Of a stretch of 64,000 nucleotides of DNA, positions 1 through 64,000 are shown piece after piece. Every line of letters begins with the position of its first letter. The first letter of the stretch is position 1. The stretch is from the NCBI GenBank assembly GCA_028877275.1, contig JAPPFP010000017.1, positions 1-64,000 on the forward strand, in the 5' to 3' direction. The notes beneath the pieces were generated by a model. That model made no database searches. It saw only the letters and a list, made by a program, of their open reading frames with translations, and was not told where the DNA came from. The translations under genes were made by a program, and so were the position numbers. This DNA is from Acidobacteriota bacterium. GTDB taxonomy: Bacteria > Acidobacteriota > Thermoanaerobaculia > Multivoradales > Multivoraceae.

Positions 1-5
1 ACGGC

Positions 6-1292
6 CTACCCCCCCAAGACGTCGCGCAGTACACCGGCGGCGTGGTCGAGCTGCTCCTCCGTGATGACGAGGGGTGGCGAGAGCTGGAGGACGGTTCCGG
101 AGGCGCCGCCGGTGAGGGTGATGAGGCCTTGGTGGAGGAGGTTGTGGCTGAGGGTTTGGGCGCGGGTGGGGGAGTCGAGTTCGATGGCCCAGAGGAGGCC
201 CTGGCCTCGGATGTTGGTGACTCCGGGGTGGGTCTTGAGGGGTTCGAGGGCCTGGCCGAAATGGTCGCCCACGGTGCGGGCTCGGTCGATCAGGTTCTCG
301 GTCTCGATCACTTCGAGGGTGGCGAGGGCCGCGGCGCAGGCGAGGGGGTGGGCCACGAAGGTGGCGGTGTGGCGGGCTTCGCCGTCGCTTCGCCAGGCGT
401 CCATGACCTCCTTCCTGCCGAGGACGGCGGCGATCGGCAGGCCGCCGCCCAGGGCCTTGCCGCAGCAGACGAGATCGGGCTTGACGCCGGCTTCACGGCA
501 CACGAACCAGGCGCCGCAGCGGCCGAAGCCGGTGAAGATCTCGTCCACCGCCAGGACGACTTCGTACCGGCGGCAGAGTTCGGCGAGGGCCGACAGCCAG
601 CCGGGTGGCGGCCAGCGGGTCGCCTCGCGGCCGGTGACCGGCTCGACGAGGCAGGTCCCGATGTCGGGCTGCCGCTCCAGGATCTCCTGGATCCGTTCGG
701 ACGAAGCTCCGTACGGTAGGCGGTGAACAAGCGGTTCAAGCGGCTCGGTGAAGGGTTCGCGGAAGGCCGGCCGCGACGTCACCGCGAGCGCACCGAGGGT
801 GGTCCCGTGGTAGGCCGGGTCGAACGCGAGGACCCCCGGGCGGCCGCTGTGCAGGCGGCCCGTCTTGAGCGCGATCTCCACCGCATCGGCGCCGGACACC
901 GCGAAGTACACCCGGGGAGCGGCGAGTGGCGCGAGCGCGCAGAGGCGCTCGGCCAGTTCGAGGCGGGCAGGGTGGGCGTACACGTCGCCCAGTCCGTGGA
1001 CGAGGCGTTCCGCCTGCTCGCTGACGGCCGAAACCACGGCCGGGTGACGGTGGCCGACGGCAGCGACGCCGAAACCGGCGGTGAGGTCGATGTAACGGTT
1101 TCCGTCGACGTCCACCACGTTGCTGCCCAGGGCTTCGGCCCAGAGCATCGCCGTCGTCCCGGCAACGAGGGTGTTGATGCCCGGCGCCTCGGAGGCCTCG
1201 AGTCGTCCAGCCAGGGCCAGGGCACGGGGCCCCGGCGGCGGGATCACGATCTCCGGCAGCAGGCGGCCGTTCTCGGGTCCGGGCGAGCCCAC
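6..1292 (-). CDS. Class III PLP-dependent aminotransferase
   Basis: 428-aa ORF; motifs DLTAGFGVAAVGHRHP, AYHGTTLGALAVTS, VLAVDEIFTGFGRCG and CCGKALGGGLPIAAV (PLP lysine) typical of class III aminotransferases. Confidence 0.87.
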   Translation of the reverse strand: MGSPGPENGRLLPEIVIPPPGPRALALAGRLEASEAPGINTLVAGTTAMLWAEALGSNVVDVDGNRYIDLTAGFGVAAVGHRHPAVVSAVSEQAERLVHGLGDVYAHPARLELAERLCALAPLAAPRVYFAVSGADAVEIALKTGRLHSGRPGVLAFDPAYHGTTLGALAVTSRPAFREPFTEPLEPLVHRLPYGASSERIQEILERQPDIGTCLVEPVTGREATRWPPPGWLSALAELCRRYEVVLAVDEIFTGFGRCGAWFVCREAGVKPDLVCCGKALGGGLPIAAVLGRKEVMDAWRSDGEARHTATFVAHPLACAAALATLEVIETENLIDRARTVGDHFGQALEPLKTHPGVTNIRGQGLLWAIELDSPTRAQTLSHNLLHQGLITLTGGASGTVLQLSPPLVITEEQLDHAAGVLRDVLGG

Positions 1293-1296
1293 CGCC

Positions 1297-2496
1297 TCAG
1301 GGGTTCGCGATCCGCTCGCAGATGCGGTCCAGCGCGTCCTGGTCGAGGTACGGGTGCATCGGCAGGCTGACGACGCGGTCGGCCAGGCTCTCGCTGACCG
1401 GCAGCGAGCCGGCGCCGCGGCCGTACCTCTCGTAGGCCGGCTGCAGGTGCATCGGGCGCGGATAGTAGACGGCGGTGGGGATGCCGGCGCGGTCGAGATG
1501 GGCCCTCAGCCCGTCCCTCGTCTCCGCCGACGGCCGACCGGCCGCGTCGTCGACGCGGAGCGTGTACTGGGCCCAGCTCGACTCGACACCCGGGGCGCAC
1601 TCCGGCGCCGACACCCGCCAGGGCATCGCCGTCGAGGAAGAGGCGCGCAACCGCTCGCTGTAACCGGCCGCGACGGCCCGCCGCGCAGCCAGCTCCTGCT
1701 CGAAGACGGTCAGTTTCGCCAGCAGCACGGCGGCCTGGAGACTGTCCAGGCGGCCGTTCACTCCGAGCCGAACGATGTCGTAGCGGTCGGCACTCTGGCC
1801 GTGTTCGCGGATGGAGCGGACGACCTCCGCGGTCGCCGGTTCCACACAAAGCACCGCGCCGCCGTCGCCGTAGCATCCAAGCGGCTTGGCGGGATAGAAG
1901 CTGGTCGTCGTGACCGGCGCCAGTGAACCGACCGGATTGCCGTCGCGGCGCGCGCCGAAACTCTGAGCCGCGTCCGAGATCACCTCGATGTTTCTGGCCG
2001 CCGCCCAGTCCGCCAGCGGTTTCTCGGCCACAGGCAGGCCAAACAGATCCACCGGAATCACCGCCTTCGGCGTGGCGGCGCCGGCCGTCCGCAGGACTTC
2101 GTACTCCCGGTCGAGCGACTCGAGGTCGATCAGGAAGTCGTCTTCCCTCACGTCGACGAAGATGGGCACGGCGCCCGCGAGCAGGACGACCTCCGCGGTC
2201 GCGGTAAAGGTGAAGGTCGGAACGAAGACCGCGTCGCGGCGGTTCTCTGCCCTGCCGACGCCGAGCGCAAGCAGGGCGATCAGAAGGGCGTCCGAGCCGC
2301 TCGAGACCGCGACCGCGGAGGCACCGGCGCCCCATCGGCCCAGTTCCGCCTCCAGCTCGCCGACCTCGGGGCCCATCACGTAGCGGCCGTGGTCGAGAAC
2401 CTCGCCGATCCGACGGTCGATCTCCGGCCGGAGTCGCCTCGACTGCGCGGCCAGGTCGACAAAGGGGATCCGCGGCGGAGGCTCCGTCGGCGTCAT
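1297..2496 (-). CDS. DegT/DnrJ/EryC1/StrS-family aminotransferase
   Basis: 399 aa; IPFVDLAAQ N-terminus, SGSDALLIALLALGV, SFYPAKPLGCYGDGGA (PLP lysine). Confidence 0.9.
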   Translation of the reverse strand: MTPTEPPPRIPFVDLAAQSRRLRPEIDRRIGEVLDHGRYVMGPEVGELEAELGRWGAGASAVAVSSGSDALLIALLALGVGRAENRRDAVFVPTFTFTATAEVVLLAGAVPIFVDVREDDFLIDLESLDREYEVLRTAGAATPKAVIPVDLFGLPVAEKPLADWAAARNIEVISDAAQSFGARRDGNPVGSLAPVTTTSFYPAKPLGCYGDGGAVLCVEPATAEVVRSIREHGQSADRYDIVRLGVNGRLDSLQAAVLLAKLTVFEQELAARRAVAAGYSERLRASSSTAMPWRVSAPECAPGVESSWAQYTLRVDDAAGRPSAETRDGLRAHLDRAGIPTAVYYPRPMHLQPAYERYGRGAGSLPVSESLADRVVSLPMHPYLDQDALDRICERIANP

Positions 2497-3623
2497 GGCC
2501 CGGAGTGTAGTGGCGGATCAGCCAGGTTGATGCCGACGGAGTCGAGCGTCTTCCGCAACAGGGACGAGGTCGGCAGTTCGTCGATCTCTCCGTAACCGAA
2601 CCAGCCAAGCGAGGATCGCCCCGCCGGAAGCCGGCCACCGGCCGATGCCTCCCTCATGCGTTCCGGGCGCCAGTGGGCGACCGCGGCTCGCACGTGCAAG
2701 TCCCTGTAGGTCACCGCGTGGCGCACCCGGACCGCGGGTTCGTCGCACTCCCAGCAACCGCCGAACTCCTTACCCAAAGCAGCAGCCGCGCGGGCCGACC
2801 CCTCACCGCTTGCGAGCTCCACCGTCGGCAGGTGCCAGCGGCCGGCCAGCCAGTCCGCGTCCCCGGGCCGGCGATGAAGGAGCAGGTCGCCACCCCGCCG
2901 CACGACCGCCGTGAAGCAGTGGCGGACCTCCCGGTCCCGCCGCGGTCCGGCAACGGGAAAGTCCCGCGGATCCAGCCCTGGAGAGCGAAAGGCCCGGCAA
3001 CCAGGAGCGAGCGGACAGACGCCGCAATCCGGCTTGCCTCGACGGCAAACCAGCGAACCGACCTCCATCAGCGCCTGGTTGGAGTCCCCGGGACGACTCG
3101 CGTCCAGCAGCCGGCCGGCGGTCGCCAGCAGGGCGCGCCTGGCGGCGGCTCGGCGAGGGGGTTCCGTGGATGCCAGGAACCGGCTCAGCACGCGTTCGAC
3201 GTTGCCGTCCAGCACCGGCGACGACTCCCCGCAGCAGCGGCTCGCAAGCAGCGCCGACGTGTATGCGCCGACGCCCGGCAGCTCCGCCCACTCCGCGGCG
3301 CTCGCGGGCAGTGTGCCCCGCTCCGCAAGGATCCGGACCGCCCGGTGGAGGTTTCGGGCCCGGCGGTAGTAGCCCAGGCCCGACCACGCCGCCTCGACCG
3401 ACTCGACCGGCGCTTCCGCCAGCGTGTCGGCGCGGGGGAACCGGTCCAGGAAGCCCTGGTAGCGCGTCGCGACGACCTCACTCCGGGTCTGCTGGAGCAT
3501 GATTTCCGCGACGAGAATCTCGTACGGATCCTCGGACCGCCGCCAGGGCAGATCGCGCCGGCAGCGATCGAACCAGACCAGCAGCGCACTCCGAAGGTCC
3601 TCCGGCTCGACTAACTGCAACAC
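2493..3623 (-). CDS. mutY: A/G-specific adenine glycosylase
   Basis: 376 aa; DLPWRRSEDPYEILVAEIMLQQTR, LPGVGAYTSALLAS HhH, C-x6-C-x2-C-x5-C cluster (CRRGKPDCGVCPLAPGC), C-terminal NUDIX-like region; 4-bp overlap with the downstream aminotransferase gene. Confidence 0.93.
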   Translation of the reverse strand: MLQLVEPEDLRSALLVWFDRCRRDLPWRRSEDPYEILVAEIMLQQTRSEVVATRYQGFLDRFPRADTLAEAPVESVEAAWSGLGYYRRARNLHRAVRILAERGTLPASAAEWAELPGVGAYTSALLASRCCGESSPVLDGNVERVLSRFLASTEPPRRAAARRALLATAGRLLDASRPGDSNQALMEVGSLVCRRGKPDCGVCPLAPGCRAFRSPGLDPRDFPVAGPRRDREVRHCFTAVVRRGGDLLLHRRPGDADWLAGRWHLPTVELASGEGSARAAAALGKEFGGCWECDEPAVRVRHAVTYRDLHVRAAVAHWRPERMREASAGGRLPAGRSSLGWFGYGEIDELPTSSLLRKTLDSVGINLADPPLHSGP

Positions 3624-3827
3624 AGTTCAGAACCTAGGCGCGCCACCGACGGACGGCGCCGCGCGCCCGACAAAGAAAACGTGAAGAAAGTGCTCGGACA
3701 CCCCTTGTTGAAGCCGGATCCCGCTGCTATCCTGCGCTTCTCGCGCAATGGAGGCCACTCGGCGTGGGACCAACAGGTAGCCCCCAGGAGTTATCTGCCC
3801 CGAGTCTCGACGCCGGTCGTCCAAGGC

Positions 3828-3848
3828 TTTTCCACACTGTGCGGAAAA
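3828..3848. promoter_or_regulatory. DnaA-box-like inverted repeat upstream of dnaA
   Basis: ttttccaca ctg tgcggaaaa: the left arm matches TTWTNCACA, the right arm is its near-inverse; about 190 bp upstream of dnaA. Confidence 0.4.
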
Positions 3849-4033
3849 GCTGCGGAACGTAGCTCTGCAGAGCGGCAATTCCCTGCCCGGCACCGGGAAT
3901 TGGTGGTCGTGCGCGCTGGAACGTGGGGGAGAAGTGCGTCGGTTCGGAGTAGCAGCAGAGCAAGCGGACAGACTCGGCTCCGCCGTGCATTGGGTCACCA
4001 TGATCTTGGTCGGTGCGGACGGAGAGGGGGGGC

Positions 4034-5371
4034 ATGCCTAGCTCCGTCTGGCCGACTCTACGCCGGCAGTTGCGGGCGGATCTCCCGGCCGAAGATTTCC
4101 GGACCTGGTTTCATCCCCTGAGGGTGGCGTCGGAGGACGCGGACCACCTCGTCCTTGAAGCGCCGAACTCGCGGTTCGTCGAGGCGCTCGAGGAGGGCTT
4201 CCGCCCGATCGTCGACTGGGCGATCGCCGATCTGAAGGGGCCGACGTACCAGGTCCTGTTCAAGAGCGGCGAGACGCGTACCAGCGTCGCGACGCCGAAA
4301 AAGTCATCGCGGACGAAGTCCGTCGGGAGCCCCGATCTCGAGGGGGCGCCGAGCAGTTCGCTCAACCCCCAGTACCGGTTCGACTCCTTCGTGGTCGGCA
4401 ACTCCAACCGGTTCGCCAGCGCCGCCTCCCAGGCGGTCGCCGAGAAGCCCGGCATCGCGTACAACCCCCTCTTCCTCTACGGCGGCGTGGGGTTGGGCAA
4501 GACCCATCTCCTGCACGCGATCGGAAATCGCCTCAGGCGCGCGGCCCCGGGCACGCGGGTCGTCTATCTCGCCGCCGAGGACTTCGTGAACGACCTGATC
4601 ACCTCGATCCGTTTCGAGCGAATGCCTGCGTTCCGCGAGCGCTACCGGACGATCGACGTCCTGCTGGTGGACGACATCCAGTTCCTGGCCAAGAAGGAGC
4701 GGTCCCAGGAGGAGTTCTTCCACACCTTCAACGTGCTCTACACCCGGCAGAAGCAGATCATCGTGACCTCGGACGCCCAGCCGCGCGACATGGCGGACAT
4801 CGAAGAGCGCCTGCGAAGCCGCTTCGGCTCAGGTCTCCTCGCTGACATCCAGCCCCCCGATCTGGAAACGAAGGTCGCCATTCTCCAGCGCAAGGCCCGC
4901 CAGCTTCAGGGCCTCGACCTGGACACGGACGTCGCCATGTTCATCGCCCGGCAGGTCCACTCGAACGTGCGCGAGCTCGAAGGCCTGCTCAACCGCGTCA
5001 CCGCCTTCGCCTCGCTGTCGGGCGTGCCCCTCGATCTCGAGTTCGCCAAGGAAGCGCTGCGCGACGTACTGCCTGAGCAGGACCGCCCGGTGTCGTCGGC
5101 TCAGATCATCAAGATGGTGGCCCACCACTACGGCCTCAAGGTCCGCGAGATCAAGAGCAAGAGCAACTCCCGGCAGATCACCTATCCCCGCCAGATCGCG
5201 ATGTACCTCTGCAAGCGTCTGACCGAGATGTCCTATCCGGAGATCGGCAGAGTGTTCAACGGCAAGCATCACTCGACCGTCATGTACTCCGTCGAGCAGA
5301 TCGAGCGCCGCCGTGCCGGCGACGAGCGCCTGGCCGCGCAACTGGAGCGCTTCACCCGTCAGCTCAGCTGA
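4034..5371 (+). CDS. dnaA: Chromosomal replication initiator DnaA
   Basis: YNPLFLYGGVGLGKTHLLHAIGN Walker A, VLLVDDIQFLAKKERSQEEFFHTFN, C-terminal FNGKHHSTVMYSVEQI DnaA-box binding signature. Confidence 0.98.
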   Translation: MPSSVWPTLRRQLRADLPAEDFRTWFHPLRVASEDADHLVLEAPNSRFVEALEEGFRPIVDWAIADLKGPTYQVLFKSGETRTSVATPKKSSRTKSVGSPDLEGAPSSSLNPQYRFDSFVVGNSNRFASAASQAVAEKPGIAYNPLFLYGGVGLGKTHLLHAIGNRLRRAAPGTRVVYLAAEDFVNDLITSIRFERMPAFRERYRTIDVLLVDDIQFLAKKERSQEEFFHTFNVLYTRQKQIIVTSDAQPRDMADIEERLRSRFGSGLLADIQPPDLETKVAILQRKARQLQGLDLDTDVAMFIARQVHSNVRELEGLLNRVTAFASLSGVPLDLEFAKEALRDVLPEQDRPVSSAQIIKMVAHHYGLKVREIKSKSNSRQITYPRQIAMYLCKRLTEMSYPEIGRVFNGKHHSTVMYSVEQIERRRAGDERLAAQLERFTRQLS

Positions 5372-5574
5372 GCGAGGAACATCCTGCGGAATCGCGGCGG
5401 ATCGGCCACCAAGGGATCTGCGCACCGGCAGCGGATTGTCCGGGCGCCAGTTCCGGTTGTTCTGCGGCCGTGCTGCGGAGGGAATCCGCGCTCCGCGCCG
5501 CCTGGCGGCCGAAGTCCACAGAATGCACAATCGCTCCGCTGCCGTCTCCGCCCCTTACCGATCCCGTCCGGATC

Positions 5575-5672
5575 ATCCCAAGTTACTGATTATAAATAGT
5601 TTACAAGGTTACTCCGCACTCGGAAACGGCCCCTTCTGCGGTTACTTTCTTGGTGTATATTGCTGGTTGAGG
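5575..5672. promoter_or_regulatory. AT-rich intergenic stretch between dnaA and dnaN (candidate DNA unwinding element/oriC part)
   Basis: atcccaagttactgattataaatagtttacaaggttactccg and ggttactttcttggtgtatattg are conspicuously AT-rich in an otherwise GC-rich window. Confidence 0.4.
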
Positions 5673-5681
5673 AGAGGATAG

Positions 5682-6794
5682 ATGAAGACCCGAGTCGAAC
5701 GACGAGAGCTGCTGACCGAACTCGTGGCGATGCGCGGAATCGTCGAAAGCAGATCGACGATTCCGGTCCTCTCCCATCTCCTGCTGACGGTCCGCGACGA
5801 CCGGCTGGAGCTCGCGGCCACCGACCTGGACGTCTCCCTGACGTCCTGGTGCAGCGCGGAGGAAGGAAGCTGCGAGAGCGGCGCGACCGCCGTGCAGGCC
5901 CGCAAGTTCCTCGAGATCGTCCGGGCCCTGGCTGACGGTCCGATCGAGCTGTCCACCGGCGACTCCAACTCGCTCCATATCGATGCCGGGTCGTCCAGGT
6001 TCCGGATCAACGGTCTCTCGGCCGAGGACTTTCCGACGCTGACCACGGTCGACCAGGATTCGTCGTCCTCCTCCTTCGAGGCGCCGTTCCCCGACTTCAA
6101 GCGCATGATCGGCAAGATCATCTTCGCCGTCTCGGCGGAAGAGTCGCGCTTCCAGTTGAACGGGGCCCTGCTCAAGCTGAAGGACGGCAAGGTCGAGATG
6201 GTCGCGACCGACGGCCACAGGCTCGCCCTGATCGAAGCCGAGATGCCGGGCGTCGCGGAAGCGGACGGCGTCCTCGCGCCGCGCAAGGCGCTGCTCGAGT
6301 TGATGCGCTTCGACAGCGACGAGACGATCGGGTTCCGCCGCGGCGAGCACCATCTCGGGTTCGTGATCGGGCGGCGCGAGCTCACCTGCCGGATCCTCGA
6401 GGGCACGTTCCCGGACTACGAGAAGGTGATCTCCACGGACAACGACCGGACGGCGACGTTCGATCGCGGGGTGCTCTCCGAGGTGGTGCATCGGGTCTCC
6501 CTGCTGACGGGTGACCGTGCCCCCATGGTCAGGCTCGGCTTCGAGGAGCAGTCGCTGCGCGTGTCGTCCTCGAACCCGGATCTGGGGGAGGCGGAGGAGA
6601 GCCTCGCCTGCGATTACGCAGCGGAGAAACTGGACATCGGTCTGAACCCCGTCTACGTGCGGGATTTCCTGTCCGCGGTCGACACCGAGCAGGTCGAATT
6701 CGCGCTCAAGGACGAGAACAGCCAGTGTCTCGGGCAGCCCGTCGGGGGGCAGGATTTCCGCTACTTGTGCGTGATCATGCCGATGCGCATCTGA
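5682..6794 (+). CDS. dnaN: DNA polymerase III beta subunit (sliding clamp)
   Basis: 370 aa; position after dnaA; TDGHRLALIEAEM, C-terminal YLCVIMPMRI. Confidence 0.96.
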   Translation: MKTRVERRELLTELVAMRGIVESRSTIPVLSHLLLTVRDDRLELAATDLDVSLTSWCSAEEGSCESGATAVQARKFLEIVRALADGPIELSTGDSNSLHIDAGSSRFRINGLSAEDFPTLTTVDQDSSSSSFEAPFPDFKRMIGKIIFAVSAEESRFQLNGALLKLKDGKVEMVATDGHRLALIEAEMPGVAEADGVLAPRKALLELMRFDSDETIGFRRGEHHLGFVIGRRELTCRILEGTFPDYEKVISTDNDRTATFDRGVLSEVVHRVSLLTGDRAPMVRLGFEEQSLRVSSSNPDLGEAEESLACDYAAEKLDIGLNPVYVRDFLSAVDTEQVEFALKDENSQCLGQPVGGQDFRYLCVIMPMRI

Positions 6795-6863
6795 GGGTGC
6801 ATTCGAGGGTCTTTACGCGGCCAGCTAAACCTCCTGTTTTCAGATAGTTGCGAGTAGGACTGA

Positions 6864-9392
<2,529 letters not shown>

Positions 9393-9402
9393 TCCGCCGA
9401 CC

Positions 9403-11949
<2,547 letters not shown>

Positions 11950-11965
11950 GCGGGGGAGCGCCACG

Positions 11966-12622
11966 ATGAAGTTCTTTCTGGACACCGCGGACGTGGGGGA
12001 GATCGAGACCGGCCTGGAATGGGGCATGGTCGACGGCGTCACGACGAACCCGAGCCTGATCGCCAAACAGGGCAAGCGGTACCTGCCGACCGTCAAGGAG
12101 ATCGCGGATCTGGTGCCGGGTCCCGTCAGCGGCGAGGTCCTCGCGACGGACCTCGACGGCATGCTCGAGGAGGGCCGGCGGCTCGCCGGCCTGGCGGACA
12201 ACGTGGTCGTCAAGGTACCGCTCGGGCCGCCGGGGCTGACCGCCGTGCGGCGCCTGGCCGAGGACGGGATCCGGTGCAACGTCACCCTCTGCTTCTCGCC
12301 GTCCCAGGCGCTGCTGGCGGCGAAGGCGGGCGCCGCCTACATCTCCCCCTTCGTCGGCCGCCTCGACGACATCGCCCAGGACGGCATGGACCTGATCCGG
12401 CAGGTGATCTCGATCTACTCCCACTACGACTTCGAGACCGAAGTCCTGGTCGCCTCGGTGCGTCACCCGGTTCACGTCGTGCTGTCGGCGGAAATGGGGG
12501 CTGACGTCGCCACTCTTCCCTTCAAGACGCTGAGCCAGCTCTACCGTCATCCGCTGACCGACATCGGCCTGGAGAGCTTCCTCTCCGACTGGCGGGCCAC
12601 GGGCAAGACGTTCGATGACTGA
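11966..12622 (+). CDS. Fructose-6-phosphate aldolase/transaldolase family
   Basis: 218 aa; [72 protein letters not shown]. Confidence 0.94.
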
Positions 12623-12640
12623 CCGCGACGGGCGTGCCCG

Positions 12641-14038
12641 ATGAGCGTCGACGCCGTTCTCGAGCGGGTCGACCGCGAAACCGGCGCCAGCCTGGAGCAG
12701 TTGAAGGAGTACCTGCGGATCCCGTCCGTCTCGACCGATCCGGAGTACGCCGCCGAGGTCCGCCGTTGCGCCGGCTTCGTCAGGGAGCGGCTCGAGGCCG
12801 CGGGGCTCGAGGCTGAGATCATCGAAACCACCGGCCATCCGCTCGTGTACGGCGAGTGGCTGGGCGCTCCCGGCCGCCCGACCGTCCTGTTCTACGGCCA
12901 CTACGACGTGCAGCCGGTCGACCCGCTGGCAGAGTGGCGGAACGACCCGTTCGAGCCGACGATCGAGACCGGCGAACGCGGCGAGCAGATCGTCGCCCGC
13001 GGCGCAACCGACGACAAGGGCCAGTCCTTCACCCACATCAAGGCGGTGGAGGCGATCATGGCCGAGACCGGCGCGCTGCCGGTCAACGTCAAGTTCCTGA
13101 TCGAGGGCGAGGAGGAGTGCGGCGGCGAGGCGATCGAGGCCTACGTTCGGAGCCCTGAGTCCCGGCGCCTGGCTTGCGACCTGGCGCTGGTCTCCGACAC
13201 CTCGATGTACGGGCCGGGCCAGCCTTCCGTGCTCTACGGCCTGAAGGGCCTGCTCTACACCGAGGTCAGGGTGCGCGGCGCGGGCCGGGACCTGCATTCC
13301 GGCACGTTCGGCGGCGCCGTGGCGAACCCCCTGAATGTCCTGGGCACGATGCTGGCGGCGCTCCGCGACCCGCGCGACGGCCGCATCCTGATTCCGGGCT
13401 TCTACGACGACGTGCGGCCACTGGGAGCGGAGGAGCGGGCGGCATTCGCGGCGCTACCCTTCGACGAGGCGAGGTACGGCGACGAGATCGGCGCGTCCGC
13501 CTTGTGGGGTGAGGCCGGCTATACGACCCTGGAACGGGTCTGGGCACGGCCGACCTGCGACGTGAACGGCCTGTGGGGCGGCTACCAGGGCCCTGGCGCC
13601 AAGACGGTGATCGCAAACCGCGCCGGCGCCAAGGTGTCGATGCGGCTGGTGCCGGACCAGGACCCGGAGCGGCTGTTCCCTTCGTTCGCGGCCTACATGC
13701 GCTCGCTGGCGCCTCCGGGCATCGAGGTCGAGGTGGAGAACCTGAACGGGGCGCCGCCGGTGCTCGTCGACCTCGACGGCCCTCTCGTCGACGCGGCCCT
13801 CGAAGGCGTGCGCGAAGCCTGGGGCCGCGCGCCGGTGCGGGTCCGCGAGGGCGGCTCGATTCCCATCGTCTCCACGCTGTCGGAGGTGCTGGGGGCGCCG
13901 GTGCTGCTGATCGGCTTCGGCCTGTCGGACGACCGGCTGCACGCGCCGAACGAGAAGATGGATCTCGCGAACTTCTACCAGGGCATTCGCACGGTGGTCC
14001 GTGTGCTCGACCGCGTCGGAGGCTGTGCCGCCGCTTGA
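12641..14038 (+). CDS. M20-family dipeptidase/peptidase
   Basis: 465 aa; TVLFYGHYDVQPVDPLAEWRNDPFEP, GATDDKGQ, IEGEEECGG metal-site motifs. Confidence 0.93.
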   Translation: MSVDAVLERVDRETGASLEQLKEYLRIPSVSTDPEYAAEVRRCAGFVRERLEAAGLEAEIIETTGHPLVYGEWLGAPGRPTVLFYGHYDVQPVDPLAEWRNDPFEPTIETGERGEQIVARGATDDKGQSFTHIKAVEAIMAETGALPVNVKFLIEGEEECGGEAIEAYVRSPESRRLACDLALVSDTSMYGPGQPSVLYGLKGLLYTEVRVRGAGRDLHSGTFGGAVANPLNVLGTMLAALRDPRDGRILIPGFYDDVRPLGAEERAAFAALPFDEARYGDEIGASALWGEAGYTTLERVWARPTCDVNGLWGGYQGPGAKTVIANRAGAKVSMRLVPDQDPERLFPSFAAYMRSLAPPGIEVEVENLNGAPPVLVDLDGPLVDAALEGVREAWGRAPVRVREGGSIPIVSTLSEVLGAPVLLIGFGLSDDRLHAPNEKMDLANFYQGIRTVVRVLDRVGGCAAA

Positions 14039-14637
14039 CCGCCCCTCGGCGCGAGCGTGAGATCAAGGTCGCGGTCGCCGATCCGGACCGGCTCCGGGAG
14101 CGAGTCCGCGCCGCCGGCGGCAAGCTCGAACGAGCCGCCGCCATGGAGTCGAACTGGGTCTTCGACCGGCGGAACGCGGCGTCGTCCGAGAAGCTGCGGA
14201 CCCGCCGCGAGTTGCTTCGTCTGCGCACCGATGACGGCGGCAGCCGGCTGACGTACAAGTCCGCACCCGAGATCCGGGGCGGAGTGAAGGAGCGCGTGGA
14301 GCACGAGTTCACCGTCGACGACCCGGGGGCGGCGCGGCTGTTCCTCGAGTCGCTCGGCTTCGAGGTCACGGCGCGCTACGAGAAGGTCCGCGAGCGGTGG
14401 CTGCTTCTCGGCTGCGAGGTCGCCCTCGACCGGACGCCGATCGGTGACTTCGTCGAGGTCGAGCAGGTCGACCCGGACCTGCCCGCCGGCGCGATCGAAC
14501 GCGTCTGCCGCCGTTGCGGCATCGATCCGGAGCAGGCGGATCTGCGGGACTATCTGGCGATCTACCGCGATCACCGGGAGCGGCATGAGGGGTTGCCCCG
14601 GGACATGGTGTTTGCGGAAAGCGGAGCGTCGCAGTGA
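14035..14637 (+). CDS. CYTH-domain (class IV adenylate cyclase-like) protein
   Basis: Probable TTG start overlapping the M20 stop; REREIKVAV (ExExK-type), LRLRTDDGGSRLTYKSAPE, GDFVEVEQVD. Confidence 0.8.
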   Translation: MTAPRREREIKVAVADPDRLRERVRAAGGKLERAAAMESNWVFDRRNAASSEKLRTRRELLRLRTDDGGSRLTYKSAPEIRGGVKERVEHEFTVDDPGAARLFLESLGFEVTARYEKVRERWLLLGCEVALDRTPIGDFVEVEQVDPDLPAGAIERVCRRCGIDPEQADLRDYLAIYRDHRERHEGLPRDMVFAESGASQ

Positions 14638-15665
14638 GAGGCGCCAGCCGGCGGGTGCGGGCCCTCGTGCTCTGCGCCGGCCGGGGCGAACGGCTGCGGC
14701 CGCTGACCGGTGCCGTGCCCAAGCCCCTGCTGCCGGTGGCCGGCCGCGCCGTCGCCATGCGTACGATCGACCTTCTGCACCGCGCCGGCTGCGAGATCGC
14801 GGTCAACCTGTTCCACCTCGGAGACGCGGTGCGGCGAGGGCTGGAAACCGGGACCGGCGCCCGCGGGATCGAACTCCACTTCGAGGTCGAGCCGGACCTG
14901 CTCGGCACGCTGGGCGCGGTGGTCAACCTGCGGGCCTTCCTCGCCGGCGCCGAGGACGTCGTGCTGGTCAACGGCGACTCGCTCTGCCGCTGGCCGATCC
15001 GCGAGGCGCTCGACCGCCACCGCCGCAGCGGCGCCGACGTCACCCTCCAGCTCGGCTGGGACGACCGGGTCGGCGGCGGCGTGGAGGTCGATCCCCGCGG
15101 CCTGGTGGTTGGGCTCCGCGACGTCCAGGTCGGCCCGGTCCGCGGCCGGAAACGGACCTTTCAGGGCCTCCACGTCCTCTCCCGCCGGGTCGTCGAGCAG
15201 ATCCCGCCGCGCCCGTCGTCGAACGACATCGTCGAGGGCCTCTACCAGCCGCTCCTCCACTCCGGCGCCCGGATCGTCGGCTTCCGCAGCCGCCGGCGCT
15301 GGCACGACCTGGGAACGCCTCGCCGTTACCTCGAAGGCGCCCTCGACTGGGGCCGCACCGCCGGCGGCCGCCGGCGTCGCCGCCGCTTCATCGCTCCGGG
15401 AGTCTCGGTAGCCCCCGGCGCCACCGTCGAACACAGCGTCCTCGAGCCCGGCAGCCATGTCGCCGAGGACGCTGTCGTCGAACGGAGCCTGGTGCTACCC
15501 GGTGCCCGCGTCGGTCCGGGCGCCCGGATTCGGGAGACGATCCTCGCACCTGGAGTCCGCGCCCCCGCCAACCTCCGCATCGAAGAGCAGCTCGTGACGC
15601 CGGTGGACTGGGGGCTTCCACAGCACAGCCGCGAACGGGACGGACTGGTGTTCACGCCCCTCTAG
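14634..15665 (+). CDS. NDP-sugar nucleotidyltransferase (NTP_transferase family)
   Basis: 343 aa; ALVLCAGRGERLRPLTGAVPKPLLPVAGRA, VLVNGDSL; C-terminal hexapeptide-like repeats. Confidence 0.9.
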   Translation: MRGASRRVRALVLCAGRGERLRPLTGAVPKPLLPVAGRAVAMRTIDLLHRAGCEIAVNLFHLGDAVRRGLETGTGARGIELHFEVEPDLLGTLGAVVNLRAFLAGAEDVVLVNGDSLCRWPIREALDRHRRSGADVTLQLGWDDRVGGGVEVDPRGLVVGLRDVQVGPVRGRKRTFQGLHVLSRRVVEQIPPRPSSNDIVEGLYQPLLHSGARIVGFRSRRRWHDLGTPRRYLEGALDWGRTAGGRRRRRRFIAPGVSVAPGATVEHSVLEPGSHVAEDAVVERSLVLPGARVGPGARIRETILAPGVRAPANLRIEEQLVTPVDWGLPQHSRERDGLVFTPL

Positions 15666-15716
15666 CTGCGTCGACTTAGTAGAGGGCTGCCCTGACGGCA
15701 AGGATGGTGCTCTGGG

Positions 15717-15852
15717 TACGCGGGTCTTCCGACCCGCCCCGGGCGAAGCCGCGAAGCGGAGCCCGGACAACAAGGCCGCCGGCCTTTGGCCGGCGACGAT
15801 TTCAAAGCCGCCTTCGGCGGCAGCGGGTCAGAAGACCCGCGCACCGACCCTC
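15717..15852. repeat. Multi-hairpin intergenic element bounded by inverted repeats
   Basis: Left tacgcgggtcttccgacccgc and right gcgggtcagaagacccgcgca are near-perfect inverse copies; internal hairpins (cccgggcgaagccgcgaagcggagcccgg; gccgccggcctttggccggcg; gccgccttcggcggc). Confidence 0.7.
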
Positions 15853-15883
15853 CCCCTCGGCCCGGCCCCGGACGGGTACGCAC

Positions 15884-17227
15884 CTAGTCGCCGCCCAGCA
15901 GCACGTCGCGCAAGGCGGCGTAGTTGGCCGGGATCTCGGTGATGCGTTCGGGGAGGCGGGCGCAGCGCTCGAGGGCGGGCGCTGCGGGCGGCTCGATGCC
16001 GATCGTGGTCTGGACGGTTTCGGCGAACTTGGCGGGGTGGGCGGTGCCGAGGACGACGCCGGTGCCGCCGCCTTGGGCTTCGAGTTCCGCCTTGAGGCCC
16101 AGGTAGCCGACGGCTGTGTGGGGGTCGAGCACGTAGCCGGTGCGGTCGTGGACGTCCCGCATGGCGCGCCGGGTCGCGTCGTCGTCGAAGGCGTGGCCCG
16201 CCACGTCGCGGCGGATGCGCTCGAGCGGCTCGCCGGTGCTGTTGTAGAGGTGGGCGATGCGGGCGAAGTTGCTCGGATTGCCGACATCCATCGCATTCGA
16301 GATCGTGGCGACCGAACCGCGCGGCAGGTAGTCGCCGCTCCGGAGGTAGGCCGGCACGACGTCGTTCACGTTGGTCGCCGCGACGAAGCGGGAGACGGGC
16401 AGGCCGATCCGCTTCGCGATCAGGCCGGCCGTCAGGTTGCCGAAGTTGCCGCTCGGCGTCGAGAACACGAGCGGCTCGCCGGCGTCGTCGAGCGGCGGCG
16501 AGGGGAGCTGCGCCCAGGCATGGAAGTAGTAGAAGACCTGGGGAAGCAGCCGGCCGACGTTGATCGAGTTGGCCGAGGCGAGAGGCCGTTCCTGGCGCAA
16601 CTCGCCGTCGGCGAAGGCCTCCCGGGCCAGGCTCTGGCAGTCGTCGAAGGTGCCTTCCACCGCGACCGCGGTCACGTTGCCGCCCAGGGTCGTGAACAGG
16701 CGCCGCTGCGCCTCGGTGACCAGCCCGTCCGGGTACAGCACGCAGACCCGGAAGCCGGCGACGCCGCTGAACGCGTGGGCCACGGCGCTGCCGGTGTCGC
16801 CGCTGGTCGCCACGATCACGGTGGTTTCGGCATCGCCGGCTACCGTCGCGAACCGCGCCATCAGGCGGGCCATGACCCGCGAGGCGACGTCCTTGAAGGC
16901 GAGCGTCGGCCCGTGGAACAGCTCCAGGCAGTGGATGCCGGGCTCGATCCGGGTGAGCGGGATCGGGAAATCGAGAGCGTCCTCGATCAGGTCCGCGTGT
17001 TCGGAATCCGGGAACTCAGAGCCGTACAGGCGGTGGCCGAGGATGGCGGAGATGCCGGTCAGCGGCAGCAACTCCAGCATGGCGAGTTCCGCGGCGTTCA
17101 GAGGCTCCAGGCGCTCGGGAACGAACAGGCCGCCGTCCGGGGCCGGCCCTTCGAGCAGCGCTTCGGCGAGGGTGACCGGCGAGGTCTTTCCCGCCGTGCT
17201 GATGAAATGCACTCTACTTCTCCTCAT
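15884..17227 (-). CDS. thrC: Threonine synthase
   Basis: 447 aa; FHGPTLAFKDVASRVMARLM, ATSGDTGSAVAHAFSG, FSTPSGNFGNLTAGLIAKRIGLPV. Confidence 0.95.
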   Translation of the reverse strand: MRRSRVHFISTAGKTSPVTLAEALLEGPAPDGGLFVPERLEPLNAAELAMLELLPLTGISAILGHRLYGSEFPDSEHADLIEDALDFPIPLTRIEPGIHCLELFHGPTLAFKDVASRVMARLMARFATVAGDAETTVIVATSGDTGSAVAHAFSGVAGFRVCVLYPDGLVTEAQRRLFTTLGGNVTAVAVEGTFDDCQSLAREAFADGELRQERPLASANSINVGRLLPQVFYYFHAWAQLPSPPLDDAGEPLVFSTPSGNFGNLTAGLIAKRIGLPVSRFVAATNVNDVVPAYLRSGDYLPRGSVATISNAMDVGNPSNFARIAHLYNSTGEPLERIRRDVAGHAFDDDATRRAMRDVHDRTGYVLDPHTAVGYLGLKAELEAQGGGTGVVLGTAHPAKFAETVQTTIGIEPPAAPALERCARLPERITEIPANYAALRDVLLGGD

Positions 17228-18197
17228 TGATTACGCGTGCGCCCGGCGCCGGCAGGGGCGCGACGAGCTGATCGCAGTTGACTCCGGCGGACGATTCGAA
17301 CGCGCCTGCCATGGCTACGGCTACCTGCCTGGCGCGGGCCCCGTCGTCGCACAGGGCGAACAGCGCCGGGCCGCTGCCCGAGAGGCTGCAGCCCAGTGCG
17401 CCGGCGTTTATCGCGGCCGCCTTGGCGGCGCCGAAGCCGGGCACGCCCGGCGCGCGGACGGGCTCGGCGACGACGTCGACCAGGGCGCGTGACAGGAGTT
17501 CCAGGTCGGAACGATAGAGCGCCGCCACCAGTGCGGCGGCGTTGCCCCACTGGGTCACGGCGCGCTCGAGCGGCAGGTGGCGATCCAGGCGGGCCCGTGA
17601 CTCCTTCGTGTTCACCTCGGCGTGGGGCCTGACGAGAGCGCAGGTCAGGCCCTCGGGCACCGGCAGGTCGATCACGTCCGGCTCGGGATCGAGCGAGCGG
17701 ACCAGCACGAGTCCGCCGAGCAGGGAAGGGGCCAGGTTGTCCGCGTGCGCGCCCCCGCTCGCCAGGATCTCGCCGGCGACGGCGTAGCGCAGCAGGGCAG
17801 CGGCCGGCAGTTCCAGACCGAGCAGTGCGTCGACCGCGACCACCGCCGCCACCGCGCTGGCGGCGCTCGAACCCAGTCCGCTCTCGAGCGGCATGCGCTT
17901 CTCGATCTCGAGGTCGACGGCCTTGTCCGGCGCATCCCCGTGGACGAGCGCCTTCGCGGCGACGGCGGCCGTGTTGCGCTCCGCCTCGAGCGGCAGCCGT
18001 CCTTCGTCGCCGGCGATCGCCGTGATGCGGACCGGGCCGTGCCCGCCGGCGGTCGGCTCGCGCTCGCGGGCGGTGACGACGTCTCCCGGGCCCAGGTGGC
18101 CGTTGCCCTCCGATTGCAGGGCGAAGCCCAGGATGTCGAATCCGCAGGCAATGTTGGAGACCGAGGCCGGGGCGAACGCCCTCACTGACTTCGTCAT
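17214..18197 (-). CDS. thrB: Homoserine kinase
   Basis: MTKSVRAFAPASVSNIACGFDILGFAL; PLESGLGSSAASAVAAVVAV GHMP ATP site; start chosen inside the longer tracked ORF. Confidence 0.93.
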   Translation of the reverse strand: MTKSVRAFAPASVSNIACGFDILGFALQSEGNGHLGPGDVVTAREREPTAGGHGPVRITAIAGDEGRLPLEAERNTAAVAAKALVHGDAPDKAVDLEIEKRMPLESGLGSSAASAVAAVVAVDALLGLELPAAALLRYAVAGEILASGGAHADNLAPSLLGGLVLVRSLDPEPDVIDLPVPEGLTCALVRPHAEVNTKESRARLDRHLPLERAVTQWGNAAALVAALYRSDLELLSRALVDVVAEPVRAPGVPGFGAAKAAAINAGALGCSLSGSGPALFALCDDGARARQVAVAMAGAFESSAGVNCDQLVAPLPAPGARVINEEK

Positions 18198-19285
18198 TCG
18201 GCGGCCCGTCGCCCGCAGCGGACGACGGCGAGCTCGGCGGCGAGCAGCGCCCCGCCGGCGGCGCCCCGCAGGGTGTTGTGCGACAGGGCGACGAACCGGT
18301 AGCCGAGGATCGGACACTCCCGCAGCCTGCCGATGGAGGTCGTCATGCCCTGGCCGAGGTCCCGGTGGACGCGCGTCTGAGGCGGCTCGTCGTCGCCGAG
18401 GTAGACGGTCGGCTGCACCGGCGCCGACGGCAAACCCCGTTCCTGCGGCTCGGCGCGGAAACTCCGCCAGGCTTCCCGGACGTCCTCCATCGCCGGCTCG
18501 CCCTTGAGGTCGACCGAAATGCAGAGCGTGTGTCCGTCGACCACGGGAACGCGGTTGCACTGGGCGGAGACCGCGACCTCGGCCGGCTCGATCGTTCCGC
18601 CGCTCAACCGGCCCAGGATCTTGCCGGTCTCGATCTCGAGCTTCTCCTCTTCGCTGGAGATCCAGGGGATCACGTTGTCCAGGATCTGGTAACTCGAGAT
18701 GCCGGGCAGCCCGGCGCCGGATACCGCCTGCAGCGTCACGACGGAGATCCGCTCGAAGCCGAAGGCGTCGGCGAGAGGCTTGAGCGCCAGCACCAGCCCG
18801 ATCGTCGAGCAGTTCGGGTTGGCGACGATGCCGGCGGGAAGCGCCTGGCCGCCCTCGGGCGGAGACAGCAGCGAGAGGTGGTCCGGGTTCACTTCGGGCA
18901 CGAGCAGCGGCACGTCCGCGTCCATGCGGTGGGCGCTCGCGTTGGTGACGACCAGGCAGCGCCGTGCGAACCGGGGCTCGATGTCTCTCGCGACGCTGGC
19001 GTCCAGGGCCGAGAAGACAATGTCCAGTTCGCCGCCGGGCAGGTTGGCACCGTCCATCAGTTCGTCGATCGTCTGAACGGGCATGGCCGCCACCGCGTCG
19101 TCGATGGGCCGGGTCTGAATCCAGGTCACCGCGTCGCGGTAGGCCTTCCCGGCGGACCGCTCGGAGGCGGCCAGCGCCGTCAACTCGAACCACGGGTGCT
19201 CCGCCAGCAGGGTGACGAAGCGCTGGCCCACGGTGCCGGTCGCACCGAGGACGGCGGCGCGGAGGGGTTCGTTGCGGGTTGTCAT
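18194..19285 (-). CDS. asd: Aspartate-semialdehyde dehydrogenase
   Basis: [53 protein letters not shown] catalytic Cys; start chosen inside the longer tracked ORF. Confidence 0.94.
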   Translation of the reverse strand: MTTRNEPLRAAVLGATGTVGQRFVTLLAEHPWFELTALAASERSAGKAYRDAVTWIQTRPIDDAVAAMPVQTIDELMDGANLPGGELDIVFSALDASVARDIEPRFARRCLVVTNASAHRMDADVPLLVPEVNPDHLSLLSPPEGGQALPAGIVANPNCSTIGLVLALKPLADAFGFERISVVTLQAVSGAGLPGISSYQILDNVIPWISSEEEKLEIETGKILGRLSGGTIEPAEVAVSAQCNRVPVVDGHTLCISVDLKGEPAMEDVREAWRSFRAEPQERGLPSAPVQPTVYLGDDEPPQTRVHRDLGQGMTTSIGRLRECPILGYRFVALSHNTLRGAAGGALLAAELAVVRCGRRAAE

Positions 19286-21825
19286 GGTGAGGCTCCCCGC
19301 TCGGCCCAGGCGCGCAGGATGTCGCCGAATACGCCGCCGGCGGTGAGTTCGGTCCCGGCGCCGGGTCCCTGGACGATCAGCGGCCGCGCATTGTAGCGCT
19401 GGCTCCGGAAGACGAACATGTTGTCCGACGCCGGCATTCCTGCCACCGGGTGGTCGGGCGGAACGGCTCGGAGCCCGACCCGGGCCGTCGCGCTCTCGCC
19501 GCCCGTGTCCAGTTCGGCGAGATAGGCGAGTTCGAGTCCGGCGGACCTGGCCTCGGCGAAGCGGGCCGCCATCTCCTCGTCCGCGGAGGCGAGGCGCTGC
19601 CAGTAGTCCTCGAGCGGCAGGTCGGCGAGGTCGGGCCGGTCGAGCATGGGCGCCACCTCGACGTCGTCCATCTCGAGATCGGCGCCGCACAGCCGGGCCA
19701 GGATGAGCAGCTTGCGCGCCACGTCCAGTCCGCCGAGGTCGTCGCGCGGGTCCGGCTCCGTGTAGCCCAACCCGTGGGCCCGGCGGACGGCGTCGCTCCA
19801 CACCTGCCGCGCGCTCAGCTCGCCGGTGAGATAGGCCAGCGTTCCGGAGAAGACGCCCGAGACGGACTCGATCGGATCGCCCGCGCCAAGCAGCAGATCG
19901 ACAGTGTGGAGGACAGGCAGGCCGGCGCCCACGGTCGCCTCGTGAAAGACGTTCGCCCCGCTGTCGGCGCGGAACGCGCGGAAGTCCGCGATCGGCCCCG
20001 CGAAGGGAAGCTTGTTGGCGCTGACCACCGCGGCGCCGGCTGCGAGAGCCTGGTGGTAGACCGCGCCCATGGCGCCGCTCGCCGTGACATCGACCAGTAT
20101 CGTGCGGCCGCCGCCGGCCGCGGTTTCACCGAGGTGCTCGAGCAGGCGGTCGAGGTCCGCCGTTTCGCCGCCCTGCTCCAGGGCGGTTCGCCACCCGTCC
20201 GTGTCCGCGGCGGCGCCGGGGTCGAGGCGCCTGCCGCCCCGGCGCACCGCGAGCTCCATGAAACGGGAGCTCGCCAGACCCCGCAACTGCAGGTCGATAC
20301 CTCGCTGCTCGAGCGCGTCCCGCTCGGCGGCGAGCTGCCGGAGCAGGGCCGATCCGACGCCGCCGACGCCGAGCACGTAGAGCGCGAGCCGTCCGGAGGC
20401 GGCGCGGTGAAAGAACTCCCGGTGGATCCAGCGCACCGCGCGTCCCTCGTCGGCCCTGGCGACGACCATCGAGATGTTCCGCTCGGACGAACCCTGGGCC
20501 ACCGCCCTCACGTTGACGCCGCGCCGGCCCAGGATGCCGAACACGCGCCCGGCGATGCCGGGCCGATCGCGCATGCCGTCGCCGACCACCGCAACGATGG
20601 ACTGGTCCCGCTCGACCCTGATGGGACGCACCGATCCGGCCTCGATCTCCGCCCGGAACTCCGCGTCTACCGCCTTCCTCGCCGCCTCGGAGACGCCGGG
20701 CTCGACCGCGAAGCAGATCGAGTGCTCACTGGACGCCTGCGAGATCAGGATCGCGCTGGCTCTGCTCGCCGCCAGGGCGTCGAACAGCCGCGCGGCGACG
20801 CCCGGGGTGCCGACCAGGTTGTCGCCGACCAGCAGCATCAGGTGGACGTCGTCGATCGAGGAGATGCCGGTGACCGCCGTGCCGCGAGCCCGCTGCCGGT
20901 CCCTGCCGCCGTCGACCAGGGTGCCGGGGTGCTCGGGGTCGAGGGTGCTGCGAACGAGCAGGGGGATGGCCTTGCGACGGGCCGGCGTGACCGTTGGCGG
21001 GTAGACGACCCTGGCGCCGAAGTGAGAGAGCTCGAGCATCTCCTCGTAACTCAACCGCGGGATCGGCAGGGCGTCCTCGACGCGTCTCGGGTCGGCCGTC
21101 ATCACGCCCGGGACGTCGGTCCAGATCTCGATCCCTTCGGCGTCGAGCGCGGCGCCGACCAGCGAGGCCGTCAGGTCGGAACCGCTGCGGCCCAGGGTCG
21201 TCGTTTCCCCTTCCGACGTGCTGCCGAGGAAGCCGGTCACCACCTGCAGGGGGCCGTCCTCGCCGAGCCCGGCGAAATGGGCGGCGATCGCGTCCATCGT
21301 CGGTTCGAGCGCGACGAGCGCCGCCTGGAAGGAGCGATCGGTCCGAACCAGCGGGCGAGCGTCGCGGGCCTCGGCCGGCAGGCTCCGGGCGCGGAGCGCC
21401 GCGGCCAGGAGCTGGGTCGACAGGAGCTCACCGTGGCAGACGATCCGGTCGATCCAGGCTTCCCGAGGTCGCTCCGCGGTGATCCCGGTCCGCTCGCAGT
21501 CGCCGAGTTCCCGGACCAGGCCCTCGCACAGTTCGTCGAGGGCCGCCCTGAGGGCGGGCAGGTCGGCCGGGTCCGCGACCTCGGCCGCGATCTTCAGGTG
21601 GTGGTCGCGAAGCGCGGCGGCTTCGCTCGCCGTCTCGGCGCCCCCGTTGCCCTCAAGAGCGCCCGCTGCCAGCGCCAGCAGGCGGTCCGTGACCCCGCCG
21701 AGAGCGGAGACGACCACCGCACCGTTCCCCGGGCAACCGTCGAGTTGCCGTTCGACGATCCGCGCGGCCGCCTGCAGGCGGCCTGCGTCGGCCACGGAGG
21801 AGCCGCCGAACTTGAGTACTTTCAT
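19282..21825 (-). CDS. thrA: Bifunctional aspartate kinase/homoserine dehydrogenase
   Basis: 847 aa; N-terminal [17 protein letters not shown] kinase, ACT-like middle ([11 protein letters not shown]), C-terminal HSD ([27 protein letters not shown]). Confidence 0.95.
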
Positions 21826-21917
21826 GATCGGATGCGTTGGAAGTCACGTCGTCGGAGGGCGCGAAAGGCGCCATAGCGTATACGCGAGCGGCAGTCGACG
21901 CCACGGCGGGGGAGGCA

Positions 21918-22101
21918 CCCGCCCGTTCTGGGGCCGGAGGGGGTCAGCTCCCAGGGTGACGCGGGCGCTTGAGAGGAGATGGTAGGGGCTGCGCCCGCTC
22001 CGCTTCACTCGCTCCGGTCTGGCGTCGGATCCTGTGCGGTCGGTGGCCGTCGCTCGTTCAGAGGCACCTGGGAGCTGACCCCCTCCGGACCCAGAACGGG
22101 C
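21918..22101. repeat. MITE-like element copy 1 with ~37-bp terminal inverted repeats
   Basis: Left gcccgttctggggccggagggggtcagctcccagggtg versus inverse of right gcccgttctgggtccggagggggtcagctcccaggtg: one substitution and one indel. Confidence 0.8.
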
Positions 22102-22154
22102 TGGACGTCTTTGCCGGGGGCCGCTGGCCTGTCGTTCGGACTGTGCCAGTAGGG

Positions 22155-22177
22155 CGGGTCAGAAGACCCGCGCACCC
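22155..22177. repeat. Solo copy of the gcgggtcagaagacccgcgcacc inverted repeat seen at ~15.83 kb
   Basis: gcgggtcagaagacccgcgcacc identical to the right arm of the 15.7-kb element; may also act as a hairpin terminator. Confidence 0.6.
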
Positions 22178-22189
22178 AGCCGGAGCGAC

Positions 22190-23221
22190 CTAGAAGAGGG
22201 TGTTGTGGACGGGCAGGTCCAGGTGTTCGTATGCGCGTTTGGTGGCCACGCGGCCGCGGCGAGTGCGCTGTAGGAACCCCTTCTGGACGAGGTACGGCTC
22301 GTAAAAGTCCTCGATCGTGCCCTCGTCTTCGCCGACCGAGGCCGCTAGTGCCTTCAGGCCGGCCGGGCCGCCGCCGTACTGCTCGATCAGCAGTTTCATG
22401 ATCCTGCGGTCGATCTTGTCGAGGCCCTGCTCGTCGACTTCCTGCTGGAGGAGAGCCTGGTTTGCGGTGTCGCGGTCGATCCGCCCGTCCGCTTCTATCT
22501 GCGCGTAGTCGCGCACCCGGCGCAGCAGCCGGTTCGCGATCCTGGGCGTGCCGCGGCTGCGCCGGGCGATCTCGTCGGCGCCGCCCAGGTCGACGGGCAC
22601 CTCGAGCAGCTCGGCCGAGCGCTGGATGATGACGCTGAGAACGTCCGGACCGTAGAAGTCGAGCCGGTGGACGATGCCGAAGCGCCCCTGCAGCGGTGGC
22701 GTGATCAGGCCGGCGCGGGTGGTGGCGCCGACCAGTGTGAATCGGGGCAGATCGATGCGCACCGTCTTGGCCATCGGCCCGGCACCGATCACCAGATCGA
22801 GCTGGAAGTCCTCGAGCGCCGGGTAGAGGATCTCCTCCACCGTCGGACCGAGCCGGTGGATCTCGTCGATGAAGAGGACGTCCCCGGGTTCGAGGTTGGT
22901 CAGGATCGCCGCCAGGTCGCCCGCCCGCTCCAGGACCGGACCGGAGGTGGACCGCAAGGTGGAACCCATCTCCCTGGCGATGATGTGCGCCAGGGTCGTT
23001 TTGCCGAGCCCGGGCGGCCCGAACAGCAGCACGTGGTCCAGAGCCTCGCCCCGCCGGCGCGCCGCCTGCATGTAGATGTCGAGCAGCTCGACGATCTTCT
23101 CCTGGCCCAGATACTCGTTCAGCCGCTGCGGCCGCAGCGACGGTTCGAGGCGACGGTCCTCCGCGTCCCGGGCGGCTGAGAGAACGCTCTCTTCACCGTC
23201 GGTGCCAACCGTCCCGGCCAT
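22190..23221 (-). CDS. ruvB: Holliday junction branch migration helicase RuvB
   Basis: 343 aa; [62 protein letters not shown]. Confidence 0.97.
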
Positions 23222-23470
23222 GGGCGGATGCTATCGCGGTATCACTGGGGAGGAAGACTACTCGGCGGAGGAACGCGCTGACATCAGCTAAGGCGAGCCC
23301 GAGCGTGTGTTTGTCGTCAAGACTGCCTTGGTGCCTTCTCTCTATACAGGTGGTGGTTTGTTTCAAGAGTCAGCAAAGAGTAGATCTAAGTTGACTAAAG
23401 TGGTCTACGTGGGTACGCTGCGCCCACTGTGGGCGTTTTCAAGCCTGCGGAGGATCTTCGACAAGGAGTA

Positions 23471-23577
23471 TGGAGGGCCAGACGGGATTTGAACCCGTGA
23501 CCGAGGTGTGCGCTTCAACACATGACCTCGGTACGTCCCTTTGCAAGAGGGCTGCCTTACCACTCAGCCACTAGCCC
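23471..23577 (-). tRNA. Atypical tRNA, 107 nt with encoded CCA; cloverleaf anticodon UGC, but U73 and D-arm resemble tRNA-Cys; 37-nt variable region
   Basis: GGGCTAG/CTGGCCC acceptor (one U.G), GCTGAGTGGTAAGGC D-arm, GCCCT-CTTGCAA-AGGGA anticodon arm, ACGGG-TTCAAAT-CCCGT T-arm, discriminator T, CCA; variable arm ACCGAGG...CCTCGGT. Confidence 0.8.
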
Positions 23578-23828
23578 ATCTCCGTCGAAGGTCAAGGTCG
23601 TTGGCGGCGGTCCGAATTGGTACTCGGACCGCCGCCTCTTCGTGTTGGTCCCCGTCACGGATCACCGAGAGCGAAGCCTATCAGCAGTTGAGGGTAGTCG
23701 TCTACCTATACCTATGCGACAAATAGGTACTACCCCTAGTACCCGTTCGGGCCGGGTACCACTATCAGTAGGTTGAGAGAGAGGAAGCACGTTAGTTGTC
23801 AACAGAACATCCCCAACTGAGCTTGAGA

Positions 23829-24317
23829 TCATAACTCAGCCGCATCTCCTTGGTAGTGCACTGTGGGACGCGGTACCTCCCCTGAGGCTGGAGTGTTGTC
23901 CGGTGGCAGCTCCCACTCACCGGATCCGCGCTTCCGCAGTTCCCCTTTGTCGACAAACCGGTCAAGGGTCGCGCACACTGACGCGTACAGCCTCGACCTG
24001 CTCTTGGATGGATAGCCACCGTTCATGAGGGCGTCGCGGATCTTCGTCGTCTTGTAAGGGCCGGGCCTGGCCGAGATGTACCCGCGTATCGCCTCGGTCA
24101 AGCCCATGCGGCTGAACGGGAGAGGCTCTGCGGCACTTTGGGCAGTCGCCGGAGGCTCAGGGCCTTCCCCCAGTTGCTCCACGAATCGCTCCAAGCTCTG
24201 CAGAGCGTCCTCAGCTCGCTCGTACTTGCCTTTGGCCTCCGAGTACCTGCGCAGCCACTTATCTCGTTGGGAGCGCAGAAGCTCCAGCGTTATCGTGTAT
24301 GTGTCTGTCTCGCTCAT
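23829..24317 (-). CDS. Hypothetical protein: N-terminal charged/coiled-coil segment, C-terminal winged-helix-like segment
   Basis: 163 aa from an ATG preceded by AAGGAGG; LTEAIRGYISARPGPYKTTKIRDALMNGGYPSKSRSRLYASVCATLDRFVDKGELRKRGSGEWEL looks like a winged helix. Confidence 0.65.
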   Translation of the reverse strand: MSETDTYTITLELLRSQRDKWLRRYSEAKGKYERAEDALQSLERFVEQLGEGPEPPATAQSAAEPLPFSRMGLTEAIRGYISARPGPYKTTKIRDALMNGGYPSKSRSRLYASVCATLDRFVDKGELRKRGSGEWELPPDNTPASGEVPRPTVHYQGDAAEL

Positions 24318-24546
24318 CTCTGCCTCCTTCATCCGTGGTGACGAAGCTCGACATGGCCGCCCCGCTCAACCTTGTTGTTGGGACCGTTGGGATGTTATGG
24401 GGTCTGCGTTGATGCTGTCAAGCGCTGGCCGGAAGCTCCTCCATAGGTAGGAGGCGTCTAGCTCTATGCCGTCTTGGTGCCTAGGTGGCAATGGCGCGAC
24501 AGACCCGGTGGACCACCTGGGACAGTGGCGGCGGCGGCGACGTCCA

Positions 24547-24727
24547 GCCCGGTTTCGGGGCCAGAGGGGGTCAGCTCCCAGGTGCCTCTGAACGAGCGAC
24601 GCCCGGCGCCCTCCCATGAACCGATCACAAACCGGAGCGAGTGAAGCGGAGCGACCGCAACCCTCCCCATCTCCTCTCAAGCGGGAGCGTCAGCTGGGAG
24701 CAGACCCCCTCCGGCTCCGACCGGGCG
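24547..24727. repeat. MITE-like element copy 2, inverted relative to copy 1
   Basis: Termini gcccggtttcggggccagagggggtcagctcccaggtg and inverse of cagctgggagcagaccccctccggctccgaccgggcggg; the interior, reverse complemented, matches copy 1 (gcttgagaggagatgg...cgctccgcttcactcgctccgg...cgtcgctcgttcagagg). Confidence 0.78.
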
Positions 24728-24755
24728 GGTGCATGCGACGACGCCTTCCCGGTCG

Positions 24756-25373
24756 TCAGAGCCGGGAAAGCTGCCGCAGGCTGCGGCGCAGGAGTTCCTG
24801 GAAGTCCATCTCGGGTTGTTCCGCCAGCACGCGTGAGACGGCCCGCTGCGCCTCGGACGCGCGGTAGCCGAGGTTGACCAGCGCGCTGACGGCCTGTTCC
24901 TGTTCGTCCTCGCGGCCTGCTTCGGGTTCGGCCTCGGGCGGCTCGGCGCCCGCCTCGGCGAGCAGCGTCTTCGCCTTCTCCCGGAGTTCCAGGACCATCC
25001 GTTCGGCGGTCTTGCGGCCGATCCCCGGGATCCGGGTGAGAGCCGCCACGTTGCCGCCGCCGATGGCGTTCAGCAGGTCTCTCGTGGAACCGCCGGACAG
25101 GACCACCTGCGCCAGCCGGGGACCGACGCCGCTGACGCCGAGGCAGTGCTCGAACAGGGTCCGTTCGGACTCGGTCCAGAAGCCGAAGAGCTCGATCGCG
25201 TCGGCGCGAACGTGAGTATGGATGAACAGGCCGACCTCGGCTGCCGGATCGAGTCTCTCCAGCTCGAAGTAGGTCGACAGGGGGATCCGCACGGCGTAGC
25301 CGACGCCGTTCGTGTCGAGCACCAGGCGTTCGGGCTCGAGGGCCAGGCGGCGCCCGCGCAGATAGCCGATCAA
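24756..25373 (-). CDS. ruvA: Holliday junction branch migration protein RuvA
   Basis: 205 aa; MIGYLRGRRLALEPERLVLDTNGVGYAVRIP, GVSGVGPRLAQVVLSG, LTRIPGIGRKTAERMVLELREK. Confidence 0.96.
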   Translation of the reverse strand: MIGYLRGRRLALEPERLVLDTNGVGYAVRIPLSTYFELERLDPAAEVGLFIHTHVRADAIELFGFWTESERTLFEHCLGVSGVGPRLAQVVLSGGSTRDLLNAIGGGNVAALTRIPGIGRKTAERMVLELREKAKTLLAEAGAEPPEAEPEAGREDEQEQAVSALVNLGYRASEAQRAVSRVLAEQPEMDFQELLRRSLRQLSRL

Positions 25374-25398
25374 GCCGCTATGGAGCGCCGCGCCGCGG

Positions 25399-27351
25399 TC
25401 AGGTGCCGGCTGCCTCGGCCTCGCCCAGACCGAAGTTCTCGATGAAGTCCTGGGTGTAGTGGACGCCGACCTCCTCGCGGAGCCGCTGCAGCAGCGACTG
25501 GAGCATCGTCAGGTTCCGCTCGGCCAGGAGCTCGTTCCGTGTCGTTTCCGGGTCGAAGAGCGCGGGATCGAAGGACTCGCGCTCTGTGACTTCGAACAGA
25601 ACGGCGCCGAACGGAGTGTCCACCGGGCCGCCCGTTTCGCCGGCGGAGAGCGCGAACGCGGCGCGAGACAGCTCAGGCATCGCGCCCAGGGCGCCGATCG
25701 GCTGCCGCAGGCCGAAGCTCCCGCTCTCCTCGATCACGGCGTCGAACTCCTGGGCCGCGTCGTCCATGCTCAGCCCGTTCTCGACGCGTCCCCGCGCCTC
25801 GGTGAGCGCCGCCGCCAGGAGTTCGCCCTCCTTCTGCACGCGAACGACCTCCCGGACGTCCGCTTCGACTTCCGCGAACTCCGAGTCGCGGGGCGGCAGC
25901 ACCTCGAGCACGGACAGGAGAGCCCAGCCCGCCGCGATGCGGACCGGCTCGGACCAGGCGCCTGCCTCGAGACCGAAGGCCGCGGAGCTGAAGTTGAAGT
26001 TGCGGCCGATGCCTGCCACCGGGTCGTCCTCGCCGAACGGCTCCGTGCTGGCATAGACGAGCGCTTCGGCGGCGGCCAGTTCCCGGCTCTCGTCCTCCCC
26101 GGCGAACGTCTCGTCGGCCAGCCGCTCGTGCAGAGCGTCGATCCGGCTCTTCGCCTCCTCTTCGGCCCGGGTAGCCAGGAGCTGGACCCGGATCAGGTTG
26201 CCGACTTCCTCGAGGGTCTGGCGTCCGCCTTCATGGCGCTCATGGACCTGGATCAGGTGATGCGCCGGGCGCGGACCGAGCTGGTTCTCGACCGGTCCGA
26301 CCAGTTCGCCGCTCGCGGCGCCGAACGCGGCCTCTTCGAAGGCCGGCGTCATCGCACCGCGGCCGAAGTAGCCGAGATCGCCACCGGCCTCCTTCGTCGC
26401 CTCGTCGTCGGAGTACTCGCGGGCCAGCGCCGCGAAGTCCTCTCCGGCCTCGACGCGGCCGCGCAACTGGTTCAGCAGGCCGCGCGCCTGCTCCGCGTCC
26501 CGCTCGCTGTTCTCGAGCAGCAGGATGTGGCTGGCCCGAACCTGCTCAGGGATCTCGAACTGGGCCGAGTTGTCCTCGTAGTACGTCTGGACCTCGTCGT
26601 CGGTCACTTCGAGTTCGGCCCGGACCGTGTTCGTGCTGACCAGCAGATAGCCCACGCGCCGGCGCTCGGGAAGCTTGAACTCCTCGCGATGCTCCTCGTA
26701 GTAGGCGGTGGCCTCTTCGCTCGAAGGCTCGGCCTCGGCGGCGAAGCGGCTGGCCGGCACCTGGAAGTAGCGGATGGCGGCGCGCTCGGCGGCGTCGCGG
26801 GCGCGCAGCTCGACCTCCGCGTCGGAAACGTGGGCGACCTCCGTCAGCGCCGCCTGCAGCTTCTGCACCAGGAGGGACGTGCGCAGGTCGGCTTCGAAGT
26901 CGTCCACCGTGAGCCGGTTCGCGCGCAGGACTTCCTGGTACCGCTGCGCGCCGATGAAGTTGCCGGCCCCGTCGGTCAGGGCGGGCACGGAGAGGATCTC
27001 TTCCTGGAGCTCTTCATCGCTGACGGTCAGCCCCATCCGTTCCGCCTCCCTGATGAGAAGACGGTCATTGATCAGGGCTTCGAGGGCCTGAACCGGCAAC
27101 TGGATCTGATCGGCGAGATCCGCATTGAATGCGTCGCCGTAGATCTCCCGGTAGCGGTTCTCGGCGTTCCGGTAGCTGCGCTCGAACTCGGCGAAGGTGA
27201 TGCTCTCGCCGCCCACGGTGGCTGCGTCCGGGTTGACGCGCGTACCCTCCAGCGACCGGAAATCGGTGAAAACGAGGAGCACGAAGACCCCGGCGAGGCC
27301 GATGGCCAGCGGATAGAAGCTCTTGATGTTCTTGCGAATGACGTTCAGCAT
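25399..27351 (-). CDS. Periplasmic peptidyl-prolyl cis-trans isomerase (SurA/PpiD-like)
   Basis: 650 aa; N-terminal TM anchor, SurA_N-like region, PpiC-type rotamase (VRASHILLLENSERDAEQA...DLGYFGRGAMTPAFEEAAF). Confidence 0.88.
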   Translation of the reverse strand: MLNVIRKNIKSFYPLAIGLAGVFVLLVFTDFRSLEGTRVNPDAATVGGESITFAEFERSYRNAENRYREIYGDAFNADLADQIQLPVQALEALINDRLLIREAERMGLTVSDEELQEEILSVPALTDGAGNFIGAQRYQEVLRANRLTVDDFEADLRTSLLVQKLQAALTEVAHVSDAEVELRARDAAERAAIRYFQVPASRFAAEAEPSSEEATAYYEEHREEFKLPERRRVGYLLVSTNTVRAELEVTDDEVQTYYEDNSAQFEIPEQVRASHILLLENSERDAEQARGLLNQLRGRVEAGEDFAALAREYSDDEATKEAGGDLGYFGRGAMTPAFEEAAFGAASGELVGPVENQLGPRPAHHLIQVHERHEGGRQTLEEVGNLIRVQLLATRAEEEAKSRIDALHERLADETFAGEDESRELAAAEALVYASTEPFGEDDPVAGIGRNFNFSSAAFGLEAGAWSEPVRIAAGWALLSVLEVLPPRDSEFAEVEADVREVVRVQKEGELLAAALTEARGRVENGLSMDDAAQEFDAVIEESGSFGLRQPIGALGAMPELSRAAFALSAGETGGPVDTPFGAVLFEVTERESFDPALFDPETTRNELLAERNLTMLQSLLQRLREEVGVHYTQDFIENFGLGEAEAAGT

Positions 27352-27452
27352 GTTCTTGACCCCGGCGCCGGGAGGGGCGCAGAAGAGCTTTCATGCTAAC
27401 AGGATCCGGCGATCTTCCGGCGGTTATGATCGCGGGGTGAGGTCCATCCCGA

Positions 27453-28469
27453 ATGCGTTTCCTGCAGTGGTTCTCTAGCGACCTGGCCATCGACCTGGGG
27501 ACGGCCAACACCCTGGTCTTCACTCAGGCGAACGGCATCGTCGTGCGCGAGCCGTCGGTCGTCGTCGTCAACAGCCAGAGCAACCGCATCGAGGCGGTCG
27601 GCACCGAGGCCAAGGGGATGCTCGGGCGCACGCCGGGGATCCTGTTCCTCGTGCGGCCGATGAAGGACGGCGTGATCGCCGACTTCGAAATGACCGAGCA
27701 CATGCTCAAGCACTTCATCCGCAAGGCCCATCACGGCCGCCGCCTGGCCCGCCCGCGGATCGTGATCGGCGTGCCCTCCGAGATCACGCCGGTCGAGAAA
27801 CGGGCGGTGAGAGAGGCGGCCATGAGCGCTGGCGCGTCCGAGGTCTTCCTGGTCGAGCAGGCGATGATGGCGGCCATCGGCGCCGGCCTGCCGATCACGG
27901 AACCGACTGGCAACATGATCGTCGACATTGGCGGCGGCACCAGCGATGTCGCCGTGATCTCCCTGGCGGGCACCGTCTACAGCCGGTCGCTGCGGGTGGC
28001 CGGCAACGCGATGGACGAGGCGATCGCCGGGCACCTGAAGCGCAAGCACAACATGCTGGTCGGGGAGCGGACCGCCGAGAAGATCAAGGTCGAGATCGGA
28101 TCCGCCTTTCCACTCCAGAAGTCGCTCTACATGGACATCAAGGGGCGGGATCTCGTGCGCGGTGTGCCCCGGAGCCTCCGGATCTCCGACGGGGAGATCC
28201 GGGACGCGCTCGAGGAACCCGTGCAGCAGATCGTGGACTCCGTGCTGCAGGCCCTGGAACGGATGCCGCCGGAGCTCTCGGCCGACGTGATGGACAAGGG
28301 CATCGTCCTGTCGGGCGGCGGTGCGCTGCTCCATGCGCTGGACCAGCGGCTCCGCGAGGAGACCGGACTGCCGGTCTTCGCCGCGGAGGACCCGCTGGCC
28401 TCCGTCGTGTTGGGCACCGGCCGGGTGCTGCGGGACATCGATCTGCTGCGCAGGGTTTCGGTTCGCTGA
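27453..28469 (+). CDS. mreB: Rod shape-determining protein MreB
   Basis: 338 aa; SSDLAIDLGTANTLVF, VDIGGGTSDVAVISLAG, VLSGGGALLHALDQRL. Confidence 0.97.
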   Translation: MRFLQWFSSDLAIDLGTANTLVFTQANGIVVREPSVVVVNSQSNRIEAVGTEAKGMLGRTPGILFLVRPMKDGVIADFEMTEHMLKHFIRKAHHGRRLARPRIVIGVPSEITPVEKRAVREAAMSAGASEVFLVEQAMMAAIGAGLPITEPTGNMIVDIGGGTSDVAVISLAGTVYSRSLRVAGNAMDEAIAGHLKRKHNMLVGERTAEKIKVEIGSAFPLQKSLYMDIKGRDLVRGVPRSLRISDGEIRDALEEPVQQIVDSVLQALERMPPELSADVMDKGIVLSGGGALLHALDQRLREETGLPVFAAEDPLASVVLGTGRVLRDIDLLRRVSVR

Positions 28470-28485
28470 GGAGGCGTTCACCGAG

Positions 28486-29325
28486 ATGAGCGAGCGTCGG
28501 GTCGCCATCCTGTTCGCCGTTGCGGTGACCCTGCTGCTCGCATCGTTGACCGCTCAGTCGCCGGAGCGGGCGGGCGATGTGGCGCTGTGGGTGGAGGCCC
28601 CGGCGAAACGCCTCGTCGGCGCCGTCGTCGACGTCACGAACGGGGTGCGAGAGCGGTGGCGGACGAGGGCTCGGCTGGAACGAGAGAACGACGAACTGCG
28701 AAGCCGGCTGCGGGAACTCGAGGCTGCCCATGCGGCCGCCCTGGGCGCGGAGCTGGAGGTCGACCTGCTTTCGGAGCCACTCGGATACGCCCGGCCGGCG
28801 AATCCCGAACTGTTGCTGGCGGATGTCGTCTCCGTCGACTACCACTCGTGGCGCCGCAGCGCCATCCTGCGGTTGCCTCGCGGGAACGCGAGGGAGGAGT
28901 GGGCGCGGCGGCCGGTGACTACGGTCGACGGCCTGCTCGGCCGCGTCGTTTCCGCCGGTGGCGACTATGCGCGCGTTCTGCTGGTTACGGATCGCGACTC
29001 TTCCGTGGGGGCGATGATCGAGCGCACGCGCCGTCAAGGCATCGTTCGGGGCACGGAGGAGGCCGGCGTACTGTCGCTCGCGTACGTACCGGTGCAGGTG
29101 GATGTCCGGCCGGGAGATCGTGTGGTCACGGCCGGCATCGACGGCGTCTTCCCGCGCGGGATCCCGATCGGCACGGTCACTTCCGTCGAGTCCAGCGGCG
29201 ATCAGTTCCACGAGATCAGGGTCGCTCCGCGCGTGGATCTCGGTTCGCTCAGCCATGCCTTCATATGGCGCCGCGACCCGGTACCCGAGGCGGTCATGGA
29301 CGGCGCGGATGCCGTGGGCCGCTAG
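28486..29325 (+). CDS. mreC: Rod shape-determining protein MreC
   Basis: Follows mreB; N-terminal TM, coiled coil, TVDGLLGRVVSAGGDYARVLLVTDRDSSVGAMIERTRRQGIVRG; internal ATG chosen. Confidence 0.92.
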   Translation: MSERRVAILFAVAVTLLLASLTAQSPERAGDVALWVEAPAKRLVGAVVDVTNGVRERWRTRARLERENDELRSRLRELEAAHAAALGAELEVDLLSEPLGYARPANPELLLADVVSVDYHSWRRSAILRLPRGNAREEWARRPVTTVDGLLGRVVSAGGDYARVLLVTDRDSSVGAMIERTRRQGIVRGTEEAGVLSLAYVPVQVDVRPGDRVVTAGIDGVFPRGIPIGTVTSVESSGDQFHEIRVAPRVDLGSLSHAFIWRRDPVPEAVMDGADAVGR

Positions 29326-29821
29326 GTTCGCCGCCAGTCTGACCCTGGTGGCTCTGGTCGAGCTGCTGCTGGCCGAAGTTCTGCCGGTGGCCGGCCGCGC
29401 GGTCGACCTGTTCGTGCTCCTCGTCGTCCTGAGCAGCCTGGCCGGCAACTCGCTCCAGGGCGGCGCGGGCGGCCTGGTCGCCGGCCTGGTCCAGGACCTG
29501 CTGAACAGCTCGCCGTTCGGCCTCCATGGCCTCGCCTGCTGCGTCGTGGGCTACGGAGTCGCCCGCCTGTCGCAGCGAGTCGTCACCAGCCAGCGGCTGG
29601 TGGCGTTGCTCCTTGTCGCCGTCGGCACGCTCGTGCACCAGGCGATCGTTCTCGGCCTGCTCGCCGTTCTGGAGGTCGGCGAACTCAGCGGCGGCGCCGT
29701 CCTGCTGCGCGTGGTCGCGACGACCGCTGTCGGTGCGCCGGGCCTGTGGTTGTTCAAACGGGCCCGCGCCTGGGTGGATGAACGGCGTACACTGAAGGAG
29801 GGGAGGGCGCGCCTGCGGTGA
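29309..29821 (+). CDS. mreD: Rod shape-determining protein MreD
   Basis: Hydrophobic about 171-aa protein between mreC and PBP2 with repeated TM helices. Confidence 0.82.
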   Translation: MPWAARFAASLTLVALVELLLAEVLPVAGRAVDLFVLLVVLSSLAGNSLQGGAGGLVAGLVQDLLNSSPFGLHGLACCVVGYGVARLSQRVVTSQRLVALLLVAVGTLVHQAIVLGLLAVLEVGELSGGAVLLRVVATTAVGAPGLWLFKRARAWVDERRTLKEGRARLR

Positions 29822-29834
29822 CCCCGAAGGCCAC

Positions 29835-31637
29835 ATGATGAGTCTGCAGAACCCCACCCGGGAGCACAGCTCGGATTGGGTCCTGCTGAACATGGCGGCC
29901 CGGCTCAAGTGGCTGTGCGGCGTACTCGGCCTGTGCCTGGCCGTTGTGATCGGCGCCTACTGGTATCACCAGATCATTCGGGCGGAGCACTACGAACGAC
30001 TGGCCGAGAACAACCGGCTGCGAGTGCTGCGGCTGGACGCGCCGAGGGGCCTGATCTACGACCGTTCGGGGCGGATTCTGGTCGAGAACACGCCCACCTT
30101 TCGCTTGATGATCGACCGCAGCAGGAGCGCGGATCTTGGCGCCAGTCTGGCCTTCGCGGCGGAAATCCTCGGCCGGGAGGAGCGTGAACTCAGGGCCGCG
30201 CTGGAGCGTCATCGGGGAGTGGCCCGGGAGGTGCCCGTGCTGCTCGCCGAGGACCTGGAGCTGACCCAGGTCGCCCGGTTCGAGGTTTCGAAGGAACCCG
30301 AGCATCCGGAGTTCGAGATCGCTACTTCGAGGCGCCGCCTGTACCGGCACAGCTTCCAGACCGCCCATGTGGTCGGCCATCTCGGTGAACCGACTCCCTC
30401 CGAACACGACCGCGACGCCTCGCTGGCGGCCGGGGACCTGGTCGGCCGCAGCGGCGTGGAGTTGCTGCGGGATCGATTGCTGCGCGGAAACCACGGCGAG
30501 CGGATCGTGGTCGTCGACAGTCGAGGCCGTCTGATGGGTGAGGACGTGCGGCGGACGGACGCGGCGCCCGGCGAGTCGGTCACCCTGACGATCGATCTGC
30601 GGCTTCAGCAGTTGGCCGAGAGCCTGATGGCGGACAAGATCGGCGCGATCGTGGCGCTCGACCCCCGCGACGGCGCGATCCGGGCGATGGTCTCCTCCCC
30701 TTCCTTCGACCCGAACAGCTTCGGCGGCAGGTTGAGCCAGCAGGACTGGGACCGGATCGTCGACGCGCCGGGAAAGCCGCTCCAGAACCGGGCGATCCAG
30801 AACACCTACCCTCCGGGCTCGGTGTTCAAGATCGCCATGGTGGTGGCGGGTCTGGCGGAGGGTCTGCTTCGTCCGGAGGAGCGGATCTACTGCAACGGTG
30901 CGACCCGGCTCTACGACCGGCGCTGGCGCTGCTGGCAGTCGAGGGGGCACGGCCTCGTCGATCTGCGCGGGGCCCTGCAGCACTCCTGCGACATCTACTT
31001 CTACCGCCAGGGCGTCAAGATCGGAATCGAGACGATTGCCGCCTATGCCCGCCGGCTCGGTCTGGGTGACCGAACGGGAGTCGAACTGCCGGGCGAGAGC
31101 GAGGGTCTGGTGCCCGATCCCGAGTGGAGCAGGAATCGCCGGGGCTATCCCTGGTATCCGGGCGAGACGGTCTCGGTGGCGATAGGCCAGGGGCCGCTGC
31201 TGACTTCGCCGCTCCAGGTGGCGGTGATGACCGCCGCGGTGGCGAATGGGGGATTCCGGGTGCGCCCGTACCTGATCGCCGGTGGCGGGAAACCTCCGGA
31301 GCCGCTCGGTCTGGACGGCGAGGTGGTGTCCTTCGTCGCCGAAGCGCTCGCCAATGTCGTCGAGAACGGAACCGGACGCAGCGCCAGAACGCCGGTGGTC
31401 GCGGTCGCCGGAAAGACGGGCACCGCCCAGGTCGTCGCGCAGGCGACCTGGATCCGCTCGGAGGACCTCCCGCCCGAGCAGGCCGATCATGCCTGGTTCA
31501 CCTCCTACGCTCCGGTGGAGGCGCCCGAGCTGGTCGTCGTCGTGTTCGTGGAGAACGGGGGCAGAGGCTCGGAAGCGGCGGCGCCGCTGGCGAGACAGAT
31601 GCACGAGGGTTACTTCAGTGCTGCCCCAAAGACCTGA
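29835..31637 (+). CDS. mrdA: Penicillin-binding protein 2
   Basis: 600 aa; NNRLRVLRLDAPRGLIYDRSGRILVEN, NTYPPGSVFKIAMV (SxxK), AGKTGTAQ (KTG). Confidence 0.95.
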   Translation: MMSLQNPTREHSSDWVLLNMAARLKWLCGVLGLCLAVVIGAYWYHQIIRAEHYERLAENNRLRVLRLDAPRGLIYDRSGRILVENTPTFRLMIDRSRSADLGASLAFAAEILGREERELRAALERHRGVAREVPVLLAEDLELTQVARFEVSKEPEHPEFEIATSRRRLYRHSFQTAHVVGHLGEPTPSEHDRDASLAAGDLVGRSGVELLRDRLLRGNHGERIVVVDSRGRLMGEDVRRTDAAPGESVTLTIDLRLQQLAESLMADKIGAIVALDPRDGAIRAMVSSPSFDPNSFGGRLSQQDWDRIVDAPGKPLQNRAIQNTYPPGSVFKIAMVVAGLAEGLLRPEERIYCNGATRLYDRRWRCWQSRGHGLVDLRGALQHSCDIYFYRQGVKIGIETIAAYARRLGLGDRTGVELPGESEGLVPDPEWSRNRRGYPWYPGETVSVAIGQGPLLTSPLQVAVMTAAVANGGFRVRPYLIAGGGKPPEPLGLDGEVVSFVAEALANVVENGTGRSARTPVVAVAGKTGTAQVVAQATWIRSEDLPPEQADHAWFTSYAPVEAPELVVVVFVENGGRGSEAAAPLARQMHEGYFSAAPKT

Positions 31638-32733
31638 TCCCTGGCCCCTGGTACGCCGGGTCCGGTCCGTCTCCTGGCTGCTCGGTTGCTCGGCGCTGGC
31701 GCTGTCGGCGATCGGCCTGGTCGTCATTTCCAGTGCTTCGGCGGACATGAGCACCGACTACGAAGTCCGCCAGTCGGCGTGGATCGCACTGGGTCTGCTG
31801 GTCATGGCGGCGGCGGCGGCGGTCGACTACTCGTTCCTCCTTCGCTACGCCTTCTGGATCTACCTGGCGGCGCTCGCGGCGCTCGCGGCGGTGACCTTCT
31901 TCGGCCACGAGGCGGGGGGTGCCCGGAGCTGGATCGGGATCGGCGGTTTCGGCGGTCAGCCGTCGGACTTCTGCAAGATCGCGACCGTCCTCCTGCTGGC
32001 CCGTCACATGGCGGAAGCGCAGGCGCCGGTGGCGCCTCGCGGCTGGCTTTGGGCGGCCTCGGCGGTCGTCGTCGCGCCCGTGCTGCTGATCGCCCTGCAG
32101 CCGGACATGGGCGGCGCCCTGATGTTCGTGCCCATGCTGGCCGCGATGGCCATCGTCGCCGGCGTCAGGCTCCGTTCGGCACTGATCGCGCTGGGGGTGG
32201 CCGCCGTGGTCGCGGGCGCCATCTGGATCTTCGCCCTGCAGGACTACCAGAAGGATCGGCTGTCGAGCTTCTTCAGGCCCCACGCGGATCCGCTCGGGTC
32301 GGGATACCAGGTGCGCCAGAGCCGCATCGCCATCGGGTCGGGCCAGGTGCTGGGCAAGGGATACGGCGAGGGCACGCAGTCGAATCTGCAGTTCCTGCCG
32401 ACGCCTCACACCGACTTCGTGTTCGCCGTGCTGGGCGAGGAGTACGGCTTCATGGGCGTCACCGTCGTACTGGGGCTGCTCCTGCTCTACCTGGGGAACG
32501 GCGTGCGCGTGGCTCTGGCGGCGCGAGACCCGGCCGGCATGCTGCTCGTCGTCGGCCTGCTCGCCTTCATGGCAGGCCACGTTCTCTACAATACGGCGAT
32601 GGTGGTCGGCCTGCTTCCGATCACTGGCATCCCGCTGCCCTTCCTCAGCTACGGCGGCTCCTTCATGCTCTTCTGTTGTGCGGCCACGGGCTTGATGATC
32701 GGCCTCGACATACGGCGGTTCGTCAACATCTGA
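31618..32733 (+). CDS. rodA: Rod shape-determining protein RodA (SEDS family)
   Basis: GTG start overlapping mrdA; LLIALQPDMGGALMFVPM, TPHTDFVFAVLGEEYGFMG, GIPLPFLSYGGSFML. Confidence 0.94.
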   Translation: MLPQRPDPWPLVRRVRSVSWLLGCSALALSAIGLVVISSASADMSTDYEVRQSAWIALGLLVMAAAAAVDYSFLLRYAFWIYLAALAALAAVTFFGHEAGGARSWIGIGGFGGQPSDFCKIATVLLLARHMAEAQAPVAPRGWLWAASAVVVAPVLLIALQPDMGGALMFVPMLAAMAIVAGVRLRSALIALGVAAVVAGAIWIFALQDYQKDRLSSFFRPHADPLGSGYQVRQSRIAIGSGQVLGKGYGEGTQSNLQFLPTPHTDFVFAVLGEEYGFMGVTVVLGLLLLYLGNGVRVALAARDPAGMLLVVGLLAFMAGHVLYNTAMVVGLLPITGIPLPFLSYGGSFMLFCCAATGLMIGLDIRRFVNI

Positions 32734-32763
32734 GCCGTCCCGGGAAGGCCAGCCGGCAGCGAA

Positions 32764-34242
32764 ATGAACAGGGAGCTTCTGGTCGAAGGCGACCCGCACC
32801 AGACCCGCCTGGCCGTCCTGGAGGCCGGCCGGCTGGTGGAGTTCTTCGTCGAGCGCCGCCGCGGCCGCGGTCTCGTGGGCAACATCTACAAGGGGAGGGT
32901 ACGGCGGGTTCTTCCAGGCATGAGGGCCGCGTTCGTCGACCTCGGCCTGGAGCGGGACGGCTACCTGTATCTGGAGGAGATGGCGTGCGACGAAGCGGGA
33001 GAGCCTGGCGGAGAGGGCCGGCGGAGTGGCGACGGCATCCCGCGCCGGGGTGAGCAAGTCGTCGTTCAGATCGTCAGGGAGGGGCTGGCGGACAAAGGAC
33101 CGCGGGTCACCACCGAGATCACGATTCCCGGCCGCTACCTCGTGCTGACGCCGCAGGCCGGCCGGGTGGGGATCTCCAGGCGGATCGAGGATCCGGACGA
33201 ACGGACGCGGCTGAAGACAATAGCCCTGGAACTGTGGGCCGACGCGCTCGAGGAGACGGGGTGCATCGTGCGTACGGCCGCGGTGGGGGCGCAGGCGGAA
33301 GACCTCGCGAGGGAGTACCAGGTCCTCGCCGACGCCTGGCGCGAGATCGAGGGGCGTACGGCCGCGTCCGCGGTCCCGGCGCAGGTCCACCAGGAGGAAG
33401 AACTGGCGGTACGGGTGATTCGCGACCACTTCGGGGAGGACTTCGCCGCCCTGCTGGTCGACGGCGTCGATGCTCACCGCGTCATCCGCGAGTACCTCGG
33501 GCGGGTCCAGCCGGAACTCCTGACGAGGCTCGAGCGGAGCCGGCGCGGTCTGTTCGATCGTTACCGCATCGACGACGGCGTCGACGCCGCGCTGGAGCCG
33601 AAGGCGCCGCTGCCGTCCGGCGGCCACCTGGTCATCAACCAGACCGAGGCACTGGTGGCCATCGACGTGAACTCCGGCCGCGACGTCGGCGCCGTCGGCG
33701 GTGGGGGGAACTTTCGCGACACGGTCCTCCGTACCAACCTCGAGGCGGTCGCGGAGGCCGTCCGCCAGATCCGGCTGCGGGACCTGTCCGGCATTCTCGT
33801 CATCGACCTGATCGACATGGAGCGCGAAGAGGATCGTCGCACGGTGTTCGCGCGACTCGAGGAGGAACTGTTGAAGGACCGCGCCCGGAAGCGGGTGCTC
33901 GAGATCTCGGAGTTCGGCCTGGTTCAACTCACCCGGCAGCGGCGTCGCGAGAACCTGGAGCGGGCGCTGACGGGACCCTGTCCGACCTGCCGTGGCAGGG
34001 GCCGGATCAAGTCCGTCGCGACGATCTGTCTGGAGTTGCGAAGGGCTTGCCTGGCGCATGCCGGCCGCGGCTGCCGCCAGGTAGCGGTTCGGGTTCACCC
34101 GGCGGTGCTGGACGGACTGAACGGTTCCGAGTCGGACGTGCTGGACGGGATGCAGGGAGCGTTCGACGTGCCCATCCTGTTGGAGGCGGATCCGGACCTG
34201 CATCGCGAGCACTTCGTCGTCACCGAGCTCGAACGGTCTTGA
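32764..34242 (+). CDS. Ribonuclease E/G family
   Basis: 492 aa; NIYKGRVRRVLPGMRAAFVDLGLERDGYLY, ALVAIDVNSGRDVG, CPTCRGRGRIKS. Confidence 0.95.
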   Translation: MNRELLVEGDPHQTRLAVLEAGRLVEFFVERRRGRGLVGNIYKGRVRRVLPGMRAAFVDLGLERDGYLYLEEMACDEAGEPGGEGRRSGDGIPRRGEQVVVQIVREGLADKGPRVTTEITIPGRYLVLTPQAGRVGISRRIEDPDERTRLKTIALELWADALEETGCIVRTAAVGAQAEDLAREYQVLADAWREIEGRTAASAVPAQVHQEEELAVRVIRDHFGEDFAALLVDGVDAHRVIREYLGRVQPELLTRLERSRRGLFDRYRIDDGVDAALEPKAPLPSGGHLVINQTEALVAIDVNSGRDVGAVGGGGNFRDTVLRTNLEAVAEAVRQIRLRDLSGILVIDLIDMEREEDRRTVFARLEEELLKDRARKRVLEISEFGLVQLTRQRRRENLERALTGPCPTCRGRGRIKSVATICLELRRACLAHAGRGCRQVAVRVHPAVLDGLNGSESDVLDGMQGAFDVPILLEADPDLHREHFVVTELERS

Positions 34243-36467
34243 CCGTCGAGGCCGAGGGACCGGAACGCCGGTTCGAGTTCGACGACCTCAAGGGCTCGGT
34301 CGCTCAGGCTGCGGTGGACGGGGACCCGGGCGCCGGCTTCGAGGAGACCCTGCGCCGGCTGCTGGACCCCGGGAGCGCCCTGCGCAGCCTGCACTGGGGC
34401 CGCAGCTATCTCTACGAAGCCCGCTGGCGGCCGGCCGGGCGGGAGGCCGGGACGGCCGTGGTCGTCAAGCAGTTCCGCCACGACGACCTGCGAGCGCGGC
34501 TCCGCCGCCGCCGGCGCGGCACCCGGGCTCGTCTGAGCTTCCGTGCCGCCCGCCGGCTCCGTCGCCTCGGCGTCTCGACGCCGGAACCCGTCCTCTACGC
34601 GGAATCGAACACGATCGACGGTCCCGCCTGGTACGTCTGCCATCTGGTGCCGGAGGCGCTGGAGTTGCGCTACGTCCTGCGCGCCCTGAACGCGGGCGCC
34701 GCATCCGAGCAGTTCCCCGGAATCCACGGCCCGACCCTGCTGCGGCGGGTCGGCGCGCTGGCGGCGGAGCTGCACCGCCACGGCGTCTGGTTCAGGGATC
34801 TGACCTCCGGCAACGTCCTCCTGGCGGAGCCGGCGACCGACGCCGAGCTGTTCCTGGTCGACCTGAACCGCGCCCGCTTCCGGCGACGGTTGTCGACCAG
34901 TCAGCGACTGAGGGACCTCAGCCGGATGCCGGTGCTGCGTCCGGAGGACCGGGCCGAGTACCTGGCCGGCTACCGGCCGGGCGGCCTGCCGGCGCTTCAA
35001 CGGCTCTGGTTCGAGGCCTGCCACCACGGCTTCCGTCTCAAGCTGGGATCGAAGCGGGGCGCGCGGCGGGGTCTGCGGCGCCTGGCTGATCTCCTGTTGC
35101 CGCGCCGTCGCGCTCACCCCCACATCCCCGAGGCGGAGCGGGGGGCGAGCGCCACCGAGCGCACGGTCTGGGATCCGCTGACCGATCAGCCCCACCAGCA
35201 GGCCACTCGCGGCCAGCGTCTCGGCGTGCGCCTGCGCGACGTCGGTCACCACGCGCGGCCGCTGCTTCGATCGGCCGTGCCGCTGCTGCTGTCGGTCGCG
35301 GAGGCGCGTCGAGCCCGACGTGTTCTCGACCGTGCCCCGGCGCCGGTTCGCTTCAGCGGCCTCGGCGTAGCGGTCGGCCCCGGCTCCGCGCCGGTCGCCT
35401 CGCTGGCGGGGGCGATCGACGATCTGGGAGTCGACACCGTGCTCCTGCGCTTCCACCTCTGGCAGGGCGTCGACTCCGAGCTGCTGGAACTGGCGCGAAC
35501 CCTTCGCGGCGGCGAGCGGCCGGTCGACCTGGTGTTTCAGTTCTGCCAGGACCGCTCGCTGGTGCGCGACCCCGGCCTGTGGCGGCGGCGGGTCGAGGAA
35601 GCGGCGGCCGCGCTCGCACCCTGCGGGCGGCGGTTCCTCATCGGTCAGGCGCCCAACCGCAGCAAGTGGGGGGTCTGGCGGCCCGGGGACTACTGGAGCC
35701 TGCTGGCGGCAGGCGCCGGGGCGGTGCGGGCTGAGTGTCCCGACGCCTGCCTCCTGGCCCCCGCGGTGATCGACTTCGAGCCTCACGCGACAGCCGCACT
35801 GATCCACTCGGGCTCGGCCGCGGGCCGCTTCGACGTTCTGGCGAGCCAGCTCTACGTCGACCGGCGGGGTGCGCCGGAGAACCGCCAGCTCGGCTTCGAC
35901 CTCGCAGGCAAGCTGGCCGTTCTGCGTTCCCTGGCTCGCCGGGCCCCGGACTGCACGTCGGGCCGGAGCTGGGTCACCGAGTTCAACTGGCCGCTTGCGG
36001 AGGGGCCGCACGCCCCCGCGGGCCGCGACGTCGCGGTGGACGAGGACGCCCAGGCCAGCTACCTGGTCCGCTACGCGCTGGAGGCCCTGGGCAGCGGTCT
36101 GGCGGAGCGTGTCTACTGGTGGCAGTTGGCGGCCGCTGGATACGGCCTGCTCGACCCCCGGGGCGACGGCCTCCGGCAGCGTCCCGCCTATCTCGCGCTG
36201 CGCCAGCTCCAGCGCGAGCTGGCCGGTGCGGAGGTCCTGCGCCTGCGGATGCCGTCAGGTTTGCGCGGCTACCGCGCGCTTCGGGAGGGGCGCGAGATCC
36301 GGATCGTGTGGGCTCCGGGCGGAAGCGGCTGCTCCTACAGGCCGCAGGGGGAGCTGCGCGCGGTGCGCGATCGGGACGGCCGCGAGCTCGAGCGGGTTCC
36401 CGCGGTGCTTGGCGGCGCCCCGGTGTACGTCGAGTGCGAGACCGGCGGCCCGTCCGCCGGAACGTAA
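34239..36467 (+). CDS. Fusion: lipopolysaccharide kinase-like domain plus C-terminal TIM-barrel/glycoside-hydrolase-like domain
   Basis: 743 aa from a TTG start overlapping the RNase gene; HRHGVWFRDLTSGNVLLAEP...FLVDLNRARF (HRD/DxN-like kinase loop), then PVRFSGLGVAVGPGSAPVASLAGAIDDLGVDTVLLRFHLW...SWVTEFNWPLAEGPHAP...RVYWWQLAAAGYGLLDPRGDGLRQRPAYLALRQL. Confidence 0.75.
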   Translation: MTVEAEGPERRFEFDDLKGSVAQAAVDGDPGAGFEETLRRLLDPGSALRSLHWGRSYLYEARWRPAGREAGTAVVVKQFRHDDLRARLRRRRRGTRARLSFRAARRLRRLGVSTPEPVLYAESNTIDGPAWYVCHLVPEALELRYVLRALNAGAASEQFPGIHGPTLLRRVGALAAELHRHGVWFRDLTSGNVLLAEPATDAELFLVDLNRARFRRRLSTSQRLRDLSRMPVLRPEDRAEYLAGYRPGGLPALQRLWFEACHHGFRLKLGSKRGARRGLRRLADLLLPRRRAHPHIPEAERGASATERTVWDPLTDQPHQQATRGQRLGVRLRDVGHHARPLLRSAVPLLLSVAEARRARRVLDRAPAPVRFSGLGVAVGPGSAPVASLAGAIDDLGVDTVLLRFHLWQGVDSELLELARTLRGGERPVDLVFQFCQDRSLVRDPGLWRRRVEEAAAALAPCGRRFLIGQAPNRSKWGVWRPGDYWSLLAAGAGAVRAECPDACLLAPAVIDFEPHATAALIHSGSAAGRFDVLASQLYVDRRGAPENRQLGFDLAGKLAVLRSLARRAPDCTSGRSWVTEFNWPLAEGPHAPAGRDVAVDEDAQASYLVRYALEALGSGLAERVYWWQLAAAGYGLLDPRGDGLRQRPAYLALRQLQRELAGAEVLRLRMPSGLRGYRALREGREIRIVWAPGGSGCSYRPQGELRAVRDRDGRELERVPAVLGGAPVYVECETGGPSAGT

Positions 36468-36468
36468 G

Positions 36469-37281
36469 ATGCTCGCGGCAATGGTCGAACTGGCCCGATC
36501 GCTGGTCCGCTACCGCAGTCTGCTCTGGACCCTGGTCATGCGGGAGCTGCGCGCGCGCTACCGGGGAAGCGTCCTGGGGTTCCTGTGGTCCCTGCTCAAC
36601 CCCCTCCTGCTGCTGGCCGTCTATTCGTTCGTGTTCGGCATGATCCTGAAGCGTTCGGACCTGGTTGCCGTCGAGCCCTACGGCGTGTTCCTCGTGACCG
36701 GTCTGTTCCCCTGGATCTGGGTCTCCACCTCGTTGCTCGAGGGCTGCACCTCCCTCACGGCCAACGGGGGCCTGATCCGGAAGGCGGTGTTCCCGGTCGA
36801 GGTGCTGCCGGCGGTGGCGGTGGTCGCGAACCTGATGCACTTCCTCCTGGCGCTGCCGATCGTCGGCGTCGCCCTGCTCGCCGGCCGGCTGCTGGGCTAT
36901 CCGATCTCCGGCTGGACGGCCGTCCTGCTGCCGGCCGTTCTGGCGATCGAGCTGGTCATGGTCGCCGGCCTCGCTTTCGCGCTGGCGGCTCTCTGCGTTC
37001 ACTTCAAGGACGTGCGGGATCTCCTCGGCAATCTGCTGGTCCTGGCGTTCTTCCTGGCGCCGATCATCTACACCCTGAGCGACCTGCCGCCGCAGTTCGC
37101 GAAAGTGGTGCAACTGAACCCCATGACCTCCTTCACCACCGCGACCCAGGACCTTCTGTTCTTCGGCCGCCTGCCCGAGCTCCATGTGTGGGCGATCATG
37201 GTCTTGATCGCCGCCGTGTCGTGGGTGGCGGGCGCCGGCCTCTTCTCGCGCCTCTCCGACACCCTGGCCGAGGCGGTCTGA
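36469..37281 (+). CDS. ABC-2 type polysaccharide/polyol phosphate export permease (Wzm-like)
   Basis: VMRELRARYRGSVLGFLWSLLNPLLLLAVYSFVF typical of Wzm permeases; followed by the ATPase. Confidence 0.92.
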   Translation: MLAAMVELARSLVRYRSLLWTLVMRELRARYRGSVLGFLWSLLNPLLLLAVYSFVFGMILKRSDLVAVEPYGVFLVTGLFPWIWVSTSLLEGCTSLTANGGLIRKAVFPVEVLPAVAVVANLMHFLLALPIVGVALLAGRLLGYPISGWTAVLLPAVLAIELVMVAGLAFALAALCVHFKDVRDLLGNLLVLAFFLAPIIYTLSDLPPQFAKVVQLNPMTSFTTATQDLLFFGRLPELHVWAIMVLIAAVSWVAGAGLFSRLSDTLAEAV

Positions 37282-37282
37282 G

Positions 37283-38623
37283 TTGAGTCCCCCGGCTGTC
37301 GTGGCGAGCGGCCTGTGCAAGCGCTACCGGCGCGCCGCCGGCGGCTACCGGCTGCGGACGCTGAAGAGCGCGCTGCTCGAAGGCAGCCTGACGGGGGGCC
37401 TGGCCTCGACTGAAGTCGTCGAGGCCCTGACCGACGTCAGTTTCGAGGTCGCCGCCGGCGAGGCGGTGGGGATCATCGGCGGCAACGGGTCGGGCAAGTC
37501 GACGCTGATCAAGCTGGTGGCCGGCCTGCTGCCGCCGACTTCCGGGGAACTCTCGGTGAACGGCCGCGTGGCGGCCCTGATCGAGCTCGGCGCGGGCTTT
37601 CATCCCGAGATCTCCGGCCGGGAGAACGTCTTCATCAACGGGGCCCTGCTCGGACTGAGCCGGCGGCGGATCGAGCAGCGCTACGACGACATCGTGGAGT
37701 TCGCCGGCCTCGGCGACTTCATCGAGGAGCCGATCAAGTACTACTCCTCCGGCATGTACGTGCGGCTCGGCTTCTCGGTCGCCATACACACCGACCCGGA
37801 AGTGCTCCTGGTCGACGAAGTCCTGGCCGTCGGCGACGAGGAGTTCGTTCACCGCTGCCTGGCGCGGATCGAGGAGCACCTGGCCGGCGGCGGCACCCTG
37901 CTCGTGGTCAGCCACACGATGACGCTGATCGACGAGATCTGCGACCGGGCGATGTGGCTGGACGGCGGGCGGATCCGGGGTCTCGGGTCGACGCGACGGG
38001 TCATCGACGCCTACCTCGAGTCGGTGGCGGCGCGCGAAGGCGAGGCGCACGACCGCCGCCGGCAGTCGGATCAGGGCGGACAGGACCCGACGATCGCCGC
38101 GGACGCTGCCGAAGAGGTCGAGCGCTGGGGCTCGGGCCAGGCCGAGATCGTGGCGACGCGCCTGCTGGCCGGCGAGGAGCGGCAGGAGCGCTACCACGTT
38201 CACTGCGGGGAAGCGGTGGCCTTCGAGCTCGACGTCGAGCCGAAGGAGGAACTGTCCGACTTCGTGTTCGGCGTCGGCGTCAAGACGCCCCGGGGCGTCG
38301 ACTGCTGGGGCACGAACACCGATCTGGCCGGTTTCGAGGCGCGCTCTCTCGCCGGGCCAGTGCGGATCCGGCTCGTCTGTCCGGAGCTGCGGCTGGCGCC
38401 GGGCGAGTACACCGTGGATGTCGCGGTTCACGCCCGTGACGGCAGGGCGTACGATTACCGTCGCCGGGCGCTCCGGTTCACGGTGGCGGAAAGCACACAG
38501 CAGAGGAGCATCGGTCTCTACCTGCCCGACCACGAGTGGCAGGTGGAGACGCTGGGCGCTCGAACCGACATCGACTGGCTCTCGCCCGGCCAACAGGTCG
38601 GCGACCAACGGAGAATCGAATGA
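37283..38623 (+). CDS. ABC transporter ATP-binding protein with Wzt-type C-terminal domain
   Basis: GIIGGNGSGKSTLIKLVAGLLPPTSG, YYSSGMYVRLGFSVAIHTDPEVLLVDEVLAVGDEEF; C-terminal beta-rich extension. Confidence 0.93.
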   Translation: MSPPAVVASGLCKRYRRAAGGYRLRTLKSALLEGSLTGGLASTEVVEALTDVSFEVAAGEAVGIIGGNGSGKSTLIKLVAGLLPPTSGELSVNGRVAALIELGAGFHPEISGRENVFINGALLGLSRRRIEQRYDDIVEFAGLGDFIEEPIKYYSSGMYVRLGFSVAIHTDPEVLLVDEVLAVGDEEFVHRCLARIEEHLAGGGTLLVVSHTMTLIDEICDRAMWLDGGRIRGLGSTRRVIDAYLESVAAREGEAHDRRRQSDQGGQDPTIAADAAEEVERWGSGQAEIVATRLLAGEERQERYHVHCGEAVAFELDVEPKEELSDFVFGVGVKTPRGVDCWGTNTDLAGFEARSLAGPVRIRLVCPELRLAPGEYTVDVAVHARDGRAYDYRRRALRFTVAESTQQRSIGLYLPDHEWQVETLGARTDIDWLSPGQQVGDQRRIE

Positions 38624-38934
38624 GCGACCAACCCAAGGAAGTACCGGGCGACCAGGATGCGTCCTCGTCGATCAACGTCAAGATCGGCGACGCCGAACTC
38701 AAGGGGGCCTACTCGAACCTGCTGCGCATCACCCACACCCGCGAGGAGTTCATCCTCGACTTCATCAACGTGGTTCCGCCTCAGGGCATCGTCAGCGCCC
38801 GCATCGTGACCAGCCCCGGGCATCTCAAGCGGATCATCCGGGCCCTGGGCACGAATCTGCGCCGCTATGAAGAGGTCCACGGAGTGATCGAAGAGGCGCC
38901 CGACCCGACAGACCAGCCCGCTCGCGTCAACTGA
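38620..38934 (+). CDS. DUF3467-type small protein
   Basis: 105 aa; GAYSNLLRITHTREEFILDFINVVPPQGIVSARIVTSPGHLKRIIRALGTNLRRYEE. Confidence 0.8.
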   Translation: MSDQPKEVPGDQDASSSINVKIGDAELKGAYSNLLRITHTREEFILDFINVVPPQGIVSARIVTSPGHLKRIIRALGTNLRRYEEVHGVIEEAPDPTDQPARVN

Positions 38935-40708
38935 CGCGCTGGCTCTTGAGGTACATCGAGGCGATCACGTCGCGGTAGCGCTCGTTGACGATCTTCCTGC
39001 GCACCTTCAGCGTAGGCGTGATCTCGCCCTCCTCGAGCGTCAGTTCGCGCTCGAGCAGCCGGAAGCGACGCACGCGCTCGTGGGCCGGCAACCGCTCGTT
39101 CGCGCGGTCGAGCGCGCCCTGGACGAGGTCCTGTAGGCGCGGGTCCTGCCGGAGTTCCGAAGGCTCCATGCCGGTGAACGGCTCCGGCGGCTCCGCGTAG
39201 TTGGGCACGATCAGGGCGTTGAGGTACGGGTAGCCGTCGCCGACCACGACCACCTGGGCGATCGCGGGGTGGGTGATCAGCATCTGTTCGATCGGCTGGG
39301 GCGCGACGTTCTTGCCGCCGCTCGTCACCAGGAGGTCCTTCTTGCGGTCCGTGATGTAGAGGTAGCCGTCGTCGTCGAGGCGGCCGATGTCGCCCGTGTG
39401 GAACCAGCCGTCCGGGTCGATCGCCTCGGCGGTGTCCTCGGGTTTCTTCCAGTAGCCCTGCATCAGGCCCTCGGTGCGGGCCAGGATCTCGCCGTCCTCC
39501 GCGATGCGAAGCTCGACCCCGGGGGCGGCCGTGCCGACCGAGCCGCGGCGGGAGGCGCCCGGGTACTCCACGGCCAGAACCGGCGCGGTCTCGGTCAGTC
39601 CATAACCCTGGTAGAGGCGAATGCCGATCGCGTCGAAGAACTCGGCGACTTCGTTGGCGATCGCGGCGCCGCCGGAGATGGCGAAGCGCAGGCGGCCGCC
39701 GAACCGCTGCTTGATCTTGCGGAACACCAGGCGGTCGGCGATCAGACCCTGGAGCGCCGCGCCGCCGCGCTCCGCCCGTCGCTTGCCGACCTTCAGGACC
39801 CAACCGATCATCCGGCGGCGGGCCGGCGGCTGGCTCGCGAACAGGTTCTGGATGCGCAGGTAGGCGCTCTCGTAGAGCCTGGGCACTGAACACAGGACGG
39901 TAGGCCGCACGTCGGGCATCAGGCCGGCGACGCGCTCGATCGCGGGGGAGTAGTGGATCGACACCCCACGGTAGAAGAAGAGGTAGTCGACGGTGCGCTC
40001 GAAGACGTGGGAGAGCGGCAGGAAGGAGAGCGCCTGATCATCCTCTCCCAGAGGGTAGAGCTCCTGGCAGGCGAGGATGTTCGAGACGAAGTTCCGGTGC
40101 GAGAGGATGACGCCCTTGGGATCGCCGGTGGTGCCGGAGGTGTAGATGATGCTTGCCGTGTCGTCCGGGCCGACGCGCCCGCTGAACGTCGCGAGGTCGG
40201 CGTCCGTGGCCGGCGGGGCGTCGGCGATCAGGGCGTCGAGATGGGTGCCGCCCTCGATGGCGGCGTCTTCGTCCAGCGCCACCATCCGCAGACCCCGCTG
40301 CTCGTTGCCGTTTCCGTCGTCCTCGCCGGCGCCGTGCGGAACGATGCCGGAGAGCAGGTCCCGTTTCGCCTTGTCGTCGTAGAAGATCCAGCCGGCGCCG
40401 CTGTCGAGCAGGATGTAGGCGACCTGGGGCGCGTTGAGCGTCGGATAGATCGGCACGGACACGGCGCCCAGCAGGTGGCAGGCGAAGTCGACGACGTGCC
40501 ACTCCGGCCGGTTGGTCGCGAACAGCGCCACCCGGTCGCCCCTGGCCACTCCTCGCGACTCGAGCGCCTTCGCGGTCCGGCAGACGGCGTCGACGAACTC
40601 CCGGGCGGATAGCGACTCCGTCCGGCGATGGCGCCGGATGGACAGCAGGCCCTCGCGATCGCCGTAGCGTTCGGCGACGACCCGGAGCAGATCAAAGAGA
40701 GTTTCCAA
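38927..40708 (-). CDS. AMP-dependent (long-chain acyl-CoA) synthetase
   Basis: 593 aa; ASIIYTSGTTGDPKGVILSHRNF, GYGLTETAPVL, DGWFHTGDIGRLDDDGYLYITDRKKDLLVTSGGKNVAP. Confidence 0.95.
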   Translation of the reverse strand: METLFDLLRVVAERYGDREGLLSIRRHRRTESLSAREFVDAVCRTAKALESRGVARGDRVALFATNRPEWHVVDFACHLLGAVSVPIYPTLNAPQVAYILLDSGAGWIFYDDKAKRDLLSGIVPHGAGEDDGNGNEQRGLRMVALDEDAAIEGGTHLDALIADAPPATDADLATFSGRVGPDDTASIIYTSGTTGDPKGVILSHRNFVSNILACQELYPLGEDDQALSFLPLSHVFERTVDYLFFYRGVSIHYSPAIERVAGLMPDVRPTVLCSVPRLYESAYLRIQNLFASQPPARRRMIGWVLKVGKRRAERGGAALQGLIADRLVFRKIKQRFGGRLRFAISGGAAIANEVAEFFDAIGIRLYQGYGLTETAPVLAVEYPGASRRGSVGTAAPGVELRIAEDGEILARTEGLMQGYWKKPEDTAEAIDPDGWFHTGDIGRLDDDGYLYITDRKKDLLVTSGGKNVAPQPIEQMLITHPAIAQVVVVGDGYPYLNALIVPNYAEPPEPFTGMEPSELRQDPRLQDLVQGALDRANERLPAHERVRRFRLLERELTLEEGEITPTLKVRRKIVNERYRDVIASMYLKSQRVS

Positions 40709-40718
40709 GGACTGAACG

Positions 40719-41396
40719 CTATCGCGGAGGCCGCGGACCGAACAACGCGGAACCGATCCGCACGTGGGTGGCGCCCTCGAGGACCGCGGTTTCGAAGTCG
40801 GCGCTCATGCCCATCGACAGCCATCCTTCCCGATCGCCGAACAGGCCACCCCGGGCTAGCCGGTCGCGCAGCCGTCTCAGCGCGGCGAAGTCGGAGCGGG
40901 ACTCCCGCGCGTCGGAGCGCTGGGGCGGAATCGCCATCAGGCCGCGGACCCGCAGATGGTCGAGTTCGCCCATGCGCAGCATCGCTTCCGTGTCCTCGGG
41001 CAGGAACCCGTGCTTGCTGGGTTCGCGGCCGATGTTCACTTCGAGCAGACAGCCGCGGACGCCGATCCCCCGGCTGCCGAGCACGCGGTTCAGCCGCTCC
41101 GCGATCTTCGGCCGGTCGACCGCTTCGAACACGTCGAAGGCGTCGCAGGCGCGGGCCGCCTTGTTCGTCTGCAGCGGCCCGATCAGATGCCAGGCGACCC
41201 CGTCGCCGCAGCCGGCTTCGAGCAGCGCCGCGCGGTGCGCCTCGCCCTCCTGGACCTGGTTCTCGCCGAGGATCCGGAGGCCGGCGTCGAGCGCCCCGGC
41301 GATGCGCTCGAGGGGCTGGCGCTTGCAGGCGCCGACCAGGGCGACGTCCTCCGGCTGCCTGCCCGCCTGCCGGCAGGCCTCCGCCAGCCGCTCCAC
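40719..41396 (-). CDS. YggS/PROSC-family PLP-binding protein (true start may lie upstream)
   Basis: VALVGACKRQP, LGENQVQEGEAH, WHLIGPLQTNKAA, LSMGMSADFETAVLEGATHVRIGSALFGPR. Confidence 0.93.
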   Translation of the reverse strand: MERLAEACRQAGRQPEDVALVGACKRQPLERIAGALDAGLRILGENQVQEGEAHRAALLEAGCGDGVAWHLIGPLQTNKAARACDAFDVFEAVDRPKIAERLNRVLGSRGIGVRGCLLEVNIGREPSKHGFLPEDTEAMLRMGELDHLRVRGLMAIPPQRSDARESRSDFAALRRLRDRLARGGLFGDREGWLSMGMSADFETAVLEGATHVRIGSALFGPRPPR

Positions 41397-41440
41397 TATC
41401 TCCGCGTAGCGTTCGGCGGCGGTCTTCCCCGGCGCTTCGT

Positions 41441-42181
41441 TCAGCCGGTCTCTCCGTCGTCCAGGTACAGGATTCGCTGGCAGGAGTCGCAGGGCACGAG
41501 CGCCCCCTGGGTCTGAATCTGCACCACGACCTGCGGCCTGATCCGGTAGTTGCAGAACGAGCAGTGCCGGATCGGAACGCCGGTACCCTCAACGACTCCG
41601 ATGGCGGCCAGGGGCGCGCCATCGTGGCGGTCGAACAGGCGCTCGTACTGGAGAAGGGCGGCGGGCGGGAGGCGTTCACGGAACACCTCGATCCGCCCCT
41701 CGAGCGCTTCGACCCGCTTGCGCATCTCGGGCTTCTGCTCTTCCCACACGGCGAGCTGCTCCTGGTACTGCTGGTTCAGGGTCTCGAACGCGCCGCGGAT
41801 CTCGTCGAGCTGCGTCGACGCCTCATCCTGGCGTTCGATGGCCTGCAGCGCCTCGTCGTCCGCTTCCCGCATCCTGGCGCGCACGGTGTCGATCTCGCTC
41901 AGAAGGGCGCCGTACTCACGCTGCGTCGTCACGCGGGCTATCTGTTCCTGGTAGCGCTCGATGCTCTCCTTGCCCGTCGCCGCTTCCGTTTCCGCGGCGC
42001 GGCGCTCCAGTTCGGCCTGCTGCCACTCCTGCTCGAGCCGCTCGATCTCGCTCCGCTGGAGTTCGTACTGGTCGTGGAGTTCCTGCATCGATTCGGGAAC
42101 CCCGTCCAGCAGCGCGCGGCTGTGGGCGAGTTCCACGCTCGCCTGCTGCAGATCTACGATCGTGTCGAGGACTCGTTCCAT
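41441..42181 (-). CDS. C4 zinc-ribbon coiled-coil protein
   Basis: 246 aa; long coiled coil followed by HCSFCNYRIRPQVVVQIQTQGALVPCDSCQRILYL. Confidence 0.85.
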   Translation of the reverse strand: MERVLDTIVDLQQASVELAHSRALLDGVPESMQELHDQYELQRSEIERLEQEWQQAELERRAAETEAATGKESIERYQEQIARVTTQREYGALLSEIDTVRARMREADDEALQAIERQDEASTQLDEIRGAFETLNQQYQEQLAVWEEQKPEMRKRVEALEGRIEVFRERLPPAALLQYERLFDRHDGAPLAAIGVVEGTGVPIRHCSFCNYRIRPQVVVQIQTQGALVPCDSCQRILYLDDGETG

Positions 42182-42239
42182 GCGCCGATTGTCAGAGGTT
42201 CCAGTGAGTTAGCGATCGCAGGCTCCGCAGTTCGCGGTG

Positions 42240-42312
42240 TGGGTCCACCTGGATTCGAACCAGGGACCTGCCGGTTATGAGCCGGATGCTCTAACCGCTG
42301 AGCTATGGACCC
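42240..42312 (-). tRNA. tRNA with CAU anticodon (Met or Ile2), no encoded CCA
   Basis: GGGTCCATAGCTCAGCGGTTAGAGCATCCGGCTCATAACCGGCAGGTCCCTGGTTCGAATCCAGGTGGACCCA folds as a canonical cloverleaf. Confidence 0.95.
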
Positions 42313-42434
42313 TCAGGGCCCCCGAGCGCAGTGCCGCAGTATAGCCCTAGACGCGGGCTTCATTCGCACCCTGTCACGGTCCGCCTTGGGGTATAGTCCG
42401 GAGCACGCAACAAGCGGTCCAAGGAGGCGCCAGA

Positions 42435-43226
42435 ATGTCGAGATCCACTCCAATCGGGCGGCCGGGCCGGGCGGGCTTCGCCGCCGGCGCTTCGGTCATC
42501 TTTCTGTTCGCCGCTCTGGTCGCATGCGGTCCCTCGGAGGAGGAACGGGTGGCCACCGCGCGCGCCGATGCGTGGGCCGAGCTGCAGGAGGATCAGGCGG
42601 CCCTGAACGCCAAGCGCGACGAACTGGCGGAGCTCCGCGCGCGGGTGGCCGCGCCGGGCGAGGAAGACGACGTCGAAGCCCTCACCGCGGAGGCGGAAGC
42701 CCTCGACAACGAGGTAGGCAACGACGGCGAGGCCTTTTCGACCAAGCTGGTCAACTACATCAACGAGGCGGAGTGGGAACTCGGCGGCGAGATGACCGAG
42801 GAGCAGCGCAACGCCTTCGCGATGAAGAGCGGCGAGGACATGTACCTGGCCGAGGAGTACGTGGTCAAGGGCGGCGACTACCGGCGCGCGGTGGAGATCC
42901 TGGAGCGGTCCCTCGGCGTCGACCCCGACAACGCCGATCTCCAGGCGAGGCTGGCCGACTACCAGGACGCGCGCTACATCACCGCCGAGCGGTTGGCGCA
43001 GATCGAGCGGGGCATGACCGAGGCCGAGGTCGAAGCGCTCCTCGGCAAGGTCTTCCATCGCAACGTTCGAGAGTTCGACGCGGAGAACGTATTCGCCTGG
43101 TTCTACCCGAAGAACCCCGAGGAGCACGGCGACGGCGCCGCGGCCGGCGTGTTCTTCCGCGAGGGCGACAGGAAGGTCTACCGCACCGACGCCAACGCGG
43201 TCGAGGGCCGGGACGAAGAAGAGTAG
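42435..43226 (+). CDS. Putative lipoprotein with a TPR-like segment
   Basis: 263 aa; signal peptide with lipobox-like ALVACG; GDYRRAVEILERSLGVDPDNADLQARLADYQ. Confidence 0.7.
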   Translation: MSRSTPIGRPGRAGFAAGASVIFLFAALVACGPSEEERVATARADAWAELQEDQAALNAKRDELAELRARVAAPGEEDDVEALTAEAEALDNEVGNDGEAFSTKLVNYINEAEWELGGEMTEEQRNAFAMKSGEDMYLAEEYVVKGGDYRRAVEILERSLGVDPDNADLQARLADYQDARYITAERLAQIERGMTEAEVEALLGKVFHRNVREFDAENVFAWFYPKNPEEHGDGAAAGVFFREGDRKVYRTDANAVEGRDEEE

Positions 43227-43359
43227 GCGGCCCGCCGCCCTTGACGGGGAGGGCGGGCTCGTGCAGAATGCACAACGCTCGTGGGGCTGACGTGCGTCGG
43301 CGCTTGCGGGCTATCCGGGGCGTGAGCCCGCAGGTCAACCACGGGAACGAGATCACTTC

Positions 43360-43569
43360 ATGCCGGTTGTGCAGGTACGCGAGGACGAGAGCTTCGAGAA
43401 CGCGCTTCGCCGCTTCAAGCGGAAGTGCGAGAAGGAAGGCATTCTGACGGAGCTCAAGAAACGCCAGCACTTCGAGAAGCCGTCGGTCAAGCGGAAGCGC
43501 AAGGTCATGCAGGCGCGCAAGAAGATGCTGCGGCGCCTGGCTGAAGAGCGCCGCGCCGGTCTCGCCTAG
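43360..43569 (+). CDS. rpsU: 30S ribosomal protein S21
   Basis: 69 aa; [48 protein letters not shown]. Confidence 0.97.
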
Positions 43570-43627
43570 GGAGTCCGCGCAGCGCAGTCGCTGCGCCGAG
43601 CTTGGCGATTCCCTGCCGAGCTGACAA

Positions 43628-46129
43628 ATGAGTTGCTGCAGCGGCGCTACGTCCGAGGCGCTCGAGTTTCCGTCGCTGCTCGCCGTTCTCGCGGGCTTTG
43701 CCTCGACGGACGCCGGCAGCCAGGCGGTTCGGGCGATCGAGCCGGCGACGGACCGCGGCGAGATCGATCGGCGCCGGCTTCGCTACGCGGAGATCGCCCG
43801 CAACGTCGAACGAGGCGGCGTCCTGGTGCCGTCGCTCGATGGCCTGCTCGATCTTCGCGATCATCTCGAAGGCGACGGCCGGGGCCTGGGCGGCCCGGAG
43901 CTGCTCGACCTGGCGGCGGCGATCGAGGCCAGCGAAGAGGTTCTGGGACGGCTCGAGAGTTTCGAGACCACGCCGCAGTGTGCCGCCGAGGTCGAGACCC
44001 TGCGGCTGATGGAGGCCGGCGCCGCGGAAGCCGCCCCGCCAGGCCAGCAGGGGGCGGGCTGCGCCGCGCTGGCAAGCCGTCTTCGCCGCTTGCTGAACCG
44101 TCGCGGCGACGTGCGGGACGACGCGACACCGCGCCTGCGGACGCTTTCCCGGGAAGCACGGCGCACCCAGTCCTCGGTCGAGGCTTCGCTTCAGGTCTAT
44201 GTCCGGGAGCACGCCAACGCCCTGGCGGACGATTCGACGCCCATGCGGGGCGGTCGGCTGGCGGTGCTCCTGCCCTCCGGCAGCCGCGGGCGTCTGGCCG
44301 GTCTGGTGAGGGGCCGCTCCGCCTCGGGCAGGAGCTTCTACTTCGAACCCTCGGAGGTGGTCGAGGGCAACGACGAACTGGAGCGGATCGCCTCCGACCG
44401 GGAAGCCGAGCGCACCCGCATCCTGGCCGAACTGGTGGCTCAGGTGCAGGTTCTCGTGCCGGCGATCGTCGCGCGCATCGACTTCCTGGCCGTCGTCGAC
44501 GCGATGCAGGCGGCGGCGCGCTTCGCATCCGACGTCGACGCCGCGCTGGTCACGGTCGCGTCGGACGGTCCGGCCGGCAAGGCGCCGCTGCTCGAGCTTC
44601 GCTCTGCCCGGCACCCGCTGCTCGACCCACGGCTCGCCGACCGCAGGGAGTCGGCGCTGGGAGCGGCCGGCAACCGGGGCGTCGTCGTGCCGCTCGACCT
44701 GAAGCTGGACGATCACCGAACCCTGGTCCTGACCGGTCCGAACGCCGGCGGCAAGACGGTCGCCCTGAAGACGGTGGGGCTGCTGTGCCTGATGAACCAG
44801 GCCGGCCTGCCGGTTCCCGCAGCGCGGGAAAGCCGCCTGCCGATTCTCGACCACGTCGTGGCGGTGGTTGGCGACGAGCAGAGCGTCCTCGACGAGCAGT
44901 CGACGTTCAGCGCCCGGCTGCTGCGCCTGCGCGAGGTATGGCGCCGCGCCGGGCCTTCGACCCTGGTCCTGCTGGACGAGGTTGGCGCCGGCACGAACCC
45001 GGAGGAGGGCGCCGCGCTCGGCATCGCTCTTCTCGAGGGGTTGGTCGAGCGCGGCTCGCTCGGCATTCTGACGACGCACCTCACCCAGCTCGCCGCCGCT
45101 GCCCTCGAGTCGCAGGCGGCCTCCTGCGCCGCGATGGGTTTCGACCCGAAGAACGGACTGCCCACGTACCGGCTGGTCGTCGGTCCTCCCGGAGGCAGCC
45201 AGGCGCTGGCGCTGGCGCGCCGCCTCGGCCTTCCGCCGGCCTGGCTCGAGCGGGCCGAACACTTCCTGGGCTCCGAGCACCAGAAGCTGCGCCGCGTGCT
45301 GGAGCGCAACGAACGCCTCCGCGAACGGCTGCTGGAGCGAGAGGCTGAGCTCGGCCGGCTGAGCGCCGAGGCGGAGACGGCCCGCGCCCGCTTCGAGACC
45401 CGGCAGGAGTCGTTGCGGGTGGCCAGGCGGCGGCTGGACCAGACCCTCGGGCGCGAAGTCGACGCGCTGCGCCGGGCCAATCGCCGCCGGCTCGACGAGG
45501 CCCTGGCCGAGTTGTCGTCGACACCCCGGGGCCCCGGCAAGCGAGCCTTCGCCCGGGCGGCTTCATCCCTGCACGGAGAACTCGACCGGGACGTGTCGGC
45601 GGCGGCCGATCGCGCTTCCCGCGCGGCCGGCGACGCCGACGCGCCGGGCCGGGAACCGGAGGAACCGCCGCAGCCGGATGGGCAGCATCCCCTGACCCGC
45701 GGCGCCCGCGTCCGCCACGGCTCGCTGGGCTGGCTGGGTGAACTCGTGGAGCTTCGCGGCGACCAGGCGACCGTGCTGGTCCGCGGCAAGCGGGTCCGAA
45801 CGCCGAGCGCCGACCTCGTGGCGGTAGCCGGCAGCGATCGCCCGGCGCCCGGCCGGGTCCAGGTCCGGCGGTCGCAGGCGGATCCGGTCGAAGCGGAGCT
45901 GCTCCTCATCGGCCAACAGGTCGAACCGGCCCTGGAGTCCCTGGACGCCTACCTGGACCGCGCCCTGGCCGCCGGCCACGAGCGGGTCCGGGTGGTCCAC
46001 GGCCACGGCAGCGGCCGGCTGCGCCGAGCGGTTCGCGCGCATCTCCGGGACCATCCGGCCGTCGCCGGTTCCGATCCCGCGCCTCCCTCCGCCGGCGGCG
46101 ACGGCGCGACCGAAGTCCTGCTGCGCTGA
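43628..46129 (+). CDS. mutS2: Endonuclease MutS2 (MutS ATPase plus Smr domain)
   Basis: 833 aa; LVLTGPNAGGKTVALKTVGLL, LVLLDEVGAGTNPEEGAALGIALLEGL; C-terminal Smr: LDAYLDRALAAGHERVRVVHGHGSGRLRRAVRAHL. Confidence 0.95.
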   Translation: MSCCSGATSEALEFPSLLAVLAGFASTDAGSQAVRAIEPATDRGEIDRRRLRYAEIARNVERGGVLVPSLDGLLDLRDHLEGDGRGLGGPELLDLAAAIEASEEVLGRLESFETTPQCAAEVETLRLMEAGAAEAAPPGQQGAGCAALASRLRRLLNRRGDVRDDATPRLRTLSREARRTQSSVEASLQVYVREHANALADDSTPMRGGRLAVLLPSGSRGRLAGLVRGRSASGRSFYFEPSEVVEGNDELERIASDREAERTRILAELVAQVQVLVPAIVARIDFLAVVDAMQAAARFASDVDAALVTVASDGPAGKAPLLELRSARHPLLDPRLADRRESALGAAGNRGVVVPLDLKLDDHRTLVLTGPNAGGKTVALKTVGLLCLMNQAGLPVPAARESRLPILDHVVAVVGDEQSVLDEQSTFSARLLRLREVWRRAGPSTLVLLDEVGAGTNPEEGAALGIALLEGLVERGSLGILTTHLTQLAAAALESQAASCAAMGFDPKNGLPTYRLVVGPPGGSQALALARRLGLPPAWLERAEHFLGSEHQKLRRVLERNERLRERLLEREAELGRLSAEAETARARFETRQESLRVARRRLDQTLGREVDALRRANRRRLDEALAELSSTPRGPGKRAFARAASSLHGELDRDVSAAADRASRAAGDADAPGREPEEPPQPDGQHPLTRGARVRHGSLGWLGELVELRGDQATVLVRGKRVRTPSADLVAVAGSDRPAPGRVQVRRSQADPVEAELLLIGQQVEPALESLDAYLDRALAAGHERVRVVHGHGSGRLRRAVRAHLRDHPAVAGSDPAPPSAGGDGATEVLLR

Positions 46130-46138
46130 CGCCGCCAC

Positions 46139-46220
46139 CCGCCCGTCTCGGGCTCAGAAGGGGTTCGCTCCCAGGTGACGCTCCCGCTCAAGAGGAGATG
46201 GGAGGGGTTGCGCTCGCTCC
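46139..46220. repeat. Partial (one-ended) third copy of the MITE-like element
   Basis: cgcccgtctcgggctcagaaggggttcgctcccaggtgacgctcccgctcaagaggagatgggaggggttgcgctcgctcc matches the left half of the 21.9-kb copy. Confidence 0.65.
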
Positions 46221-46312
46221 TTCCCGCTCTGAATCGGGCGAAGTACTAGAGAGCGCAGGCACTTGTGGGGAAGGACGATACGCGACTGTCCCCCAACACG
46301 GTCCCGTTCGTC
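46219..46312. repeat. GGGACTGTCCC-type dispersed repeat, copy A
   Basis: ccttcccgctctgaatcgggcgaagtactagagagcgcaggcacttgtggggaaggacgatacgcgactgtcccccaacacggtcccgtt; aligned with copies at 51.56 and 57.40 kb. Confidence 0.7.
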
Positions 46313-46511
46313 ACCTAGGTCCCTCGGCAGCTGGCACGGGCCGCAATCTTTGGGAAGCTTCTTCGGAGCTGGAGAGCGCCGGTGAGAGTCTGGCGGTCAC
46401 GTGACGCTCTGGGCCTTCCGGTCCGCCTGCTTCATGCCAACGATTTCACCGAGACCGCGGCGGGAGGTCATGGAGGCCCGGAGGCTCTCGAGAATCGCAC
46501 CCGCGTCCGTG

Positions 46512-46643
46512 GTGCCAAGACCGCACGGAGATCCCGACGGCTGGGAGCGTGAAGGCGAGTCGCGTGAGCTCTTCGGGCGCTTCTCGCAGACGAAGTCCTA
46601 TCCCTTCGGCGTGAACCTAGTGCTGTACGCGCTGTCGCACTGA
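46512..46643 (+). pseudogene. C-terminal remnant resembling a DUF4159-domain protein
   Basis: GDPDGWEREGESRELFGRFSQTKSYPFGVNLVLYALSH* with no supporting N-terminus. Confidence 0.4.
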
Positions 46644-46686
46644 CCGCGTCGGGACCGCGCTCTTCGCGCGCTGCTACACTCCTTTC

Positions 46687-46706
46687 GCCCGGCGGTGCCG
46701 CCGGGC
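46687..46706. terminator. GC-rich hairpin upstream of the MBL gene
   Basis: gcccggcgg tg ccgccgggc perfect stem; no clear U-tract. Confidence 0.35.
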
Positions 46707-46750
46707 TTCAGGTTCCCCACATCCACTACCCGGAGAAGACCAACCACATC

Positions 46751-47650
46751 ATGCCTTCAACCGTTCGGCCCCGTTTCCTCCCGATGCTTGCCGCCGTCGC
46801 GACCGCCGGCCTGCTTGCCGCTCCCGCCGCCGCCCAGTTCGACCTGAGCAGCGTCGAGGTCACCGCCGAGCACGTCGCAGGTTCGGTCCACATGCTGACC
46901 GGGGCCGGTGGCAACATCGGCGTCTTGGTCGGCGAGGACGGCGTCCTGATCGTCGACGATCAGTTCGCTCCCCTGGCCGACAAGATCCGCGCCGCGATCG
47001 CCGGGATCTCTCCCGGCGATCTGGAGTTCGTGATCAACACCCACTTCCACGGCGACCACACAGGCGGCAACGCCATCTTCGGCGAGGAGGCGTTAATCGT
47101 TGCTCACTCGAACGTGCGCAAGCGACTCGCGGCGGGCGACGGCGCGGGCGGTCAGCCCGGAGAGGCGGCGCCCAAGGTGGCACTGCCGGTCGTGACCTAT
47201 GACATCGGCGTGTCGATTCACTTCAACGACGAACAGATCATGATCGGCCACCTCGACGGCGGCCACACGGACGGCGACAGCTACGTCTACTTCATGGACT
47301 CGAACGTGATCCACCTGGGCGACCAGTTCTTCTCCGGTGCTTTTCCGTTCGTCGACGTGGCAAGCGGCGGCAACGCGGTGGGGCTCAGGGACAGCGTCGG
47401 TGGCGTGCTCGACCGCCTGCCCGAGGACGCGATGGTGATTCCCGGTCATGGACCTTTGTCAACGGTCGACGACCTTCGCGCGTATCACCGGATGCTCACC
47501 GAGTGCGTGGCCACGGTGCAGGCCGGCAAGGACGCCGGCAAGTCGATTGAGGACATCCAGGCCGCCGGTCTTCCCGACGAGTGGGAGGGATGGGGATCCG
47601 GTTTCATCAACGAAGCGGTTTTTGTCGGCTTCATCTACGCGAGCCTCTAG
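46751..47650 (+). CDS. MBL-fold metallo-hydrolase, exported
   Basis: 299 aa; signal peptide; INTHFHGDHTGGNAIFGEEALIVAHSNV, HLDGGHTDGDSYVYF, VIPGHGPLST. Confidence 0.93.
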   Translation: MPSTVRPRFLPMLAAVATAGLLAAPAAAQFDLSSVEVTAEHVAGSVHMLTGAGGNIGVLVGEDGVLIVDDQFAPLADKIRAAIAGISPGDLEFVINTHFHGDHTGGNAIFGEEALIVAHSNVRKRLAAGDGAGGQPGEAAPKVALPVVTYDIGVSIHFNDEQIMIGHLDGGHTDGDSYVYFMDSNVIHLGDQFFSGAFPFVDVASGGNAVGLRDSVGGVLDRLPEDAMVIPGHGPLSTVDDLRAYHRMLTECVATVQAGKDAGKSIEDIQAAGLPDEWEGWGSGFINEAVFVGFIYASL

Positions 47651-47804
47651 CGTCGCCTTACTCTCTTTGGAACGAGACGCCGGCGGGGCGGACGGTGTCC
47701 CGGTGGCGCTCCTGACCGGTGTTGCCTGGGCGGCGCCGTCTGCGAGTTCGGACGTGGAAAGGCGGCTAGCCGGCTTGGCGCGGTCCAGGCCGCACTGGCT
47801 CCGC

Positions 47805-47950
47805 GCCGGCCGGCAACCCGCCGATCGAGTGGTTCGAGGAGAAGAACGTCCGCTGGAAGAAGGCCGTGCCGAGTCTTGGCCTGTCCTCGCCCATCGTGTG
47901 GGGCGATTCGTCTGTTCCTGACCATCGTCGTGCCCACCGGCGAGAGGGTC
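47805..47950 (+). pseudogene. Fragment of a PQQ-binding-like beta-propeller repeat protein
   Basis: AGNPPIEWFEEKNVRWKKAVPSLGLSSPIVWGDS then a frameshift to LFLTIVVPTGERV; resembles the N-terminal blade of PQQ-like WxRGP proteins. Confidence 0.5.
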
Positions 47951-47959
47951 GCGAACCCC

Positions 47960-48492
47960 GCGGCGGGCCGTCAGGTCCGTGTAGATCTCATCGACGGATT
48001 CGCCGTCGAGCCGAGCGCCGCCCACCGACTCGTCATGGGGAGCGGAGAAACAGATCAGTGAGACCCGCACGGCCGCGCCGTCGTTGACCCACGGTTCGTC
48101 GCTCCACGCCTCGTAGCTCCGGTGCTTCGTTGTAGCGGCCTGGAGAGCCCGCCGGTTGGCGGCGCCACGGATCGAGTTGGTCGCGACCAGCCCGGCCCGC
48201 TTCGCCTTGCCGGATGCGATTTGCTTGCCTGCCTTCTCGAACCAGTAGCAGACGAGGTCGGCTTCCGCCGGTACGTGGCCCGCGTAGGTCTCGAACATCC
48301 GCGACACGTAGTCCTCGCCCAGGTAGGTGATCAGCAGCTTGCCGCCGAGGAAGGGCGGGTTCCCGATCACGACATCGGCCTCGGGCCAGTCTGGCTCTGT
48401 GTCGTCAACGTTCAGGATGGCGTCGCGGCATTCGATGGTGTCAAGAGTCGCCGGTTCGGGCGGGCTCCTAACGGCGCACTCCTTCCAGGACT
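47960..48492 (-). pseudogene. Fragment of a class I SAM-dependent DNA (N6-adenine-type) methyltransferase
   Basis: SPPEPATLDTIECRDAILNVDDTEPDWPEADVVIGNPPFLGGKLLITYLGEDYVSRMFETYAGHVPAEADLVCYWFEKAGKQIASGKAKRAGLVATNSIRG...; NPPF motif; stop immediately upstream, frame lost downstream. Confidence 0.65.
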
Positions 48493-48666
48493 ACGCAGCC
48501 CCTATGGGCAGTGAGGCGACCGGTGTGTTGTTCAAGAAGGCGGCCGGGGCGGACGAGCCACTGGAACACTGGGGATGGGTTAGTAGTCCAGGTCTCGATC
48601 CTGCGGCCCCAATCAGGAAGAGGGACAAGGAACCGGATGGCGTGCGTCGCCGGCGACAAGTTCAAC

Positions 48667-50079
48667 CTATTCCGGAGTTCCAACACTGGTTGGTCGCAGC
48701 AACCAAGTCTGGCGTTCAGCGATTTCTCGTCTCTCGCTACTACTGAATCCCAGGTCTTGAAGTGTCTTCAGCTTCAGTAGTTCCAGTGCAACTTGGCCGG
48801 TCTCGGCGAGCTCCTGGCCTCGGGCTGCCTGCCTCGTCCCGTGCACCGGGCCTTGGTTTCAGAAGGCTCTCAGCTTCTTCCCCCACATTCGGGTATCGAC
48901 ACCCCATTCTTCCAGTCCGAGATCGTCCATCAACAGCGCATACTTCGTTGGGTGCAGCCTCGTGTTGTACCTCTCCAGCAGGTCTCTGAGATCAGCTGCC
49001 GCGACGCACTCGTCAGAACTGTCTACCAGTGACCTCAGATCGGCTAAAGGGGATCTCTTCTCCGTGAGTCCGTCCGCGAACCTGAAGAGCAGACCCACTA
49101 CGATGGCTTCGCAGAAGGAGACTTTGACGGATCCCACCAGTTGGCTCGCGACTTCCCGGTGGTGCTCGTTCAGGTCGAACCAGGCGCTGATGACCTCCGG
49201 CCGCTCAGCGATGTCTTCCAGTCTGAACAACGGCATGCCGTGGCCGATAGCGGGCTTCCCGTGGTAGTGACTGTACATGCTGTGAACGTGAGGTATCTGC
49301 TCTCCGAAAACGGACTTGTACTCCTTAGAGCGATCCCTTCGGGTACCTTTGATCGACCGAACCTGACACTCCTCCGCGTACAGGAACCTCAGCAGATCCC
49401 GAAAAATCTGAGTCGAGCGTTTCAGCTCGCTCAATGGTCGCGGTCGCTCGGACTCCACCACCAAGACGGCGTCCTGGAACACGATTGTCGAGTGGAGGTC
49501 CCTTTCGCCAGCGCCGTACCGCAAGCGGCTCTCAAACCTCAGGGCGACTCCGTCGCCCAGGTCAACTCGCATATCCGGGCACTCGTGACGACCCACAGTC
49601 ACGTGAACGGGTGACTCCTTGAGCATCGCCGTCCCTGTGGTGAAGAGGGCCGGGAAGTCTGAGTATCGGCCCGCTCCCTCCGTCCTGATTGGAGGCACCG
49701 CCCATTGTTCGAGCCAGTCGATCCTCACATGGACCGTGTCCGCGAGCGCCTCTCCTTCTTCGTGGATCAACTCATCGGAGCTGTAGATCAGGTCGCCATG
49801 GACCGCGAGCCTCGCCGTTGCGTAGGGGCCATATGTGGGGTAGGACACGCTCTCCTCGTACAGCCCAGTGGCCAGGACGTAGTGGTCTTTGGCCAGCCTG
49901 CCCACGAGTGTCAACGGTTGCGAGTCTTCCCCGGGGCCGAACATCCCGAACCTCCGGTTACGGTCGTGGATCTCGACGAACGATCGAGGACCTCCTACGA
50001 CCAGTTGCCCCTCGTATGTTCCGCCGCGGGGCGGAAACTCAGAAAAGATGCCGGTTGACCTGCGTACCGCCGCCATCAC
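48667..50079 (-). pseudogene. ApeA-like HEPN-domain protein interrupted by an in-frame TGA (48859-48861) at the predicted RxxxxH arginine
   Basis: 406-aa ORF; N-terminus resembles ApeA NTD1 (GGTYEGQLVVGG...LVGRLAKDHYVLATGLY); ends MWGKKLRAF-TGA; the same frame continues NQGPVHGTRQAARGQELAETGQVALELLKLKTLQDLGFSSSERREIAERQTWLLRPTSVGTPE-TAG. Confidence 0.6.
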
Positions 50080-50393
50080 TACCTACCCTCCGAAGCACAT
50101 GACCGTGCCGCGTTCAGAGAGTACTCCGAAGCGTGTTCCAAGGGGAGTGTCGTCGGACTTTCGACTAAGCGCAGGGGGGCGCCGTCTTCACGCCCCGCGC
50201 CGCCCGTCCAAGTCGCTGGCCCCGTTTCGTCCACCGCAACGCCGGAACAGTCGCCGTTGGCCCGCGCCGTCCGCTGGCCGACCCAAGACGCGCCTCAGGA
50301 CTCCATGACCTCGCGCCGCATGCGACGCGTGGTCGGGGATACTCTCGGGTTACCCTGTCCGACTAGGCGGACGGGGTCAGGAACGGAGGCTCG

Positions 50394-51488
50394 ATGGGAG
50401 ACGAAGTCAGGTTGTGGGTACTTGGCGACAAGCCCGAAGACGCAGCGCCCATCGAGTCGATGGATCAGACCGATGAGCCCGAGCGCGTACTGGAGGACAT
50501 CCTCGTACGTCATCCCGACATGCTCCTACCGGATCTTCAACTCGTTGGCCGGCAGACTTTGACCCGAGTCGGTAATCCTGACCTGCTGGGCGTCGATGCG
50601 GAAGGACGGCTTGTCGTCGTCGAACTGAAGCGGGACAAGCTGACCCGCAAAGCAGTGGCGCAGTTGCTGAACTACGGCTCGCATCTTGACTCGCTCAGCG
50701 ATCAAGAGGTTGTTGCGCTCATCGAGCGTGGCTCCGGCAGTCATGGGATTGAGGCGATAGCGGACTTCGAGGACTGGTACAGCGATCGTGTCGGTCGTCC
50801 ACTGGAGACCCTGCGCCCACTGCGTATGGTCCTGGTTGGCCTCGGTGCTGACGAGGAAGCCAGACGAATCGTGGAGTTTCTGCAGAACCACGGCGTGCGG
50901 ATCGATCTCCTGACCTTCCACGGATTCAGCCACGGAGAGACCACGATTCTGGCGATGAAGGCTGAAGCACCAGACGACGGGAACCGACGAGCTCCGCCAT
51001 CTCGGCCAGCGGTAAGCGAAGAGGACTTGCTGCGCTCACTGCGAGAGCGCGCAGAGGACGGCGGCGTTGCAGCGCTGTGGGACGACGCCTTCAGAGATAT
51101 GCGACAGCACAGCGACACCCACTACGCCAAGAAGAGCGGCATCACTTTCTGCTGCTCGCCGCATCTGGACCTCGGGGGCGCAACCCGGGTTCGCGCTCCG
51201 TTCTCCCTCAATCTGGAGCACGACGGCCGGATTCGCATCACTTACTTTCCCGGGGCCGTACACCTGTGCCCGGACGACTTCGCACAAGCTGACAACGAGA
51301 CCCACTTTTCGCGCCAGCCGCCCTCAAACGCACCGACCACTGGCACAGTGTCCGAGGAGTGGTTCATCGTGCTCGACGAAGAGGGCTGGCATTGGCATCA
51401 GGAGCGACTCTTGTATCTGTGTGACCGGGTGAGCGAAGCCTGGAAGACCGCCGCTATGGGCGATGCCGACTCCGAACCGGGCCGGTAG
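50394..51488 (+). CDS. NucS/DUF91-like PD-(D/E)XK nuclease-domain protein
   Basis: 364 aa; NPDLLGVDAEGRLVVVELKRDKLTRKAVAQLLNYGSHLDSL (D...ExK plus Q-x-L-x-Y); SD gaggctcg before ATG. Confidence 0.75.
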   Translation: MGDEVRLWVLGDKPEDAAPIESMDQTDEPERVLEDILVRHPDMLLPDLQLVGRQTLTRVGNPDLLGVDAEGRLVVVELKRDKLTRKAVAQLLNYGSHLDSLSDQEVVALIERGSGSHGIEAIADFEDWYSDRVGRPLETLRPLRMVLVGLGADEEARRIVEFLQNHGVRIDLLTFHGFSHGETTILAMKAEAPDDGNRRAPPSRPAVSEEDLLRSLRERAEDGGVAALWDDAFRDMRQHSDTHYAKKSGITFCCSPHLDLGGATRVRAPFSLNLEHDGRIRITYFPGAVHLCPDDFAQADNETHFSRQPPSNAPTTGTVSEEWFIVLDEEGWHWHQERLLYLCDRVSEAWKTAAMGDADSEPGR

Positions 51489-51557
51489 CTTCGAGTTCCA
51501 GCGACTCTTCGGCCTAGCGGGAGTCCGCTACCTGTGTCGACGAAACGACGGCCGCAC

Positions 51558-51650
51558 TCCTTCCCGCTCAGAATCCGGCGAAGTGTCAGAGAATGCAGGT
51601 ACTTGCGGGACCCGAAGGTCAGGGACTGTCCCCCGATAGAATCCCGCTTA
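51558..51650. repeat. GGGACTGTCCC-type dispersed repeat, copy B
   Basis: ccttcccgctcagaatccggcgaagtgtcagagaatgcaggtacttgcgggacccgaaggtcagggactgtcccccgatagaatcccgct. Confidence 0.7.
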
Positions 51651-51804
51651 CCATTCGACTTAAGTCGATCCGGTAATGCCCCCTACGCGACCAGTTCAGG
51701 AGTTGGTAGTGCATCAAGGCCACAACCGAACGCGTTGCGGTAGGGGCTAACCGTGCGGGTGTGGGTGAACCTAGCACCCCCCACCGGGAGCGCGATCCTC
51801 GCGG

Positions 51805-51971
51805 CACCTGCCGGGACCGACGTTTGCGACTCAGGCGCTCGACGAGGGAGTGGACGTGGCGACGGTCGCCCGACTTCATGGGGCAGGCGAGCCTCGACAC
51901 GACCTGGTGCTACGACCGCCGCGGAGAGCAGGCCAAGCGAGAACGCCATGGCCGCAATCTCCGTGCCCTAG
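51805..51971 (+). pseudogene. C-terminal remnant of a tyrosine recombinase/integrase (frameshifted)
   Basis: Frame 1 PTFATQALDEGVDVATVARL; frame 2 MGQASLDTTWCYDRRGEQAKRERHG; then AISVP*: the HDLRRTFAT...LGHASxxTTxxYDRRGE..K pattern. Confidence 0.6.
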
Positions 51972-52105
51972 GTGCGGACGGGGAACGGCGAGTGGCGCCG
52001 CTTGTGCATGCCGACCTTGAAGCGGGCGCGTGCTGGCGGTGGCGGGCGGCGAACCGGCCCGCACGCGATGCTTCGCGTTGGTAGGCTGTGCGAGGCTAGG
52101 GAGAA

Positions 52106-53221
52106 GTGATGATGTCGAAGATCAGCAGACGGGGATTCCTTGTGGCGAGTGGCCCGTTGACCGTTCTCTCTAAGGTGACCGGACCGGTGGCTGCGGCCGC
52201 TACGCCCGCTCGGTCCGATGTGGACGAACTGCCGCGAGTTCGGCAACAACTCGTCGATCCGCCCTTTGTTCCGGATCACAACCAGGTCGCCGAGGGTGAG
52301 CCGAAGATCGTCGAGGTCGAGATGGTCATTCAGGAGGGCAGGCGGGTGATCGATGACGAGGGAACCGAGATTCATGCGCTCACCTTCAACGGCTCGGTCC
52401 CCGGGCCGTTGATCGTCTGTCACGAAGGCGACTACGTCGAACTCACGCTGGAGAATCCTTCCGGCAATCGCCTACGGCACAACATCGACTTCCATGCATC
52501 GACAGGCGCGCTTGGCGGCGGCGCCCTGACGCAAGTCCGGCCCGGCGAGAAGGTTGTGTTGCGGTGGAAGGCAACCAGGCCGGGCACGTTCATCTATCAC
52601 TGTGCACCGGGCGGTTCGATGACTCCGTACCACGTCGTCTCGGGAATGAACGGTGCCGTGATGGTGCTGCCCCGGGCCGGTCTGGAGGATCGTGACGGCA
52701 GCGCCATCCGCTACGACAAGGCGTACTACATCGGCGAGCAGGACTACTACGTACCGCGAGATGCCAACGGCAACTTCACGAGGGATGGCGCCGCTGGGAT
52801 CGTTGACACGCTCAAGTCGATGCGGACGCTCACCCCCTCGCACGTCGTGTTCAACGGTCGGTCGGGCGCGCTGACCGGGGATGATGCCATGACAGCGCGG
52901 GTTGGAGAGACCGTTTTGTTCATTCACTCCCAAGCCAACAGGGACTCGAGACCGCACCTGATCGGTGGGCACGGGGACTATGTCTGGGAGCGGGGCTCCT
53001 TCGCCGATCCGCCGGCTCACGGACTCGAAACCTGGTTCATCCGCGGAGGATCGGCCGGAGCGGCGATCTACACGTTCCGTCAGCCCGGTCTCTATGTGTA
53101 CCTCAACCACAACCTGATCGAAGCGGTCGAACTGGGCGCGCTGGCCCACGTGAGGGTCGAAGGCGAATGGGACGATGACCTGATGACGCAGGTGACGCCT
53201 CCCAGCCCGATTGGCGGATAG
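52106..53221 (+). CDS. nirK: Copper-containing nitrite reductase
   Basis: Tat-like [74 protein letters not shown] carry the type 1 and type 2 copper ligands. Confidence 0.9.
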
Positions 53222-53410
53222 CTGGCGTAGCGCGGAGTGCCGTCAGGCGCTCCGGAACCGGCAGGATGGACTCCTGCACGGCGAGCGGTCCGGCGCAGTC
53301 AGGGCAGCACGTCGCGCCGGTCGCGTCGCTCAGGAGCCGGCTCAGGCTGGCCAGATGGTGCGTAGGCCGCGATCACGCGGTCCCCGTCGCTCAGGGGCCG
53401 GGTCGGGCGC

Positions 53411-64000: not shown

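What the first reader, a model, noticed from the sequence alone, without database searches (positions are those of the whole stretch)
23471..23577. 107-nt tRNA gene with a 37-nt variable arm and conflicting identity elements
Seen: full cloverleaf with encoded CCA. The D-arm (GCTGAGTGGTAAGGC) and U73 look like bacterial tRNA-Cys. The only well-paired anticodon arm (GCCCT-CTTGCAA-AGGGA) puts UGC at 34-36, one base off GCA. The variable arm has a 7-bp stem (ACCGAGG/CCTCGGT) plus a second 4-bp stem (TGTG/CACA). Known: bacterial long variable arms (Leu/Ser/Tyr) are much shorter, Cys is normally type I, and AlaRS needs G3:U70, but here it is G3-C70. Inference: a divergent tRNA-Cys, a non-canonical isoacceptor, or a tRNA-like RNA.
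Basis: partly seen in the sequence, partly recalled or inferred. Interest (0 to 1): 0.78.

Follow-up and report, generated by a model that had tools for sequence, protein, structure and literature searches.

The report
Acquired tRNA with giant variable arm
A sponge-type Acidobacteriota genome carries, in a small DNA insertion that close relatives lack, an intact extra tRNA gene with an unusually long fifth arm and a mismatched set of identity signals; its nearest look-alikes are tRNAs carried by phages, so it is probably an acquired, dispensable tRNA rather than the cell's cysteine or alanine tRNA.

Summary
Window 23471-23577 (minus strand) encodes an intact 7/5 cloverleaf with CCA, U73, a 37-nt variable region (13 pairs) and UGC in register (Rfam tRNA, 49.9 bits; ARAGORN misses it). 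It is not the cell's tRNA-Cys: the genome has a normal tRNA-Cys(GCA). It lies in a ~1.3-kb, lower-GC insertion between ruvA and ruvB. Four close relatives lack the insertion, and no congener (20) or class genome (152) holds a homologous sequence. One congener (G007) has a different 107-nt long-arm tRNA with U73 and anticodon GAA. A distant Acidobacteriota genome (G213) has an 89-nt long-arm, U73, UGC tRNA 142 nt behind a homologue of the insertion's winged-helix protein, beside an IS1-type transposase. Long-arm tRNAs with encoded U73-CCA are rare in Acidobacteriota but common on viral contigs, with Ser, Thr, Cys and Lys anticodons and sometimes 28-55-nt variable arms. Best reading: a mobile, phage-type class II tRNA acquired with a small islet. 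Which amino acid it accepts (Ser most likely, then Cys), and whether it decodes at all, is unproven. It resembles allo-tRNAs and selC* tRNA-Cys but lacks their defining 12-bp acceptor branch.

The parts
23471..23577 (-). long-variable-arm tRNA gene (107 nt, encoded CCA, U73, UGC at 34-36)
   Evidence: Rfam RF00005 49.9 bits; fold z -2.48; compensatory changes against the G007 long-arm tRNA
23499..23535 (-). 37-nt variable region: 8-bp stem, internal loop, 5-bp stem, UGAA loop, ending in C48
   Evidence: sequence; RNA fold
23536..23552 (-). anticodon arm GCCCT-CTTGCAA-AGGGA, 4 bp plus G27.A43 mismatch
23578..23590 (-). 5' flank CTTCGACGGAGAT, able to pair with the 3' flank and lengthen the acceptor stem in the precursor
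   Evidence: RNA fold of 221 nt, z -4.10
23456..23470 (-). 3' flank TACTCCTTGTCGAAG, partner of the 5' flank
23603..23636 (.). 13-pair G+C-rich hairpin just upstream of the tRNA; terminator-like on the + strand; a similar hairpin precedes the G007 tRNA
23829..24332 (-). 167-aa ORF: coiled coil (8-54) plus winged helix (78-141); homologues in other Acidobacteriota
   Evidence: AlphaFold2, block pLDDT 82-91 in most of the winged helix; Foldseek to Z-alpha, Rok and MukE winged helices; homologues
23240..24535 (.). insertion between ruvA and ruvB (right edge 24532-24538), 58.7% G+C against 68% for the window
   Evidence: replaces 69-152 nt in L052, L054, L055; no other copy in own genome or genus
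22190..23221 (-). ruvB, flanking gene
   Evidence: same order without the insertion in L052, L054, L055
24756..25373 (-). ruvA, flanking gene
   Evidence: Pfam RuvA_N, HHH_5, RuvA_C

Best explanation
The gene is an intact, supernumerary class II (long-variable-arm) tRNA of the kind carried by phages and other mobile elements, brought into this genome on a ~1.3-kb islet that also encodes a winged-helix protein. Shown: the fold, the insertion, its absence from relatives, the presence of normal tRNAs, and the existence of many long-arm U73-CCA tRNAs on viral contigs. Inferred: it is transcribed as a precursor with a lengthened acceptor stem, matured at its encoded CCA, and charged by an enzyme that reads the long arm rather than the anticodon, most likely SerRS, so that it would put serine at alanine GCN codons. 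It would be kept as an accessory tRNA of a mobile element (extra or damage-resistant tRNA, or tolerated missense), not as part of the core decoding set. The confidence given is for the acquired phage-type class II tRNA; serine as its amino acid is only about 0.35.
For: Intact cloverleaf. Core tRNAs present, including tRNA-Cys(GCA) and tRNA-Sec. Islet missing from L052-L055 and from all 20 congeners, G+C 58.7% against 68%. A long-arm U73-CCA pattern gave real long-arm tRNAs in only 4 of 396 Acidobacteriota genomes including this one, with no hits listed for the reversed-pattern control; one of the four (G214) lies on a stretch that looks like phage by eye. Viral L309 and L350 have very long variable arms with U73. 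The D-arm stretch is identical to viral tRNA-Ser(GCU) L339. A G213 homologue of the winged-helix protein sits 142 nt upstream of a long-arm U73 UGC tRNA, beside an IS1-family transposase.
Against: No integrase, transposase or target-site duplication in the window's own islet. No virus or plasmid record matched the tRNA or the protein. The winged-helix protein is absent from the fetched viral tRNA loci. U73 is not the G73 expected by SerRS (PMC7609411). Charging, expression and decoding are untested.
Confidence: 0.55

Rival explanations
1. It is a cysteine-accepting class II tRNA, derived from phage-type class II tRNA-Cys(GCA), whose anticodon arm has slipped by one base; it is charged by CysRS through U73 and either still reads UGY through a shifted loop or inserts cysteine at GCN codons.
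For: At least 10 viral class II tRNA-Cys(GCA) genes with U73-CCA exist in the fetched loci, one of which (L232) has an 88% relative annotated as tRNA-Cys in Rhizobium phage B1VFA; two of those examined (L232, L294) have the loop TTGCAAA, which the window shows in the alternative register; U73 is the Cys discriminator.
Against: By register and energy the anticodon is UGC (-42.1 against -38.0 kcal/mol). CysRS normally needs GCA. U73 also occurs in viral class II tRNA-Ser and in host Gly and Thr tRNAs.
Confidence: 0.2
2. It is a structured RNA with a tRNA shape that is not used in translation: a decoy or regulatory RNA working with the winged-helix protein, or a part of a mobile element, as suggested in the literature for some Acidobacteria allo-tRNAs.
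For: Conflicting identity elements; a 4-bp anticodon stem (G27.A43); its counterpart in G213 has C33 instead of the near-universal U33; homologous winged-helix ORFs next to both; IS1-family transposase near the G213 pair; PMC7609411 reports untranslatable allo-tRNAs tied to a transposon-related gene in Acidobacteria.
Against: All tRNA-specific features, including encoded CCA and the bases for the T-loop/D-loop contacts, are intact. 13 other loci with homologues of the winged-helix protein have no tRNA within 1.5 kb.
Confidence: 0.2
3. It is a core tRNA of this genome: the only tRNA with UGC, serving GCA codons as tRNA-Ala.
For: No other Ala(UGC) gene was found in the assembly.
Against: No G3:U70 and no A73; both ordinary Ala tRNAs here have G3:U70. 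Ile(GAU) is missing too and no 16S was found, as expected if the rRNA operon is absent or withheld; the congeners have no such gene.
Confidence: 0.04

Closest known systems
Class II tRNAs (Ser, Thr, Cys, Lys anticodons) with U73-CCA on phage contigs, e.g. viral L309, L350, L232, L339; tRNA-Cys of Rhizobium phage B1VFA
   Same: 7/5-type cloverleaf, long variable arm, encoded U73-CCA, Ser-like D-arm; L309 and L350 share the very long variable arm
   Different: The window gene has UGC, a 27.43 mismatch, and lies on a bacterial chromosome with no recognisable phage gene beside it
allo-tRNA (Mukai et al. 2017, as reviewed in PMC7609411)
   Same: Long variable arm, non-Ser anticodon, extra to the normal set, reported in Acidobacteria, one overlapping a transposon-related gene
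   Different: Allo-tRNAs are defined by a 12-bp acceptor branch in 8/4 or 9/3 form; this one is 7/5 with U73
selC* tRNA-Cys (as reviewed in PMC7609411)
   Same: Long variable arm with U73
   Different: selC* is 8/4 with a bulged A in the T-stem, has GCA or UCA, and can lie next to selB*/cysS*; none is seen here
tRNAs with 4-bp anticodon stems (PMC13092985)
   Same: Broken 27-43 pair
   Different: That study centres on tRNA-Trp and superwobble; a term search of its text found no long-variable-arm or Cys case

Membership tests
allo-tRNA | 12-bp acceptor branch in 8/4 or 9/3 form | tested here: not met
   7 + 5 pairs; an eighth acceptor pair would be U-U
allo-tRNA | long variable arm with non-serine anticodon | tested here: met
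   37-nt variable region, UGC
allo-tRNA | SerRS identity including G73 | tested here: not met
   U73; charging itself not testable here
selC* tRNA-Cys | 8/4 form with bulged A in a 4-bp T-stem | tested here: not met
   5-bp T-stem without bulge
selC* tRNA-Cys | U73 | tested here: met
selC* tRNA-Cys | GCA or UCA anticodon | tested here: not met
   UGC by register and energy
canonical tRNA-Cys | GCA anticodon, type I variable loop | tested here: not met
   UGC, 37-nt variable region; the genome's own tRNA-Cys(GCA) is elsewhere
tRNA-Ala | G3:U70 pair | tested here: not met
   G3-C70
long-arm U73-CCA tRNA as found on phage contigs | class II scaffold with U73 and encoded CCA | tested here: met
   matches the pattern used
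long-arm U73-CCA tRNA as found on phage contigs | carried by a phage or mobile element | tested here: inconclusive
   lies in an acquired insertion but with no phage gene in it
any functional elongator tRNA | aminoacylated and used by the ribosome | not testable with these tools
   needs tRNA-seq and charging assays

The most novel reading that the evidence does not exclude
Acidobacteriota carry a mobile two-gene unit, a coiled-coil/winged-helix protein plus a long-variable-arm U73 tRNA with a non-matching anticodon, in which the tRNA is deliberately mischarged (for example serine or cysteine at alanine codons) or serves as a decoy under control of the protein.
Probability: 0.12. Interest if true: 0.8.

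Novelty: new variant of a known kind. Interest (0 to 1): 0.48.

Why it matters
If it is charged, the organism carries a tRNA whose amino acid and codon disagree, which is a natural missense or decoy system. The wider pattern seen on the way, that viral contigs hold many class II tRNAs with U73 and with Thr, Cys or Lys anticodons, some with variable arms of 28-55 nt, is testable at once and bears on how phage tRNAs obtain their amino acid and avoid host tRNA-cutting defences. Such genes can be missed or misnamed by a standard tRNA finder, as ARAGORN did here.

Tried and rejected
A DNA homologue search for the tRNA in 152 class genomes found only T-arm matches to ordinary tRNAs, mostly Gly. Plasmid and phage collections had no match to the tRNA or the protein. 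A first viral pattern requiring CTTGCAA gave 0, and a last one was over-specified by my own error in spacing and gave 0, so viral UGC counterparts were not properly sought. The idea of a conserved 'winged helix + long-arm tRNA' unit was only partly borne out: the G007 ORF is not detectably homologous, and of the 15 loci with winged-helix homologues other than the window's, one has a long-arm tRNA and one an ordinary tRNA-Asn nearby. Apart from the G007 gene, the long hits to model R1 that were examined were Ser tRNAs. Absence of tRNA-Ala(UGC) was set aside as an effect of the missing or withheld rRNA operon. Extended-acceptor pairing of the flanks is shared with G007 but was not seen in G213, so it was not used as a defining feature.

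Full report
Observation. The gene lies on the minus strand, 23577->23471. Rfam's tRNA model finds it at 49.9 bits, E 1e-7, in UGC register; ARAGORN does not. All arms are intact: acceptor 7 bp, D 3 bp plus G13.A22, anticodon stem 4 bp with a G27.A43 mismatch, variable region 37 nt with 8+5 bp, T-stem 5 bp, U73, encoded CCA. The fold is better than shuffles (z -2.48), and with its flanks, which can lengthen the acceptor stem, z is -4.10. The UGC structure is -42.1 kcal/mol against -38.0 for a GCA reading with a 7-nt loop; an unconstrained fold without tertiary contacts prefers yet another D/anticodon arrangement, so energy alone is not decisive.

Genome. The host is an Acidobacteriota of the Thermoanaerobaculia type: its closest RuvB matches are MAGs labelled Acidobacteria, Holophagales and Thermoanaerobaculia; the sponge origin is my inference from the isolate names. 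The 4.3-Mb assembly has 44 tRNA matches. A normal tRNA-Cys(GCA) and tRNA-Sec are present. Among the usual set, only Ala(UGC) and Ile(GAU) stand out as missing; these normally sit in the rRNA operon, and no 16S was found. A probe for a standard Ala(UGC) found nothing in 21 genomes of the genus, a single-contig one included, so this absence carries no weight. U73 is shared by this genome's Cys, Gly and Thr tRNAs.

Setting. Close relatives L052, L054 and L055 have ruvA and ruvB separated, beyond a shared ~200-nt repeat, by only 69-152 nt where the window has about 1,290 nt; L053 has the ruvB side inverted. None of the four has a tRNA there. The inserted stretch (23240 to 24532-24538) has 58.7% G+C against 68%, has no second copy in the genome and none in 20 congeners. 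It carries one convincing ORF of 167 aa (23829-24332), predicted as a coiled coil plus winged helix (Foldseek best matches are winged-helix domains, none below E 0.001). No target-site duplication or transposase gene was found in it.

Relatives of the tRNA. A covariance model of this tRNA, run on 152 class genomes, found one other 107-nt member, in congener G007: different acceptor and anticodon (GAA) but U73 and a nearly identical variable-arm base (GCCGAGG/CCTCGGC against ACCGAGG/CCTCGGT). Structure-aligned, 9 pairs change on both sides (shuffle mean 4.5; slid controls 0-1). A two-sequence model on 396 phylum genomes gave only these two above 100 nt among the listed matches; the search used strict filters, so shorter or weaker members could be lost.

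Relatives of the neighbour protein. Four phylum genomes, this one included, have homologues. In G213 the homologue is followed 142 nt downstream, on the same strand, by an 89-nt long-arm tRNA with U73-CCA, UGC in register, a 27.43 mismatch and C33, near an IS1-family transposase. In G092 an ordinary tRNA-Asn is adjacent. A profile search of 193 genomes in G213's class gave further homologues in 11 genomes, none with a tRNA within 1.5 kb, and G470's has none either. My rough estimate is that adjacencies within 150 nt among 15 loci would be expected about 0.1 times by chance against two seen, so linkage is suggestive, not established. The G007 tRNA also has a small ORF beside it, but that protein shows no homology.

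Phage connection. A pattern for long-arm tRNAs with U73-CCA matched 7 of 396 Acidobacteriota genomes; three matches are chance spacings before ordinary Gly or Thr tRNAs, leaving the window, G213, G214 (tRNA-Thr UGU on a stretch that looks like phage by eye) and G078 (a tRNA-Ser); no reversed-pattern control hit was listed. Most viral examples have Ser anticodons, but Thr, Cys and Lys occur repeatedly. Because loci were chosen by U73, these counts say nothing about how common U73 is among viral class II tRNAs. Two viral members have giant variable arms: L309, inside an array of 30 tRNAs, and L350, with about 55 nt and an 8-nt anticodon loop. A relative of the viral class II tRNA-Cys L232 is annotated in Rhizobium phage B1VFA. 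The window's D-arm stretch TGGCTGAGTGGTAAGGCA is identical to that of viral tRNA-Ser(GCU) L339.

Interpretation. The evidence supports an acquired, intact, supernumerary class II tRNA of phage or mobile-element type. The amino acid is not settled: SerRS recognises the long arm and not the anticodon, which makes serine the first guess, but U73 is unusual for it; CysRS would favour U73 but wants GCA; AlaRS is unlikely without G3:U70. By comparison with the literature it resembles allo-tRNAs and selC* tRNA-Cys (PMC7609411), but the 12-bp acceptor branch that both share was tested and is absent. That review also reports Acidobacteria allo-tRNAs, one of them overlapping a transposon-related gene, that could not be used in translation in E. 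coli, which keeps the non-translational rival alive.

Limits. All genomes here are assemblies, many of them MAGs; expression and charging are unknown; the final viral scan for UGC or Cys counterparts was spoiled by a spacing error of mine; the original allo-tRNA paper was not available to read, so its content is taken from the review.

Noticed in passing
L350:12577-12700 (viral contig IMGVR_UViG_3300043174_000063): tRNA-like gene with a variable region of about 55 nt, an 8-nt anticodon loop (ATTTAGTC) and U73-CCA; Rfam tRNA 41.9 bits, missed by ARAGORN.
   Followed up: partly
viral loci L230-L352: Many class II tRNAs with U73-CCA on viral contigs, including Thr(UGU), Cys(GCA) and Lys(UUU) anticodons on a long-arm scaffold; I found no description of this in the papers searched.
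   Followed up: partly
window 21911-22116 and 24532-24736: A dispersed, internally palindromic ~200-nt repeat (core GGGGGTCAGCTCCCAGG) lies inverted on both sides of ruvB; in relative L053 the ruvB side is inverted relative to ruvA, as if the repeats recombined.
   Followed up: partly
L178:4748-6612 (G213): IS1-family transposase, winged-helix ORF and long-arm UGC tRNA in a short stretch next to what look like purine-synthesis genes.
   Followed up: partly
L161:1501-1607 and 1741-2181 (G007): 107-nt long-arm tRNA with GAA anticodon and U73, without encoded CCA, beside an ORF of unknown family; seen in only one of 21 genomes of the genus.
   Followed up: partly
L228 (G078), near 1501-1590: tRNA-Ser(UGA) next to what looks like serS, with U73 instead of G73.
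   Followed up: no
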